A stretch of DNA of 64,000 nucleotides from Chrysoperla carnea (taxonomy: Eukaryota; Arthropoda; Insecta; Neuroptera; Chrysopidae): assembly GCF_905475395.1 (NCBI RefSeq), contig NC_058339.1, positions 5,278,001 through 5,342,000 on the forward strand, in the 5' to 3' direction. The notes beneath the pieces were generated by a model. It was not told where the DNA came from. It did not search any database and worked only from the letters and a program-made list of their open reading frames with translations. Position numbers and translations under genes: made by a program. Below are positions 1 to 64,000 of this stretch, in pieces. How positions within the stretch are numbered: the stretch's first letter is position 1; each line of letters begins with the position of its first letter.

Positions 1-337
1 GAAGTTTCAGTAATTCAAATTAATTTTTGAGCTTATGAGTGGTTTTAGAATGATTGCAGTTAGTAGTAAACAAGTTTTAAAATTTTAAACGTGTTGTTTT
101 ATGTTCATTTTGATGTACTTTTAATTACAAAAGGTAATATCTAATAATAAATTTTTATTCAAATTATATTTATATTGTATTTACAAAGAGTTCGATTTTA
201 TTTATAAATATTGGAAATAATATTTCGAGTATTAATCACTATGCCTCAACTCGAAGCCAACAAAAATTCATTCTTATATTAACTCTCTTAACTTCCTGCC
301 CGTAAATATATATACTAAATTTGATTCACTTCTTTAG
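1..337. other. AT-rich DNA upstream of the first visible SecA-like exon
   Basis: No coding sequence is supported here. A good splice acceptor (pyrimidine-rich stretch ending CTTTAG at 331-337) precedes the first SecA-like exon, so this is probably intron or 5' UTR. A stretch around 165-275 resembles sequence at 44040-44160, which marks it as part of a dispersed repeat. Confidence 0.5.
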
Positions 338-912
338 AGTAATGGATAACAGTAAAATTGTGGAATTACCAATAATTGATGATGCCATAAAAGATATAAA
401 CATTACTCCTCATATGTTGGGAGAATTAAAACAAAATAAAATACTTTACAGTGATGATCTGATGGAAAATGCTGGAAAAACTTTATTGAAATCAAATCAT
501 TACAACTATAAACATTTATCAGTGTACGGATCATGGAATTCTAAAATTTCAGACATTGATTATGATTACAAAGTAGTATTTTTAAAAACTACCACACCAA
601 ATAAAACATTTTGGTCAATTATTATAATAATTAAAGATGGTGAAAGCATATTTTACTATTGTAACAATCAAAAGTTTAGAAATCAAAAAGATTTCGAAGA
701 AAATATCCAATATTGTTGTCCAATGTATGGAGAATGTGGTTTATATGCATTGGTGTATTTATGTAAAATTGTTTTGAAAAATATGAAAAAAACAATGAAA
801 AATCGTTTAGAAACGACGCTGGGCGTTAATAAAATTAATGAAAATAAAATTACTGCAAATGATGTGGATGATATTCGAAATAATGATCAAACAAATGTTA
901 AACAAATTAAAG
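338..912 (+). CDS. SecA-like gene, exon 1: Cys-protease-like N-terminal segment
   Basis: The exon follows an acceptor at 336-337 and ends at G|GTATGA (phase 1). The ATG at 342 is the first in frame. Residues about 85-150 (TFWSIIIII, then YGECGLYALVYL) recall the His-Trp strand and the NCG-type catalytic-Cys helix of CE-clan (C48/ULP-like) peptidases. The Cys is present (C132), but Phe90 stands where the catalytic His is expected. If the resemblance is real, the domain is probably not an active protease. The assignment is tentative. Confidence 0.65.
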
Positions 913-3900
913 GTATGAATTTTATATTCGCTCCATGCATGAGTTTTATTATAGGGAGTTACTATAGTCACGACACTCTACTCTAATAATATAATTGAAT
1001 GGGTGGATATATAGAATTTAATTGACTGCTGAATTCTTTCCTTCCTGAATAAGCTTATATAAACGAACGTAAAAGCTCTTTACCAAATTTCGATCTGAGA
1101 CCTCATTTCCGAGATAAATAACCAAAAAAAACAATAAATAGAAATATAAGAAATATAAGGATTAGGATGCTATATTTTCTACAAAATTTTAATAAATTAA
1201 TATGTTAAAACTAGCTGTGCCTCGCGCGTTACCCGTGATAAAAAGAGAGTGGTGTTACCCTATCCTTATTTAGCTATCCCCTCCACTTACTATGCTCCTT
1301 TATCAGACGGACGGACGGACGGACAACCGAAAATGGACTAATTAGATGATTCTATGAACATCTATACCAAAATTTTTTTCGTAGCATCAATATTTTTAAG
1401 CGTTACAAACTTGGAACTAAACTTAATATACTATGTATATTTCATATATACATAGTATGATGATTTAGGTACTAACATATTTTTTAAATCGGCAGATACA
1501 ATTTGGAAGCAATTGCATCAGGAAATGGTATCAACTATTAATGAAAAAACCTTATTTGTATCACAAAATAAAGAATTTATGAAAGAATACCATGAATTAA
1601 TAAACATTGCTTTAGAATTCAAACAAGAAAACAATATTAATCAACAATATATTGAAATGTTATCAAAACCAAAAACTATTGAACAGGATCAATTAAAACA
1701 AAAACTTATTGATGATTTAAAAAATATGCAAAATTTAATAAAAAAAGGTAACGATGAAAATCAAATAACACAATTTTCAATTAAAGAAAAATATCCAAAA
1801 GAAATTCAATCAATCACAACAGTATTGAATATTGTTAATAATTATGGTGATGATGAACGTCTAATTAAAATGAAGGAAATATGTGAGAAATTATCGTTAC
1901 CAGCTGAAAAAGTCACGGAATATCTTCAAGTGACATCGTCATCAAAAGAAGATTCAAATTCATCGTCACGACCAGTTATCAATAATGACATACCGATTAA
2001 AAATACTTCGTGTTGTAAATCTAGTTTAAATCAAGTAAGTATCATTTCACGCGTGAAAAACATTTATCACAAAATGGTTCAATTATCCAAATATCTTAAG
2101 GACGCTCCCAAAAAAATTATTGAGTGAAAATATTTGCGACTTACGTTTCAAATTTTGAGGGTGGATTTTCGCCAACCTTTCGTTAACTTTATAGACTTCT
2201 TCAGAGCTCTAATTGAAATCAATAATGATTTCTCGATATATTTGGGTATTTTGGCTTGCTCTAACACCTTAAGTCCCATGTATATTTAAATAAATTGGCA
2301 AAAAATTACACGTTTTTAAATGCACTTTGTCTAGGATGAAAACGATTGTATTATCAAGAAATTGGAGGATTTAATTCACGAAATCGAAGAGTGTGAAATA
2401 AATAAAAATTATAAATTGTGTAAAAATAATGAATTAAAATCAAAATATGATAAATTTAAAATATATTGGAGCGATTGGAAAGAAAAACACATACAAGATA
2501 TTAAAGTATGGATTAATGATTTAGAGCGTCGATCAATGATAATGGATGATCCCCCATACTTTTATGAAGCTTTAGCCGTTTTAAACAGAGCTTTTGAATT
2601 ATGTATTGGACATGCACTACGTTTACCACAAATATTAGCATTAATATTATTTAATCAAAAATCATCAGATTCTGGTAAGTAAAAGAAATTTGCCTCACTT
2701 TTACTTGCAATCTCACTTTTTAACAAATCATTCCTTTTAACAGGATTATTATGTCAAATACAGACTGGGGAAGGCAAAACATATATTATTGCAGCTACAG
2801 CCATTTTGAAAATATTATTAGAAAACAAAAATTCAATTGATATAATAACAAGTAATAATGTGTTGGCAAGACATGCTGTATCTGCAACCAAAAATTTATA
2901 TCAATTATTTAATATCACAGTTGATATCAATACGGAATTCAAAAGTGATCAAAAAGCTTGTTATAATGCAAACGTTGTGTATGGTTCCATGTCTGATTTT
3001 CAATTTGATTTTCTTAATCATGATTTTAATGGATTAGGTATGTTATGGGAATTCATTTTGTAGTTAAATAGGTAGTTTAGGTTAGGTTAGAGTGGCTGTC
3101 CTGGGGTGGGACGCACTTAGACCATAGGGTCCGTTGTGATACCGTAAATGGGTTGGCCCATCCCCGGCCACTACTCCATGAACCACCTTACTTTAGGTCG
3201 GAGAGGTCGTCAAAGAGAGGCTGGCTCAAGTAAGTCCATCTCCTCATGACAAGAGGTGGGCAGTGACAGAGAAGATGAGACATTGTCTCCTCCTCGTCAT
3301 CACTGTGACAGCTCCTGCAGTAGTCGTGATACACTGCCAGGCCTAAACGTTCAGCATGCTTTCCGCCCAGCCAGTGTCCTGTGATAGCCGCAACAACTTT
3401 GCGAACAGAGGGCCTTGGAAATGATATGAGAACTTCGGGACGCCTGCGATTGTACTCAGCTAGACCATATCTGTCTTGTAGTACCACAAGTACGTTCTTC
3501 CCTCCATCTAAGATTGTCCTTTTTCAGAATATCCTCTTTCAGGAGTAACTTGCAGTTCGCAAATGGAACTCCGGATGCCTAGGGTAGCTCGCTTAAAATT
3601 ACTTAATCTGTATGTGTAAAAGAAAATTCGATTTTTATTCCATTTTAGGTACACGAATGAATCGTAAGTTTGAGTATGTAATTTTAGATGAAGTAGATAA
3701 CATGCTAATTGATAATGGTGGTAATATTGCTAAATTAGCTGAAATATTCCCTGGCATGGAAAATTTAATTTACATATACATTGAAATCTGGAAAGATTTA
3801 AACATATTTATAAACAAAACATTCGATGACATTAACATTAAACCTGATAAAGAACTTATTCAATGTAAAATAAGCGAATGGAAGAATTTAATTCAAAATA

Positions 3901-6900
3901 AAATTGAAAATAATATAGAATCATTTTTAATTCCATTACATTTAATGGAATATGTGCAAAATGTACTTCCAAAATGGATTGATAATGCAATTTATGCTAA
4001 ATATGATTGTATTGAAAATATCCATTATGTAATACAAACAGAAAATAAAGATGGTAAGTCCAAAATGATGTTTTAAGGCGAATAAGTTTTCAATTCGTCC
4101 ACAAATGCTTTTATTTAATCAGAACCTAGAAAGTTTTAAGGGTGATGCGAAATTTTTTTTTATGGCGTCATCTTGTGACATCTACTTGAAACATTTACAT
4201 TCTAAAGACCGTTTGACACTACGGATTAGGTATCTGATTCTAAAGGTCAGATGACACTACAGCAGGCTAACTTTGGTTTGTCTCTGAACTTTAGTTTTCG
4301 AATACCTGTTACTAAATAAAAGCAATTGTTTACAAACATTTTCGCTACAAGTAGATAAAAAGACACGATTAATTAACATAGATTATGAACAAATAATTGT
4401 ACCGGTTGATTATACAAACACTGGCGTGACTTTAAAAAATACAATGTGGTCACATGGTCTACATCAATTTTTACAATTAAAACATAATTTACAAGTTCAT
4501 GCGGAAAATTTAACAAGTTGTTGTATATCAAATTATGCGTACATACGAAAATATGGCACTAATTTAATTGGTTTAACTGGCACTATTGGTGGAGAGGGGG
4601 AACAAGATTTACTTAAAGCTATTTATCAAGTTGATTTTATATCGCTGCCAACATTTAAGGTAAGAATTTTAGAAAATAAACAGGGTATTTAATTAAATAA
4701 AAGTATATTTAACTATTTAAATATATTTCAGGTAAAACAATTTGAAAAGTATCCAGAAATAATTGTACCCGACATAGAATGGCTTGATAAAATAATCGAA
4801 CAATGTTTTTATATGTTGTTACAAAAGCGTGCTGTGTTAGTTGTATGTTTAACAATCGCTGATGCTAACGATGTTTATAACGAATTAATTCAATTAAAAT
4901 CAACATACATCGATCTAAATCCAACAATTCAGAAATATCTAAGTGAGAATGAAAGTCACGTAACAGATGAATTTATTGATTCTGGTACAATTATTGTTGC
5001 AACAAATATTGCTGGACGTGGTACAGATTTTAAAACAACCAAACAATTAGAAGATCATGGTGGGTTACATATATGTGTTACGTTCTGTCCAGAAAGTAAA
5101 CGGGTTCAAGATCAAGTCTTTTATCGTACTTCACGACAAGGAAATAAAGGCTCAGCAGGTGTGTTACATAATATTTAAAATAATTATTATTATTGGGTTT
5201 AAATTTATTCATTTTCAAAGTTTAATAGTTTAATAGATATTGAGAACTAAGTGTTGCCAACTGGCGACTATAATTTGTACTAATTAAAACAGGTTAAGTT
5301 TTCAGTAGTTCCAATTTAGACCACCAGGGTACTTACTATTTATCGAAATATTCTGGAGTTCTCATTTATTATCTTTGATAAATAATATTTACAGGTTTAA
5401 TATTATCAGAGAGTCAAGTAGCAGATATTATGAAAGATGATAGGGATTACGAATTTCATGAAATATCACAACGAATTCATGACGATGAATTGGTTTACAT
5501 GGAGTATTTAAAAACTTTTAAATCCAAAGAATTATATTTTGAAGATTGTTTATTTAATTTATTTTCAAGTTTATACAAACAAGCGCGTACAAATAAATTA
5601 AATGTATTTGCACGGAAAGACCTTAAAGAATATTGGGCGTTTTGGTTTGAAAAACAAGAATTTCTAAGTATAACAAATTTTGAAAAAATTGAAAATGAAG
5701 CGCTCGAATTATTTGAATTATTTCAAGAAGATGATAAAATTCAAGAAATTTTAAAAGGTCATATTGAACATAATCCATATTATGATATACATCGAGCGCA
5801 TGCTTATATATCTGAACAAAATTTAGCAAAAGCCGAAGAATGCTTAAATAATTCATTGGAAATGACTAATGATACATTAAGCGAAGCACATTATTTATTG
5901 TTTGAAGTATCAATGGAACGCGGGGGTGTTGTAATGAATCAAATTAAAGATATATTAACAAATGTTGGTAAGTATCGAAAATTCGAACTAACCCTCGTGA
6001 ACTCGCTAACAATTTGAATGAATTGAGGAACTAAATGGAAGACAAAAAGTTTCTTCTGTGCTCCCTCTAAATAAACTGATTACAAATTGAAGTGATCAAC
6101 TTAGCTCTCGGATCCTTGAATCATCAAAATTCCAATCGAGGATAGTCTATGAATGCTTCGAGGAGCTAAATCGTCTGACACTGAATAACACAGTCAGTCT
6201 GATCTGGGTGCCGGGCCGTCCTGTGTTAAAAAGAATGAAACAGCGGACTTCTGTCAAATGCCCCTTTTATCTGAGCCTGTTATTCACATAGCAAAATGTT
6301 CCATAATTTACCGAATCAAGGAATGGCTACGACAAGCCTATCTTGATTACTCTTTACGTAGGGCATGCGACAGGCCAAACTGTGTATAACCACAGATAAA
6401 TCATTCGACTGTGCCCGCCTGAAACTTATTAGAGCACAGTTGAAAAGGGATGGGTGATGGGACTCTTAATAGGACACTGTCGAAACATAGCATTTATCAA
6501 TCCTGGAAGAGATCCCGCCGGAGAAGTTGTGGGCTTTTGACGTGGCGCCTGGCCTAGACAAAGTCCTATAGATTCATCTGATTAAAACAATATCTTTCAT
6601 CCGAAGTCATCTCGCCTTCGGATAACAGATTGTTCTCAAAGAGAGAGTACAAAGGACTCCTTTGTCTAGGTGTCACATTTTTTAATTTAGGAATTAGCAG
6701 AATAGAGAACAGAGTATGCGTTAAATAGAAGTTTATAAGAATTAAATTATCGTTTTAGGTCTTGGATATTTAATTAAAATGAATAAAGATTCAGAATACA
6801 AGAACAAGTGTATGGAACATCTTGAAAAAGCACGTAGCATATTAATTAAAGAAATTCAATTTATTGAAAATTATTTTAATTGTGATGAATTTTATAAAAC

Positions 6901-9122
6901 TTTTAATGGTTCACTCGATAAAAACTTGTTTATCAAACATTTACACAGTAAATTAATTTGTTTAAAAATGTTTCATGAAAATATTAATCAGATTCATTAT
7001 ACGATTCAAAAGAATGGGGATAAAGATTTGATGATTACAATGAAAAATGATGATATACAAACGGTATTAGAAAGCGAACCGGAAACTGTTAAGACAATCA
7101 AAAAAGACTTTATTAACAAAGAAGAAACAAATAATTTAAGTTTGCGTGGATTAAAATGTTTATTTAATGTTGGCGAAATTAAAACCGTTCCCAAAGAAGT
7201 TTTTATTGCTTCTGGCTTACAAATTGCCTTAGGTTGTGCTGCTTTGGGTGAGATAAATATTTATATATTGAAATTATTACCGCTACCTATGCTAAAAATC
7301 ATGCCGATCCTTGATCTATGAAAAATTAAAACAAATCTGTCCCACGGGAATCATACATTTTACCGGGATAAAGAGTATCCTATGTGCTATTCCAAATTTC
7401 ATCCAAATCCGTTCAGCCGTTCTGACGTCCATCCATTCAAAATACGATCACTGAATTATTTTATTTTTTTATAGGTTTAGGATGGTTCTTTCCATTTATA
7501 ATGGAATATGCTCAAACAATTGCTGCGACTTTAATAGCAGAAGGTATTCTTGATATCATCATTTGTTTAATTGGTGGTAAAATTGCATTCGATTGGAACT
7601 ACTTTAAATCCAAATTAATTACTTTTGGTATAACGGCTGTCTCATTGGGAATAACAGCTCTTGGTGGATATATAAATAAATTAATATCAAAAGCGCGTTC
7701 ATTTTTAAAAATGGACAATTTAATGAGCTTAATCAAAATGGTACCAGGTGTTGACTCCATAATGAATGGTATTGGGAATGTTTTACAGAAAGCACAATCT
7801 TTTATTAATTTGGCGAATAAAAACTTTATACCTAATGGGATTTTATCAAAACCATTATTAAATACACTCTGGCAGGCATGTAATAAAGTTGGACGATTTT
7901 TAATTGTTTCCAATATAATTGATACAAACATACAAAATCGTTTTCTTAAAGGTTAGTACAGGAAAACACAGAGGAGTATTCATACCGATTTTTCTTTTTA
8001 ATTAAAAAAAAAGCCGGACACTCCTTGGGCGGCATGCATGCTGAACGCCTGGGCCTGATAGCTTATCACGACTAGTGCAGGAGCTGTCACATTGGGGGGG
8101 GGGAGACAATGCCTCATCTTCTCTGTCACTGCCTAGCTCTTGCCATGAGGAGATAGACTTACTTGAGTCATCCTTTCTTTGAAGACCTCTCCGATCTAAA
8201 GTCCGTCGACGTCAAAGCACTCCTGCTGTTCTTAAACGGATCCAAATGATTCTTGGAGTGGTGGCCAGGGATGGGCCAATCCTTTTTCGGTATCTCAATG
8301 AACCCTATGGTCTAAGTGTGTCCCACTCAAGGACAGCTACTCTAACCTACATGTATTGGTTTGCTGTATCTTGGCTTTGGCCCGAAAAATGTAGACGACC
8401 AGTCTATTTATAGTTAAATAATTTTTTTTTTTACTTTATTAGGTTGGGAAACATTATATGAGGCTATAAAAGGAATTGTATCAACAGACTTTATTGGTAA
8501 ATTAAACACAACCATTTTAACAATTTTAAGTTGTAAAAAAGGATATGATTTATTAATGAGCAAGCTTGGATCATTGAACGTTTTAAAATATATTCAAACA
8601 AACGATTTAAAACAAATCGTGGAAAAAGTTATAATTTACAGTGATATGTGGGAATTATGTGCAGCATTTTTTGGTAGTATCAGTTGTATTGTTGAAAAAT
8701 GTACACCATTTTTAAAACAATTAAAATTAGAAATTGAAAATACTTTGAAAACTATAACTAATGACACGAAAGATACTGATAATTATGATGAAAATTATTT
8801 AAATGATGGACAAATACGAATTACTGAAACAATATTTAACGCAGTACAAAATAAAGTCAATTATCATATGAGTACAAATATACGAAAACGTAAAAATAAT
8901 GCGGATAATGAAAATATGGATGGAGAAGAAATTTTAAAACAAACAAATCCATACGATGTTTTAAATTTGAAACAAACATGTGTAAATATTGATGATGTTC
9001 ATCAAGCTTTTACTAAATTATCATTACAATATCGTCCTGGTACTGGTACCGATCAAGAATCGTCACAAGTTTTTGAAAAAATACAATGGGCTTATAATGA
9101 AATTAAAAATAACTTGATTTAA
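338..9122 (+). CDS. Spliced gene for a SecA-type ATPase motor protein (about 1,700 aa visible)
   Basis: Eleven exons join with matching phases and no internal stop: 338-912, 1496-2034, 2335-2674, 2744-3037, 3649-4053, 4352-4659, 4732-5158, 5395-5967, 6759-7247, 7475-7951 and 8443-9122. From the ATG at 342 this gives 1,700 residues. Residues about 455-965 follow the order of bacterial SecA: helical lead-in, GEGKT Walker A (492-496), DEVD Walker B (595-598), a GLHQ...HAEN stretch like SecA's preprotein-crosslinking/NBD boundary, LTGT (791-794), TNIAGRGTDF (910-919) and RTSRQG (951-956). The residues that bind and hydrolyse ATP in SecA are present, so activity is plausible. Before the motor lie a Cys-protease-like segment and a helical region; after it, TPR-like helices, a hydrophobic region and a degenerate J-like domain. 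SecA drives protein export in bacteria and chloroplasts; its role in an animal cell is unknown. Bacterial origin by horizontal transfer is inference. Upstream exons outside the window are possible. AATAAA signals lie at 9142 and 9164. Confidence 0.85.
1298..1458 (+). repeat. Dispersed repeat A, copy 1 (intron of SecA-like gene)
   Basis: It begins with ACGGACGGACGGACAACCGA and ends in CATATATACATAGTAT. Related copies lie at 24766-25133, 29663-29719 plus 30291-30392, 34431-34550, 56366-56770, 57110-57233 plus 57686-57719, and 63690 to the window end. No coding content was seen. It could be the end of a larger transposon. Confidence 0.75.
1496..2674 (+). CDS. SecA-like gene, exons 2-3: helical region leading into the motor
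   Basis: Exon 1496-2034 starts after GGCAG and ends at CAA|GTAAGT (phase 0). Exon 2335-2674 starts after GTCTAG and ends at CTG|GTAAGT (phase 1). Residues 191-370 are charged and probably helical or coiled-coil, ending in a Ser-rich stretch. The end of exon 3 (YEALAVLNRAFELCIG, then LRLPQILALILFNQ) matches the pattern of the SecA segment just before Walker A, where the region binding the adenine lies. Confidence 0.75.
2744..3037 (+). CDS. SecA-like gene, exon 4: Walker A (NBD1)
   Basis: The acceptor TTTTAACAG precedes the exon and the donor G|GTATGT follows (phase 1 at both ends). It encodes QTGEGKT, which is SecA-type rather than the usual DEAD-box form. It continues with IDIITSNNVLARHA and NVVYGSMSDFQFDFL, in the order of SecA VTVNDYLA and ITYGTNNEFGFDYL. 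Confidence 0.88.
3075..3600 (-). mobile_element. LINE 3' fragment (ORF2 C-terminus) in SecA-like intron 4
   Basis: The reverse strand reads RPSVRKVVAAITGHWLGG, followed by CRSCHSDDEEETMSHLLCHCP. This is the Cys/His C-terminal region of non-LTR retrotransposon ORF2 in the Jockey/R1/I group. The fragment is 5'-truncated and ends in a 3' UTR with the tail TAACCTAACCTAAAC. A related copy lies in opposite orientation at 7990-8355. Confidence 0.85.
3649..4053 (+). CDS. SecA-like gene, exon 5: Walker B (DEVD)
   Basis: The exon starts after CATTTTAG, completing a split Gly codon, and ends at GATG|GTAAGT. YVILDEVDNMLID matches the SecA Walker B motif including the following LID. The remainder falls where SecA has its preprotein-crosslinking domain but is divergent in sequence. 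Confidence 0.88.
4352..5158 (+). CDS. SecA-like gene, exons 6-7: NBD2 with LTGT, TNIAGRGTD and RTSRQG
   Basis: Exon 4352-4659 begins after CTACAAG, a weak acceptor that is nevertheless the one restoring frame. It holds GLHQFLQLKHNLQVHAEN and IGLTGTIGGEG, in the order of SecA GLHQAIEAKE...NQT and GMTGTA. Exon 4732-5158 holds ATNIAGRGTDF, GGLHICVTF and QVFYRTSRQGNKGS, matching SecA motifs V and VI. The two arginines of motif VI (R951, R954) are retained. Confidence 0.88.
5395..7247 (+). CDS. SecA-like gene, exons 8-9: post-motor helical region
   Basis: Exon 5395-5967 begins GLILSESQ, just where SecA continues with its SSRFYLS strand, then becomes an Asp/Glu/Lys-rich helical region. One stretch (AHAYISEQNLAKAEECLNNS) looks like a single TPR hairpin. 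Exon 6759-7247 continues the helical pattern and ends in a hydrophobic Ala/Gly-rich stretch. SecA's C-terminal helical scaffold would lie here, but the sequence is too diverged to name. Confidence 0.7.
6020..6690 (+). mobile_element. Degenerate LINE fragment in SecA-like intron 8
   Basis: The forward strand shows an RNase H-like VSLIWVPGRP, then VMGLLIGHCRNIAFI, with several stops and frameshifts. The same 3' region recurs at 39600-39975 (+) and 44830-45010 (-). It belongs to the same LINE group as the 3075-3600 fragment but is a different family. Confidence 0.75.
7475..7951 (+). CDS. SecA-like gene, exon 10: hydrophobic region
   Basis: The exon follows TTTTTATAG and ends at AAAG|GTTAGT. Two long apolar stretches can be seen: about WFFPFIMEYAQTIAATLIA followed by ILDIIICLIGG, and LITFGITAVSLGITALGG. 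They are compatible with membrane-inserting or buried amphipathic helices, and no bacterial SecA has them at this place. Function unknown. Confidence 0.7.
7990..8355 (+). mobile_element. LINE 3' fragment in SecA-like intron 10
   Basis: This is a plus-strand relative of the 3075-3600 fragment: GHSLGGMHAERLGLIAYHD-type coding followed by a CHC-type region, with stops, then the shared 3' UTR ending CTACTCTAACCTAC. The frame is broken, including by a run of G near 8095. Confidence 0.8.
8443..9122 (+). CDS. SecA-like gene, last exon: degenerate J-like C-terminus
   Basis: The exon starts after TTTATTAG and ends with TAA at 9120-9122. The last 58 residues (1643-1700; NPYDVLNL, then VHQAFTKLSLQYRPG, then FEKIQWAYNEI) follow helices I-IV of a DnaJ J domain. 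The essential HPD tripeptide is replaced by RPG, so stimulation of Hsp70 is unlikely. Two AATAAA signals follow the stop within 50 bases. Confidence 0.75.
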
Positions 9123-9230
9123 TTACAGAAATTTTAATCCGAATAAATTTTAATTTAAATTTTAATAAATAAATTATTTAAAATCAATTGTACACACAAA
9201 CTTTTATTTGTTCTTTTGAAATCCCTATAA

Positions 9231-9659
9231 TACGGAAGCCTGAATGTCTCAATAGGTTTTTTTTTAAAGTATCTATCCACAAATATAAAACAAACTAATT
9301 CACTTTCAACAAGTGCACTTGTGACTTGTGGGACATTATGGAAACAAACCTTTTTGAAAATGTCAGTCGGTAATGACTATTCTTTAATTAGCCACTACCA
9401 AAACTGTCTGGAATTATTAATAATTGTATGTCCGGATTTAATGATAATGTTTATAATTTGTCTTACGTAGTTAGTTAAAAATTATAAACATTATCATTAT
9501 GAAAAATTATAATGTTTATAATTTGTCTTACGTAGTTAGTTAAAAATTATAAACATTATCATTAAATTTAATTATTATCATTAAATCCGGACATACAATT
9601 ATTAATAATTCCAGACAGTTTCGGTAGTGGCTAATTAAAGACACATTCAGGCTTCCGTA
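9231..9659. mobile_element. TIR/foldback MITE downstream of the SecA-like gene
   Basis: The terminal inverted repeats are TACGGAAGCCTGAATGT and its complement, with extended inner inverted pairing (GTCCGGATTTAATGATAAT on both sides). There is no coding sequence. A related fragment lies at 47955-48040. Confidence 0.8.
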
Positions 9660-11124
9660 ATAATTAGAAATAAATAATTTACTTTCTTACCTGCAAAAAC
9701 AGCAACTACCCGTTGGAATTTTTTTTACGATAAAAAAAAATTAACAAAAAACAAGAGAAAATATAATTATCTACTATAAAGGTGAATACCATTTTTAGCC
9801 TGAAGTGCACGGTTACGGAGAAATAGGCCCGAAAAGGTTAATCTCAAAATGGCGACACTTCTTCTATCTTTTTTTGTAAGGATTTTGTGAATTTACATTC
9901 AGTACGTGATACTAGAACTATTTAAAAAAAAAAAAGAAGGAAAAGATTTTTCCCCAATTTCATCATCAATATTAACTAGCTAATCGTAATAATACATACA
10001 TACATACATACATACCTGTTAAACACATAACCCTCGGCCTAGTCGAGGAAGTAAAAAAAATGGATTTTTCCGAATTGTTTCTGGTGTAAAATATAAAGAA
10101 AACAAAGGTAATTAAAAATTTTGCAATTATCTCTCATGCAACATAATGTGTATTATTTTTTCAAAATTTTTGAAATACATCATTTTGTTGCAGTAATTAT
10201 TTTTTTTTTTTTGGAATATATTATATAATATGTTAATTATTATTATAAATTATGTAAATAAAAACATGATTTTTTTTTTTTTGGAACCTTAAAATGTACA
10301 TACATTATTTTTTATTATGGAAGTGAATCAAGTTCTATCACAAATAGGTTCTTAAAAAATAATGTTTATTTTGTGCAGATAAAGTACTTGACGTTAATCA
10401 AGTTTTTAAAAAAAATGCTTCTTATTTCAAGCCTTAAACCCCCCCCCTCCCATTGAGAATCTCTCCACATACATTTGAACTAAAAGACCTGTAAATGAAG
10501 CAGTTATTTATGAAACGCATTTCCACTGTATAGTTACCAGTTCACGCTGTTTGTTCAACTTCGTCTTTGAGTCGATTACTTCATGTAAACCAGGTTCTTG
10601 AAAAGGCTATAGCATCGATCCTTTTGAAATTTTGAACACTATTTCTGTACATAATTTAGAAGGTAACGCTGAAGAGTTTTTTTTTTAAATTCGTTTTATT
10701 TTACAATAACAAGTTTTCCCTTCAAAATGTTCTGCTCTTTACTTTAACTATAACAAATAAGGTTCAAACTCTCAATGAATGAGCTATACATATTAATCAC
10801 AGCTGTTACTATCCTAAAATGAATTTTTTAAGATTCTATTTGTGATAGTGATCTTAGAACCACTTCCTTTGATTATTAGGTTTCTTGGAAATAGTCAATT
10901 ATACTATATTAGTTTTCAAAATATAGTAAATTACGTATTAGTTTAAAAATATATAAAATTGATTTGATTAGGTGGTGTTGATTGATTGATTAGGTTGGTG
11001 ATGATGGTGACTTTGATGGCTCCGATTGATGTCGACGTAGACGTAATGTTGCTAATGACGATGACGATGATGATGATAATAATAATGTGTTTGACGTCGA
11101 GGTCGGCCTCGCTGTTGGTCAATA
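9660..11124. other. Intergenic and 3' region between SecA-like and Lrrfip-type genes
   Basis: No gene was seen. It holds a short CATA microsatellite (about 9992-10016), poly-T runs, and a block at 10440-10625 similar to 48940-49160. The 3' UTR of the minus-strand Lrrfip-type gene must end in the right part. Confidence 0.6.
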
Positions 11125-11350
11125 TCAAAGTTCTTTTAATAATGTTGATTTGGCATTCTTCAATTTATCTAAACGTTTTTGTAAATGGCTGTTGGCAGTC
11201 TCTAATTCTTCGACTCGATTTTGTGATTCGCGAGCCTGTAATTTAGAACATCAAAATATTAAATTTTATTTACTTTTCTTCACATTTTATATTAAATTGA
11301 TGACTCCGCTTATGTTTCACATGCGCACTATGCGCATTCCTCGAGTGTGA

Positions 11351-11418
<68 letters not shown>

Positions 11419-14400
11419 ACATTAAACAATGTGTATAAGAAAGAGATACTATTACAAATAACCTTTAAAATTATCAAAAATTCTAAATTTAAAATATAAA
11501 TGAAATATGCATCACAAATAAATTAAATGCCTAAATTATCTAAATTCTAAATTTTTCAAACATATGATTAATTACAATGTTTTAGTTAATTCTTTTTTAA
11601 AACACTAGGACTCAATTATGTATTAGTGATATTTAAAACAAGTACATTACACAGGATCTCATTTGAAAATGTTACAGCATTATAAAATTTTTCTTTACTT
11701 TATACATAGGTATTTTTTTTTATCTTGGCATATACGTGAAACTCGAAAAAAAAGATTAATCGAAGGAAATTGGTTATTTTCGAAAATGGTTATTTTCAAA
11801 GGCACACATCTTATACAAAAATTGAATTAAATCTAAAACAGATTCAATTAAAACCTTACTCTGATTCATAACTGTCAAACATTTTAAATTAGAACGTTGT
11901 TCTTTATAAAAATGCAAACATTTTTTGTAAGCCGAATAGGTTAGACAGTAATTGATCGCAAATACAGTAGAATCTCGATAACTTAAACCTCGGTAACATA
12001 AAAACCTCTGTTACTTCAAAAAATACTTTGTTCCCTTCCCATCAGAGTCCAAAACCTTTATAACTTAAAATACGCAACCTCTATAACTTAAATAAATAAT
12101 CTCTGTATAGGCCCTCAAAACTACATAGAAACATGTACATACCTCTATATTAACTAGGGTACATAGAAACATGTACATACCTCTATATTAACCTTTACCT
12201 AACATAGACCCTTGATAATTTAAAACCTCTATAACTTAAAATATTTTGTGTTTCCCTTGGACTTTAACTTATCGAGGTTCTACTGTATTTAGATTTTTGC
12301 GCGTTTCTTCATTCCATTTGATCAAAAATTGTCTTTATAGAAAAACAGACCACTTTTATTCAAAAATTTTCCTCGAAGATTGTCTAGATTCCGCAGCAGT
12401 TATACAAATAATAATATCGATACAAAAATAAAGTTTCGAGTAAATCTTTTGAACCCGTTTTTGCCTAAATTTTATGGTTTGCGAAAAAATGTTTCGAAAA
12501 CAAATAGTTACCTTTTTCAATAAATAACAACTTTCTAATTTAAAATGTTCAGATATCTATTTATTGCCAGTGATGGAATCGAGTGATTTTTTCATTGAGT
12601 CTGAAACCTATGTGTTGCAATTTTGATAGATTAGAATGATTGATAAAAATCGAATATTTTGGGTTGATTGTAGGAACTTATTTTCGATTAGTGTATGCAT
12701 TCACATTAAATAAAGACAACGCACACATTGGGGATATTTTAAAATACCTTATTGACAATGGCATTCATCCCAGAAATCAATAATCATCTGTGTAAGTAAG
12801 AAGATTCATTTTATTAAAATATAAAATAAAAACATTTCTACTTTAGGTCGTTCAAACCAAAGTGGTACCGAACAAGAGAGAGTTCACATACAAATACATC
12901 TACATTATCTCTTGTTCGGTTCCACTTTTATTTGAACGACCTAAGAATAAATTTTTATACAAATAATAATTGAATACACACCTCTCTCTGTAATTTTCTT
13001 TTTTCTGTTTTTAATTCATCTTCAGCTCGTTCTGACGCTTCAGCTTCAGCACGATACCTTACAACTTGTGTTTCTAAACGAGCAACAGTTCCTTGTAAAG
13101 TTGCAATATCTTGCTCAGCTTTTTGTAACTTAAATTTATAATCTGCTAATTGTTTATTTGCTTCTCCTTAAAATTAAAAAAAAATAAAAATTATTAGTCC
13201 ATTTTATAGCCCTGGAGTCCCGTGGCAGAAATATTTTTTGCTAGGATTTTTTATTTTATACTAATATGACAGATTACAGTGAAACTTACTTTGTACATCA
13301 ATTACATCTAAATCACTAAAATATTCAGAGTCGGGTCCATTGTGCGTGATTGTACTACCAATTGTTGATGATGTGTTACTACTAGGTCGTCGTCTTCGTG
13401 ATTTATTTCGTTCTTCGTCTAATTCAATACGTAACGATCGTACTTGATCCTCTAATTCTTTTTTCTCTTCGATAAAACGTTTTAATCGCACATCTAGACT
13501 ACCTTCACCTGCTGATTCTAATAATTCTGCATTTTCTATACTAACTAATGCTTTCTTCGGTTTCATAACATTTGCATTCTCTGAAGCATCACCATTGCCA
13601 CCATTACTTGTATTATGATCGGGATCATCGTAACCATTTAAACCATTCTCTTCGCACACAACAATAACTAAACCTTTCTCAGCAATTAACACGTCACGTT
13701 CCTCTAATTGAGTTTTAACAAATACTAAGTCTTCTTTTAATTTGGCCGCCGCTCGTTTTAATTGTTCATGCTCCCGACATTTATCTCTATGTTCACGTTG
13801 TAATTGTATATGATCTTGTTCTAGATCTTCTAATTTATCTTTCAATAATTCTATTTGATATGTATATGATGCTTTATCATTATCTAATTGTGCATTTGCA
13901 ATCATTGCTTTCCGAAATTTCTCTTCTATTTCACGAAGTTCATGCTAAAAAAAATTAAGTTTATTTAAAACAAATGAAAAAAACAATTCTACAGTTCTGT
14001 TCTTCGAAATTATAAAAAGAAAAACTTCTTATTCAAACAATTTTCGATTAATTGCAGCTTTTCCTAAATAATTATAAAATACACTCACACGAACATCCCT
14101 TAAAGTTCCACTGTCTTCTAAGGAATCTTCTGAACTCCTCCGACTTGACATATAACTATTATTTGATAACATTGTATTCCTAGTTGATCCAGTTAAACGA
14201 ACAGTTGCTGCAGTTCTGGTTACGGGATCTATAAAAAGACGATTCTCATATTACTAACTGTACAATATAAAAATATTGCAATCACGAGCTTTTTTTGTTC
14301 CAATTCCGTACAATGAATAGTATAATAGGTTGGCTGATAAGTCCCCGGTCTGACACATAAATGGCGTCGCTAGTATTAAATGCATATTATTTTTATATAG

Positions 14401-17400
14401 TACCAACCTTCAAATGATTCGTGTCAAAATTTGACGTCTGTAAGTCAATTAGTTTGTGAGATAGAGCGTCTTTTGTGAAGCAACTTTTGTTATTGTGAAA
14501 AAAATGGAAAAAATGGAATTTCGTGTTTTGATAAAATACTGTTTTCTGAAGGGAAAAAATACAGTGGAAGCAAAAACTTGGCTTGATAATGAGTTTCCGG
14601 ACTCTGTATTTTTTCCCTTCAGAAAACAGTATTTTATCAAAACACGAAATTCCATTTTTTTCACAATAACAAAAGTTGCTTCACAAAAGACGCTCTATCT
14701 CACAAACTAATTGACTTACAGACGTCAAATTTTGACACGAATCATTTGAAGGTTGGTACTATATAAAAATAATATGCATTTAATACTAGCGACGCCATTT
14801 ATGTGTCAGACCGGGGACTTATCAGCCAACCTGTTATATGACAACTGTTGAAGTGTCAAGAGATCAAGAAATGAAGCGTCATATAAAAGTACATGACGCT
14901 TCCAATTATCTATAGCTTATATTTTGCACATGAACCTTCCAAATTATGCACAATCTACTCAGACCGTTTAAAGTATCTGAAAATAATAAAAAAAATTTAT
15001 AATTACCTGTATACATATCATAAACACGATCTGCATTCTCCTCTAGTTCACGTTGCTGACGTTCTAATTCACGCATTCGGATTTCACGAGCTTCAGCGCG
15101 TGCTTGTCTTTTTGCTGCTAACCGAGCTTCAGCCTAAAACAAATTAACATTCTATGAATATCAATACTTCATTAAACAATATATTTAAGGCATAGAAATA
15201 CGGCTTCAGTAAAAAAAAAAACGAATTTATACGTTTTTAGAAATTTTAAAGTTATGTGAGTTAGGTGAGGTTAGGTAAAAAATGTCACGAATAAAAAAAT
15301 GTTGAGAATTGCCCAAAATACAAAATCCTATAGTTTCATTTAAATGGTAAATAAAGAGAATGTGATGTCTGGAAGTAGGGTATTTCTGTCCGATCCAATG
15401 GGCGTAAATCGAAAAATCACCAAAACGCATATATATGACTTTGTTGAGTACATTCAAACAAACATTTTCCACCGGCTCCCATAAAAATCAGCTGACGAGG
15501 AATCAATTCCATGGTTAGACTATTCGTTGTGTGCGTAGTCATGGTAGGGACAATAAAATCGATGCCAGCGCTTTAAGTGAAAAATTTTGGAGTTAAAGGG
15601 GGCTGTTATGACTAATTTGCAATTCTTTACATGTTAATGTAATAGAAATGTCAAATTAAAATTATTGAAAAAGACGAATTAATTAAACTTAATGCATTAA
15701 AAATTGTGAAAATAAGAAATCAAATTGAACAAATATTATTTTTCAAATGTAAATTATCATAATTATTTATTTAAATTTGTGAGACAAGAATATTAAATTT
15801 TAAATGTAAGTCTTAAATGCAATCCATACAATTATATATGCATCCATACAATTGTATAATTAAAGTAGTGTATCGTTACCATAGAAACGAAACTCACGCA
15901 CGGAGCGAATATGTTTATTGCTAAGATATGATATGACAAATGGCATATCTTGCGTCATAAGTGCGTTTGATTATGCATTTGAGTTCGTACATCCATGAGT
16001 ATGAGAGAGTTATGTACATACAATGTGTATAAGAAAGATATACTATTATATACAAGCATATAATAGTATATTTTTCTTATACACATTGGATGTACTTACG
16101 TGCTCTCTCATCATACTCATGGATTAGTTTTCGAGAAAACCGATTTTAAAGTTACTAATTTAAGACGGACTATTATAATGTATTATAGAGAAACGACGGT
16201 AAAGTGACTAATTTAAGGTCTATGACTCGAGGTCCAAAAATGAAAGGCTCACAAAAAATTATCGTAATATTTATTATTTCTGATTATAATTTAATAAAAA
16301 TTATCGAATTAAGAAGTAAAATTTTTAACAAATTCGTTCCCTTCATAATTAAAATCATTTATATTAAAAAATTATACATTTAAGTGGAATAATAGGGAGT
16401 AAGTCAAGGTCAAATATTAATTAATAGGAAGCCGTTAAAAAATTTTCCTTTGTTTAAACTACAAAGTATAACGAAAAGAGGGGAATGACTATTAAAACCT
16501 CGTTAATGTGGCAATCTAAAATCTAGAATTTTCGATAATACAATTTATTTATAGAAGAAAATTACCCAACAAAATATGAAAATAATTATGACACAGGAAA
16601 ACAATTAAAAATTTTTCACAAGTCAAATGCACAGCTTTTGTTCTATTATCATCATTGATTAGGAAACATTTTTTTTTTTAACTTTCAACAAATTTATGCA
16701 TTCATGAAAAATTAACAGACCATATAATATAAAAGCCTACAATAAACCGGTCCCATGTATTGTTATAAGAGCGTCATATTGTTGATAAAATTCTATTGTT
16801 AGTAAAAATATGTTGTTGATAAAAATATATTTTATACATTCTTTTTCTAAACTTTTCTTTAAAATCATACTTTTACAAAATAAGTTTGTCCTCATAAATT
16901 ATTTTTTAATTTTAATACTTAAATAATAGGCAATATTCATGAATTTTTTCTGTTTTTCGCTTTAATAAAAGCTCATTCCTAGTTAGTTTCCCACATTAGT
17001 ATAGTCAACTTAAAAAAGACACGTATGCTATTATGGTTACAGAACGTATACGATTGACGAAAACAGCTTTACGCGACTATCTTATCTGATCTCTATCTAC
17101 TGCGATCAACCATTTGGGTGGCGACTTTGCAGCTCTATGGTATTATGTCTATGATTGACAATCGTCGGAAATATACCAAGAAAGAAATAAGAATATTGGT
17201 TAAAAATTTGATAAAACCAACGTACAGTATCATTACATTTATCCAAAAAATCTGAAAAATAATCTTTTCCATTCATATGATTCGATGAATCATTACTATG
17301 TTTATTCTTCTGATTAAATTCACCAACATGATCGTTTTTCGCCTCAATATATAACGAGGATCCATTATTATCACACTTTTTTGAATCGTGTCCATTAACA

Positions 17401-20400
17401 ACTAAATCACTTAAATCATTTTTTGCATCTCCAAATTCATCATCACTATCACTATTACTATTATTATAAATTTGATCATTATTTAATTTCACTGGTTCTA
17501 TTTCACTCCATAAACATTCATCTGAACATGAAACACTATCACTATTTCGATTCGATATCTCATCAACACTACTCGAACTCATTTCTAATGGTGATAATGA
17601 TGGTTGTATGTCAATCGCATCCATTATTTAATTGTGTTTTTGTTCTCATTTAATTAAAACTTATTTTTAAAATGTGCACGTATTTTGATACTTTTTTTTT
17701 GTTAGAATTGTACATCGATTAAAATACCAAGTTTAATCTTATCATTTTTAATGAGGTGTGTTTTTTTTAATTATTAGTCTAGTTAACAAGTTCAAATTGA
17801 TCAAATATAGAAATAATGATCGTAAAAATACGTGTGACAGGTTGTTGGATTCGGAATGAGGTCTAGAAAAATGTGCCAGAAGCAGATAATTTGACTTTAT
17901 ACTGTATGTGTCATTTAAGAAAGGAATTATTTCCCTTTCAAAAGGGAGAAATAGGGGAAGAAAGTTTGTATGAAAATGTATATAAATCTTCATTTTTTAG
18001 TTCTCTACTAACTACGGACTATGGTCAGTTTTCATCAAATACATGCTTAGGGTATGTGATATTCGCACGTTATATTGCATACAACACTTAATTTACAAAG
18101 AAAAGGAGTGTAATAATACTTGGTTTTTATTAGTTAATTTTTATAATAACATAATTAGTCAAATAGAGTTTTTTTTTTTTGTAATAATTTTGCATTTAGA
18201 GACGTCTTTCACTATGATATAATAATACACCCTCTGTTTAAGTATTATTGGATGAATTTGATTTTGAGGAATGTATTTTTTATTAATTGATTATAACAAG
18301 AGTAGGGTAATTATCTCGTAAATTAGGCCTCATATCAAAATTTGGTAAAGAACATTTTCTTCTTTTTTTTCTCAATTTTTTCAGGAGGCAATAGTTTTTC
18401 AGTCAATAAGAGAACACCCTGTATATACTTAACAAGATCACATCAAAACACGTATTTTTACGACCATTAATTCTATATTTCACCAATTTGAACTTGTTGA
18501 CTAGACTATATATTTGTTTGCAATATTTTATGTATTAATCCTGAGTGGAAATGTAAATATTATATTATCAGACTTAAAAATAAATTACTTTTTATGTTGA
18601 AAGGCTAATTAGAACATTTAGATCAGTCATTAGAGTCACAAGTAAACAAACTGTTTCTACATCGTGATTAGTTATTTGTCCTTTTGAGATAATAAATTTA
18701 ATAAAAACGCTAGTTATAAAACAAAATTTGTGCAAAGAAACAATTGAATGCGTTAATTGTTGAAATATCCTGTATAGACAGTTTTGAATATTAGTGCTCT
18801 CATTATTTTTACCCGACTGCGCGATACAAAGGAAGTGATAATATGCTTATCAGTCATTATATGTTAAAAATAATGACTATTATTAACTTTAAAACAGTTT
18901 CACAGAAAATCATTTTCCTATCTAATATCGCGAGGTCCTTCAGAAAATCTACATTTGATATAATTTTCTTGATTTTTCATAAAATTGAATTCAACAATAA
19001 ATATGCTTTAGATTGTAAAATCCAAGTAAATACTTATTTAAATAACCTTGTAAAATATATGATCATACAAATCGTATGTATATAATATAATATAGAGTAT
19101 AATGTATCAGAATATTTATAGTACAATCAGATCAGTTTAATGTTTTGTTGGGGAAAAATTTCTAAATAGAAGATAATTAATTAGTACGATAATAAGGTTT
19201 CCAAAATTACTCTTTAGAATTATATAAAAACTTTAACCTTAGATCGAATTCGTGTCGGTATAAAATATGTGCCTTTCAAACTAAAATTTTTCAAACTAAA
19301 AACCTCTATAATAATCTATATATATAAAAAGAGAGTGTTTGTTTGTATGTCCCCAATTTTCCCTAAAACTAACCATTGACCTTCGGTAGGGGATTATGTC
19401 ATTGGGTAGCCCTTAGGCTCCCATTGTGAATAAGGGAGTTTGGTGGAGGGTGGAATTAAAAATGATCTAGGAATTCATAGAAAATAGATTAAAAAAATAG
19501 TTCTAATAATTTTCAATAGATGGCGCCACTGTCAATAGTACAATTTTCACTAGATGGCGCTACTGGCGCAAATGTCTTTCAATTTTTTAGTTCTAATAAT
19601 TTTCAATAGATGGCGCCACTGTCAATAGTACAATATTCACTAGATGGCGCTACTGGCGCAAATGTCTTTCGATTTTTCTCGAAAATTCTGGAATGTTCCA
19701 TGGATTTCTATCGAATTTTCTAGAATTTTCTCGAACATTCTGGAATGTTCTATGGATTTCTATCGAATTTTCTAGAACTTTCTCGAATATTCTGGAATAT
19801 TCCATGGGTTTCTATCGATCTTTCCCTTACTTTTCCGTACACACAGAGAGTGTAGACATAATATTGGGATCGGCCAAAAAAATCTTACTGTTCCGTACAC
19901 ACAGAGAGTATTAAAAAAAAAGTCTTTCATTTAACAATTTTGATATTTAAATGTGCAAAAACAACCCAGCGAAGCGGGTTTAACAGCTAGTATGAAGTAT
20001 AAAATCTTATGAATTGAAGATGAATTAAACTGCACTATAAAAGCACAGCACTATACGTACGTAATATTATTACCTCTAAGTATTTAAATTGAGTAGGTAT
20101 CAAGTAAAATGTAGCGTTAAAAATACCGTTATCATATGTTATGTTATCAATGTACAAATTTTTATTTTTTATGTATTTTTGTCAATGCTAGACATTAAAT
20201 GCATAACAAATAATAGGTAAGTGATTCTCTAATTTAAATCACAGCTACATGATCTACAATACATTGAAACTTCCATACATTATAAAATAAAAAATTTTAT
20301 CATTAGTTCCATTTTTTAGTTTTTTGTATGATTTAAAGCCAATTTTTAAGGCTGGAAAGCCCTTGTTTTCAATTTCTCGTAAAACAATAAAATATAGTTT

Positions 20401-23400
20401 CAGATTTTCGATTAATAAAGAGACATTCCTAACATACTGCTTGTGAGAATAATTAGAATTATTTTAATGAAATATAAATCACATGAAATTTAAAAAAATC
20501 CTAGTAACATCATATTTTCCACATAGAAAATTGGATTTAAAAACATGGATTTTAAAAAAGGAAAAATAGAGAGGAAAATATAGACAAAAACCACCCTCGA
20601 AGCAGGTTGTATATCGTGTAAAAATTTGAGCTCAATCAATGCAGAACTTTTTGAGTCCATAAGCAATACACAAACGAACATAACATTTTCATATATATAA
20701 CATTAAATAAATAAAAATTTAGTTAAAATAAAAAACAATGTTATATTAAAAGTATAAAGTAGAAGTGTAACTAACCTATTTATTTTAGTTAGAATATCCT
20801 CTATAATTCTGAAAATTGAGTTCATAGTTCTCAGTAAATGAAATATAATACTTTACAAACTGGATGTGCTTATGTAATGAAAAAAAAAAATAAAAATACA
20901 ATAATTAAGCAAAATTTGTGTAGTTTAAGAGATCCCGTTGAAAAATTAATGATGTAATTTTGTTTTTACAATTTAAGTCAAATTATTAGACACTCTTTAA
21001 AGAATGGAGGAGATAAATCAATCCTTCTATTTGATTTTAGTCGAACACACTATGACGAACCTTTTCGATTCGATTATTTAGTATTGATAAGAGAATACTA
21101 AGTTTCTGCAAGAGGAACGTTTAAGAACTTGGATTAATATATACAGGGTGTCCCGTGACTTGATTGACATAGCTTAAGAGCGTATTCTTTGAACAACTTT
21201 AAGTCGAAAGTCCCTTATATACTTTTGTTCAAAACCCATTAGTTCAGTAGTTATGGGCAGTATTCAATTTAACCAATTAAGTACAGACATTGTTCATTAT
21301 AGTAGTTTAATGTCTTATTAATTAAAATTTTTTCTTCGTACAGTAGACGTACTAGAAGGATTATTTTCTACCATATTAAGAATAGCTTCTTCGTTGGAAA
21401 GTTCTTGCTTTACGATATGTAATTTCTGTTTATTATCTGTTCAAAATGGTATACCATTTCTAAACTACCATTAACACTCCTATCGACCTTTCTCACCCTG
21501 TATATTCGAAGTGAAAAGTGAATAGCTGAATGTTAATATTTTTAAAAGTAAACCTTATAATCAAAAAAAAATTTCAATAAGTAGCCAACTTAGCTAGACA
21601 CTCTGTATATATTATACATTAATTTTTATTTTTATTTAAAACAAAATGTATTGCTATGCATTGCAAAAAAATAATTACTCAATAATTTCTATATACGCAT
21701 TTAAACTTGCTAAAAATATGATGTGTTCAGTCCAAATTTGATTCTAATTAACATATTGTTAATAAAAATGTAATGTCTGTCTAATGCAAATAAAACATCA
21801 TTCCTATTTATATTGAGAAATATTATATTATAAATATTTTATTTTTTAGGGTTACTTAGCTTTAAAACCACTCCACATTCAAGAGAGTTGAAAAAATACA
21901 CAAATGCCTAGAATCGAATACCAAATATGTTCTAAATGAATGTGACATTTTTTGTAACTCAAAGATGTTTTTGAAATCAAAACATTACAAAAATTTCATA
22001 TGAACGTGGGCCCGAAACGGAATTATTCAAACAACTGAATGGATTATTTAAAAATATTTCAAATATTAATAATATTTTCAAGTGTTACAGAACCTTGAAG
22101 CGCTTCAAAACTCAAGTTTAATCGATTATTGTATTTTTTGAGTCATACAAGGTACAATACATAAAACATTTCAATCATTACTCTTGGATGGACATTGTGG
22201 AATAGGAAGTGCCTATTTACATGTCAACGCAGAAAAAAGAATATTTTACGTTTATATAAGATGTCACGATTTATCTCTATCTATCCAGAGGATTAAAGAG
22301 TTTAAATCTTCTTTAATCAAATTTAATTTCTATAAAGGCCTTGAATATATTGAAAACAGATGTGTTTATGTATTTGATTAAAAACATTACCCCCTTTCCC
22401 CTTCGGAGAACTACAAAAAAATTATGAATTTGTAACTTCTTGGCCTCCTGGATAAGTTATTTTTTTCACCCCAAAAATCGCATCAAAAAAATATTCGATT
22501 AGTCTCTATAGACTTAATATTCCAAGAAGTGTATAAGTTATGTGTAAATACCATGTATCATCAAACTTCCAAGAATAATTTTGTCATGCAGAGGATATTT
22601 TCACTTAAAACGTTAAATGAGAAAAATATTTAAAAATTGATTTATAAATAAAAATAAAAATTGTTATTGCTCAGTTTAACAAATGGTTATTGTGCAGAAG
22701 TACAGCTTCGCCAATTTTAAGATGCCGAAAAATTATCTTCAGTAAATGAGGATTAAACCTCTAAATTCTTTCCAGCTTTAATTGACGTGAAAATTTGACG
22801 ATAAGTAGATAAAAACCCAAGAAAAAAATTTATATGGTGTCGAGTAGTGCACTTAACCAGGGGGCGCGATATCCACAACACAACAGCGAATCCTGGCAAC
22901 AGAAATCGATAGAGTAATAAATTCTAAGCAAAAAGTGTCATTTAAGTATATTTCGAAAAGACAACACTTTCAGAGATATTGACGACTGAAATTCGGAGTA
23001 TTTAACGTGAAATGACTGAAATAACGGAGTTAAACTTTTTAAAGTACTATAAAAGGTCGAGAAAAATCCGTGCGAGATGATCACGTCGAATTATTTTCGT
23101 TATAGTCGCCAAACATGGGCACAAGGCAAATAGGTAGCGCTGAACCTATTTTCATGAAAATTATGAATTTGGGAGGCGTATTGATTATCTTTTGATTGAT
23201 GTTACGTAGACGTGCAAATAACGGGCTGAAATTTCAGCCAAAATCAATAGCCTCATACTTCTTTAAGATAAAATTATGGCTTAAGAATAATTTTAAAAAA
23301 AAGGTTAAAAACTATCGAAATATTGATAATACAACTTGATTTTCTAAATAAATAATCAAGAAAGATTTGAATTAGAATTATGCATCACGGATTGTTGCAT

Positions 23401-26400
23401 CAATAATTACAATAAATTAAATTGTTAAATAATTATTACACTTTTTTGTTTTAAATAAATTCCATAACATTGTTTTTAAAATACAAAAATAAAACTTTAA
23501 ATAATATATTCATGGAATTCAATCATTAGAGTTCACATTTCACAAATATTTTTAAAAAAACACGAACACATCATTGAAGACGCAACGCAACAAACACATA
23601 ACAAACACAAAACATATGATTTAGAATAGAAACTTATACAAGAAAGAACTCGGTAACCACTAACCAAGTAACCAGTATTATTAGATAAGATTTTATTTTA
23701 TTATTTTTGTGAATATGATTATAATAATAAATAATTATAACACTAATATATAAAACTAGGTAATACCACCTTGGTCAACATCAACATTAACACAACACAA
23801 CATAACAAGTACTTGATGTTGATACCAACAAATTATTATATTATACAAGTTTAAAGTTTTATATGAGAATGTTGTACAACAAATAAAATACTAGCATTAG
23901 TGGATCAAATTATACTCATCATTTTATACGTAAGTGTTAGTGATGCCACGAATATTCGCAATGTTTTTTAACATTCGCATTCGCAAAAAACTGTTCGAAT
24001 GTTTATGACAAGAAATCATCATCATTTTGTATCATAAATTGCGAAATAATCCCAAACTTCACTAATATATACTTAGCTCATATTTTTAGATTACTTTTTA
24101 ATCAATGTTAAATTTATATATTTGATAAATGCAATTATAGTAAATTAACCTCAAATAAAAAGCATGTGAAAACAAATAATTGATTGAGTTAATTGTTGAA
24201 ATACCATTTATAGATAGAACTGATAACCCAATCGTTTGTTTTTTTATGTCAAGAAAGACATCCACTCTTAGATAGCCAGATAGCCATATACCTCGTGTAC
24301 CTGATATTCCCATATAATACAGTGCAACCTCGATATAACGAATCTGAAGGGAACCAGTAAATATTCGTTATATCAAGTAATTCGTTAAACTGAGGTTTGT
24401 TATATTGAGGTTAAGTTGGTCTAAAATTCGTTATAAAGAGGAAAAAAGTGTCGAAACCTCTCGCGACATGAATTACATACTATGGAGTATACTAACTGTA
24501 ATATATTGGTGGGACTTTATACGTTATATAAAGGTTTTGAATTGACGAATTTCGTTATATAGAGGTATTTAAATTTTTTATGTAGTTGAAAATTCGTTAT
24601 ATAGAGGCTGTTCGCAAAAAATATTCGTAATGTAGAGGTATATTTTATATTGACTCTTATGGACAATTCAAGGGGATTGCGAAAAATTCGTTAAATCGAG
24701 GAATTCGTTATATTGAGGTTCGTTATATTAAGGTTGCACTGTAATACTAAAAAAATTTGCACCTAATTTGCGCCCTTACGGGTAAATAGAGATGTTTACA
24801 AAAAAAATTTTGAAACAAAAGTTGTTTATTTTTTTATAAAGAACATTTTTTACATTTAAACTTTTGTTCTATCTCGAACGGTTTACTAGATGGATCCTAA
24901 ACGATCCAAAAACCAATTGACATGTCCTGAGCACGCTATAAAAATTTCAACTTGATATCTCTTTTCATTTTTGAGTTATCATATTGACAGACGGACAGAC
25001 AACCGAAAACGGACTAATTAGGTGATTTTATGAACACCTATATCAAAATTTTGTTGCTAACATCAATTTTCAAACGTTACACACTTGGGACTAAATTTAG
25101 TATACCTTGATATATTTAATATACATGGTATAAAAAATGAATTTTGCTTTTAATGGACTTATATGGTTTATTTTTAATGAACTTTAACGACGGCCTCTTT
25201 AACGCTAATGAAGAATTATATGTACCAACTCGATTTATGGGTTACTACCGTAACCCATGACCACCTTGTATTCGTGACTAAAAATCAACAATATATGTAC
25301 ATTCGCGAATGTACAAAATTCAAGATTCGTCCCATCACTAATATGTACTATGTTAACTGTTGAGGATGACAACAATCATGTGTTAGTGAGACGATTTTAT
25401 TGTAAGTTATTATTTTAGTGTTTAGAATCGTCACATATCACTCACAGCACTCACTATAGGACGGCGGCCAACACCAATTTTGATCCTATCTAAGAAAGCG
25501 GACATAATGGAGGCAAGTGACGAGCCATGATTTTGCAACAACTTTTAATCTAAAAGAGATTCTTCGAAATACCCATAGTTCGTAGTTATATCTATCAATT
25601 TTTTAATTCAAAATTTTCGGAAACATGAACAAATTGCATTTGTTTATAAAAACTACTATAAACAATTGATGCTGCGCCTTTTGAAAGAATGAAATCTTAT
25701 TTTCAATTTCCATAAAAATTACATAAAATTACTTAGAAGTAAAAAGTTCAAAGTTCCTATTATTTTTTATATCTTACAGGAAGTGCTTGGCAATTTGCCT
25801 CTTTTTAAACCCGTTATACATAATTACAAAAAAATGTAAAAGTTAAAATATATGCACATATGCAAGTTACGTACATAGGTGTGGACAAATAACTTATTTT
25901 TAACAGAAAATTTGAAACGGAAGTCTCAAATAATTTCATAATTGATAATTTCATCACTTAACGAGGAATGTCCTTAAGTGTTTTGATTCGAAATAAACAA
26001 TTATTTTTCGCATAGTTTTGAATAAAAACTATGCATAAATGCAATTATTGTGGGTGTGAATTATTTCTGGCCAGGTGAAATTGTCATATTAATTTTTTTA
26101 ATAATTACTTTTTGGCAAGCAATACAATGGATCCTACATCGATAAAATTTGTTCGGTAAATTACTTATATTTTTATGAATAAAAAATAGATCTTTGTTAA
26201 AAAATATTTTTGAATTTTTTTGTAATCTGGGATTTTAAAAATGGCATTGAATTAAAAAAAACAACTCAAGGAATTTTAATGAAAGTTATTTTAATAATTA
26301 AGTTCATAATCACGAACATTTCATATTTCATATTTACTTATCAAATTGCGTTTAGCTTTATCACACATTTAAGGATGTACTTTTATCACCCTATTTAGGA

Positions 26401-29207
26401 ATTTATTTTCTACGTAATGCAACAAGGGCGTTCATTACTCCTGGAACACTCTGTAGAATCGAGGGCAGAGAGAAAAATTTCTTTAATGTAATTATATCCT
26501 GAAATTGTCCGGATAACAGCCAATGAAGAACAAATTCTTTTATTTAGTTCTTTAATGATTTTGTTATATTTTAAAGTTTCTAATTCTGTTTCATATTCTT
26601 TTCTTGACAATGAGAAAAATGTAAAACTTACAAATTTAGCATGACGAGTCCATGTCGATTTAACAGCATTAAAAGCAATATGAGGTGATGGTTCAAAATC
26701 AGATGGTGATAATAAACAATCTGATAATGATGGTCGATTACGCCAATGTCGTTCCCAGCCACGATAAGCTAACACAAAATGTTTTGGTACAACCATTGTA
26801 ATACTAATACACACACGATCGATCACTAATCAATATTTTGACAATAAATCAATATAAGTTATCCCATAACAATAAAATCTATCTTTAATGAACAATCTCT
26901 TTATAGTTAGAAGAATAGTTAAAAGATATTTTGTCTTTGCACTGCTAACAATGATTCACACAATCAAACTAACTAATTGTAAGTTTAAAACTAACATAAT
27001 ATAGAAGACACGAATAACCTGTGATGAATACTGAATACTGTAAATACCAACAGGAATACGGGAATATCTCTCACTAAATATATCACCGCTTTTACATTAT
27101 TAAATGCATCGGCCGCCTCCGTACGCATATGTCAGACATTTCACCTTTTCACATTTCTGTGATTGTCTCTTTTAGTTTTTTTTTTTTGTTTTTTGTTACT
27201 TCCATATCCTCTCAGTCGAATATTCACCGAGTGGTTCACAAAAAAACTGAAAAAGTTTATCCCATTCGAATATTTTTAAATAAATTTTTGGAACTATGTT
27301 CCTTATTGCACGTTATCGTTCTGATTTGTTTGCGGGAGGTAAAACCAAAAAAAGTGTAACAAAAAAACGATATCAAAAAACCGACTATTTTCACCAAGTA
27401 AACTAAAACTTTTTCAATTTCCAGCTTGCCATGAATTTTGAGAATATATGCAAAAATATTTTTATAATTTGTCAAAATTTTGTTTTTTTCAATAAAAAAA
27501 TGAGTTGTGAAAGTGAGTTATCAGAAGTTAAAGATAATAGAGATAATTTAAAGTAAGTAAAAGGAAATTTTATATACCTCTCCGTATCTATATTAATGTA
27601 TAATTTGATATCTCCTACATCTAAGTGTCTCTGTATTGGTGAAATAATTTGATAAATATGTATTATTTTTTTTATAACTAACGACAACAAAATATTTTTT
27701 TTAGTATTCGCTACCCAATTAAATCAATTTACAATCAATTATAATTTTATGATAGTTCCTTCTATATTCTAAAGTGACACCTACTAATTTAATGAGTTTG
27801 ATAGGTCTGTGAATTCATAAATCATCCTATTTTTCCCATAGCCACATCTCCCAAATCAGACCTTAGATCGAAATTTGGTAAAGAACTTTTCCATTTGTCT
27901 TGATAAACTTAATTTATTGGTATAATTTTCTGCTATCAATAACAGAACACCCTGTACCTATTTATATCATATATCCAATAGTCTACATATAGACTTTAAC
28001 TATCGGGACACATTATTGGGAAGATTTGAGCAAGTTTAAATTTTTAATTCTTCCCTATTTGTTATTTTCGTCACGAATTTTTTTGTGATTTTTTATTCAA
28101 AGTAAAAAGTCTGTCCTTATAAAAATGGTAAAAAATTGATAGGTATCCATTTCAACGTAACCCGTAACCGATGTGCATCAACTCCAATACTGAAGTGAAC
28201 GTATTCGATATTTTGAATGCAGTACGTGGTAGATACGTGGTAGTTACATGTTTTAACGCAGAATATAATGAAGAATATTTATCAGAGAAAAGATAAAATT
28301 AGAATAACATAATATTGAAGAAGCAGTTAAGTATTTAGATTTGTGTAAGATTTGATGATGACTGTTCTTAATTTTTTGTGTTTTGTTTTCAATTCTATTT
28401 TCCAACTGTGTTCACTGTGTTCGTATTCGTCACAATCATGGAATGTTTTAAACATGAAACTGAATAATAAAACAAATAAAAAAATGTTTTTTATAAAACT
28501 TATTATTCATTTAACACCAAGTATTACGTGGTTCAACAAATTCAATAAATCTATTTAAATTTTAAAACATACTCAATTTGTGATTTTTTTATTTTATTTT
28601 GGATGATTGATTCATCATTATTCAAATATTCATATAAATTTTTAACCGACGAAAAAAAAACGAAGGAGGTTTTCTCTCAAGTTGCTTCCGTATATTTTTG
28701 AAGTAAAAACTTCTTCTTCCGTTGGGTACGAAGTCATGGTAGGGACAATTAAATCGACGCCAGCGCTTCCAGTGGATAGTTTTGGCGTAAAAGGTGGCTG
28801 CTATGATCTATTTTAACTGGATATTAAATAATTATACAGATAGGGGAAATTGGAGCCTCCTCCTAAATAAATAAGTTTTTTGCTTAATCAATGTTCAAAA
28901 ATTTATTTAATTCTTTGGGCTATTAAGTAGATCCTATCGAAACGAAATATAGTTAAGGACAAAATAGTTTGAAATATTACTATTAAATTTTAATTTTAAG
29001 TTTGAAGCAACGTTGATTTAATTTTTTTTTTTTTTTTTTGTAAATATTCCAATATTACAAATTTAAAAATATTTACAAACCTTTTGAAAAAGGAAATAAA
29101 AGTAAACTTACCTCTTTGGCAATTTGATCAAGAGCTTGATCTTCAACAGATGTTTTGGCAGCAGCTCGTCTACGTCCACCAGCTGCAGACGAAGCAGTCA
29201 AATCCAT
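11125..29207 (-). CDS. Lrrfip2: Leucine-rich repeat flightless-interacting protein (LRRFIP1/2 family)
   Basis: Six coding exons on the minus strand: 29207-29112, 15133-15007, 14228-14089, 13944-13290, 13166-12982 and 11235-11125. All phases agree, giving 437 residues. The protein opens with [14 protein letters not shown] and QALDQIAKE, then [20 protein letters not shown], the family's signature N-terminal helix. [20 protein letters not shown], then [16 protein letters not shown], and a C-terminal coiled coil ending in [16 protein letters not shown] follow, all in LRRFIP order. Known family members bind Flightless-I and modulate Toll/TLR and Wnt signalling in the cytoplasm; the role here is inferred. 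The stop is TGA at 11127-11125. The first intron (15134-29111) is 14 kb and filled with transposons. Confidence 0.93.
11350..11414. repeat. (AT)n microsatellite
   Basis: An uninterrupted alternating AT run of about 64 bases lies in the last Lrrfip intron. Confidence 0.97.
11965..12285. mobile_element. Pogo-like MITE
   Basis: TIRs CAGTAGAATCTCGATAACTT and CAGTAGAACCTCGATAAGTT are flanked by TA on both sides, as expected for Tc1/mariner-pogo elements. The inside repeats CCTCTATAACTTAAA motifs and a tandem duplication of about 40 bp (around 12120-12195). There is no transposase. Confidence 0.85.
12843..12944. mobile_element. 102-bp palindromic MITE
   Basis: Arms of about 40 bp (TTAGGTCGTTCAAA...GAACAAGAGA and its complement) surround a short loop. 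There is no coding sequence. Confidence 0.8.
14327..14832. mobile_element. Foldback mariner element (inverted duplication of a 5' end)
   Basis: Both ends carry AGGTTGGCTGATAAGTCCCC. Each arm of about 230 bp holds the mariner 5' UTR and the start of a transposase ([17 protein letters not shown]), in opposite directions, separated by a short centre coding [11 protein letters not shown]. The catalytic domain is absent. It lies in an Lrrfip intron. Confidence 0.88.
15521..15899 (+). repeat. Dispersed repeat B, copy 1
   Basis: It starts at TATTCGTTGTGTGCGTAGTC and ends at GTTACCATAGAAACGAAACT. A full-length copy in opposite orientation lies at 43602-43987, inside the Ntf-2 gene, and a partial copy at about 28727-28815. 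There is no ORF. Confidence 0.8.
15991..16124. mobile_element. Palindromic element of about 134 bp
   Basis: ATCCATGAGTATGAGAGAG and AATGTGTATAAGAAAGATAT are mirrored by complements on the right. AATGTGTATAAGAAAGAGAT also occurs at about 11429, just after the AT microsatellite. There is no coding sequence. Confidence 0.75.
17106..17624 (-). CDS. Unrecognised 172-aa ORF in the Lrrfip intron (nested gene or alternative first exon)
   Basis: I do not recognise this protein. It starts [20 protein letters not shown], with an in-frame stop just upstream. It has a Ser/Asp/Asn-rich acidic middle and ends with an aromatic, partly hydrophobic segment ([20 protein letters not shown]) before RHPNG and the stop. 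A patterned N-terminus plus an apolar tail suggests a real single-exon, possibly tail-anchored, protein. Alternatively, a phase-0 donor (ACT|GTACGT near 17225) would let the first 130-odd residues splice to the next Lrrfip exon. The AT-rich codons are also compatible with chance, but 172 codons is long here. Confidence 0.5.
   Translation of the reverse strand: MDAIDIQPSLSPLEMSSSSVDEISNRNSDSVSCSDECLWSEIEPVKLNNDQIYNNSNSDSDDEFGDAKNDLSDLVVNGHDSKKCDNNGSSLYIEAKNDHVGEFNQKNKHSNDSSNHMNGKDYFSDFLDKCNDTVRWFYQIFNQYSYFFLGIFPTIVNHRHNTIELQSRHPNG
17775..18508. mobile_element. MITE with TIRs of about 65 bp
   Basis: TAGTCTAGTTAACAAGTTCA through CGTAAAAATACGTG on the left is mirrored at 18435-18508. The roughly 600-bp centre is non-coding; the 72-codon ORF inside is not convincing. 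Confidence 0.8.
19315..19990 (+). mobile_element. Non-autonomous Helitron carrying heat-shock elements
   Basis: It starts TCTATATATATAAAA, ends with the hairpin AACCCAGCGAAGCGGGTT followed by CTAG, and sits between A and T, all diagnostic of Helitrons. There is no Rep/helicase. Inside are two copies of an 80-bp unit with ATGGCGCCACTGTCAATAGT, then three blocks of alternating GAA/TTC (19676-19802), then two TTCCGTACACACAGAGAGT repeats. It lies in the first intron of the Lrrfip-type gene. Confidence 0.88.
19676..19802. promoter_or_regulatory. Array of heat-shock elements inside the Helitron
   Basis: HSF binds alternating GAA and TTC triplets separated by two bases. Three gapless runs fit exactly: 5 units at 19676-19698, 8 units at 19713-19750 and 8 units at 19765-19802. 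That is 21 half-sites in 127 bases, more than most known heat-shock promoters have. Binding is inferred from the motif. Confidence 0.75.
24320..24741. mobile_element. Pogo-like MITE
   Basis: CAGTGCAACCTCGATATAAC faces the complement CAGTGCAACCTTAATATAAC, flanked by TA dinucleotides. The inside is full of ATTCGTTATATNGAGG repeats. There is no transposase. Confidence 0.88.
24766..25133 (+). repeat. Dispersed repeat A, long copy
   Basis: It runs from the AATTTGCGCCCTTACGGGTAAA segment through GACAGACGGACAGACAACCG to the tail ATATACATGGTATAAAAAA. The parallel copy at 56366-56770 covers the same span. Confidence 0.8.
26632..26796 (-). CDS. Candidate alternative first exon of the Lrrfip-type gene
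   Basis: [20 protein letters not shown] opens a 55-codon exon that ends at AAATTT|GTAAGT, a perfect donor. It ends in phase 0, as does the main first exon (29112-29207), so it could splice directly to the exon at 15133. The protein is unlike its AT-biased surroundings (Trp/Arg/Pro-rich, [18 protein letters not shown]), which suggests real coding. It could instead start an unrelated nested gene. Confidence 0.55.
28727..28815 (+). repeat. Dispersed repeat B, partial copy
   Basis: TACGAAGTCATGGTAGGGAC and GCCAGCGCTTCCAGTG match the left part of the 15521-15899 repeat with several changes. Confidence 0.7.
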
Positions 29208-29721
29208 TCTTTTTTAAATAGATCAATACTTGGATATTGGACTATATAACAATAGGAGTAGTATAACAGCACCTCTTCTGATGCGGGTCTCAAGTGGATA
29301 GATAAGTGTACTGTACTGTATGTACACCACCAGACCAGATCCACAGCACCAGACTCACCTAACACACACACACCTGGGGACACACCAAACACCACACACC
29401 AGGATATATTAAACATTATAACATAAATTAATAATAACAATAACAAGACAATATCAACTAAAGGATCACATTTTAATAAATATGGGGGTTGGTTTAAAAA
29501 TTAACAACAAGAGGGTAAACAATTCAAAGCAGAATCAATCAATTTTGATGGAATTTTTTATTTGCAGTGCTAAAATTTTTCAGTGGTAATGTTTTTATCA
29601 GTCTATATACAGGATGTCAACTTAAGTTGACTACATATAGAAAATTGTTTGTGCTCGCAGACAGATGGACAGATGGAGAACCGGAAATGAACCAGAATTA
29701 GGTGATTGCATGAACACCTAT

Positions 29722-30290
29722 TAGTACAAGATCCGAATTAAGGTCGACCTTCACCCATCTGTTTACCGAATGAAAGTTATTTTTTATGAAATGTAAAATA
29801 TTTACAAATATCCCTGTTGTGGGTTGCCCTAAAAAATATGGTCCAGACAACTTTTAATAAAAACATCAAAACTTGGAAAGCTTGTAAACTTTATTTTTTG
29901 ACTGATATTTTGTGGACAATCATATCACCGTATTTGCAATAAAATTATCTTTATTTATATATGTGAGGCAATGAATTAACAGATGAACGTAATTACTATT
30001 CACAACTTGTATAAATTCGAAAATAGTGAACGAAAAGAGGCAGACAGCATAGCTGCTGCATATTCTTTATGGCTTTTACTTTCGAGTAGATCAATATTCG
30101 TTAGATATGTAAGTCAGTGAAAAATTTCAAAAAATTTTACTCTTGATATTTTCACTAAAAGTAGTCTGGACCACATTTTTTTAGGCAACCCATTGCAGGG
30201 ATATTTGTTAACATTTTATATTTCATAAAAAATAACTTTCATTCGGTAAAGAGATGGGTGAAGGTCGATCCTAATTGGGATCTTAGACTA
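29722..30290. mobile_element. MITE inserted into a copy of repeat A
   Basis: TIRs of about 130 bp begin TAGTACAAGATCCGAATTAA and TAGTCTAAGATCCCAATTAG. Repeat A sequence stops at GAACACCTAT (29719) and resumes at TATACCAAAATTTTG (30291), so the insertion is later than repeat A and probably targeted TA. Confidence 0.85.
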
Positions 30291-31568
30291 TATACCAAAA
30301 TTTTGTTCGAAGCATCAATATTTATTTTTAAGCGTTACTAACTAGGGACTAAACTTAGAATACAATGTATATATTTCATATATGCATGGTATAAAAAATG
30401 GGAATTTTCATTTAAAAAAATTGATTAACAATATGTCAAATAATATTGTTAATCTGTATCCGAACAAACCATAGAAATTCCTCTTTGATAAGATTAATTT
30501 ATAACTTATTTAATTAGAGAATTATAATCTAATTTTTATTTAATAATTCCTGCAATTTTCTAAAAACAACTTATTTCTAAATCACATGATTAAAAAGTTA
30601 AAGAGAGGTTAAAATTTTTGAAGCATTTGAGGGTTCTGTCTATCGTAATTTTTAGATACAAAAAATGGTTTCCTTGGCTCAAGAATACAAAAATTTTTTG
30701 CGCCAAGAAATTGTTTTTTCTGTATTTGAGTAGGAAAATTCCTTGACATCTAGTACTTGATTTTTAAAGTACTCTCAGTCCATCCATATTTTTTTCCAGA
30801 TTTCTTAATCACATGGATTTTTTTTAATCTAGAATATGGAGAGTAAATTTCTATTTATAACGCATTCATTGTAAAGAGTTTCTAATTTGTTTCTTTCAGA
30901 AAAAACTTCTTGCAATAGAGAATGTCCGCACCCTATCTCTATCTGCGCAAGAGCATACCTTGTCTAATTATACCATGAAAACTTTCACCTAATTTGATAG
31001 GATTATAGATACAATCCGTCGGTTACCATTTAGAATTCTTATTTCAAACAATGCAAACAGCAATTTTAATACACATGTACAAATTTTTGGAATGATTTAT
31101 TCGCTAGCGTGTAAATAAACTCTTCCTGATTAAATTAAATAATATTTTCTAATATTTTCAAAAATATTATATAGTACTCATTAAAGTATTACTTCAATAA
31201 AAATATTTAAAAAACTGCGTCCATAGAATCTATTCAAAAAATAAATTCCACATGTTCACAATTACGCAAGCATACCATAACCATACTACCATTCGTGGAT
31301 GCCGTTTGATGTCGATGTCTGTAGTCTGTAATGTACAGTGTACACTACGTAACACAATCAAATGACATCATCCACCTGTTTGCTTCCATTTCTAATAACA
31401 TTTTTGTAAAAATATCATTTATTACTCTTACTATAATCAATATATTATTTACTTTTAGGGAGTGTCTTTGTCGCCACCGCTTATTAAATATTTTTATAAA
31501 ATAGCATGCCTAAACGGTACATTAAGGTTGTTCTGGCATGCGAATTATAATTATGGCTAGTATTTAAC

Positions 31569-32667
31569 CTTAACAAAAAGATATTGATTTGCGAAAATAT
31601 TGCTATGTACACGGTAAAAAATGCACGGCGTTTACTACAATGCTGGTATGGTATACAGGGTGTCTCTACTTAAGTTGGCTAACTTTTGACATAGAATGTA
31701 CAAGGTCCACAAATTGACAAAGTTCGATAGAAATGTTAATGGTCGTTTAGATATGTAGGCCAATTTGAACAGATAATAAAGGAAACGATTTTTCAGATAC
31801 GGAACCCTAAGCTTGCACTTGAAACGTAGCTAAATCAATCTCCATTAAATTAATTACCTTTGTTCTTAAAGTCTACTGAAAACTGAATCAATTTAGAGAA
31901 CCATCACCTACTTTTTAGTTGTCCTGGGCTCTAAACTCGCACTTAAAATATAGCTAAGAACACTCCTCATTAAATTATCTTTTTAACGAAATAAATAAAT
32001 CCAAATCGGTTAATCCATTTAGGCGCTTCGATGCCAAACACAGACTCACATAGCGGTCAAATTATAAGACCTTTTGTTTTTGTTCGGGGGAATTAACATG
32101 TAACTTCCTATTCAAATTTGGGGGTGCTATTTTCACGGAGCTTATCTTTATAGTATACACACTTCCAATTTTTAATTACCAACAAAACACATAAAATTAT
32201 TATTTTTTTATAAACAAATACCATACTAGCTAGATCAGAAATCTATTTGCCTTAAATAGAAAAAAATCAAGAGTACATATTTTTTTATTGAATACAGAAT
32301 TGAAAAACATTTATTCAGGCTTGGTTTTACTCATTTAGGCATTCTAAATATGGAATGGAGAAAATAACTAATTGTAGTACTCTTCTCAATTATTTTAAAA
32401 TCAATCAATAGCCACTGCTTAGTTCATTATCGTCAAAGGTAAGATTGCCGAGACTGTCCCAATGCGATCAGCCGTTTAAGGATGATTTAGTTTTGATAAC
32501 ACGAGCAAATTTGATCCGATCTTATTGGAAGTTTTTTTTATACCCACTAATTTTGGGTCTCTCTTATCAACTACGATGTCAGTTTTTCGCTAGCTATCAC
32601 TTATGTACTTTATTTCGGGATCAGGTCCCCACATTCTTGAATCCTATTAGAACTAGGTTAATTTTGA
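31569..32667 (+). repeat. 1,099-bp tandem duplication, first copy
   Basis: The unit is repeated head-to-tail at 32668-33766. All lines compared are identical. It holds a mix of dispersed repeat sequence, including TACAGGGTGTCTCTACTTAA and an RTE-like 3' segment, and no gene. Confidence 0.93.
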
Positions 32668-33766
32668 CTTAACAAAAAGATATTGATTTGCGAAAATATT
32701 GCTATGTACACGGTAAAAAATGCACGGCGTTTACTACAATGCTGGTATGGTATACAGGGTGTCTCTACTTAAGTTGGCTAACTTTTGACATAGAATGTAC
32801 AAGGTCCACAAATTGACAAAGTTCGATAGAAATGTTAATGGTCGTTTAGATATGTAGGCCAATTTGAACAGATAATAAAGGAAACGATTTTTCAGATACG
32901 GAACCCTAAGCTTGCACTTGAAACGTAGCTAAATCAATCTCCATTAAATTAATTACCTTTGTTCTTAAAGTCTACTGAAAACTGAATCAATTTAGAGAAC
33001 CATCACCTACTTTTTAGTTGTCCTGGGCTCTAAACTCGCACTTAAAATATAGCTAAGAACACTCCTCATTAAATTATCTTTTTAACGAAATAAATAAATC
33101 CAAATCGGTTAATCCATTTAGGCGCTTCGATGCCAAACACAGACTCACATAGCGGTCAAATTATAAGACCTTTTGTTTTTGTTCGGGGGAATTAACATGT
33201 AACTTCCTATTCAAATTTGGGGGTGCTATTTTCACGGAGCTTATCTTTATAGTATACACACTTCCAATTTTTAATTACCAACAAAACACATAAAATTATT
33301 ATTTTTTTATAAACAAATACCATACTAGCTAGATCAGAAATCTATTTGCCTTAAATAGAAAAAAATCAAGAGTACATATTTTTTTATTGAATACAGAATT
33401 GAAAAACATTTATTCAGGCTTGGTTTTACTCATTTAGGCATTCTAAATATGGAATGGAGAAAATAACTAATTGTAGTACTCTTCTCAATTATTTTAAAAT
33501 CAATCAATAGCCACTGCTTAGTTCATTATCGTCAAAGGTAAGATTGCCGAGACTGTCCCAATGCGATCAGCCGTTTAAGGATGATTTAGTTTTGATAACA
33601 CGAGCAAATTTGATCCGATCTTATTGGAAGTTTTTTTTATACCCACTAATTTTGGGTCTCTCTTATCAACTACGATGTCAGTTTTTCGCTAGCTATCACT
33701 TATGTACTTTATTTCGGGATCAGGTCCCCACATTCTTGAATCCTATTAGAACTAGGTTAATTTTGA
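32668..33766 (+). repeat. 1,099-bp tandem duplication, second copy
   Basis: This copy is base-for-base the same as the preceding unit wherever compared. Identity this high means either a very recent duplication or an assembly duplication. Confidence 0.93.
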
Positions 33767-34420
33767 TCACAAATTTGAAAAATATGACCCAAATTTAGTA
33801 GGATTACATACTTGGTTTATCAAAATTGGATAAAATTTGGATGTAATAGAGCAAAATTAAATTTTTTGGATTCTGATGACGTCATAAAGTTAAAAAATTC
33901 GATTTTTTTGGTAACACAGGCAAATTTGATCCGATCTTAATGGAATTTTTTTTTGAAACTCACTAATTTTGTGTCATTCTTTTCAGCTGTGATGTCAGTT
34001 TTTCGCTAGCTATCACTAATGTGGCTAATTTCGAGACCAGGACTCCACAATCTTGAAATCTGTTAGAACTAGGTTAATTTTGATCACAAATTTGAAAAGT
34101 ATGACAAAAATTTAGTAGGATTACATACTTGGTTTGTCAAAATTGGATAAAATTCAAATTAGAAAGAGCAAAATTAAATTTTTTGGATTCTGATGACGTC
34201 GTAAAGTTAAAAAGTTTGACGTTTTTGATAACACAGACAAATTTGATCCGATCTTATTATAATTTTTTGAAACCCACTAATTTTGGATCATTCTTTTCAG
34301 CTGTGATGTCAGTTTTTCGCTAGTTATCACTTATGTGCTTAATTCCGGGACCAGGCCTCCGCATTCTTGAAACCAATTAGAGCTAGGTTAATTTTGATTA
34401 CAAATTTGAAAAGTATGACC
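33544..34420 (+). repeat. Tandem array of a unit of about 310 bp
   Basis: The phrase TTTGATCCGATCTTA recurs at 33608, 33929 and 34240, each followed by CACTAATTTTG and TCAGTTTTTCGCTAG. Units are 10-15% different from one another by eye, so this array is older than the neighbouring duplication that captured part of it. The 64-84-codon ORFs here are by-products. Confidence 0.8.
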
Positions 34421-35979
34421 CAAATTTAGGCAGACAAACGGAATTGGATTAATTAGGAGATTTTATGAACACCTATACCAATATTTTCCAAACTTGGGAC
34501 TAAACTTAATATACCTTGATATATTTCATATTTAGATACATGGTATAAAAAAAAACATTTCTCAAACCAAAAATTGATTCGGAAAATTGCTAAATACTTA
34601 ATTGTAGCCTCACTATCAGAACACTTCGCTCAATATTCATTTTAAAATGATAAAATGATCGTTAATGTGAAATAAACACAACTTTTGTATTTAAAAATCT
34701 GAAGTATCTGTCAAAAATTGAGGTTACATTTCATTTACAATGTTTGACAATAAGCAAATATTTCAATGAGTAAAATCGATAATAATAGCGAATCTAATGC
34801 GATAAATACGATTGATTTTATTTATAGGTGAATTAAACTGGCTAAAATGAACTGAACACAAACATGATTTAGATTATTTATAGAAAATAATTCTAAAATT
34901 CTGAGTTCAATCAATTGACATTGACCTAATTCAATAAAACACTTATTTAAGAAAAAAATATATAAAAGAATTTGTCCAGAATTATTAAATAATTCAAATG
35001 TTTTTTTTAATAATAATTCCAATTGTTCAATCAATGCAATGGTTAAATGATTAGCACAGAAATACAAATTATGATGTCATTTCTAAACATCTGCCAATAT
35101 ATTTTTTTAAAGATAAAACTTTTAAGTTATCTTCCATCAAAATTTATTCATTCTAAACAAATCGGAAAGAAGCAACCATAAAAAATTTGTGCAAAGAATG
35201 AAAAATGGGTGGGTGTGATCGAAAATTTTTCTGACAATTTTTTTGGAAAACTTCCAATACTGAAAATAATTGTAGTACTTACACAATAATAAAAAAAAAC
35301 TAGTTCATCTAATTCCCTCCCGGGTCATTATTCTACACCTCGCATTTATTTAAGATAACGTTTTTATTATTAAATATTTTCTCTTTTTTTTGCCTATAAA
35401 TAATCAATGAGCGAAAATTCGACCTTCATAGGTAATGGGCATGCGGGGTAATAATAATTCAGGTTATCTGCTATATTTTGAATACAAAACACTTCACATA
35501 AAAAACACTTCATTTAGAATTGCACTTAAATATTATAAATTTTTTTTTATTAAAAACGTTCGATAAGATTATTGTATTTACATTTGAATGTCTAAAAATC
35601 TTTGATTATTTGGTAAATAATTACACATGTGTAATATTTCACTTTTTTAAGCCGACATCACACTCACACCGACCCGACACCGTCAGACCGTCAACCAGTC
35701 AACCAGTCACATCGAACACCCAACATACGAACATAATACACACAAACGAGTATTAGCACTAACTTGTATCTATAGTCGAGGAAATAAAGCATTAAACCCA
35801 GGAAAAAACTCCACGATAGTAGATTTTAATGGGAGCCGGTGAAAAATATTTTTCTGAATGTACTCAACAAAATCATATTCATGCAAGCTTGTGAATTTTC
35901 AATTTACGCCCATATCGATAGGTTTGAAAAAATGCTTATTTTTCAAAAGTAAGGTTAGATAAAAATTGAAAAACTAAAG

Positions 35980-36434
35980 AATGGAGATTAGAGAGAAGGA
36001 GAACGATCAGCGCTGAAGCATTAGCGCGTTTGTCCCTGAGAATTTATAGTTCATTTTTCAGCCACCAGCCGCGCTGTCGTCGGTAAGTAGAATCTGCGAA
36101 GTTAGCTGTTTATGAGTACAAATAGATGAAGTTAGTACCATTCAAATTAATAAAGTAGTATAGATAAATTTATAAAGTAGAATAGATAATTTATAATTTA
36201 TTCATTAGTAAATAATAATAATAATAATAAATAATAATTTCGTTATTTGCTTCTTTTTTTTCTTTGAATGATATTATATACGTATATTAAACGTTGATAG
36301 ATCATTTGAAATTAGCGTACAACAGCCCCCTTTTAATAAGACAATTTAGCGATCCGAGCGCCTCACTTATTTTGTCCATATTTTGGGGACAATATTTTCT
36401 ATAGCGATCGTTCTCCTTCTTTATAACCTCCATG
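35980..36434. mobile_element. hAT-like MITE family C, copy 1
   Basis: The ends ATGGAGATTAGAGAGAAGGAG and AGCGATCGTTCTCCTTCTTT...CCTCCATG are inverted. The centre closely matches the copy at 41716-42181. No target duplication was seen. Confidence 0.82.
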
Positions 36435-37179
36435 ATATCTTGAAAGCAATGAGGTTAGGTAAAAAGAAATGTCAAGGATCAAATAATAAATAAAGATAAT
36501 ATGTTGTTGGCATGGATATGATTTTGTTGAGTACAATTAGTCAAACATATTTCACTGTTTCCCATAAAAATCTACTGGCGCGGTTTTTTCCTGGGTTAGA
36601 CTGTTTTTTCGGTTTTATTTGCTCGATTATCTGTATGTCTGTTTTGTCATTTTACACGAACTTCACAGTACAAATGGATATCGCGTCAGCTGATTTATTT
36701 ATTAAACTTCTATCAATATTATTATTTTATTTCAAAAGATTCATTCACTTTAATTATACTTAAATTTACTTGATAAAAATGTGCTCAACCCTAACTCAGG
36801 CGTTAACAAAACTTGTGTCAAATTCCTTTTACATTTTTATTTCGTATTTACATTTTATGAAGAATAAAGAGGTTATGGTGGTACATAAATATCACCCAAG
36901 TTTGGAAAGGTTAGATACAGCGCTTTAAAGTGTTAAATATGCTTTGTAAAAGTTTCTTATCCACCCAAGTGGAATCAATAGCCGTGAAAAGCAATTTTTC
37001 GATAACATCTCGAAAATTCAAAACAGTGAACTTTTCAACAATAAATTTCGAGTAATAAATAAGTCTGGCACAATTTGAGGATTTTTTGAGCGCTCTAATG
37101 GCGCGATTAGGATTTCTTTAGAAACAAATTTCGATAATTTTGTTAAAAATCGATGAGGTATAAATAAGTACGAATTATT

Positions 37180-37460
37180 TTTAGTTTTTCAGGTACGGAA
37201 TCCTAATCTCGCACTTGAAACGTATCTAAGAACACTCTCTATTAAATCACCTTTTTCCTTAGAGCCTTCTCCAAACTGAACCGATTTTTGAGGATCATCG
37301 CACTTGAAACATAGAAGCGCATTCCCCCATTAAGTTGCCTTTAAACGAAACAAAAAAAATCCAAATCGGTTCATCCGTTTAGGTGCTACGATGCCACAGA
37401 CAGACAGACACACATAGCAGTTAAGTTTATATAACACCAGTTTTTTTGGTTCGGGGGTTA
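37180..37460 (+). repeat. RTE-like 3' fragment
   Basis: AATCGGTTCATCCGTTTAGG and GACAGACAGACACACATAGC form a 3' tail found again at 31960-32085, its duplicate 33060-33185, and 40240-40310. There is no ORF. Confidence 0.55.
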
Positions 37461-38119
37461 AAAATAGAAAATTAAAAAAATTACTATGGTAACTTGTTAT
37501 TAGTTACCATTTTGACAGTAATTCGGAGTGTTACATGAATTCATTACGATACAATCGCTGCCAGCAGGCTAGAGAGCGTTCCAGCCTCTCTATATTTCAG
37601 TGCATAGAGGCTTAAAAGCATAGAAAACGCAAATTAGTTAATTATTGACCGCTTAAAGAGACCGAATTATTGTATAAACACGTGCATGTCTGTGTATGTC
37701 AAAAAGGTAATATAAGACAGACGAAGACAGCTATACGTGTACTTTTTTTAGGTCTCTCTCTGGATGACCACATTACGGTTCTATGTTATTACTTATTATG
37801 GATAACACAGCCCGGCTACGGTCATGCCTCTTCTCATAACCTCTGTTGTATATTTTCCATGGGAAATTACTATTTATCATAGAAAGGAAAAGGCAATTAA
37901 GTTTACACTTACAAATTTTCATTTTTTTTTACTAAATTAATAATCAACAAAAATTAAAACATGTACAAAAAATTATTTTTAATTATATGCACAGATGAAA
38001 ATTGTGTATGTTTATTACGATTTATTTGTGATACTTTTATTACAAGAATTTGTGACTATTTACAAAAAAGAAAAAAAAAAGAAATGTATTGTAAAATTTG
38101 ATTTGATTTAAAACTTGTT

Positions 38120-41100
38120 TTAATCACTCTTTCCTTTTGGTACATCTTCTTTGTAGTTGAGGAAAACAAAAGAGAATACAAACATACCGAACATCATTGA
38201 AAATGAACTTACATAATAAGGATATGCGCTTGGAATGAATCGTTCATATTGTGTATGTTCTAATGGACGAACGGACACCTAAAATAGAAAACATTCAATT
38301 TATTTATTTCAATTTTACAAATAGAATAAAAAAAGCCCATAACTCTATGCATTCATGTAGCTAGAGATTTTTCCTAGCTGATCAAAAGTGTCCAAAATAT
38401 TCTCAGTGTAAATAGTGGAAAAATAATCCCTTTGAAATATAAAACTTTCGACTTATAATTTTCTGGATAGTTTGAAAATGAATTTCTGAACATAAGACTT
38501 TTTTTTATTTTAAACTAGGGAAATTTATAAAATTTGAAAAACGAAACACCTCCTCTCTCCCTTCATCAAGATTTTCTTGAAACATAGCTAAGAACAAATC
38601 GTATTTCAAGCGAAAAATAAAACCGTATTCAAATTGGTTCACCCGTTTAAGAAACAGTTTTTTGCAAAACAAAAACAAAAGAAGCATAATTAAAAAACAA
38701 AAAGTGGTTGTAGCGCGAAAAAAATGAAACTAGTTGAAGTCGAATTCGATGGAAAAACACGTGTTTATCGGGGTCCGTTCGGGGCTCAAAGTGGTTAATA
38801 GCATCTTGAAAAAAAAAACGGGAATTTACAAACTGGACAGGGTTTATTAAAATACTTTAATGCCTTATTTTTTGCTGTAAAAAATTGGTTTTTTCACATC
38901 ATTCCGATTTCATTCCGGTTTTTCCAAAGTATTTTTTCTTAAAAACTATGAAATCGATATTTATGAATTACCTGCGTAGTGTTATACAAATGTGTATATC
39001 CAATACGATCGTAGTCAACTTTAAATTGATAAACACCATAAACATCAGGAATCTTAAATCGTGCTTCATAAATACCACCAGAAAGATGTTTTAATGTGGT
39101 CCGTACAAATGGATCAATACGTACGAATTCTAATTGAATATCGTTTGCATCATATGGCTTCCATACACCATCAATTAATTTATCCACTTTAATTTGATAT
39201 ATCTGTCAGAATTAACAAATTTCCATTAATCCACAATTTCCAAATTTTATATTCAGCGAAATATTTTGGTTTTTACAGAGGGTGTACGGATGATCCGAGA
39301 CACCTGGTATATGTAAGAACCAATGTGTGTTAATTAAAAAGTATACTTACGACATCCTCGGTGATTGTGTATGCATTTGGTGGCGTAGTTTCACCTACTT
39401 TATGATGTTTAACCGATGACACTCTCAAAACACCATGCTCTTTAAATACCCATTGGCTAATTGCTACAGCAACTTCTTCATTTCCAGATTTTGGATAAAC
39501 TGTTTTTGCTGGATCCTAAAACATAATACCAAAAAAACCATTAACGACACTCATTCTAAAGAATTTTTGATCGCAAATTTAGGGTAATCGTTCCTTTCCG
39601 TAATAAATGAGATCTATCTGGTACGGATATTTAAGGACCTAGAATAATGGAATCGATTCTTCTTGTAGTACAGTAAGAAAAATGATGGGACTCTTGACAG
39701 AACACTATCGATTGAACTATCACCTTCATAACATGGGAATCTTTGATGCTCCCACTTGTACGGACTATATGGAGGAGAACGAATCCTCTAGAAACCTGCA
39801 GAGCGTCTGGTTTAGTTCTGATTTGGGTTCGAATCTTTGAACCCATCAATCTTGGTAAAATCCCGGACTTTTTGCATGGTGTCTGGTCTCGAGAGACTCT
39901 TGTAGCTTCATCTGCTTAAAACAGCATTTCTTACCTGGAAACATTTTTCAGAAGGACATAGGGAACCCTTTGTTCTAGGTGCGATTTTTATTATTACTGA
40001 TACAATAAAATAATGACTTACTTGAACATTTTGAACTGACGAAGTAAAATATTCATCTGAAAAGAAATCCAATGATCCGCTGAAAACAACACGAGCATTA
40101 TTTCTGGCTTGTAAAGCAGCAATTAATACGACATTCTTTCCAACAGCATGAGGATACTGAAAAAAACAAAACAAGAGAAATTTACAAAATTAAAAAATTC
40201 CATAGCTAAAAACACTCCATTAAATTTTCTTTCCAATAAACAAAATCAAAATCGGTTCATCCGTTTAGGAGCTACGACGCCACAGACGGACACACATAAC
40301 GGTCAAACTAAAAGAACTCTTCTAAAAACTGTAAAGAAATAAGAAATTTTTATGAAAATACCTCTTTTAAGGGAACATTTGGTATGTAACTATATGCAGT
40401 ACTATCAGCTGTTAATAATGGAAGAACTAATGGATTCTCTGGATCAGCTAGAATTCCAGTTCCTTGATATAATAATGGTGGTAAATTTTTCTTTGAACCA
40501 ACGATCACTGGAGCATTTATTAGATTTTCTGGAGATGCTACAATTGTTGTATGAAGTCCTTCATCAGACACATCAAAATGATGGTGATCAATGACATACG
40601 CTCCTTCTTCATCAAGCTAAAAACATTCCAAGAAATTCGCATTAGAATATTGGTGAAAATCAATAGTATGAATGAAGCCAGTCTCTTTTTTTACCTCGAA
40701 CCCACATTCTGATGCAATTTCTCTTAGAACATCACCGGCATTCACATTTGCAGCAACCAATAAGTTACCACCTTCATCTATGAATTCGGTAATTGTTTCA
40801 ACACTCAAAGCACCACCAAACTCTTCCACAGAAGGTGCAAATATTATTAAATTGTCATACAAATATTCTCCATACTTGGTTAGCACAAGTGATTGATCAT
40901 CAGCGGATTTAAATGTTAACGTGAATCCTCGATCTGAAATTATTTGTACATACAATTTTAATCTATTCCAATAAGGGTTTGCTGGCAGGTTCTTTCATCT
41001 TAAGGATTTTATTCCTGAGATATGTTTAGATGGTTGATTTGCTTAGTGTAGAGCTAGGGGTTATCAAAATTATCCACCTTCAAACACATGCCCAAAAGTT

Positions 41101-41320
41101 AATCTTTAAGGATAAAAAGTTTGTCTGTAAAACCTTTCTCGAGCAGTTTATTTGGTTATTAAAATGCCGGTACATAAAATTTACCTTGTAATGACTTAAA
41201 AAATATCGAATGTGTTTCTCTTATTACTAAATTATCTAATAACACTAGAGTATTGCCACCAGCATTCACTGAAAACGCGAAACAGCTTAAAAATATTAAA
41301 CTTAACATAAATTTCAACAT
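38120..41320 (-). CDS. Ost48: Oligosaccharyltransferase 48-kDa subunit (OST48/DDOST)
   Basis: Seven exons on the minus strand: 41320-41185, 40933-40695, 40616-40362, 40156-40022, 39515-39351, 39202-38972 and 38278-38120. All phases agree, giving 439 residues. An N-terminal signal peptide ([20 protein letters not shown]) is followed by [57 protein letters not shown] and [16 protein letters not shown]-type blocks. A single C-terminal membrane segment and a Lys-rich cytosolic tail ([10 protein letters not shown]) follow. OST48 is an ER-membrane subunit of the complex that transfers glycans to Asn of nascent proteins. AATAAA signals on the minus strand lie at about 38011-38026. Confidence 0.96.
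39600..39975 (+). mobile_element. LINE fragment in an Ost48 intron
   Basis: The forward strand reads [20 protein letters not shown], then a Cys-poor remnant of the ORF2 C-terminus and a short 3' region ending near TAGCTTCATCTGCTT. It matches the 6420-6680 fragment. Confidence 0.75.
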
Positions 41321-41667
41321 TTTGAATGTCTTAAATACACGTCACCATTAATAATAAACGATTGCTAGATGTATGAAGAATAGATAACCTAGATGTTGTC
41401 GGCGACGTGTATTTAAAGGATGTATAGCAATTGACTCTTTAAAAGCACATTAGCACACATCAACACAGATAAAGTGTACAAGAGCGGTGCATAGTCTCAA
41501 TTTCTGACGGTAGAGGTAAAATTAAATTAGAATTTTACTTTTGCAGGCAACTAATGCAACTATTATCATTTAATTAAAATTGAATCGTTCTGGGTATTCT
41601 GGAAAATCGTCGAATTTTCTGTAGTGTTCTGAATACTCTAGATTCTAGAATCTTATAGAGGATTTCT

Positions 41668-41690
41668 GAATATTCTTGAACATTCTAGAA
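41668..41690. promoter_or_regulatory. Five-unit heat-shock element upstream of Ost48
   Basis: GAA-TTC-GAA-TTC-GAA run with exact two-base spacing, about 350 bases upstream of the Ost48 start codon. The surrounding 41590-41700 stretch has degenerate TTCTAGAA-type repeats resembling those in the Helitron at 19315-19990, so it may be an old Helitron remnant. Function is inferred from the motif only. Confidence 0.5.
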
Positions 41691-41715
41691 TACCTTAAAA
41701 TTTTATTGCATTTGG

Positions 41716-42181
41716 CATGGAGGTTAGAGAGAAGGAGAACGATCGCTACGTGCTAAAGCATTAGCCCGGCTGTCTCTGAAAATTTGTAGAATTTATGGTT
41801 CATTTTTCAGCCACAAGCTGCGCTGTCGTCGGTAATTAGTATCTGCGAAGTTAGCTGTTTATGAGTACAAGTAGATGAAGTTAGTACCATTCAAATTAAT
41901 AAAGTAGTATAGATAAATTTATAAAGTAGAATAGATAATTTATAATTTGTTCATTAGTAAATAATTATAATAATTAATAATAATTTCGCAATTGCTTTTT
42001 TTTTTTCTTTGAATGATATTATATACACGATTATTAAACGTTGATAGATCATTTGAAATTAGCGCACAACAGCCCGCTTTTAATGAGACAAATTAGCGAT
42101 CCCAGCGCCTCACTTATTTTGTCCATATTTTGGGGACAATATTTTCTATAGCGATCGTTTTCCTTCTTTATAACCTCCATG
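41716..42181. mobile_element. hAT-like MITE family C, copy 2
   Basis: CATGGAGGTTAGAGAGAAGG at the left end and its near complement ending CCTCCATG at the right. The centre is alignable over its full length with the 35980-36434 copy. Confidence 0.87.
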
Positions 42182-43002
42182 TAATAACCAACTTTATAAC
42201 CAACAATTATATATAAAATTTTAAACTAGCTGTACGAGCCCACTTTAATGGTCAAGTTTAGAAAGAGGGAAAGAATCCTGCTCGTACGTGAAACGTAGCA
42301 GCCGTCTTTTGACTACCCAGTCTATTTTTGTGAATCAGGTATCAGGTATGGTATCAGATGGCGTAATTTATCATTCACTGTAAGATTATTTATTACGAAA
42401 TCTTATATTTCTTCGTTAACTTGGTTTGTTTATAAAAAAAATTCACTGAATCTTATTAAAACAAATGAGTGTTTAAAATACGGATTTAATCCTTAAGGAT
42501 TTGTAAGCTACTCTCGGCGAGGGTTTTTCTAGATAAACCAAATTGAACAAGAGTATACCATGTGAATGTTGGAATTACTCCACGAGCATTAAAGAGCAGG
42601 CCAATTATTAACTTTAAATTTTTGAGGATCAATCTGAAAAATATATGCCCGATTATGTCTGTTAAAAAAAATACTACTTTATTGTTTCAGCAGATTACTT
42701 CTGTTACAAACTTTCTTGTAGAAAACAAACATATGTGTAAAAATGTGTATATTGGTATCGGTAATGTTAAAAAGTTAGAAAAGTCGCAAAACTTCTAGGG
42801 AATTATTTGACTTATTTGTCAAAAAATGAATTAAGTAATTTTGAATGAATTGCATCTAACTTCAATATGAAGAAGGTTGTCGGATGACCTATCCATTGGC
42901 CACTGATATCTTCAAAGAATTATTAATATATTTACCACGTTTTGGTGCCTATAATAAATTTTTATATTTTAAATTAGTTTGATAAGTAGTAAATAAATAA
43001 AA

Positions 43003-45571
43003 ATGGCTTTAAATCCAGCATATGAAGCCATTGGTAAAGGTTTTGTACAGCAATATTACGCTATGTTTGACGATCCAATGCAAAGGCAAAACTTGGTGAA
43101 TATGTACAATGTAAGTAAAAAAAATAAAACATTTAAATTTAAAATAGTAATTATGTTAATTAGTATGTTCTTATGCACAGACGGAAAGTTCGTTTATGAC
43201 ATTCGAAGGAATGCAATTACAAGGCTCTATAAAAATTATGGAAAAATTAAATGTAAGTATCTCTTCAGAAAGTGCGGTAAATTTTGTAACCGACATTTTC
43301 AAAATACGGTAATTGACAGATCGATGTACAAAAAAGTCGTCAATCGAATTTTATGTTTTAATATTCCAATTGATTATTTTTTTAAGTATTGTCCGTGAGA
43401 GATATGCTCTTAAGTGTAGTTTACGTCAAGATCCGGGTATTTCGAGAACATTCGATTTCTCAGAAAGTAATATTTCTTTGCGATAATATTTAATTAATAC
43501 AATACAAATTGTAAATCGATATTCCTGTAAAAAACGAAAATGTGAGAATGTCTTCATTTTAAATGCGATACACTCCAAATAAAATAATATTGGCACCGTG
43601 TGTGAGTTTTATTGGAGGCGTTTCCATGGTAACGATACACTACTTTAATTATAGAATTGTATGGATGCATATATAATTGTATGGATTGTATTTATGATTT
43701 ACATTGAAAATTTAATATTATTGTCTCACAAATTTAAATAAATAATTATGATAATTTACATTTGAAAAATAATATTTGTTCAATTTGATTTCTTATTTTC
43801 ACAATTTTTAATGCATTAAGTTTAATTAATTCGTGTTTTTCAATAATTTTAATTTGACATTTCTGTAACATTAACATGTAAAGAACTGCAAATTAGTCAT
43901 AACAGCCTCCTTTAACGCCAAAATTTTTCACTGGAAGCGCTTGCATCGATTTTATTGTCCCTACCATGACTACGCACACAACGAATAACGCATTACAAAC
44001 ATTTTTCGCAAAATAAAAAATATGTAAAACATTACCAACAATTACAGTAAATTTAAATATACAATTATCTTAATATACAATTTTATTTCGAGTATCGTGG
44101 TATTTATTTTAATAACTATGTCTCAAATCGAATTCAACAAAAATTCATCCTTTAGCTATAATTCTGTAGCAAAAAATTACATCCGCTCTTTTATTTGAAC
44201 GTAACTTTTTGTGCATCTACTGGCTTTAAACATTTGATAATAATTGAACTAATATAATATTTATTGAATGTAGGCATTAACGTTTCAAAAAATTAATAGA
44301 ATTATAACAGCAATTGATTCTCAACCAATGTTCGATGGAGGTGTTTTAATTAATGTACTTGGTAGATTACAGGTAAAGTAATTAATTAAGTAATTAAATA
44401 TTTTTATATTTATTTATAAGTAAAACTTGTATTTATTAAATAGACGGATGAAGATTTACCCCATGCTTATATACAAACGTTTATATTAAAACCGTTAGAG
44501 GGTAGTTTTTTTGTTCAACACGATATTTTCCGTTTGGTTCTTCACGATACAGTTTAAATACAATGTTATTATGTAAGCAATCAGTTTGAATTGTGTGTGG
44601 ATTGATTTATCATTAAAATTACTAATTTTGGCATTTAGAAAGTCTACACCCTTGAAGTTACCGCCTTCTTATAAAATTTAATCATTTTCTAATGTTTTAA
44701 TTTAAAAAGTTTTTTATTAATATGCATGCCAAGATTAAAATTAAAATAAATTCCAAAACTACCAATTTTATTACAATGTATGATTAATAATAATAAAACA
44801 TAAGAGGGGTATCGCAAATGGAACCTTAGCTTCTAAACCAAAGGGTTCTATATACCCTTCTTGAGAACAACTTGTCACCCGACGCCGGGACATGTTGTTT
44901 ACCCGACCTCCAGGTAAGCAGATGAAGCTATTAGGATTGTGTCCAGGCTAGACACCACTCAGAAAGGATCCTGCTTCTCCGCCGGGATTTCTCCCAGTAG
45001 GGCGATCATTTTTTTCCTTGAATAACACTTTGAAGTCTACAATTTGAGATATAATCCACTCATCTTAGTCAAAAAAGGAGATCATAAAAATTTATTCCAA
45101 TATCACACACATTTCTCCCTTGTATAACTATTCATAGGATCACTTTGGGCCAATGACAACGTTTGATTAAAATGTCGAGAGCTATAACATTTCACAATTT
45201 CAGCCAAATCTACTACTGACGTTGGGGGTTTTTTTGCAATTTATGATATAAAATGATGGATATTTTCTGTCAAAAACATTCGCATTGCTTTTCGCGAATG
45301 CGAATATTCGAAACATCACTAGTGAATACTATCATTCCTGACGGTTTTCATCAATATATCAGAGATTCTAGAAATTTTTCGTTTGCTTCTTGATCCATAT
45401 TTAATGAAAGTAATAAAGTATTATTGAATTAAAATAATGATTATTTTGTTTGTTTAGTGTGATGAAGATCCACCACATGCCTATACTCAAGTATTTGTTT
45501 TAAAACCACTTGGAAATTCATTCTTCCTTCAACACGATATCTTCCGTCTCGGCATTCACGATACTGCGTAA
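43003..45571 (+). CDS. Ntf-2: Nuclear transport factor 2, with two alternative last exons
   Basis: Exons 43003-43110, 43181-43252 and 44274-44372 are common; the last coding exon is either 44444-44557 or 45458-45571. All joins are phase 0 and either version gives 130 residues, the usual NTF2 length. MALNPAYEAIGKGFVQQYYA, MTFEGMQLQGSIKIMEKL and DSQPMFDGGVLINVLGRLQ are family hallmarks. NTF2 is a homodimer that carries RanGDP into the nucleus and binds FxFG nucleoporins. The two ends differ (LPHAYIQTFILKPLEGSFF against PPHAYTQVFVLKPLGNSFF), and each has its own acceptor and stop. Drosophila Ntf-2 also has alternative C-terminal exons, so conservation is likely. Confidence 0.95.
43602..43987 (-). 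repeat. Dispersed repeat B, copy 2, in an Ntf-2 intron
   Basis: This is the reverse complement of 15521-15899 over its whole length, with a 10-base insertion (CCTCCAATAA in the repeat's orientation) and scattered changes. Confidence 0.85.
44444..44557 (+). CDS. Ntf-2: Ntf-2 alternative terminal exon a
   Basis: It follows the acceptor TTATTAAATAG and encodes TDEDLPHAYIQTF through HDIFRLVLHDTV, then TAA. It is 38 codons long, exactly like exon b. Confidence 0.9.
   Translation, partial: TDEDLPHAYIQTFILKPLEGSFFVQHDIFRLVLHDTV
44830..45010 (-). mobile_element. LINE 3' fragment between the two Ntf-2 terminal exons
   Basis: The reverse complement reads GAAATCCCGGCGGAGAAGCA, then TGGTGTCTAGCCTGGACACA and TAGCTTCATCTGCTTA. 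This matches the 3' part of the fragments at 6510-6600 and 39850-39920. Confidence 0.65.
45458..45571 (+). CDS. Ntf-2: Ntf-2 alternative terminal exon b
   Basis: It follows the acceptor TTTGTTTAG and encodes CDEDPPHAYTQVF through HDIFRLGIHDTA, then TAA. The CDEDPPHA start is closer to the widely conserved NTF2 sequence than exon a. Confidence 0.92.
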   Translation, partial: CDEDPPHAYTQVFVLKPLGNSFFLQHDIFRLGIHDTA

Positions 45572-47843
45572 ACACACACAATACAACACATTTATAACAT
45601 ATGATTTGGTGGATTCGATTGTGTGGGTGATTTCACAAGAACATTACCTGCCTCTATTAATTCTAATAACTGTTATTTAAAAATTCGATACAGACGTAAA
45701 TATGATACCTCAATTTGTATAATCAAAATACAACATATTGCATAATAAAAAAAATATAAGGTCTGTTTAATAAAAAAAAAAAAAAACAAATTTGTTAGAA
45801 TTGCTTTTTTGATTATTAATAATATTTTATAAAAATTTAAAAAATAAAAAAACTAAAATTGTGTACAGATGATAAAATAATTGTTATTTATTATTAAAAA
45901 AAAGAATTTGTATTTTAGATTCTATTTGTTCTAAAGTACACTTTACAGCAGTTACACACACATCATCAAATTAAAGCTAACGGATTTTTTGTTTTTGTTT
46001 TGTGAAAATTAATTTTTAATTATGATTATCAATAGTGTCGTTTTAAGGATTTTCATCAAATATAAAAAGAATCAATCATATATATTTGTTTTTCATATTT
46101 GCTTTAAATATTTTCTTACACAGATTTGCTTGTAATAGCATATTCACTTTGTACGCCAAAATGAAATAAACAATTTTTGAAAAAAAAAAAAAAAAATTAT
46201 TTTGAATTTTAATCCTTTTTTTACAATCCCCACCACCAAAACCTTATAGTGTAGCTGTTTATTTAAAGTCCGAGTCGAGTATCTAATTTTTTTGAGAACA
46301 ATCTGATTAAGATGTGACACGGCTTATTTTCACTCTCACGACCCTAATGTTTCAACATCTTTTTAACACTTCCTGTGAAAGTACCAGAAGGCGAAAGATT
46401 CTTTACGAAATTGAAATTAATTAAAAACTACTTGCGATTAACCATGACCCAAGAAAGATACAAACAATTTGGCCATAATAAGTATCGAGTCGAAAGTGGA
46501 TTTCAAAACAGACGAAGGTATTAAAAAGTTTGTCAACGAAAAATAGAATTTGATGTTTAAAAATGGCACCAATTGTTTTTTTAAATTACGAATTTTTTAT
46601 TCGTAAGACGATACATAAAAGACGGCTCGGGGATCGTCGACTGATTTGTGCACCTTGACGCTGAATATGGTTAAGATGGTCCTGTATGATCCAATAATGA
46701 AAAAATGGGAAATTTTGGAAGCTATAAAAAAATTGTTCCTTTTATCTAAAATCAAATTCGGGTAAATTTGTAGAATTGTTAAACTTATACTTACGACATG
46801 TGTAATATCTTCTCGATGTGTCTGCGCCGTCAGTTTAATACAGTTTCATAGTGCTTTACGGTACTTAATAGTATGCGGAACAGCATACTTTTTGTTAAAT
46901 GATTAATACATACTTGAAACTTTTTAAGTGACTTCTTTTGGCGGGTCTACTAAACTTGTTCTACAACTTTTTTCGAAAAAGCTGCGTTTTCAAATTAATA
47001 TAATAGAACTAAATATCTATAGGGCAAAAATTATTGTAACTTTGAAATTTTCAACAGTTTTTTATTAGGGTGTATCACTTCGTAAAAAAAGTCGACCTCT
47101 CAGGGCCGTAGACTCACCAAAAGGAAGCCACTCACGAAGTTTCAAGTTTATTATTGATCATTTAACAGAAGGGTTGCTGTCTCACGGCCTATATAGTTTA
47201 AATGTTAATGTTAATACTAAATTGAAAATTTGTTAAGGATGGTGGGATTTTAAAAAAAACTTTAAAAATAATAATAATTCACCAGAAAATCAATTGTGAA
47301 TTAAAAAAAAAAGCCAATATTGATTCTTTTGTTGAATTATGGCATTTTTATTATTCAAATAAAAAAAAAATGAAAATGTATAATTAGAATTAATAAATAA
47401 ATGATAAAAAAATAAAATCAATAATAATATAAAACTGCAAACTTCACACTCACACAATAAAAAAAATGGGGATTGGGGAAAAAAAGGAAAGGGAGCGTAA
47501 TATTATGTTGTAGTTAAATAGCTCAGTAGTGGACTGTTTTTATAATATTGGGGACCAGCCGAAGAAGGTTATTTATAAAATGAAAATTGACCTTTTGCAA
47601 GCGAGTCAATTTTGTATACGCCACTACTGATCTAAAATAAATGAGCAAAATTAGATCTAATATTATTAGGCAGGTACAAAACAAATTTCTACAAATATGT
47701 AGGATATTTTTAATTCAAAATTTGACAACGAAATGCTTTGTTTTTGTTCTTTTTAGATTAAATTAGAAATCAGTGCGCTGACTCTTGAATCGTAATTACA
47801 AATTTATTTACTTACATTGTGTGTTTTGTAAATCATATCTAAT

Positions 47844-48202
47844 TAGCCTTTTTCCCGGGAAGATTAAAAATAAATCATCTAGATGGCAGGATATATTTGT
47901 ACCCCCTCCTCTAGTGTTGCCATCTAGCGGATCCTTTTTTAACCTTCAGAGAAAAAAGGACTGGAATTATTAATTATTGTTTGTCCGGATTTAGTGATAA
48001 TATGATAATGTTTATAATTTGTCTTATGTAGTTAGTTAAAATTTTTTTTTAGTATTATTTAAAAAATAGAATGCTTTAATTAGCCTTTTTCCTGGGAAGA
48101 TTAAAAAAAGATCCGCTAGATGGCAACACTAGGGGGGGGGGGTACAAATATATCCTGCCATCTAGAGGATTTATTTTTAATCTTCCCAGGAAAAAGGCTA
48201 AT
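47844..48202. mobile_element. Two inverted copies of a palindromic MITE of about 124 bp
   Basis: 48079-48202 is a palindrome with ends ATTAGCCTTTTTCCTGGGAA. 47844-47945 is an inverted, right-truncated relative that meets a fragment of the 9231-9659 MITE family. Both carry CTAGATGGCA and a run of C or G in the loop. Confidence 0.75.
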
Positions 48203-49318
48203 ACAGCATCAATTGGGCCAAGTCATCGATAGGGCCATAATATCGCTAGTCTTAATTATTTTTATTTCGACTGTTCCAAGAAAGAGTGTCCCGGGAAACT
48301 ATTTTTCGTAACACTTTAGACTGATAGTTTGACTGATTGATTAACTAAAAGAATTATTTATTACAATTAAATTACGTAAAAGTTTGTTTCCAAGATATTT
48401 TATTACTTTTTAAATCAATTGAAATATATAAAATTTGTATCTCGTAATTGAGTATTTAATTTAATTTTCTTTTTTTTGCAACAAACAAAATGTTCAATAA
48501 TTATTATTGCTCTCTTCATATAATATAAACTTAAAAAAAAAATATCGTTCCAAAATGAAACTCTTTAATTCGGTTATGAAAATAAAAATAATTCTACAAT
48601 CTGACACAACACAACCAACAAAATAGAAATAAGCGTATATCACACGATGATTTAAAAAAAAAAAATAAAGAACGCCCTAAAATACAGTCAATTATTTTGT
48701 TTTGTTTACAGTCGGAAATGAAAAATGTTACTTCTAAGTTTTTTTTAAATAAAGTGCAATAAATATACCTCAACAATTCACGTGATATTTTCTAAATTTT
48801 TTTTAAATTAATATTTTTTTGGTCTATGAAATAAGCATACATCGGTTGAATAATTAGTTCTTAGGTCACAATCAAGATTTAGGCAAGAATTGAATTGAAT
48901 GCACTTACTACTTACCAGGCCCGTGTCCATGGGGAAGAGAGGTTTGAGGAGTCAGCAAAAAAAACTCGTTAAGAATCACTCCACATAAATTGGAACTAAG
49001 AATATAGTCGTGGAAATGTAACCATTTATGAAATGCATTTCCACTTACTAGTCAGCTGTTCAAGGTATAAGATATCCATGCATATTTTGAGCTCGGTACA
49101 TTTTTGAATCTAGTACTTCAAACAGAAAACCACGATCTTGACGAGGCTATCGAACTGGCTGACTGAAAAAGAAGAGGAAACGCTGGAGAAAAGTTCAGAA
49201 AAAATTCCAAAACCCAGAGTGAAATCTGCGATGAATACGACATTGAATCCCGGAAGCCAAGGCTTGCGTCAAAACAGACTCAGCACTCGAATGAGAGACT
49301 GATTCAGTTGAACATATC

Positions 49319-49620
49319 GATTTGTCATTTACAGGATCGATTTTTGAATTATCACAATATACAATAATCAAATTTATCAACAAAAATATTTGCAATGAAG
49401 ATGCGTTTCCAAATGTCTACCAAATGCTTCCCGTTCTGGCATTTTTGCCTATGATAACAGCGACGAATGAACGATTCTTTTCAACTTTGTATCGTTTCAA
49501 AACAAACCTTAGATCGACAATGCCAGAAAATTGGCTTTAACGACAATTGTCGAAAAATGTAGAGGTCGATGCGCACAGAGTTTTAGCAAGTTACTTCCGT
49601 GGCTCACAGAATTAACTTAA
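49319..49620 (+). pseudogene. hAT transposase C-terminal remnant
   Basis: EDAFPNVYQMLPVLAFLPMI followed by TNERFFSTLYRFKTNLRSTM is the hAT dimerisation domain pattern, as in ZMYM1/P52rIPK-like transposases. A frameshift and stop follow at 49540; a second frame continues LTTIVEKCRGRCAQSF. The rest of the transposase is missing. Sequence at 48940-49160 is shared with 10440-10625 and may belong to the same element. Confidence 0.8.
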
Positions 49621-50234
49621 AATAGTAATTGAATATCACATTTTTAATCCGCGAATGAAAAAGAAGAGGTGTTATAAGTTTAACCGTTATGTGTGTCTGT
49701 CTGATTTTTTTTGTTACGTATGAAAGGTCATTTCATGGAGAGTGTTCTTAGGCCAAAAAATTGGTGATCTTCAAAATCGGCTTAGTTTGTTTTTTATAAC
49801 TTTATGAGCTATAAACCTTCTCTTCCCCTGGTTCTGGATGATTTCTACGCACTGGCTTGGCAGTTGCAAAGTACATTTAGCTTTGGTTAATGATTGAATT
49901 ATACAACTGATGTATTTATCTACACAAAAATAATCTAAAAACACTTAGTATTTAAAATCCATATTTCATAATTTCATTTATTAAATTTATAGATGATGGA
50001 TGGACATACCACCAACAAGTACTGCACTTCAACTTCAACATTCAATAAAAATATGGCACTTAAATGCTACTTAGATTCACTTAACGTCAAGTTATATCAG
50101 CTAAACTTCACACTGTACCAATTAAATTAAACGAATCTTAAATATCAGAGTTGTGTCGTCAACGTCAAACGTCAATTATCAATTTAATCTACTAGTGTGA
50201 TCAAATAAAAAAAAAATGGCGTCAATTTTTAGAT

Positions 50235-51540
50235 AATTCTGAGTTCGGAGAAAAAAATTGAATTTAGTAGATCATTATGATACAAATTGAGGAAACTAAA
50301 ATCCAACATTTTTTGATGGTCGGAAGGGGTCCAAAAAAAATGGTAAAGTGGCCTAATCCGGTCTTTCGCGTCAGACACCGTCGGATTGAGTTAAAAATAA
50401 AAAAGTGTTCAATGAGCTTACGCGCCTTAAAAAGGCGAAAAGAATGAGCTGCGAATGAACCCGATTGGTCCATCGATGTCCCCACAAATTGCAAAAAACC
50501 ATCGATTTTGCTCGAAATTTCAAAACTTCATAGCTCTTGTTGTTTTAAAGATTCAAAGCTGAGATTTAAATGGATTGTAGCTTTTGTACCCATGAAGTAT
50601 CACACACAATTTCAGCAAGATCGAATGTATACTTTTTGCAAACCGCAGCTGAATGCAAAAAACAGGACTTTTGTAAAATGGCCCTAAAAAAGTTGTGGTG
50701 CGGTAACGCGCTATTTTTTTTACGCGATCATATGCTTCAATAGTTAAAGTAATACCTACTTAAGTGCCAACCTCTCATCTTAAGTAAAAGTTAATAAAAT
50801 ATAAATTTTAAATTACTATTATTTTAAATTATAACATTAAAAATAGGATGGGAGTAATGGGAGCAATTATTAAGACAATAATGTCACATAACTTCTGTCT
50901 CTTAATAATTGCTCTCATTACTCCCATCCTATTTTTAATGTTATAATTTAAAATAATAGTAATTTAAAATTAATATTTTATTAACTTTTACTTAAGATGA
51001 GAGGTTGACACTTTAGTAGGTATTACTTTAACTATTGAAGCATATGATCGCGTAAAAAAAATAGCGCGTTACCGCACCACAACTTTTTTAGGGCCATTTT
51101 ACAAAAGTCCTGTTTTTTGCATTCAGCTGCGGTTTGCAAAAAGTATACATTCGATCTTGCTGAAATTGTGTGTGATACTTCATGGGTACAAAAGCTACAA
51201 TCCATTTAAATCTCAGCTTTGAATCTTTAAAACAACAAGAGCTATGAAGTTTTGAAATTTCGAGCAAAATCGATGGTTTTTTGCAATTTGTGGGGACATC
51301 GATGGACCAATCGGGTTCATTCGCAGCTCATTCTTTTCGCCTTTTTAAGGCGCGTAAGCTCATTGAACACTTTTTTATTTTTAACTCAATCCGACGGTGT
51401 CTGACGCGAAAGACCGGATTAGGCCACTTTACCATTTTTTTTGGACCCCTTCCGACCATCAAAAAATGTTGGATTTTAGTTTCCTCAATTTGTATCATAA
51501 TGATCTACTAAATTCAATTTTTTTCTCCGAACTCAGAATT
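50235..51540. repeat. 1.3-kb near-perfect palindrome
   Basis: Two arms of about 640 bp are reverse complements about position 50887/50888, with a loop of roughly 20 bases. Outer ends are AATTCTGAGTTCGGAG and its complement. Identical 76-codon ORFs in the two arms are by-products of the symmetry. A few single-base differences occur near the centre. Confidence 0.93.
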
Positions 51541-52459
51541 AAATTATTCAAAAAGTTAATTTGATCATATCATACATAATTGGGATGATGACAAATTATG
51601 ACAATTTTGACTAATAGGGTATTATCGTTAGTCAAAAATAAATCATGATTGAAAAAAGTTAAAATTTATGTAAAATTATACTTAAATATTCTGATTTCAA
51701 GTCATAAAAGCACATTTTTCTTTTAAAATATTAAAATTAAAAATCGTATTTTTTAAACTGTATATCACGTGACCTAAAACGCGGGTAAGCCCTGCTGTGA
51801 TGTCATAGCGGTATGAGTCATAGACCATCAATTAGTTCAGTGTAGACACCTGGATATAATATATACATAGATAATAAGTATTTATATTTATACAATAATC
51901 AGATGTCTATGAATATATCTGTCAAATTTATTTGTGTTATTTCGTATAGTGATACCCATATTACGTCATCAAATTGGATGCCCGCGTTTTTGACAGTTTA
52001 AAACAGGTTTAAAATTTAATTTAAGTTTTTGGCAAGAAAGCATGTGTATTTTTCCGAAATAAATTTTTGGTGGCTTTTTATTAGCAAAATCAACATTTTG
52101 AAGTAATTTTTCTAGTGGAATACCCTATTTGTACTCACAACTCTGTTACATTCTCACGAGGTAAAATATCGCGTTTCAATTAAACGTAAAGAAAAAATAA
52201 AAAAATAAAGTTGTTATTCTGATTTCAAAAGAAAAAACAACAAAAGAAATTCTTTATACAAAGCATTCGGAAATCAAGCGAATTAAGTAACGCATTTTTC
52301 GAATGACTAATAATTCGAACTGATAAAAAAATAATTCACGTATTAATAAGTTATTAAACTACAAACATTTAGATACATTCTAATTAAAGCATATTATCAA
52401 TTATATTCAACGAGGAGGAGAGAAAATTATTTTATTTTGGTGGTTTTTTATTTGTTTTT

Positions 52460-55304
52460 TTAACCACCTGCCTTTTTAGTACGTAATGATCGAGATGATA
52501 ACGACATACGTCGTAGAGATCGCATTGCCATTGCTCTATTAAAATGACGTTGATGTGTTTTTACTTCCGATAATTCAGCTTCTAGATTCGAATCAACTGA
52601 AGCTACAATTACCAACAAAACTCCAACAACCTAAATATTAAAGAAAATTAATTTTTAAACCTCCATATATAATATAAATGTAAAAGTAAGGATGTTTGTT
52701 TGTTTGTTTGTTACGCTTTCACGTTAAAAACTTACCAATAATATGATAATGATTAACGTATACATATGAATGGCAGCTTCTGGCAATGATTCAACTTCTT
52801 TAAGCGCTGTTATTGCAGGCTCAAATTCAGGACGCAACTCTAACGTATGTCTTAGATGTATAGATGCCTCTTGAAATCGACCACTTGCTTTAAAGATCTC
52901 ACCTAGTGTATAATATTGTTGCCAAGCATTTTTATCAGGCGGTTGTACTTCTAACGAACGTTGTGCCACATAAATGGCATCATCAAAATATTGTACAGCA
53001 AATAATACTTTTGCTAAATTTAGCAATACCTACAAATAAGGTGTTAACTCGTTTTTATTCTTTAGTTGTATCAGTTTAAATAGGAAATTGAAAAGTTACC
53101 TCCGCATTATGAGGTGAAACTGCTAAAGCTCGTCGAAAACATTCTATTGATTTATGTGCATCACCTTTTATGCGCCAAAAATTACCAATTTGATTATAAA
53201 GTTGAATTGATTTCGGTTTCTAAAACAATTAAGAATTCAGTTACGATACATTTTTATAAATAATAAAATCCTAATAAAAGTTTAATATTTACCTCTCGTT
53301 TTGCTTTTTTGAGTCGTCTTTCTAATGCATTCACATCAAATTCAGCTACACCATTTTTATTATTTTTTTTCTTAGTGAATATTTGAGCAACTTTTGGCTC
53401 TGGTACCGTTGGATGCATATGTCGTAATGCAACACCTGCCAAACTATCATAATATGTAAAATTAACGGTTTTACCACAATCTAAAACTTCGTCGTCTGCA
53501 ATTGTGGCACTATTATCATTATCTCTTATCGAATTTATATTTGTTGCGTTCTTATCATATCTAAAAAAAAAAATAAAATTAGAAATATCTTATATTCTTT
53601 TACTAATCCAAAATTAATCAGGAAACAAAGCAAGGCACAGATTATAGTTTTTAATTTAAAACAGATCTGCAACTCCCTGTAAAAGTTTTACTATTTTCGT
53701 TCTCTGAAGATGCCTTTCTCCAGGTGGCTCTACACATTATATTCGTGTAAGGCCATCTATTAGTTTTGATAATAATTTATCCATTTCAATGGTTGTTGGG
53801 GAAACAATATTTTATATATTTTTAAATAAATAAACAATAGGTCTTTCAAAATTCGTTTGCATGTCATTAAAATTTATAAATTTCTTTGTGTGTATTCTCA
53901 AATGATTGTCTTTATAAACATTTTGTGGATTATTTGAATAGTGGCATTATTTAAGTATTTTGGCCGTTTTCATTGTGGCCTTGTTCATTATCTAATTAGT
54001 GTAATTTAGTCGTTTTAAGTGTGTTTATATTATTTTCCGATTTTTTTATGGTATGTACTGAGTTTATTTTAGCGCTTAGGTCTTGTTAATCATCGTGTTG
54101 TTACATTTAGGTAGTGTTTAATTGTGATTATAATTGACTAATAACGAAATAAAACAGTTTTACATTACATTTAACTTACATCAAACTAATAATTAATTGT
54201 TATTAATAATGTTAATATTAAAATAAATGCTATTTTATTTCAAATATTGCAATAAATTATTATTTTATTAATATTTGTTATTTTATTTAAAAAACTTCAC
54301 TTTATTTAATTAGAAGACAAATAAATACAAAAAAATTTAATAAAAAATGGTAAACTAAATAGAAATTATTCGAATAGTACCTAATTCCCGCCATTTAAAA
54401 AAAAAAATAGTTTATTGTAAGTGCCTTTCTCCAGGGGGCTTTTTGGACAACATTTCATGTACTGGTAGAGTTGCCTATCTATTATCACCTAATCTGTGAA
54501 GGTCCTAATATTTATTAGGACAGGAAAAAATCTGTTCTAATAAATTTAAGAATTTCCAACGGAAAAATCAATAGATACTGAGTAGATTGTAACATTTCGT
54601 CACAATTTTTTTTCCTATTAATTATGATCTCGATAGGAACTTCTTCACTACCGGAAATAATCTCAACATCGCGGTGAACAAATTTTATTTATGATTTAAC
54701 TTTCCATGGCTACGAACTATGTTATTACTGCCTTTTTTGTGCATATTAAATGTCAATGTGTTTTTATTAAGCATTATATTCGTTTAATTAGCAATACACA
54801 GTTTTTTAAAGAAAATGATGGTAACACAAGGATTTACAATTAAATATCCATGCAAAAATCACTCAAATAAAAACTTTCGATTCAACTGACTGAGATATCC
54901 ACAATATAAACACAAGGACAAAGATTGATGGCCAAAGAATCATAAACAGTATAAAGAAATATTTACTTATCACCAATATGTTTTCCATTTTGTAATGATT
55001 GACAATCCGTACAATAGTATTCTAAACTTTGCTTCGTCCAAAATTCACCAAAATGTACTGTTGAGGTTATAATATTAAAAATTGGATCATCTTCGGTTAC
55101 AAATTGTCCATCAGATACACCACCTGGTATAGTTACAACCTGATGGAATGGACTTGCTTCGACAATTTTCTCCTCTTCAGCATTTAATTTCCAAAGTGTT
55201 GATGTACGTGAATTTGTTGAGAATACATTAAATGACAATATATAAATAGATATAATTGTTATATATGGTATATCTCCATTCATTTTTTGTATATTGTCAT
55301 TCAT
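52460..55304 (-). CDS. TTC17-like TPR protein with signal peptide and C-terminal membrane segment
   Basis: Five exons: 55304-54967, 53560-53293, 53219-53100, 53029-52736 and 52630-52460. Phases 2, 0, 0, 0 agree, giving 396 residues. The N-terminus (from MNDNIQK or MNGDIPY) has a hydrophobic IPYITIISIYILSFNVF, probably a signal sequence, then a segment with EYYCTDCQSL. Two to three TPR units follow: SIQLYNQIGNFWRIKGDAHK, VLLNLAKVLFAVQYFDDAIY and QYYTLGEIFKASGRFQEASI. A hydrophobic MYTLIIIILLVVGVLLVIVA segment and a basic 40-residue tail end the protein. The TPR block resembles the C-terminal TPRs of TTC17, a protein linked to actin and cilia, but the protein is far shorter. The gene structure is secure; the family name is less so. 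Confidence 0.8.
53561..54966. other. First intron of the TPR gene
   Basis: No exon was seen. A direct repeat begins TGCCTTTCTCCAGG at about 53709 and again at about 54421, each followed by related sequence of about 80 bases. Confidence 0.6.
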
Positions 55305-55454
55305 TTAATTTTGCAAATCAATCATTTTTTAATTAATCACTTTTGTGAATTTGATTTTATTATGATCAAATATTTAACTTAAAATTTTATATTTCATTTC
55401 ATCATGTACTTCACAGAGTACAGACTAGAGTATGTTCTTATCTATGACTATGAT

Positions 55455-55551
55455 CATGAAGGTTATAAAGAAGGAGAACGATCGCTATAGAAAATAGACG
55501 CGCTAATGCTTTAGTGCGTAGCGATCGTTCTCCTTCTATCTAGCCTCCATG
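55455..55551. mobile_element. hAT-like MITE family C, copy 3 (97 bp)
   Basis: It is a near-perfect hairpin: CATGAAGGTTATAAAGAAGG...AACGATCGCT and its complement around a small centre. The 8-bp ACTATGAT flanks both sides (55447-55454 and 55552-55559), the size typical of hAT. Confidence 0.9.
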
Positions 55552-56365
55552 ACTATGATTGTGAATCTCATTTTTATTATTTGTGTATTGTACAATCCAA
55601 GTCAGAATTCAGAATTGCTAGTAAAAGCTAAAATTGCAAATAATTGCCAAAGTTGGGAAAACAATATCAATAGGGAATATTCATGTATTTTTTTTATATT
55701 TTTAATTCATTGTTTACACCGTTATAACAAAGTAAAAAATATAAATACTGTTTAAAAATGTTGTAATTAAGCGTAAACAAATATATATAATACATAATTT
55801 TGAGATATTTAAACGTAGTTTTTTGGCGCTCTCTGTTGATGACGTATAAGTACGTGATCTGTCAATTGGTGACAGTTCAATGTATAATTTACACTTTAAA
55901 AAAATGAATTTACAACACAGAATTTACACTCGTTATTATTAAGATTTCTAATAAAAAGCCGTAGAATAGTATAATTTAATGAAATACCATATAAAATGTA
56001 CGTAATTAATATCATACAGTATGTCAACAAATTTGACAAGCCCGTATTTTGATGACACGTCCGTATAAAAATTTGAATTTCCGTTTTAGAAATTTTTAAA
56101 TGCCATCACTAAATTTGTACTTTTATTAATCAATTTTAAGTAATTAACAAGTGAAAACAAACAATTGACTGAGTTAATTGTTGAAATACCATGTATAGGC
56201 AGTGTTGATAACTCTGTCACATTTCACATACATACATATCTGACATATTTAACTGATATTCTCATATAATGCGCAATCGTTTGTTTTTTTTGACGTCATG
56301 TAAATAACAAAAGATATTCACTTTGATATTCCTATATTAATACATACTATAAAATTTGTACCTAA

Positions 56366-56770
56366 TTAACGCCCTCGTGGGTAAACAGTGATGTTTACAA
56401 AAAAATGTTTCAAACAAAAGTTGTTTATTTTTTGTAAGGAACATTTTTTACATTTAAACTTTTATTCTATCTCTAACGGTTTACAAGATGGGTACTACGG
56501 ATCCATGACCCAATTGACCCATGTTGCTCATTTACGAACTTGACCTCACTTTTTACGTCCTAAGCACGCTGTAAAAATTTCAGCTTGATATCTCTTTTTG
56601 TTTTTGAGTAATCGTGACCACAGACGGACGGACAACCGGAAATGGATTAATTAGGTGATTTTATGAACACCTATACCAATTTTTTTTTTGTAGCATCAAT
56701 ATTTTTAGGCGTTACAAACTTGGGACTAAACTTATAATACTATGTATATTTCATATATACATGGTATAAA
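56366..56770 (+). repeat. Dispersed repeat A, long copy
   Basis: It parallels 24766-25133, from ACCTAATTAACGCCCTCGTG through GACGGACGGACAACCGGAAA to ATATACATGGTATAAAAAG. Confidence 0.8.
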
Positions 56771-57109
56771 AAGGTATTAATTACTAAAATAAAGGTTTAG
56801 TTGAAATGTCCAGTCAATAAAGTTACGGAAAAAAAATATTTGAACCAAATTGAAATTTCATAAATATTCCCTATTTTAATGAAACTTTTTGTAACGTGTT
56901 TATAGGATCCCGAGGACATTCAGCCAATTTAAATTAGTCATAGGGGAGCATAGAGCTCCAGCGGGGGGAATATGTAAACCAAATTTTTATGAAATGCTTA
57001 TTTTGGCTTAAAATTGCCTTCTATATAGTAGGTTTTTTTGACCGCTGAAAATTTAAAATCCCGTCAAATTTTTATTTACATTTCAGAGATATCTTTCGTT
57101 TTTGAATTG

Positions 57110-57719
57110 TCGAGGTGACGGACGGGCGGGTAACCGAAAATGGGCTAATTAGGTGATTTTATGAACACTTATTCCAAAATTTTGTTTGTAGAATTAATAT
57201 TTCTAAGTGTTACAAATAGGACTAATTTTAATATCTTAATATATATATTTCTTGTGTGTGTCTGTATGTGACTGAACTCCTCCTAGACGGCTGGACCGAT
57301 TTCGATGAAATTTTTTGTGTGAGTTCAAGGGGATTCGAGGATGGTTTAGATTTACAATTTGGTCCAGTACAACTGTTTTTGAGGGCTCCGTACCAAAAAA
57401 ATGAAATTTCATTAAATGGTGGGAGCGCATATAAATCATATCACATTATGTATACTATGTGTACTATGTATTTTTAATAGTATTCAGGTATTGTCAATAG
57501 GCATTTATTAGAGCCATATGCGAGCGCAGCGAGCTCTACTATCAAAGGTCAGGCCAAAGGTCGAAGGTCAGGCCACTCCAATAAATAGGAGTTAAATTGG
57601 GGTTTAGCGGACAGGCTAAACGTAGTATAGGTATTCATGAATTGGAGTTACGTTTTTACGGGACAACGTCCGTCGGGGCCGCTAGTATCAATATATATTT
57701 CATATGTATAGGGTATAAA
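57110..57719 (+). repeat. Dispersed repeat A, split by a Helitron
   Basis: The left part is 57110-57233 (from GTCGAGGTGACGGACGGGCG) and the right part is 57686-57719 (CATATGTATAGGGTATAAAA). The split point is the insertion site of the Helitron below. Confidence 0.8.
57234..57685 (+). mobile_element. Non-autonomous Helitron, 452 bp
   Basis: It starts TCTTAATATATATATTTCTT between A and T and ends CAACGTCCGTCGGGGCCG followed by CTAG, a 3' end type seen in insect Helitrons. It carries GACGGCTGGACCGATTTCGA. It has no coding capacity. Confidence 0.78.
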
Positions 57720-57758
57720 AGAAACTTACCTTTGCTTAAAAATAATAAGATTTTCCCT

Positions 57759-57894
57759 ATTTGACATTATCATAAAGATGGAGAACAATCTTACTCACAC
57801 ATATAGAACCCTAGTACGTATACATTATAAATTACTTATAGAGCTCTATATATGTGGGTAAGATCGTTCGCCATTTTTATGATAATGTCAAATA
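57759..57894. mobile_element. Small palindromic MITE
   Basis: TATTTGACATTATCATAAA and its complement flank an imperfect hairpin with GAACAATCTTACTCACA and its mirrored relative. Confidence 0.7.
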
Positions 57895-58038
57895 GACAAT
57901 ATGTTCTCAAAAACTGTATCGAAGGTTATCGGGAAGGAGGTTGGTGTAATTAATACCTTTCAGAATAATGATTCATTCAGAAATGATTACATTGTAATTA
58001 ATTTTTATTTATTTACTGAAGTAATAACAATATGATTT

Positions 58039-59805
58039 TTATTTATTATGAATACGTTTATGTGTAACTAAAACACTTTTATAAGTAAATCTTTTATTAC
58101 AAATATCACATGAAAATGGTTTTTCTTCGCTATGGATAAGTTTATGTGAAACTAAATGATGTCGTTGAATAAATGATTTATTACAAATATCACATGAAAA
58201 TGGTTTTTCTCCACTGTGAATTCGTTTATGTCTTTTTAATTGACTTTGAATACTAAATGCTTTATTACAAACATCACATGAAAATGGTTTTTCTCTGTTA
58301 TGAATACTTTTATGTGAAACTAAATAACCTTGCTCCGTGAATGTTTTATTACAAATATTACATAAAAATGGTTTTTCTCCGCTATGAATCTGTTTATGTT
58401 TAACTAAAGATCCTTGTTGGGTAAATGTTTTATTACAAATATCACATGAATATGGTTTTTCTCCACTATGGGTGCGTTTATGTGAAACTAAAATATTCTT
58501 ACAAGTAAATCTTTTATTACAAATATTACATAAAAATGGTTTCTCTCCACTGTGGATAAGTTTATGTGGACCTAAATGATGTCGTTGACTAAATGATTTA
58601 TTACAAATATCACATGAAAATGGTTTTTCTCCGCTGTGAACCCGTTTATGTTTAACTAAAGATTCTTGTTGGGTAAATGTTTTATTACAAATATCACATG
58701 AAAATGGTTTTTCTCCGCTATGAATCCGTTTATGTTTAACTAAAGATCCTTGTTGGGTAAATGTTTTATTACAAATATCACATGAATATGGTTTTTCTCC
58801 ACTATGGGTGCGTTTATGTGAAACTAAAATATTCTTACAAGTAAAACTTTTATTACAAATATTACATAAAAATGGTTTCTCTCCACTGTGGATAAGTTTA
58901 TGTGAATCTAAACGATGTCGTTGACTAAATGATTTATTACAAATATCACATGAAAATGGTTTTTCTCCTCTATGAATCCGTTTATGTTTAACTAAAGATC
59001 CTTTTTGGGTAAATGTTTTATTACAAATATCACAAAAAAATGATTGATTTATAATTCCAGTAGGTGAATTTAAACTAGTATTTTCATCTAATATTTCATC
59101 TTTAATAATTATTTCTGTATGTAATTCTTGTTCAAGTTTAATATTTTCGTAGTTAATTGTGCATAATTGTTCATCATTTTCACTAACACTCACAGTACTA
59201 TCAATAACAGATTGTTCATCATTTTCACTAGCACACACAGTACTATCAATAACATTAATGTCATCTTTTGATGTTTCATTTTTAATTTGTTCAACTTCCA
59301 TGACAACATTTTCATCCAATATTTCACTTTTCACTAAACTAGTATTTTCATCTTTAATAATTATTTCTGTATGTAATTCTTGTTCAAGTTTAATATTTTC
59401 GTAGTTAATTGTGCATAATTGTTCATCATTTTCACTAACACTCACAGTACTATCAATAACAGATTGTTCATCATTTTCACTGACACACACTGTACTATCA
59501 ATAACATTAATGTCATCTTTTGGTGTTTCATTTTTAATTTGTTCAACTTCCATGACAACATTTTCATCCAATATTTCACTTTTAATATTCACTTCTCCAT
59601 AATTAATAATATTTGGGTACAAATTTTTATCATTTTCATAAATTGGTTCTTGTTTTACAATTTTATTACGGTTGTTAAGTATTTCTTCTTTCATTAAATC
59701 ATTACTGCCGTCTTCTGATATTTCATTCTTAATTAGTACAACTTCCATTGTAACCTTATCATCTAATGTTTTAATTTTAACCATTAAAATTCGTGGGGTT
59801 AACAC
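58039..59805 (-). CDS. C2H2 zinc-finger protein with 12 tandem fingers
   Basis: It has one open exon of 588 residues; the start may be MLTPRIL (59805) or MVKIKTLDD (59784). Residues 1 to about 255 are an acidic linker with two tandem copies of an 84-residue unit (KSEILDENVVMEVEQIKNET through TEIIIKDENTSL). Twelve fingers of CDICNKxFxxxxxLxxHKxIH type with the linker HSGEKP follow to the C-terminus. Fingers 2-4 and 6-8 are nearly the same triplet, so the array grew by triplication-type duplication. Nuclear DNA binding is expected; targets are unknown. No ZAD, BTB or KRAB domain is visible. It is probably a member of a lineage-expanded family. Confidence 0.92.
   Translation of the reverse strand: MLTPRILMVKIKTLDDKVTMEVVLIKNEISEDGSNDLMKEEILNNRNKIVKQEPIYENDKNLYPNIINYGEVNIKSEILDENVVMEVEQIKNETPKDDINVIDSTVCVSENDEQSVIDSTVSVSENDEQLCTINYENIKLEQELHTEIIIKDENTSLVKSEILDENVVMEVEQIKNETSKDDINVIDSTVCASENDEQSVIDSTVSVSENDEQLCTINYENIKLEQELHTEIIIKDEILDENTSLNSPTGIINQSFFCDICNKTFTQKGSLVKHKRIHRGEKPFSCDICNKSFSQRHRLDSHKLIHSGEKPFLCNICNKSFTCKNILVSHKRTHSGEKPYSCDICNKTFTQQGSLVKHKRIHSGEKPFSCDICNKTFTQQESLVKHKRVHSGEKPFSCDICNKSFSQRHHLGPHKLIHSGEKPFLCNICNKRFTCKNILVSHKRTHSGEKPYSCDICNKTFTQQGSLVKHKQIHSGEKPFLCNICNKTFTEQGYLVSHKSIHNREKPFSCDVCNKAFSIQSQLKRHKRIHSGEKPFSCDICNKSFIQRHHLVSHKLIHSEEKPFSCDICNKRFTYKSVLVTHKRIHNK
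59077..59600 (-). repeat. Two 252-bp tandem repeats within the zinc-finger gene
   Basis: Sequence at about 59096-59347 recurs at 59348-59599 with a 252-bp period and few changes, keeping the frame. A short third partial unit begins at about 59077. Confidence 0.85.
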
Positions 59806-59955
59806 TTTTCTTTAAAATTTTCCGATCATTAGGCATCGTCTATACATAAAAACAGTTTTCCAAACCTTCTTTTAACCACAATAAAAACAAACAAATTAAA
59901 TGTTAAACATGGTGAATGTTAAACATGACATATTAAAAATGGCGAATGTTTCTGT

Positions 59956-60146
59956 CATGGAGGTTAGAGAGAAGGAGAACGATCGCTGCAGGAAATACTT
60001 TCCCAGAAATACGGACAAAATAAGTGAGGCGCTGAGATCGCTAAGATGTTTCAATAAAAGCGGACTGTTGTTAAATTTTGTACATTATGCAACTAACTTC
60101 ATCTACTTATACTCATAATCGTTCTCCTTCTCTCTAACCTCTATGG
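59956..60146. mobile_element. hAT-like MITE family C, copy 4 (191 bp)
   Basis: The left end is CATGGAGGTTAGAGAGAAGG and the right end is its near complement ending CCTCTATG. The 8-bp GTTTCTGT lies on both sides (59948-59955 and 60147-60154). The 72-codon ORF at 59900-60118 crosses it and is not a gene. Confidence 0.9.
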
Positions 60147-60169
60147 TTTCTGTCACCAATATTATAAAT

Positions 60170-60392
60170 CTATATATATATATATAAGAAAGGAAACTGA
60201 CTGATCGATCAACGCACACCTGAAACCGCTGGGTCTAAAATCCTGCAATATTGTACATGATATCGCACCAAAAATTAAAACCAACGAAATTGTGCACGAA
60301 AGCAGAAATAAGTGATGGCAAATGAAGTGAAGTTTATAAAGAAATATAGTCTTTATATTTAAAATTACAGTTTCCCAGCGAAGCGGATGAGT
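60170..60392 (+). mobile_element. Helitron 5' part with a degenerate 3' end
   Basis: It begins A|TCTATATATATATATATAAG and carries GAAACTGACTGATCGATCAA, a common insect Helitron start. The hairpin-like TTTCCCAGCGAAGCGG at about 60370 resembles the 3' end at 19970 but lacks CTAG. A satellite-like array follows directly. Confidence 0.6.
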
Positions 60393-61160
60393 AGAGTTTC
60401 TGAGCTATCGTAATATTTGGATCGATTTTAGTCCATATCTCAAAAACTATTCGACCAGTCATCAAATGCACCCGATTTTTGTACTTTTTGGGTCAAAATG
60501 ACCTTATATACTGACTTTTATCGAAATTGGAGATAAACAGAATTTTTCGATTTTTTGAATTTTTTTTAAGAGGTACCCTTTGAAAAAATCGAGAGAATCC
60601 GGAAAAAAATTTTTATTTTGGAATTTGATGAAACTCGGTGGATGGGGTAATTTTGATCCAAAAAGTATAAAAATCAGGTTAATTCAATGATTGGATGCAG
60701 AGTTTCTGAGATATCGCAATATTTGGATCGATTTTAGTCTGTATCTCAAAAACTATTCGACCAGTCATCAAATGCACCCGATTTTTGTACTTTTTGGGTC
60801 AAAATGACCCTATATACTGACTTTTATCGAAATTGGAGATAAACAAAATTTTTCGATTTTTTGAATTTTTTTTTAAGGGGTGCCCCTTTGAAAAAATCGA
60901 GAAAATCGGGAAAAAAATTTTGGTTTTGGAATTTGATGAAACTCGGAGGATGGGATAATTTTGATCCAAAAAGTATAAAAATCAGGTTAATTCAATGATT
61001 GGATGCAGAGTTTCTGAGATATCGATATATTTGAATCGATTTTAGTCTGTATCTCAAAAACTATTCGACCAGTCAACAAATCCACCCGATTTTTGTACTT
61101 TTTGGGTCAAAATTACCATATATACTGAGTTTTATCGAAATTGGAGATAAAAAGAATTTT
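60393..61160 (+). repeat. Tandem array with a 306-308-bp unit
   Basis: AGAGTTTCTGAG recurs at 60393, 60699 and 61007, each followed by ATTCGACCAGTCA and a poly-T/CGATTTTT segment. There are two full units and one half unit. Confidence 0.88.
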
Positions 61161-63105
61161 TCGTGAATTTGAGTTCGTAAATGAGCAACATAAAAATGTT
61201 CCCTATAACAAAATAAACAATTTTTGTTTGAAACATTTTTTCGTAAAAATCTTTATTTTTTTCCCAGTTAATTGTTTATTTTCACTTGTTTTATTTATTA
61301 TAAATAATGCATATATTTTAATTAATTATGTTTATAAAAAGTTATTTATTTATTTATTAGTTATTATTTAATGTATTTAATAATTTTGTTGGCAGTGTTT
61401 TTTTAAATACTAGTGAAATCGACATTTGACGGAACTTATGCAAAAAAGGAAATCCTTCGCTCAAATTGAAATATCATAAAGTATAAAATATAAGAATTTT
61501 TTTAAATACTTACATGAACATTTGTTTTTGTAACAATTTAAAATAGTTCTTGTAGTGACTGTGAGCAGTGGCGTAGCTATATGTGGACAAGGTCTTTGCA
61601 TAGCGAATTTTCACTGGAAAACTGCTTGCTCCTTTTTTTGCCTTTTGACTTAAGCTATTTTAATCTCTATCCTTATCTTAAGTTCAAAAGAAAAGACGCA
61701 AATTCGCGCAAGTTTTTTTTTTTCATAAATATGTTATAGAATACTTTGCCCTGTTACAAAAAATTTTACCGACCAAAAAGGGGCACATAAACAAAAAGCT
61801 TTGAGTTTGATAAATTGAATGAAAAAAGTTAACTCCTTGAACTGCAGCAAATATAAATCAGAAATATTATATTAATAGAAACATTAACATTAAATATTAA
61901 TAAATAAAGCACAAACCTTCGCCTTCAATAATACTAACAAATACAGTAAACGTAAATTAAATGACACTGTAAATCGAGAGCAACAACAATAATATTAACA
62001 TACATCCGCAAGAGCAGGTAGATTGGGGCTGACAGAATAGGCGGAAGGCGAGGTTAAGATAACTCAAGTGACCTGTTTATAATGGAGTGGTTATCTAACT
62101 ACATCAAAAATCAAAAAAAACAACTTTCAATGCAAAACAAAAGAGTTGGGTTTTCTGACTTTTGTCCGATTTGGTATAAATACTTTACTGTGCAATAGGT
62201 CTTGGGATTAAACTTGATTAATGGTTAAATTTTTTTTTTGTTAGTAGGTCTCAGAGACAGAACGCGCGCGAGAGCCAGATTTGCCGTATTTTGAGCTATT
62301 TTCAGGGCTCTGTAAAAGTTATAAATATTAGAGATACAACTCCGGCAGTCAGAACTTTATTTTAGGAAATTTCTTCATCTTTTTGGATCTTTTTTCAGAC
62401 TTTGAAAATTTTCAATATTTTTTGAGTTATTCAAAAAAAACTGAGCCCCCTATTTTCTATTTCACTTAATTGTGGTACATGTGAACCAGACTACTAAGCC
62501 TATTTAAAGTAAGTGAACATACAAATATTAAAATAGATATCAAATTCACAATTTTACACAGAATAATTTCTCTTCCACTACTTTTACAAAATAGTAGTTA
62601 GTAGTAAAACATTAAAAACAATTAATGAATGCAGCTGACGGCAACGACTTCCAACACCAAACCAAACCAAACTAGACACCCATCTCTACCTTATCTACCT
62701 TTAATAATAAAAATAAACATCATTTTACTAGGTCGTGGTCGTCTTTTAGTTTTAACTCATTTCATTTATTATATTTTTTATTAATTGTTGTCATTACATT
62801 ATTGTTGTGTTCAAGTCGTACGCATCAGCACCTGTAGCATCTGTTGTTGTTGTTTGTTTGTGATTGTTTTAACTTGTTTGTTTTGGTATAAGTGAGTGAA
62901 ATTTTAAATTTCTTTTAGGCAAATCAAAATTTGGACCATGCTGTTATTTTGTTTATATTTTGTATGTGTTTTATGATGAACCTTTTTTAATGATTTTTTT
63001 TTATTGAACAAATTAAAAGTTTCTTGTTTGAGTGTTTTTATTAAAATATTTTAATTGATTTTATTAATTAAAAATTGTAAGTATTACGATTTGTTTCTAT
63101 TAACG
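61161..63105. other. AT-rich DNA without recognised genes
   Basis: No coding sequence or clear element was found. Short runs of T and A dominate. Confidence 0.6.
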
Positions 63106-63117
63106 ATAACTCAATCT

Positions 63118-63388
63118 TTTTAGAGCCTAAATGGCCGAGTGGTCTAAGGCGTTTGTCTTTGTCTGTTAGTCCATTTAGACTTAGGTTGCGGGTTCGAATC
63201 CAGGCAGCTTCAGTGTGAACAATTTAGAATTAATGGGAGTGCAGAATTGATCACATTGTCGTCGCTTGGATAAGAACGAAGTAACCGACTCTAATAAAAA
63301 GATTAACAAATAATGATGTGGGTGGCCTCTGTTATAGGCGTATATGTCAGAGAAACGGAGGTTAAACCCCATTATTATTATTATTATT
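63118..63388 (+). mobile_element. tRNA-derived SINE with intact target duplication
   Basis: The head has perfect Pol III boxes: A box TGGCCGAGTGG (63132-63142) and B box GGTTCGAATCC (63191-63201), as in Leu/Ser tRNAs, but the T stem is mismatched, so it is not a working tRNA. A unique body and an (ATT)n tail follow. ATAACTCAATCT flanks both sides (63106-63117 and 63389-63400). Confidence 0.9.
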
Positions 63389-63689
63389 ATAACTCAATCT
63401 ATTTGCATGTGATGGTTATTGTCTCGCTATGGGCATTAAACTAAATATCTAAAAAGAAAAAATTAATGCATCTTTGAAATTTTCCACACTTGTTTATTAG
63501 GGTGTAATCACTTCCTGAAGAAAAATCCACCTCTCAAAGGCGTAACTAACCTCTTTTTTGGGGGGTAGTTATGGGGTTTTAATTAGTATTTTACATTAAG
63601 CTTTCAAAACTTTGGAAAAACTTGTTTGCTTTTCTAGAATGTTTCACAAAACCACTAGTTGAAGTTAGCCCGAAAAAAAGTTTTTTTAT

Positions 63690-64000
63690 AAGTTGCGCCC
63701 TCACGGATAAACGGTGATGTTTTTACGAAAGAATGCTTTCAATAAAAATTTTAAAATTTTTTTGTAAGGAATAACTTTTACATTTAAACTTTTGTTCTAT
63801 CTCTAACGGGTCACAAGATGGATACTTTTTAATTTGATTGAATGAGCAAAATAATTCCATTTTAAAATTGACATATCTCGGTCAATTTTGAAGCTAGAAA
63901 GTCGAAAAATAAACGAAAATGTGCACAAATACTTCAACTAGAACTTTTTTCTTTATTTAATGCATAGTTTTTTTGTAATTTGTAAAAAACTGATTAAAAT
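63690..64000 (+). repeat. Dispersed repeat A, 5' part, running off the window
   Basis: GTTGCGCCCTCACGGATAAA, then TTTGTTCTATCTCTAACGGG and CACAAGATGGATAC match the first half of the copies at 24766 and 56366. Confidence 0.7.

Follow-up and report, generated by a model that had tools for sequence, protein, structure and literature searches.

SecA-domain genes have already been published from insects and Daphnia, and PMC3639933 describes a secA clade of eukaryotes from which bacteria appear to have acquired genes twice. The same paper treats wBol1_1091 and wBol1_1092 and their insect relatives, which, like the gene described here, are long SecA-domain proteins common to insects and Rickettsiales (PMC3639933). 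Our gene, copy A, lies in a window of 64,000 nucleotides of Chrysoperla carnea DNA, and it differs from the wBol1_1091/wBol1_1092-type genes, as PMC3639933 presents them, in belonging to another subclade and in carrying ten introns. A first-pass annotation of the window had stated that animals have no SecA export system, which needs a caveat in view of the insect and Daphnia genes of PMC3639933 and of further SecA-like genes in the host genome.

The frame of copy A runs on the + strand from an ATG at 342 to a TAA ending at 9122, and is stop-free across 11 exons and 10 GT-AG introns (Table 1). The 11-exon, stop-free frame of about 1,700 codons proposed in the first pass therefore stands, at 1,690 codons after one acceptor is moved; its end at 9122 also holds, while its start at 338 shifts by 4 bases to the ATG. 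The acceptor at 4351 gives 1,700 codons and that at 4381 gives 1,690, the latter being the better fit to a second copy, paralogue B. When aligned to intronless bacterial proteins, junctions 3, 4, 6 and 7 are gap-free within two residues, and this support applies to those junctions and not to 1, 2, 5, 8, 9 and 10.

Table 1. Coordinates of features of copy A, counted from the first letter of the window (aa, residues of copy A)
Feature	Position	Strand	Remarks
Exon 1	342..912	+	aa 1-190, N-terminal region
Exon 2	1496..2034	+	aa 191-370; bacterial similarity starts from aa 169 (L110) to aa 248 (L109)
Exon 3	2335..2674	+	SecA-like motor begins
Exon 4	2744..3037	+	Walker A TGEGKT
Exon 5	3649..4053	+	DEVD box
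Exon 6	4382..4659	+	GLHQFLQLKH, LTGT; start 4352 with the other acceptor
Exon 7	4732..5158	+	TNIAGRGTD, RTSRQG
Exon 8	5395..5967	+	post-motor region, common to Rickettsiaceae-type proteins
Exon 9	6759..7247	+	post-motor region; counterpart in paralogue B longer
Exon 10	7475..7951	+	hydrophobic stretches aa 1321-1339 and 1354-1372; common to L048 and L109
Exon 11	8443..9122	+	C-terminal region and stop
J-like domain without HPD	8946..9104	+	PF00226 9.5e-7, 29.3 bits, cut-off 27.8 (exon 11 alone)
Repeat, intron 1	1300..1458	.	five more window copies, at ~25.0, 30.3, 34.5, 56.7 and 57.2 kb
Host interspersed repeat, part, intron 4	3083..3379	.	query 3080-3600
Inverted copy of intron-4 repeat, intron 10	8016..8349	.	
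Conversion-like tract A/B	4386..5160	+	96% over 775 columns, intron 6 included

The location in the host genome and the presence of introns in a symbiont-type gene, both claimed earlier, are borne out by the 94-Mb contig, by repeats in introns 1, 4 and 10, and by the ten GT-AG introns, nine of which are common to paralogue B. Of 4,147 first-look candidates for the intron-4 repeat, 40 were scored, and these gave at least 48 matches. The host assembly does contain symbiont-like DNA, close to the end of contig C1, and the presence of such DNA is what might lead one to suspect contamination or a misjoin of symbiont DNA; for the present gene we regard this as extremely improbable, given its introns, the host repeats inside them, and the presence of a spliced paralogue farther along its own 94-Mb contig.

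The ATPase motifs of SecA that had been reported in order are all five placed along copy A (GEGKT at aa 492, DEVD at 595, LTGT at 781, TNIAGRGTD at 900 and RTSRQG at 941). A Pfam scan of the 1,700-aa form gave SecA_DEAD at 2.9e-31 and P-loop_SecA at 2.8e-11, and a motor profile built from two host and two bacterial rows matches SecA chains of solved structure, the best at 1.5e-58. Canonical SecA has the two-domain ATPase core and the NBD1/NBD2 ATPase motifs that are also present in copy A, but the motors are only ~25% identical and the flanking regions differ. Pfam contains a wing/scaffold family, and neither this nor SecA_PP_bind was found in copy A in a scan up to E 1. SecA-like rows split from canonical SecA at 100/100 in three trees, including those of 36 and 35 rows, and the 24-row SecA-like group of the first tree had support of 91/93. 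The clade split and the lack of Pfam hits to preprotein cross-linking and wing/scaffold domains place copy A outside canonical SecA. Phage records were likewise rejected as close relatives, all 20 being at 21-28% identity and the annotated ones plain SecA.

In the 36-row and 35-row trees the motors of A and B group at 100/99 with Rickettsiaceae-type proteins of 1,026-2,870 aa, and this clade joins a plasmid protein of Ca. Megaera polyxenophila (CP113870), also at 100/99. The Rickettsiaceae-type relatives come from the Ca. Megaira of Mesostigma viride (CP084576), the Rickettsia of Culicoides impunctatus (G004), and genomes G137 and G015, which were taken as Rickettsiaceae because a canonical secA fragment in the host assembly has 97% protein identity to that of G015 and 83% to that of G137 (82% for the Culicoides Rickettsia, 77% for Megaira, and 63% for G230 and G143). 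Their motors are ~37-48% identical to that of copy A and the post-motor part is common to both, whereas the proteins themselves are bacterial, intronless, and without significant match to its J-like end; the Megaira frame, L048, has RickCE-type peptidase domains ahead of and within the motor. A topology that keeps the Rickettsiaceae-type rows as a group of their own, separate from A/B, was only marginally rejected (p-AU 0.024; 0.047 in the 35-row tree), and the A/B stem is long, at 0.89-1.09 changes per site. Many relatives are found in bacteria titled as endosymbionts, and effector- or toxin-type domains are present in some of seven relatives scanned. A literature search on Megaira and SecA found no publication.

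The trees differ in their rows. The first left out 21 of 52 bacterial or viral motor loci (incomplete or poorly aligned loci, near-duplicates and plain SecA), and A/B were joined there by L048 and L035 only, because L089, L093 and L094 were not included. The second tree and those after it are without the intronless trio, L050, L056, L057, L069, L071, L073, L076 and L084; L059, L060 and L065 are also missing from the 36-row tree onward, together with 8 of the 20 loci L087-L106 (duplicate or partial) in that tree, and L048 from the 35-row tree.

The bacterial or symbiont-type origin proposed in the first pass is thus supported by the trees, which place A/B in the Rickettsiaceae-type clade. Judged by sequence, the probable ancestor is a Rickettsiaceae-type SecA-like protein and not the ordinary secA of the symbiont, and uptake from a Rickettsia-like symbiont is probable because the nearest relatives found are large proteins of such symbionts. 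On balance we favor domestication by the host, with the gene descending from a protein of this type and retaining an ATP-driven motor; the gene has the host chromosomal position, introns, open frame and constraint of a domesticated gene. Symbiont DNA would have moved to the nucleus, after which introns would have been gained and the gene duplicated, and CE-clan peptidase domains, which some relatives carry as flanking or interrupting units, would have been lost in the host lineage.

Two further SecA-like groups exist in the host genome, intronless genes of ~1,500 aa and the spliced C2 gene, and both resemble a gene pair lying side by side in the Wolbachia-like genome G230; from lengths and neighbourhood alone, we infer that this pair is wBol1_1091/wBol1_1092. 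The near-identical intronless pair L012/L013 has a dN/dS of 0.73 (95% 0.47-1.21), a range that includes 1. The C2 gene, sister of a Wolbachia-like row, and A/B sit at two separate places among bacterial rows, and a single clade of the three was rejected (p-AU 1.2e-42). These separate bacterial surroundings count against the opposite direction of transfer, in which Rickettsiales would have received the genes from a SecA-domain family of long standing in eukaryotes, a case made by PMC3639933 for the Wolbachia copies, and so does the breadth of the SecA-like family in bacteria, with matches above 190 bits (as read from the search output) in 27 of 261 sampled genomes and loci also in Legionellales, Parachlamydiales and Bacteroidota. 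That direction is rather unlikely in our judgment, although the two apparent bacterial acquisitions within the eukaryotic clade of PMC3639933 favor it, and the placement of A/B among bacteria may reflect sampling, because the sole eukaryotic genome searched was that of the host.

Paralogue B (C3:5393320-5406045) starts 115 kb downstream of copy A on the same contig, and is spliced and open over 1,841 codons. Introns 1-9 of copy A are at identical sites in B (9 of 10), which has no intron at the site of intron 10, and splice sites and ATPase motifs are conserved in both. Outside the conversion-like tract, aligned exon blocks are 72-88.5% identical, and exon 1 is ~53% identical. As coarse estimates by NG86 between two paralogues with conversion, dN/dS is 0.47 overall, 0.440 outside exons 6-7 (95% 0.371-0.516; dS ~0.55), 0.295 (0.198-0.425) in motor exons 3-5, 0.54 in exons 8-9 and 0.50 in exons 10-11. 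Purifying selection between A and B is shown by these values, with an upper 95% limit below 1 outside exons 6-7, and the maintenance claimed earlier is confirmed at the level of the two copies. If instead both copies were relics decaying without function, their frames open owing to recent origin, one would expect values such as the overall ratio, which is not low, and those of exons 8-11, the divergence of exon 1, and the loss of the J-like motif from both copies; yet 1,690 and 1,841 codons are still open at this dS, splice sites and ATPase motifs are conserved, and the upper limit outside exons 6-7 is 0.52, so that we consider such decay quite improbable.

The extra domains around the motor had been described as unlike bacterial SecA, and this is correct in part. 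They have no canonical SecA match, but the post-motor region matches Rickettsiaceae-type SecA-like proteins to aa ~1489, and the description holds for the N-terminus and the last ~200 residues, since in the comparison with relatives aa 1 to ~169 and aa 1490-1690 had no significant bacterial match. Copy A aligns over aa 248-1489 with a 2,500-aa frame of G137 at 35% identity, and over aa 328-716 and 712-1411 with L048. In phmmer searches the post-motor part gave best E values of 5e-47 (aa 955-1305) and 3e-8 (aa 1306-1464), with frames from six loci; the similarity includes L048, L109 and, more weakly, L108, and the hydrophobic part is found in L048 and L109.

Exon 1 of copy A matches no Pfam family, and may be a decayed peptidase domain of the CE clan (RickCE/Ulp1-like). 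In hhalign its score against a CE-clan profile of eleven domains was 20.7, compared with a maximum of 18.8 over 40 shuffles, but the probability was only 3.1%, and 0.4% with two bacterial domains; in a two-sequence search the CE profile matched weakly, at E 0.45 for A and 0.13 for B. By eye, the expected His is Phe in both copies, and where A has Cys, B has Asn. A comparison with PDB sequences gave one match (E 0.18), and a fold search with the AlphaFold model (pLDDT 43) gave no hit at E 0.001, and the 50 matches listed included no CE-clan protease. RickCE_cat is above its cut-off in L048 and weak in L040 and L085. At the other end, the DnaJ score on the whole 1,700-aa form is 5.6e-6 (26.8 bits, below the cut-off of 27.8), and the matching C-terminal piece of B gave no DnaJ match. 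DnaJ co-chaperones carry an HPD motif, which reads RPG in A and RPN in B, and because HPD is missing the J-like module is probably no Hsp70 activator.

The two RecA-like domains would pull or clamp a polypeptide chain at the expense of ATP, as SecA does, while the hydrophobic region would bring this motor to a membrane and binding would fall to the J-like module at the C-terminus. Two uses of the domesticated gene, both compatible with its proposed origin, seem about equally possible, each tentatively: a role toward intracellular symbionts or the proteins they make, or a chaperone or unfoldase function independent of symbionts, in which the motor threads host proteins and the J-like end binds them. 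The intact ATPase motifs and the terminal J-like domain of the window copy agree with a chaperone, whereas the missing HPD in A and B and the endosymbiont setting and effector- or toxin-type domains of the relatives do not. A more specific scheme is a long shot: a host factor made from the motor of a symbiont's host-acting protein would bind or jam related symbiont proteins, with two spliced copies, their motor exons kept alike by conversion, and the Wolbachia-type groups representing parallel recruitments.

Relative to the SecA-domain genes in insects already known from PMC3639933, the new element is a lineage of Rickettsiaceae type whose gene has ten introns and shows duplication and conversion. 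Through this locus, an animal gene that is spliced and maintained is connected with one particular set of symbiont proteins, the Rickettsiaceae-type SecA-like proteins, and one genome is shown to have at least two SecA-like genes from separate bacterial-type subclades. The locus opens to test the reuse of symbiont proteins by animals and the birth of introns in transferred genes, and makes the motor module of these little-studied SecA-like proteins accessible for study in an animal host.

In gene A of the window, eleven exons and ten GT-AG introns give a single frame. The first-pass annotation had described an open frame of this kind with the SecA ATPase motifs; the splicing stands and the motifs are intact in the spliced product, but its 1,700 codons become 1,690 once the exon-6 acceptor is shifted from 4351 to 4381, which removes ten residues absent from the paralogue B. 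Pfam detects SecA_DEAD (2.9e-31) and P-loop_SecA (2.8e-11) in A, together with a DnaJ-like end that exceeds the cut-off in a scan of exon 11 alone; the scan of the corresponding piece of B gave no DnaJ match. The window is part of a 94-Mb contig in a 559-Mb assembly, and what we take to be an Lrrfip-like gene, on the minus strand near 11.1-11.25 kb, converges on A. For the element in intron 4, 40 of 4,147 first-look candidates were scored and yielded 48 matches; it has an inverted copy inside intron 10, and intron 1 holds a repeat with five more copies within the window. Long palindromic, MITE-like inverted repeats lie downstream of A.

Locations of the features discussed (C3, contig of the window; G000, host assembly)
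Feature	Location	Strand	Description
Gene A	window 342-9122	+	SecA-like, spliced
Intron 10 of A	window 7952-8442		
MITE-like repeats	window 9381-9641, 14321-14838		
Paralogue B	C3:5393320-5406045		eleven exons, 1,841 codons
Exon 9 of B	C3:5402621-5403571		
C2 gene (L010)	G000:C2:19418000-19427999 (19.42 Mb)	-	SecA-like, several exon-like stretches
Intronless SecA-like frame	L011:4649-9250	-	1,531 aa
Intronless SecA-like frame	L012:1999-6489	+	1,492 aa
Intronless SecA-like frame	L013:3320-7825	-	1,497 aa
Rickettsiaceae-like stretches	G000:C1 about 138.36-139.38 Mb, near contig end		many; loci L014, L033, L034

The start of B lies 114,978 bases past that of A, and introns 1-9 share site and phase in the two copies, a comparison in which the intron-5 acceptor of A was picked with B in view. 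Intron 10 interrupts the two proteins at points about 20 residues apart, the later one in B, and was gained or lost after the A/B duplication. B has no intron at the site of intron 10 of A, which contains a host repeat, and exon 9 is longer in B through internal repeats. The dN/dS between A and B (NG86) is 0.471 overall (0.405-0.555) and 0.440 (0.371-0.516) excluding exons 6-7, with values of 0.381 (exons 1-2), 0.295 (3-5), 0.537 (8-9) and 0.502 (10-11). Because pS is 0.02-0.04 in exons 6-7 versus 0.18-0.59 elsewhere, and because a 775-column block with intron 6 inside is 96% identical (remaining exon blocks 72-88.5%), gene conversion is the simplest reading of the likeness in exons 6-7.

Among plasmids, the best match to the motor is a Ca. 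Megaera polyxenophila protein (38.7% over 96%, 1e-95), followed by a listing entry from a Legionella geestiana plasmid (32.6%) and by Ca. Bandiella (31.5%); the remaining matches listed, mostly annotated SecA or SecA2, are at 23.5-26%. Named genomes gave at least 47 loci, with Rickettsia, Rickettsiales, Legionellaceae and Parachlamydiales titles on top and many plain SecA lower among the matches listed, and viral contigs gave 3. Matches at 1e-30 were present in 40 of the 261 genomes sampled from the order to which the Culicoides newsteadi Rickettsia belongs, 27 of them above 190 bits (table read by eye). The other 13 score 106-169 bits, and the frames concerned, 805-948 aa long, look like ordinary SecA.

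In the trees, A and B group with L089 (Rickettsia of Culicoides impunctatus), L093, L094 and the Ca. Megaira frame L048 (100/99), the Megaera plasmid protein adjoins this group (100/99), and the SecA-like group is apart from the canonical rows (100/100); the picture is unchanged without L048. A constraint uniting the Rickettsiaceae-type rows without A/B was marginally rejected (p-AU 0.024; 0.047 without L048).

The SecA-like genes of the host genome fall into three groups: A/B, the spliced C2 gene and an intronless trio. A single clade of A/B and the C2 gene was rejected (p-AU 1.2e-42). The C2 gene is sister to a protein of the Wolbachia-like genome G230 (motor 62% identical; 100/99 in two trees, 100/100 in one), and the trio resembles the neighbouring gene there, the shorter of two adjacent secA-like genes, which aligns with L011 over residues 46-1315 (35%) and 1314-1523 (53%). 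Each G230 gene is at present split across two neighbouring frames, and next to them G230 matches records of Wolbachia phage WO that carry the annotation of mutL and its neighbours. In lengths and neighbourhood the pair is similar to wBol1_1091/1092, given as 4,488 and 11,829 nt in extracts of PMC3639933. L012 and L013 share a 5.4-kb block (~97% identity); dN/dS is 0.42 for L011 versus L012 and 0.73 (0.47-1.21) for L012 versus L013.

The Rickettsiaceae-like DNA near the C1 end is either a nuclear insertion or a misjoined symbiont contig. It includes a canonical secA fragment with an in-frame stop (95% identical DNA and 97% protein to G015, taken as Rickettsiaceae) and a ~970-bp element in repeated copies; a frame with a reverse-transcriptase domain adjoins it.

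Beyond the motor, A 248-1489 aligns at 35% with a 2,500-aa frame of G137, taken as Rickettsiaceae, and A 328-1411 aligns on either side of the inserted peptidase domain of L048. In a survey of seven bacterial or viral-contig SecA-like proteins with a Pfam-detected motor, RickCE_cat exceeded its cut-off in L048 alone and scored weakly in L040 and L085, and toxin-type domains were found in L039 and L051; neither was found in P0001, L037 and L047 in the same survey. From extracts of the respective papers, RickCE of Rickettsia bellii cuts ubiquitin substrates and, to a lesser degree, NEDD8 ones (PMC4961225), Amoebophilus effectors carry SecA-like helicase-related domains (Zhang and others, PMC3482391), giant actinobacterial toxins have predicted SecA-like ATPase domains as an aid to toxin secretion (PMC8195603), and phage WO SecA is assigned to a predicted secretion class (PMC5062602). 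Exon 1 of A may, tentatively, be a worn-out CE-clan domain.

SecA-domain genes in insects were already published (PMC3639933, in extracts); among the listings and passages of the open-access literature we recognised none that describes an insect copy of Rickettsiaceae type with many introns. We establish here the motifs, architecture and constraint of A, and we lean towards regarding it as a domesticated Rickettsiaceae-type SecA-like gene whose motor was retained as ATP-driven. Such a motor would pull or clamp polypeptides using ATP, the hydrophobic region may place the protein at a membrane, and the lineage would have lost its enzymatic cargo; symbiont-facing and chaperone roles are both candidates.
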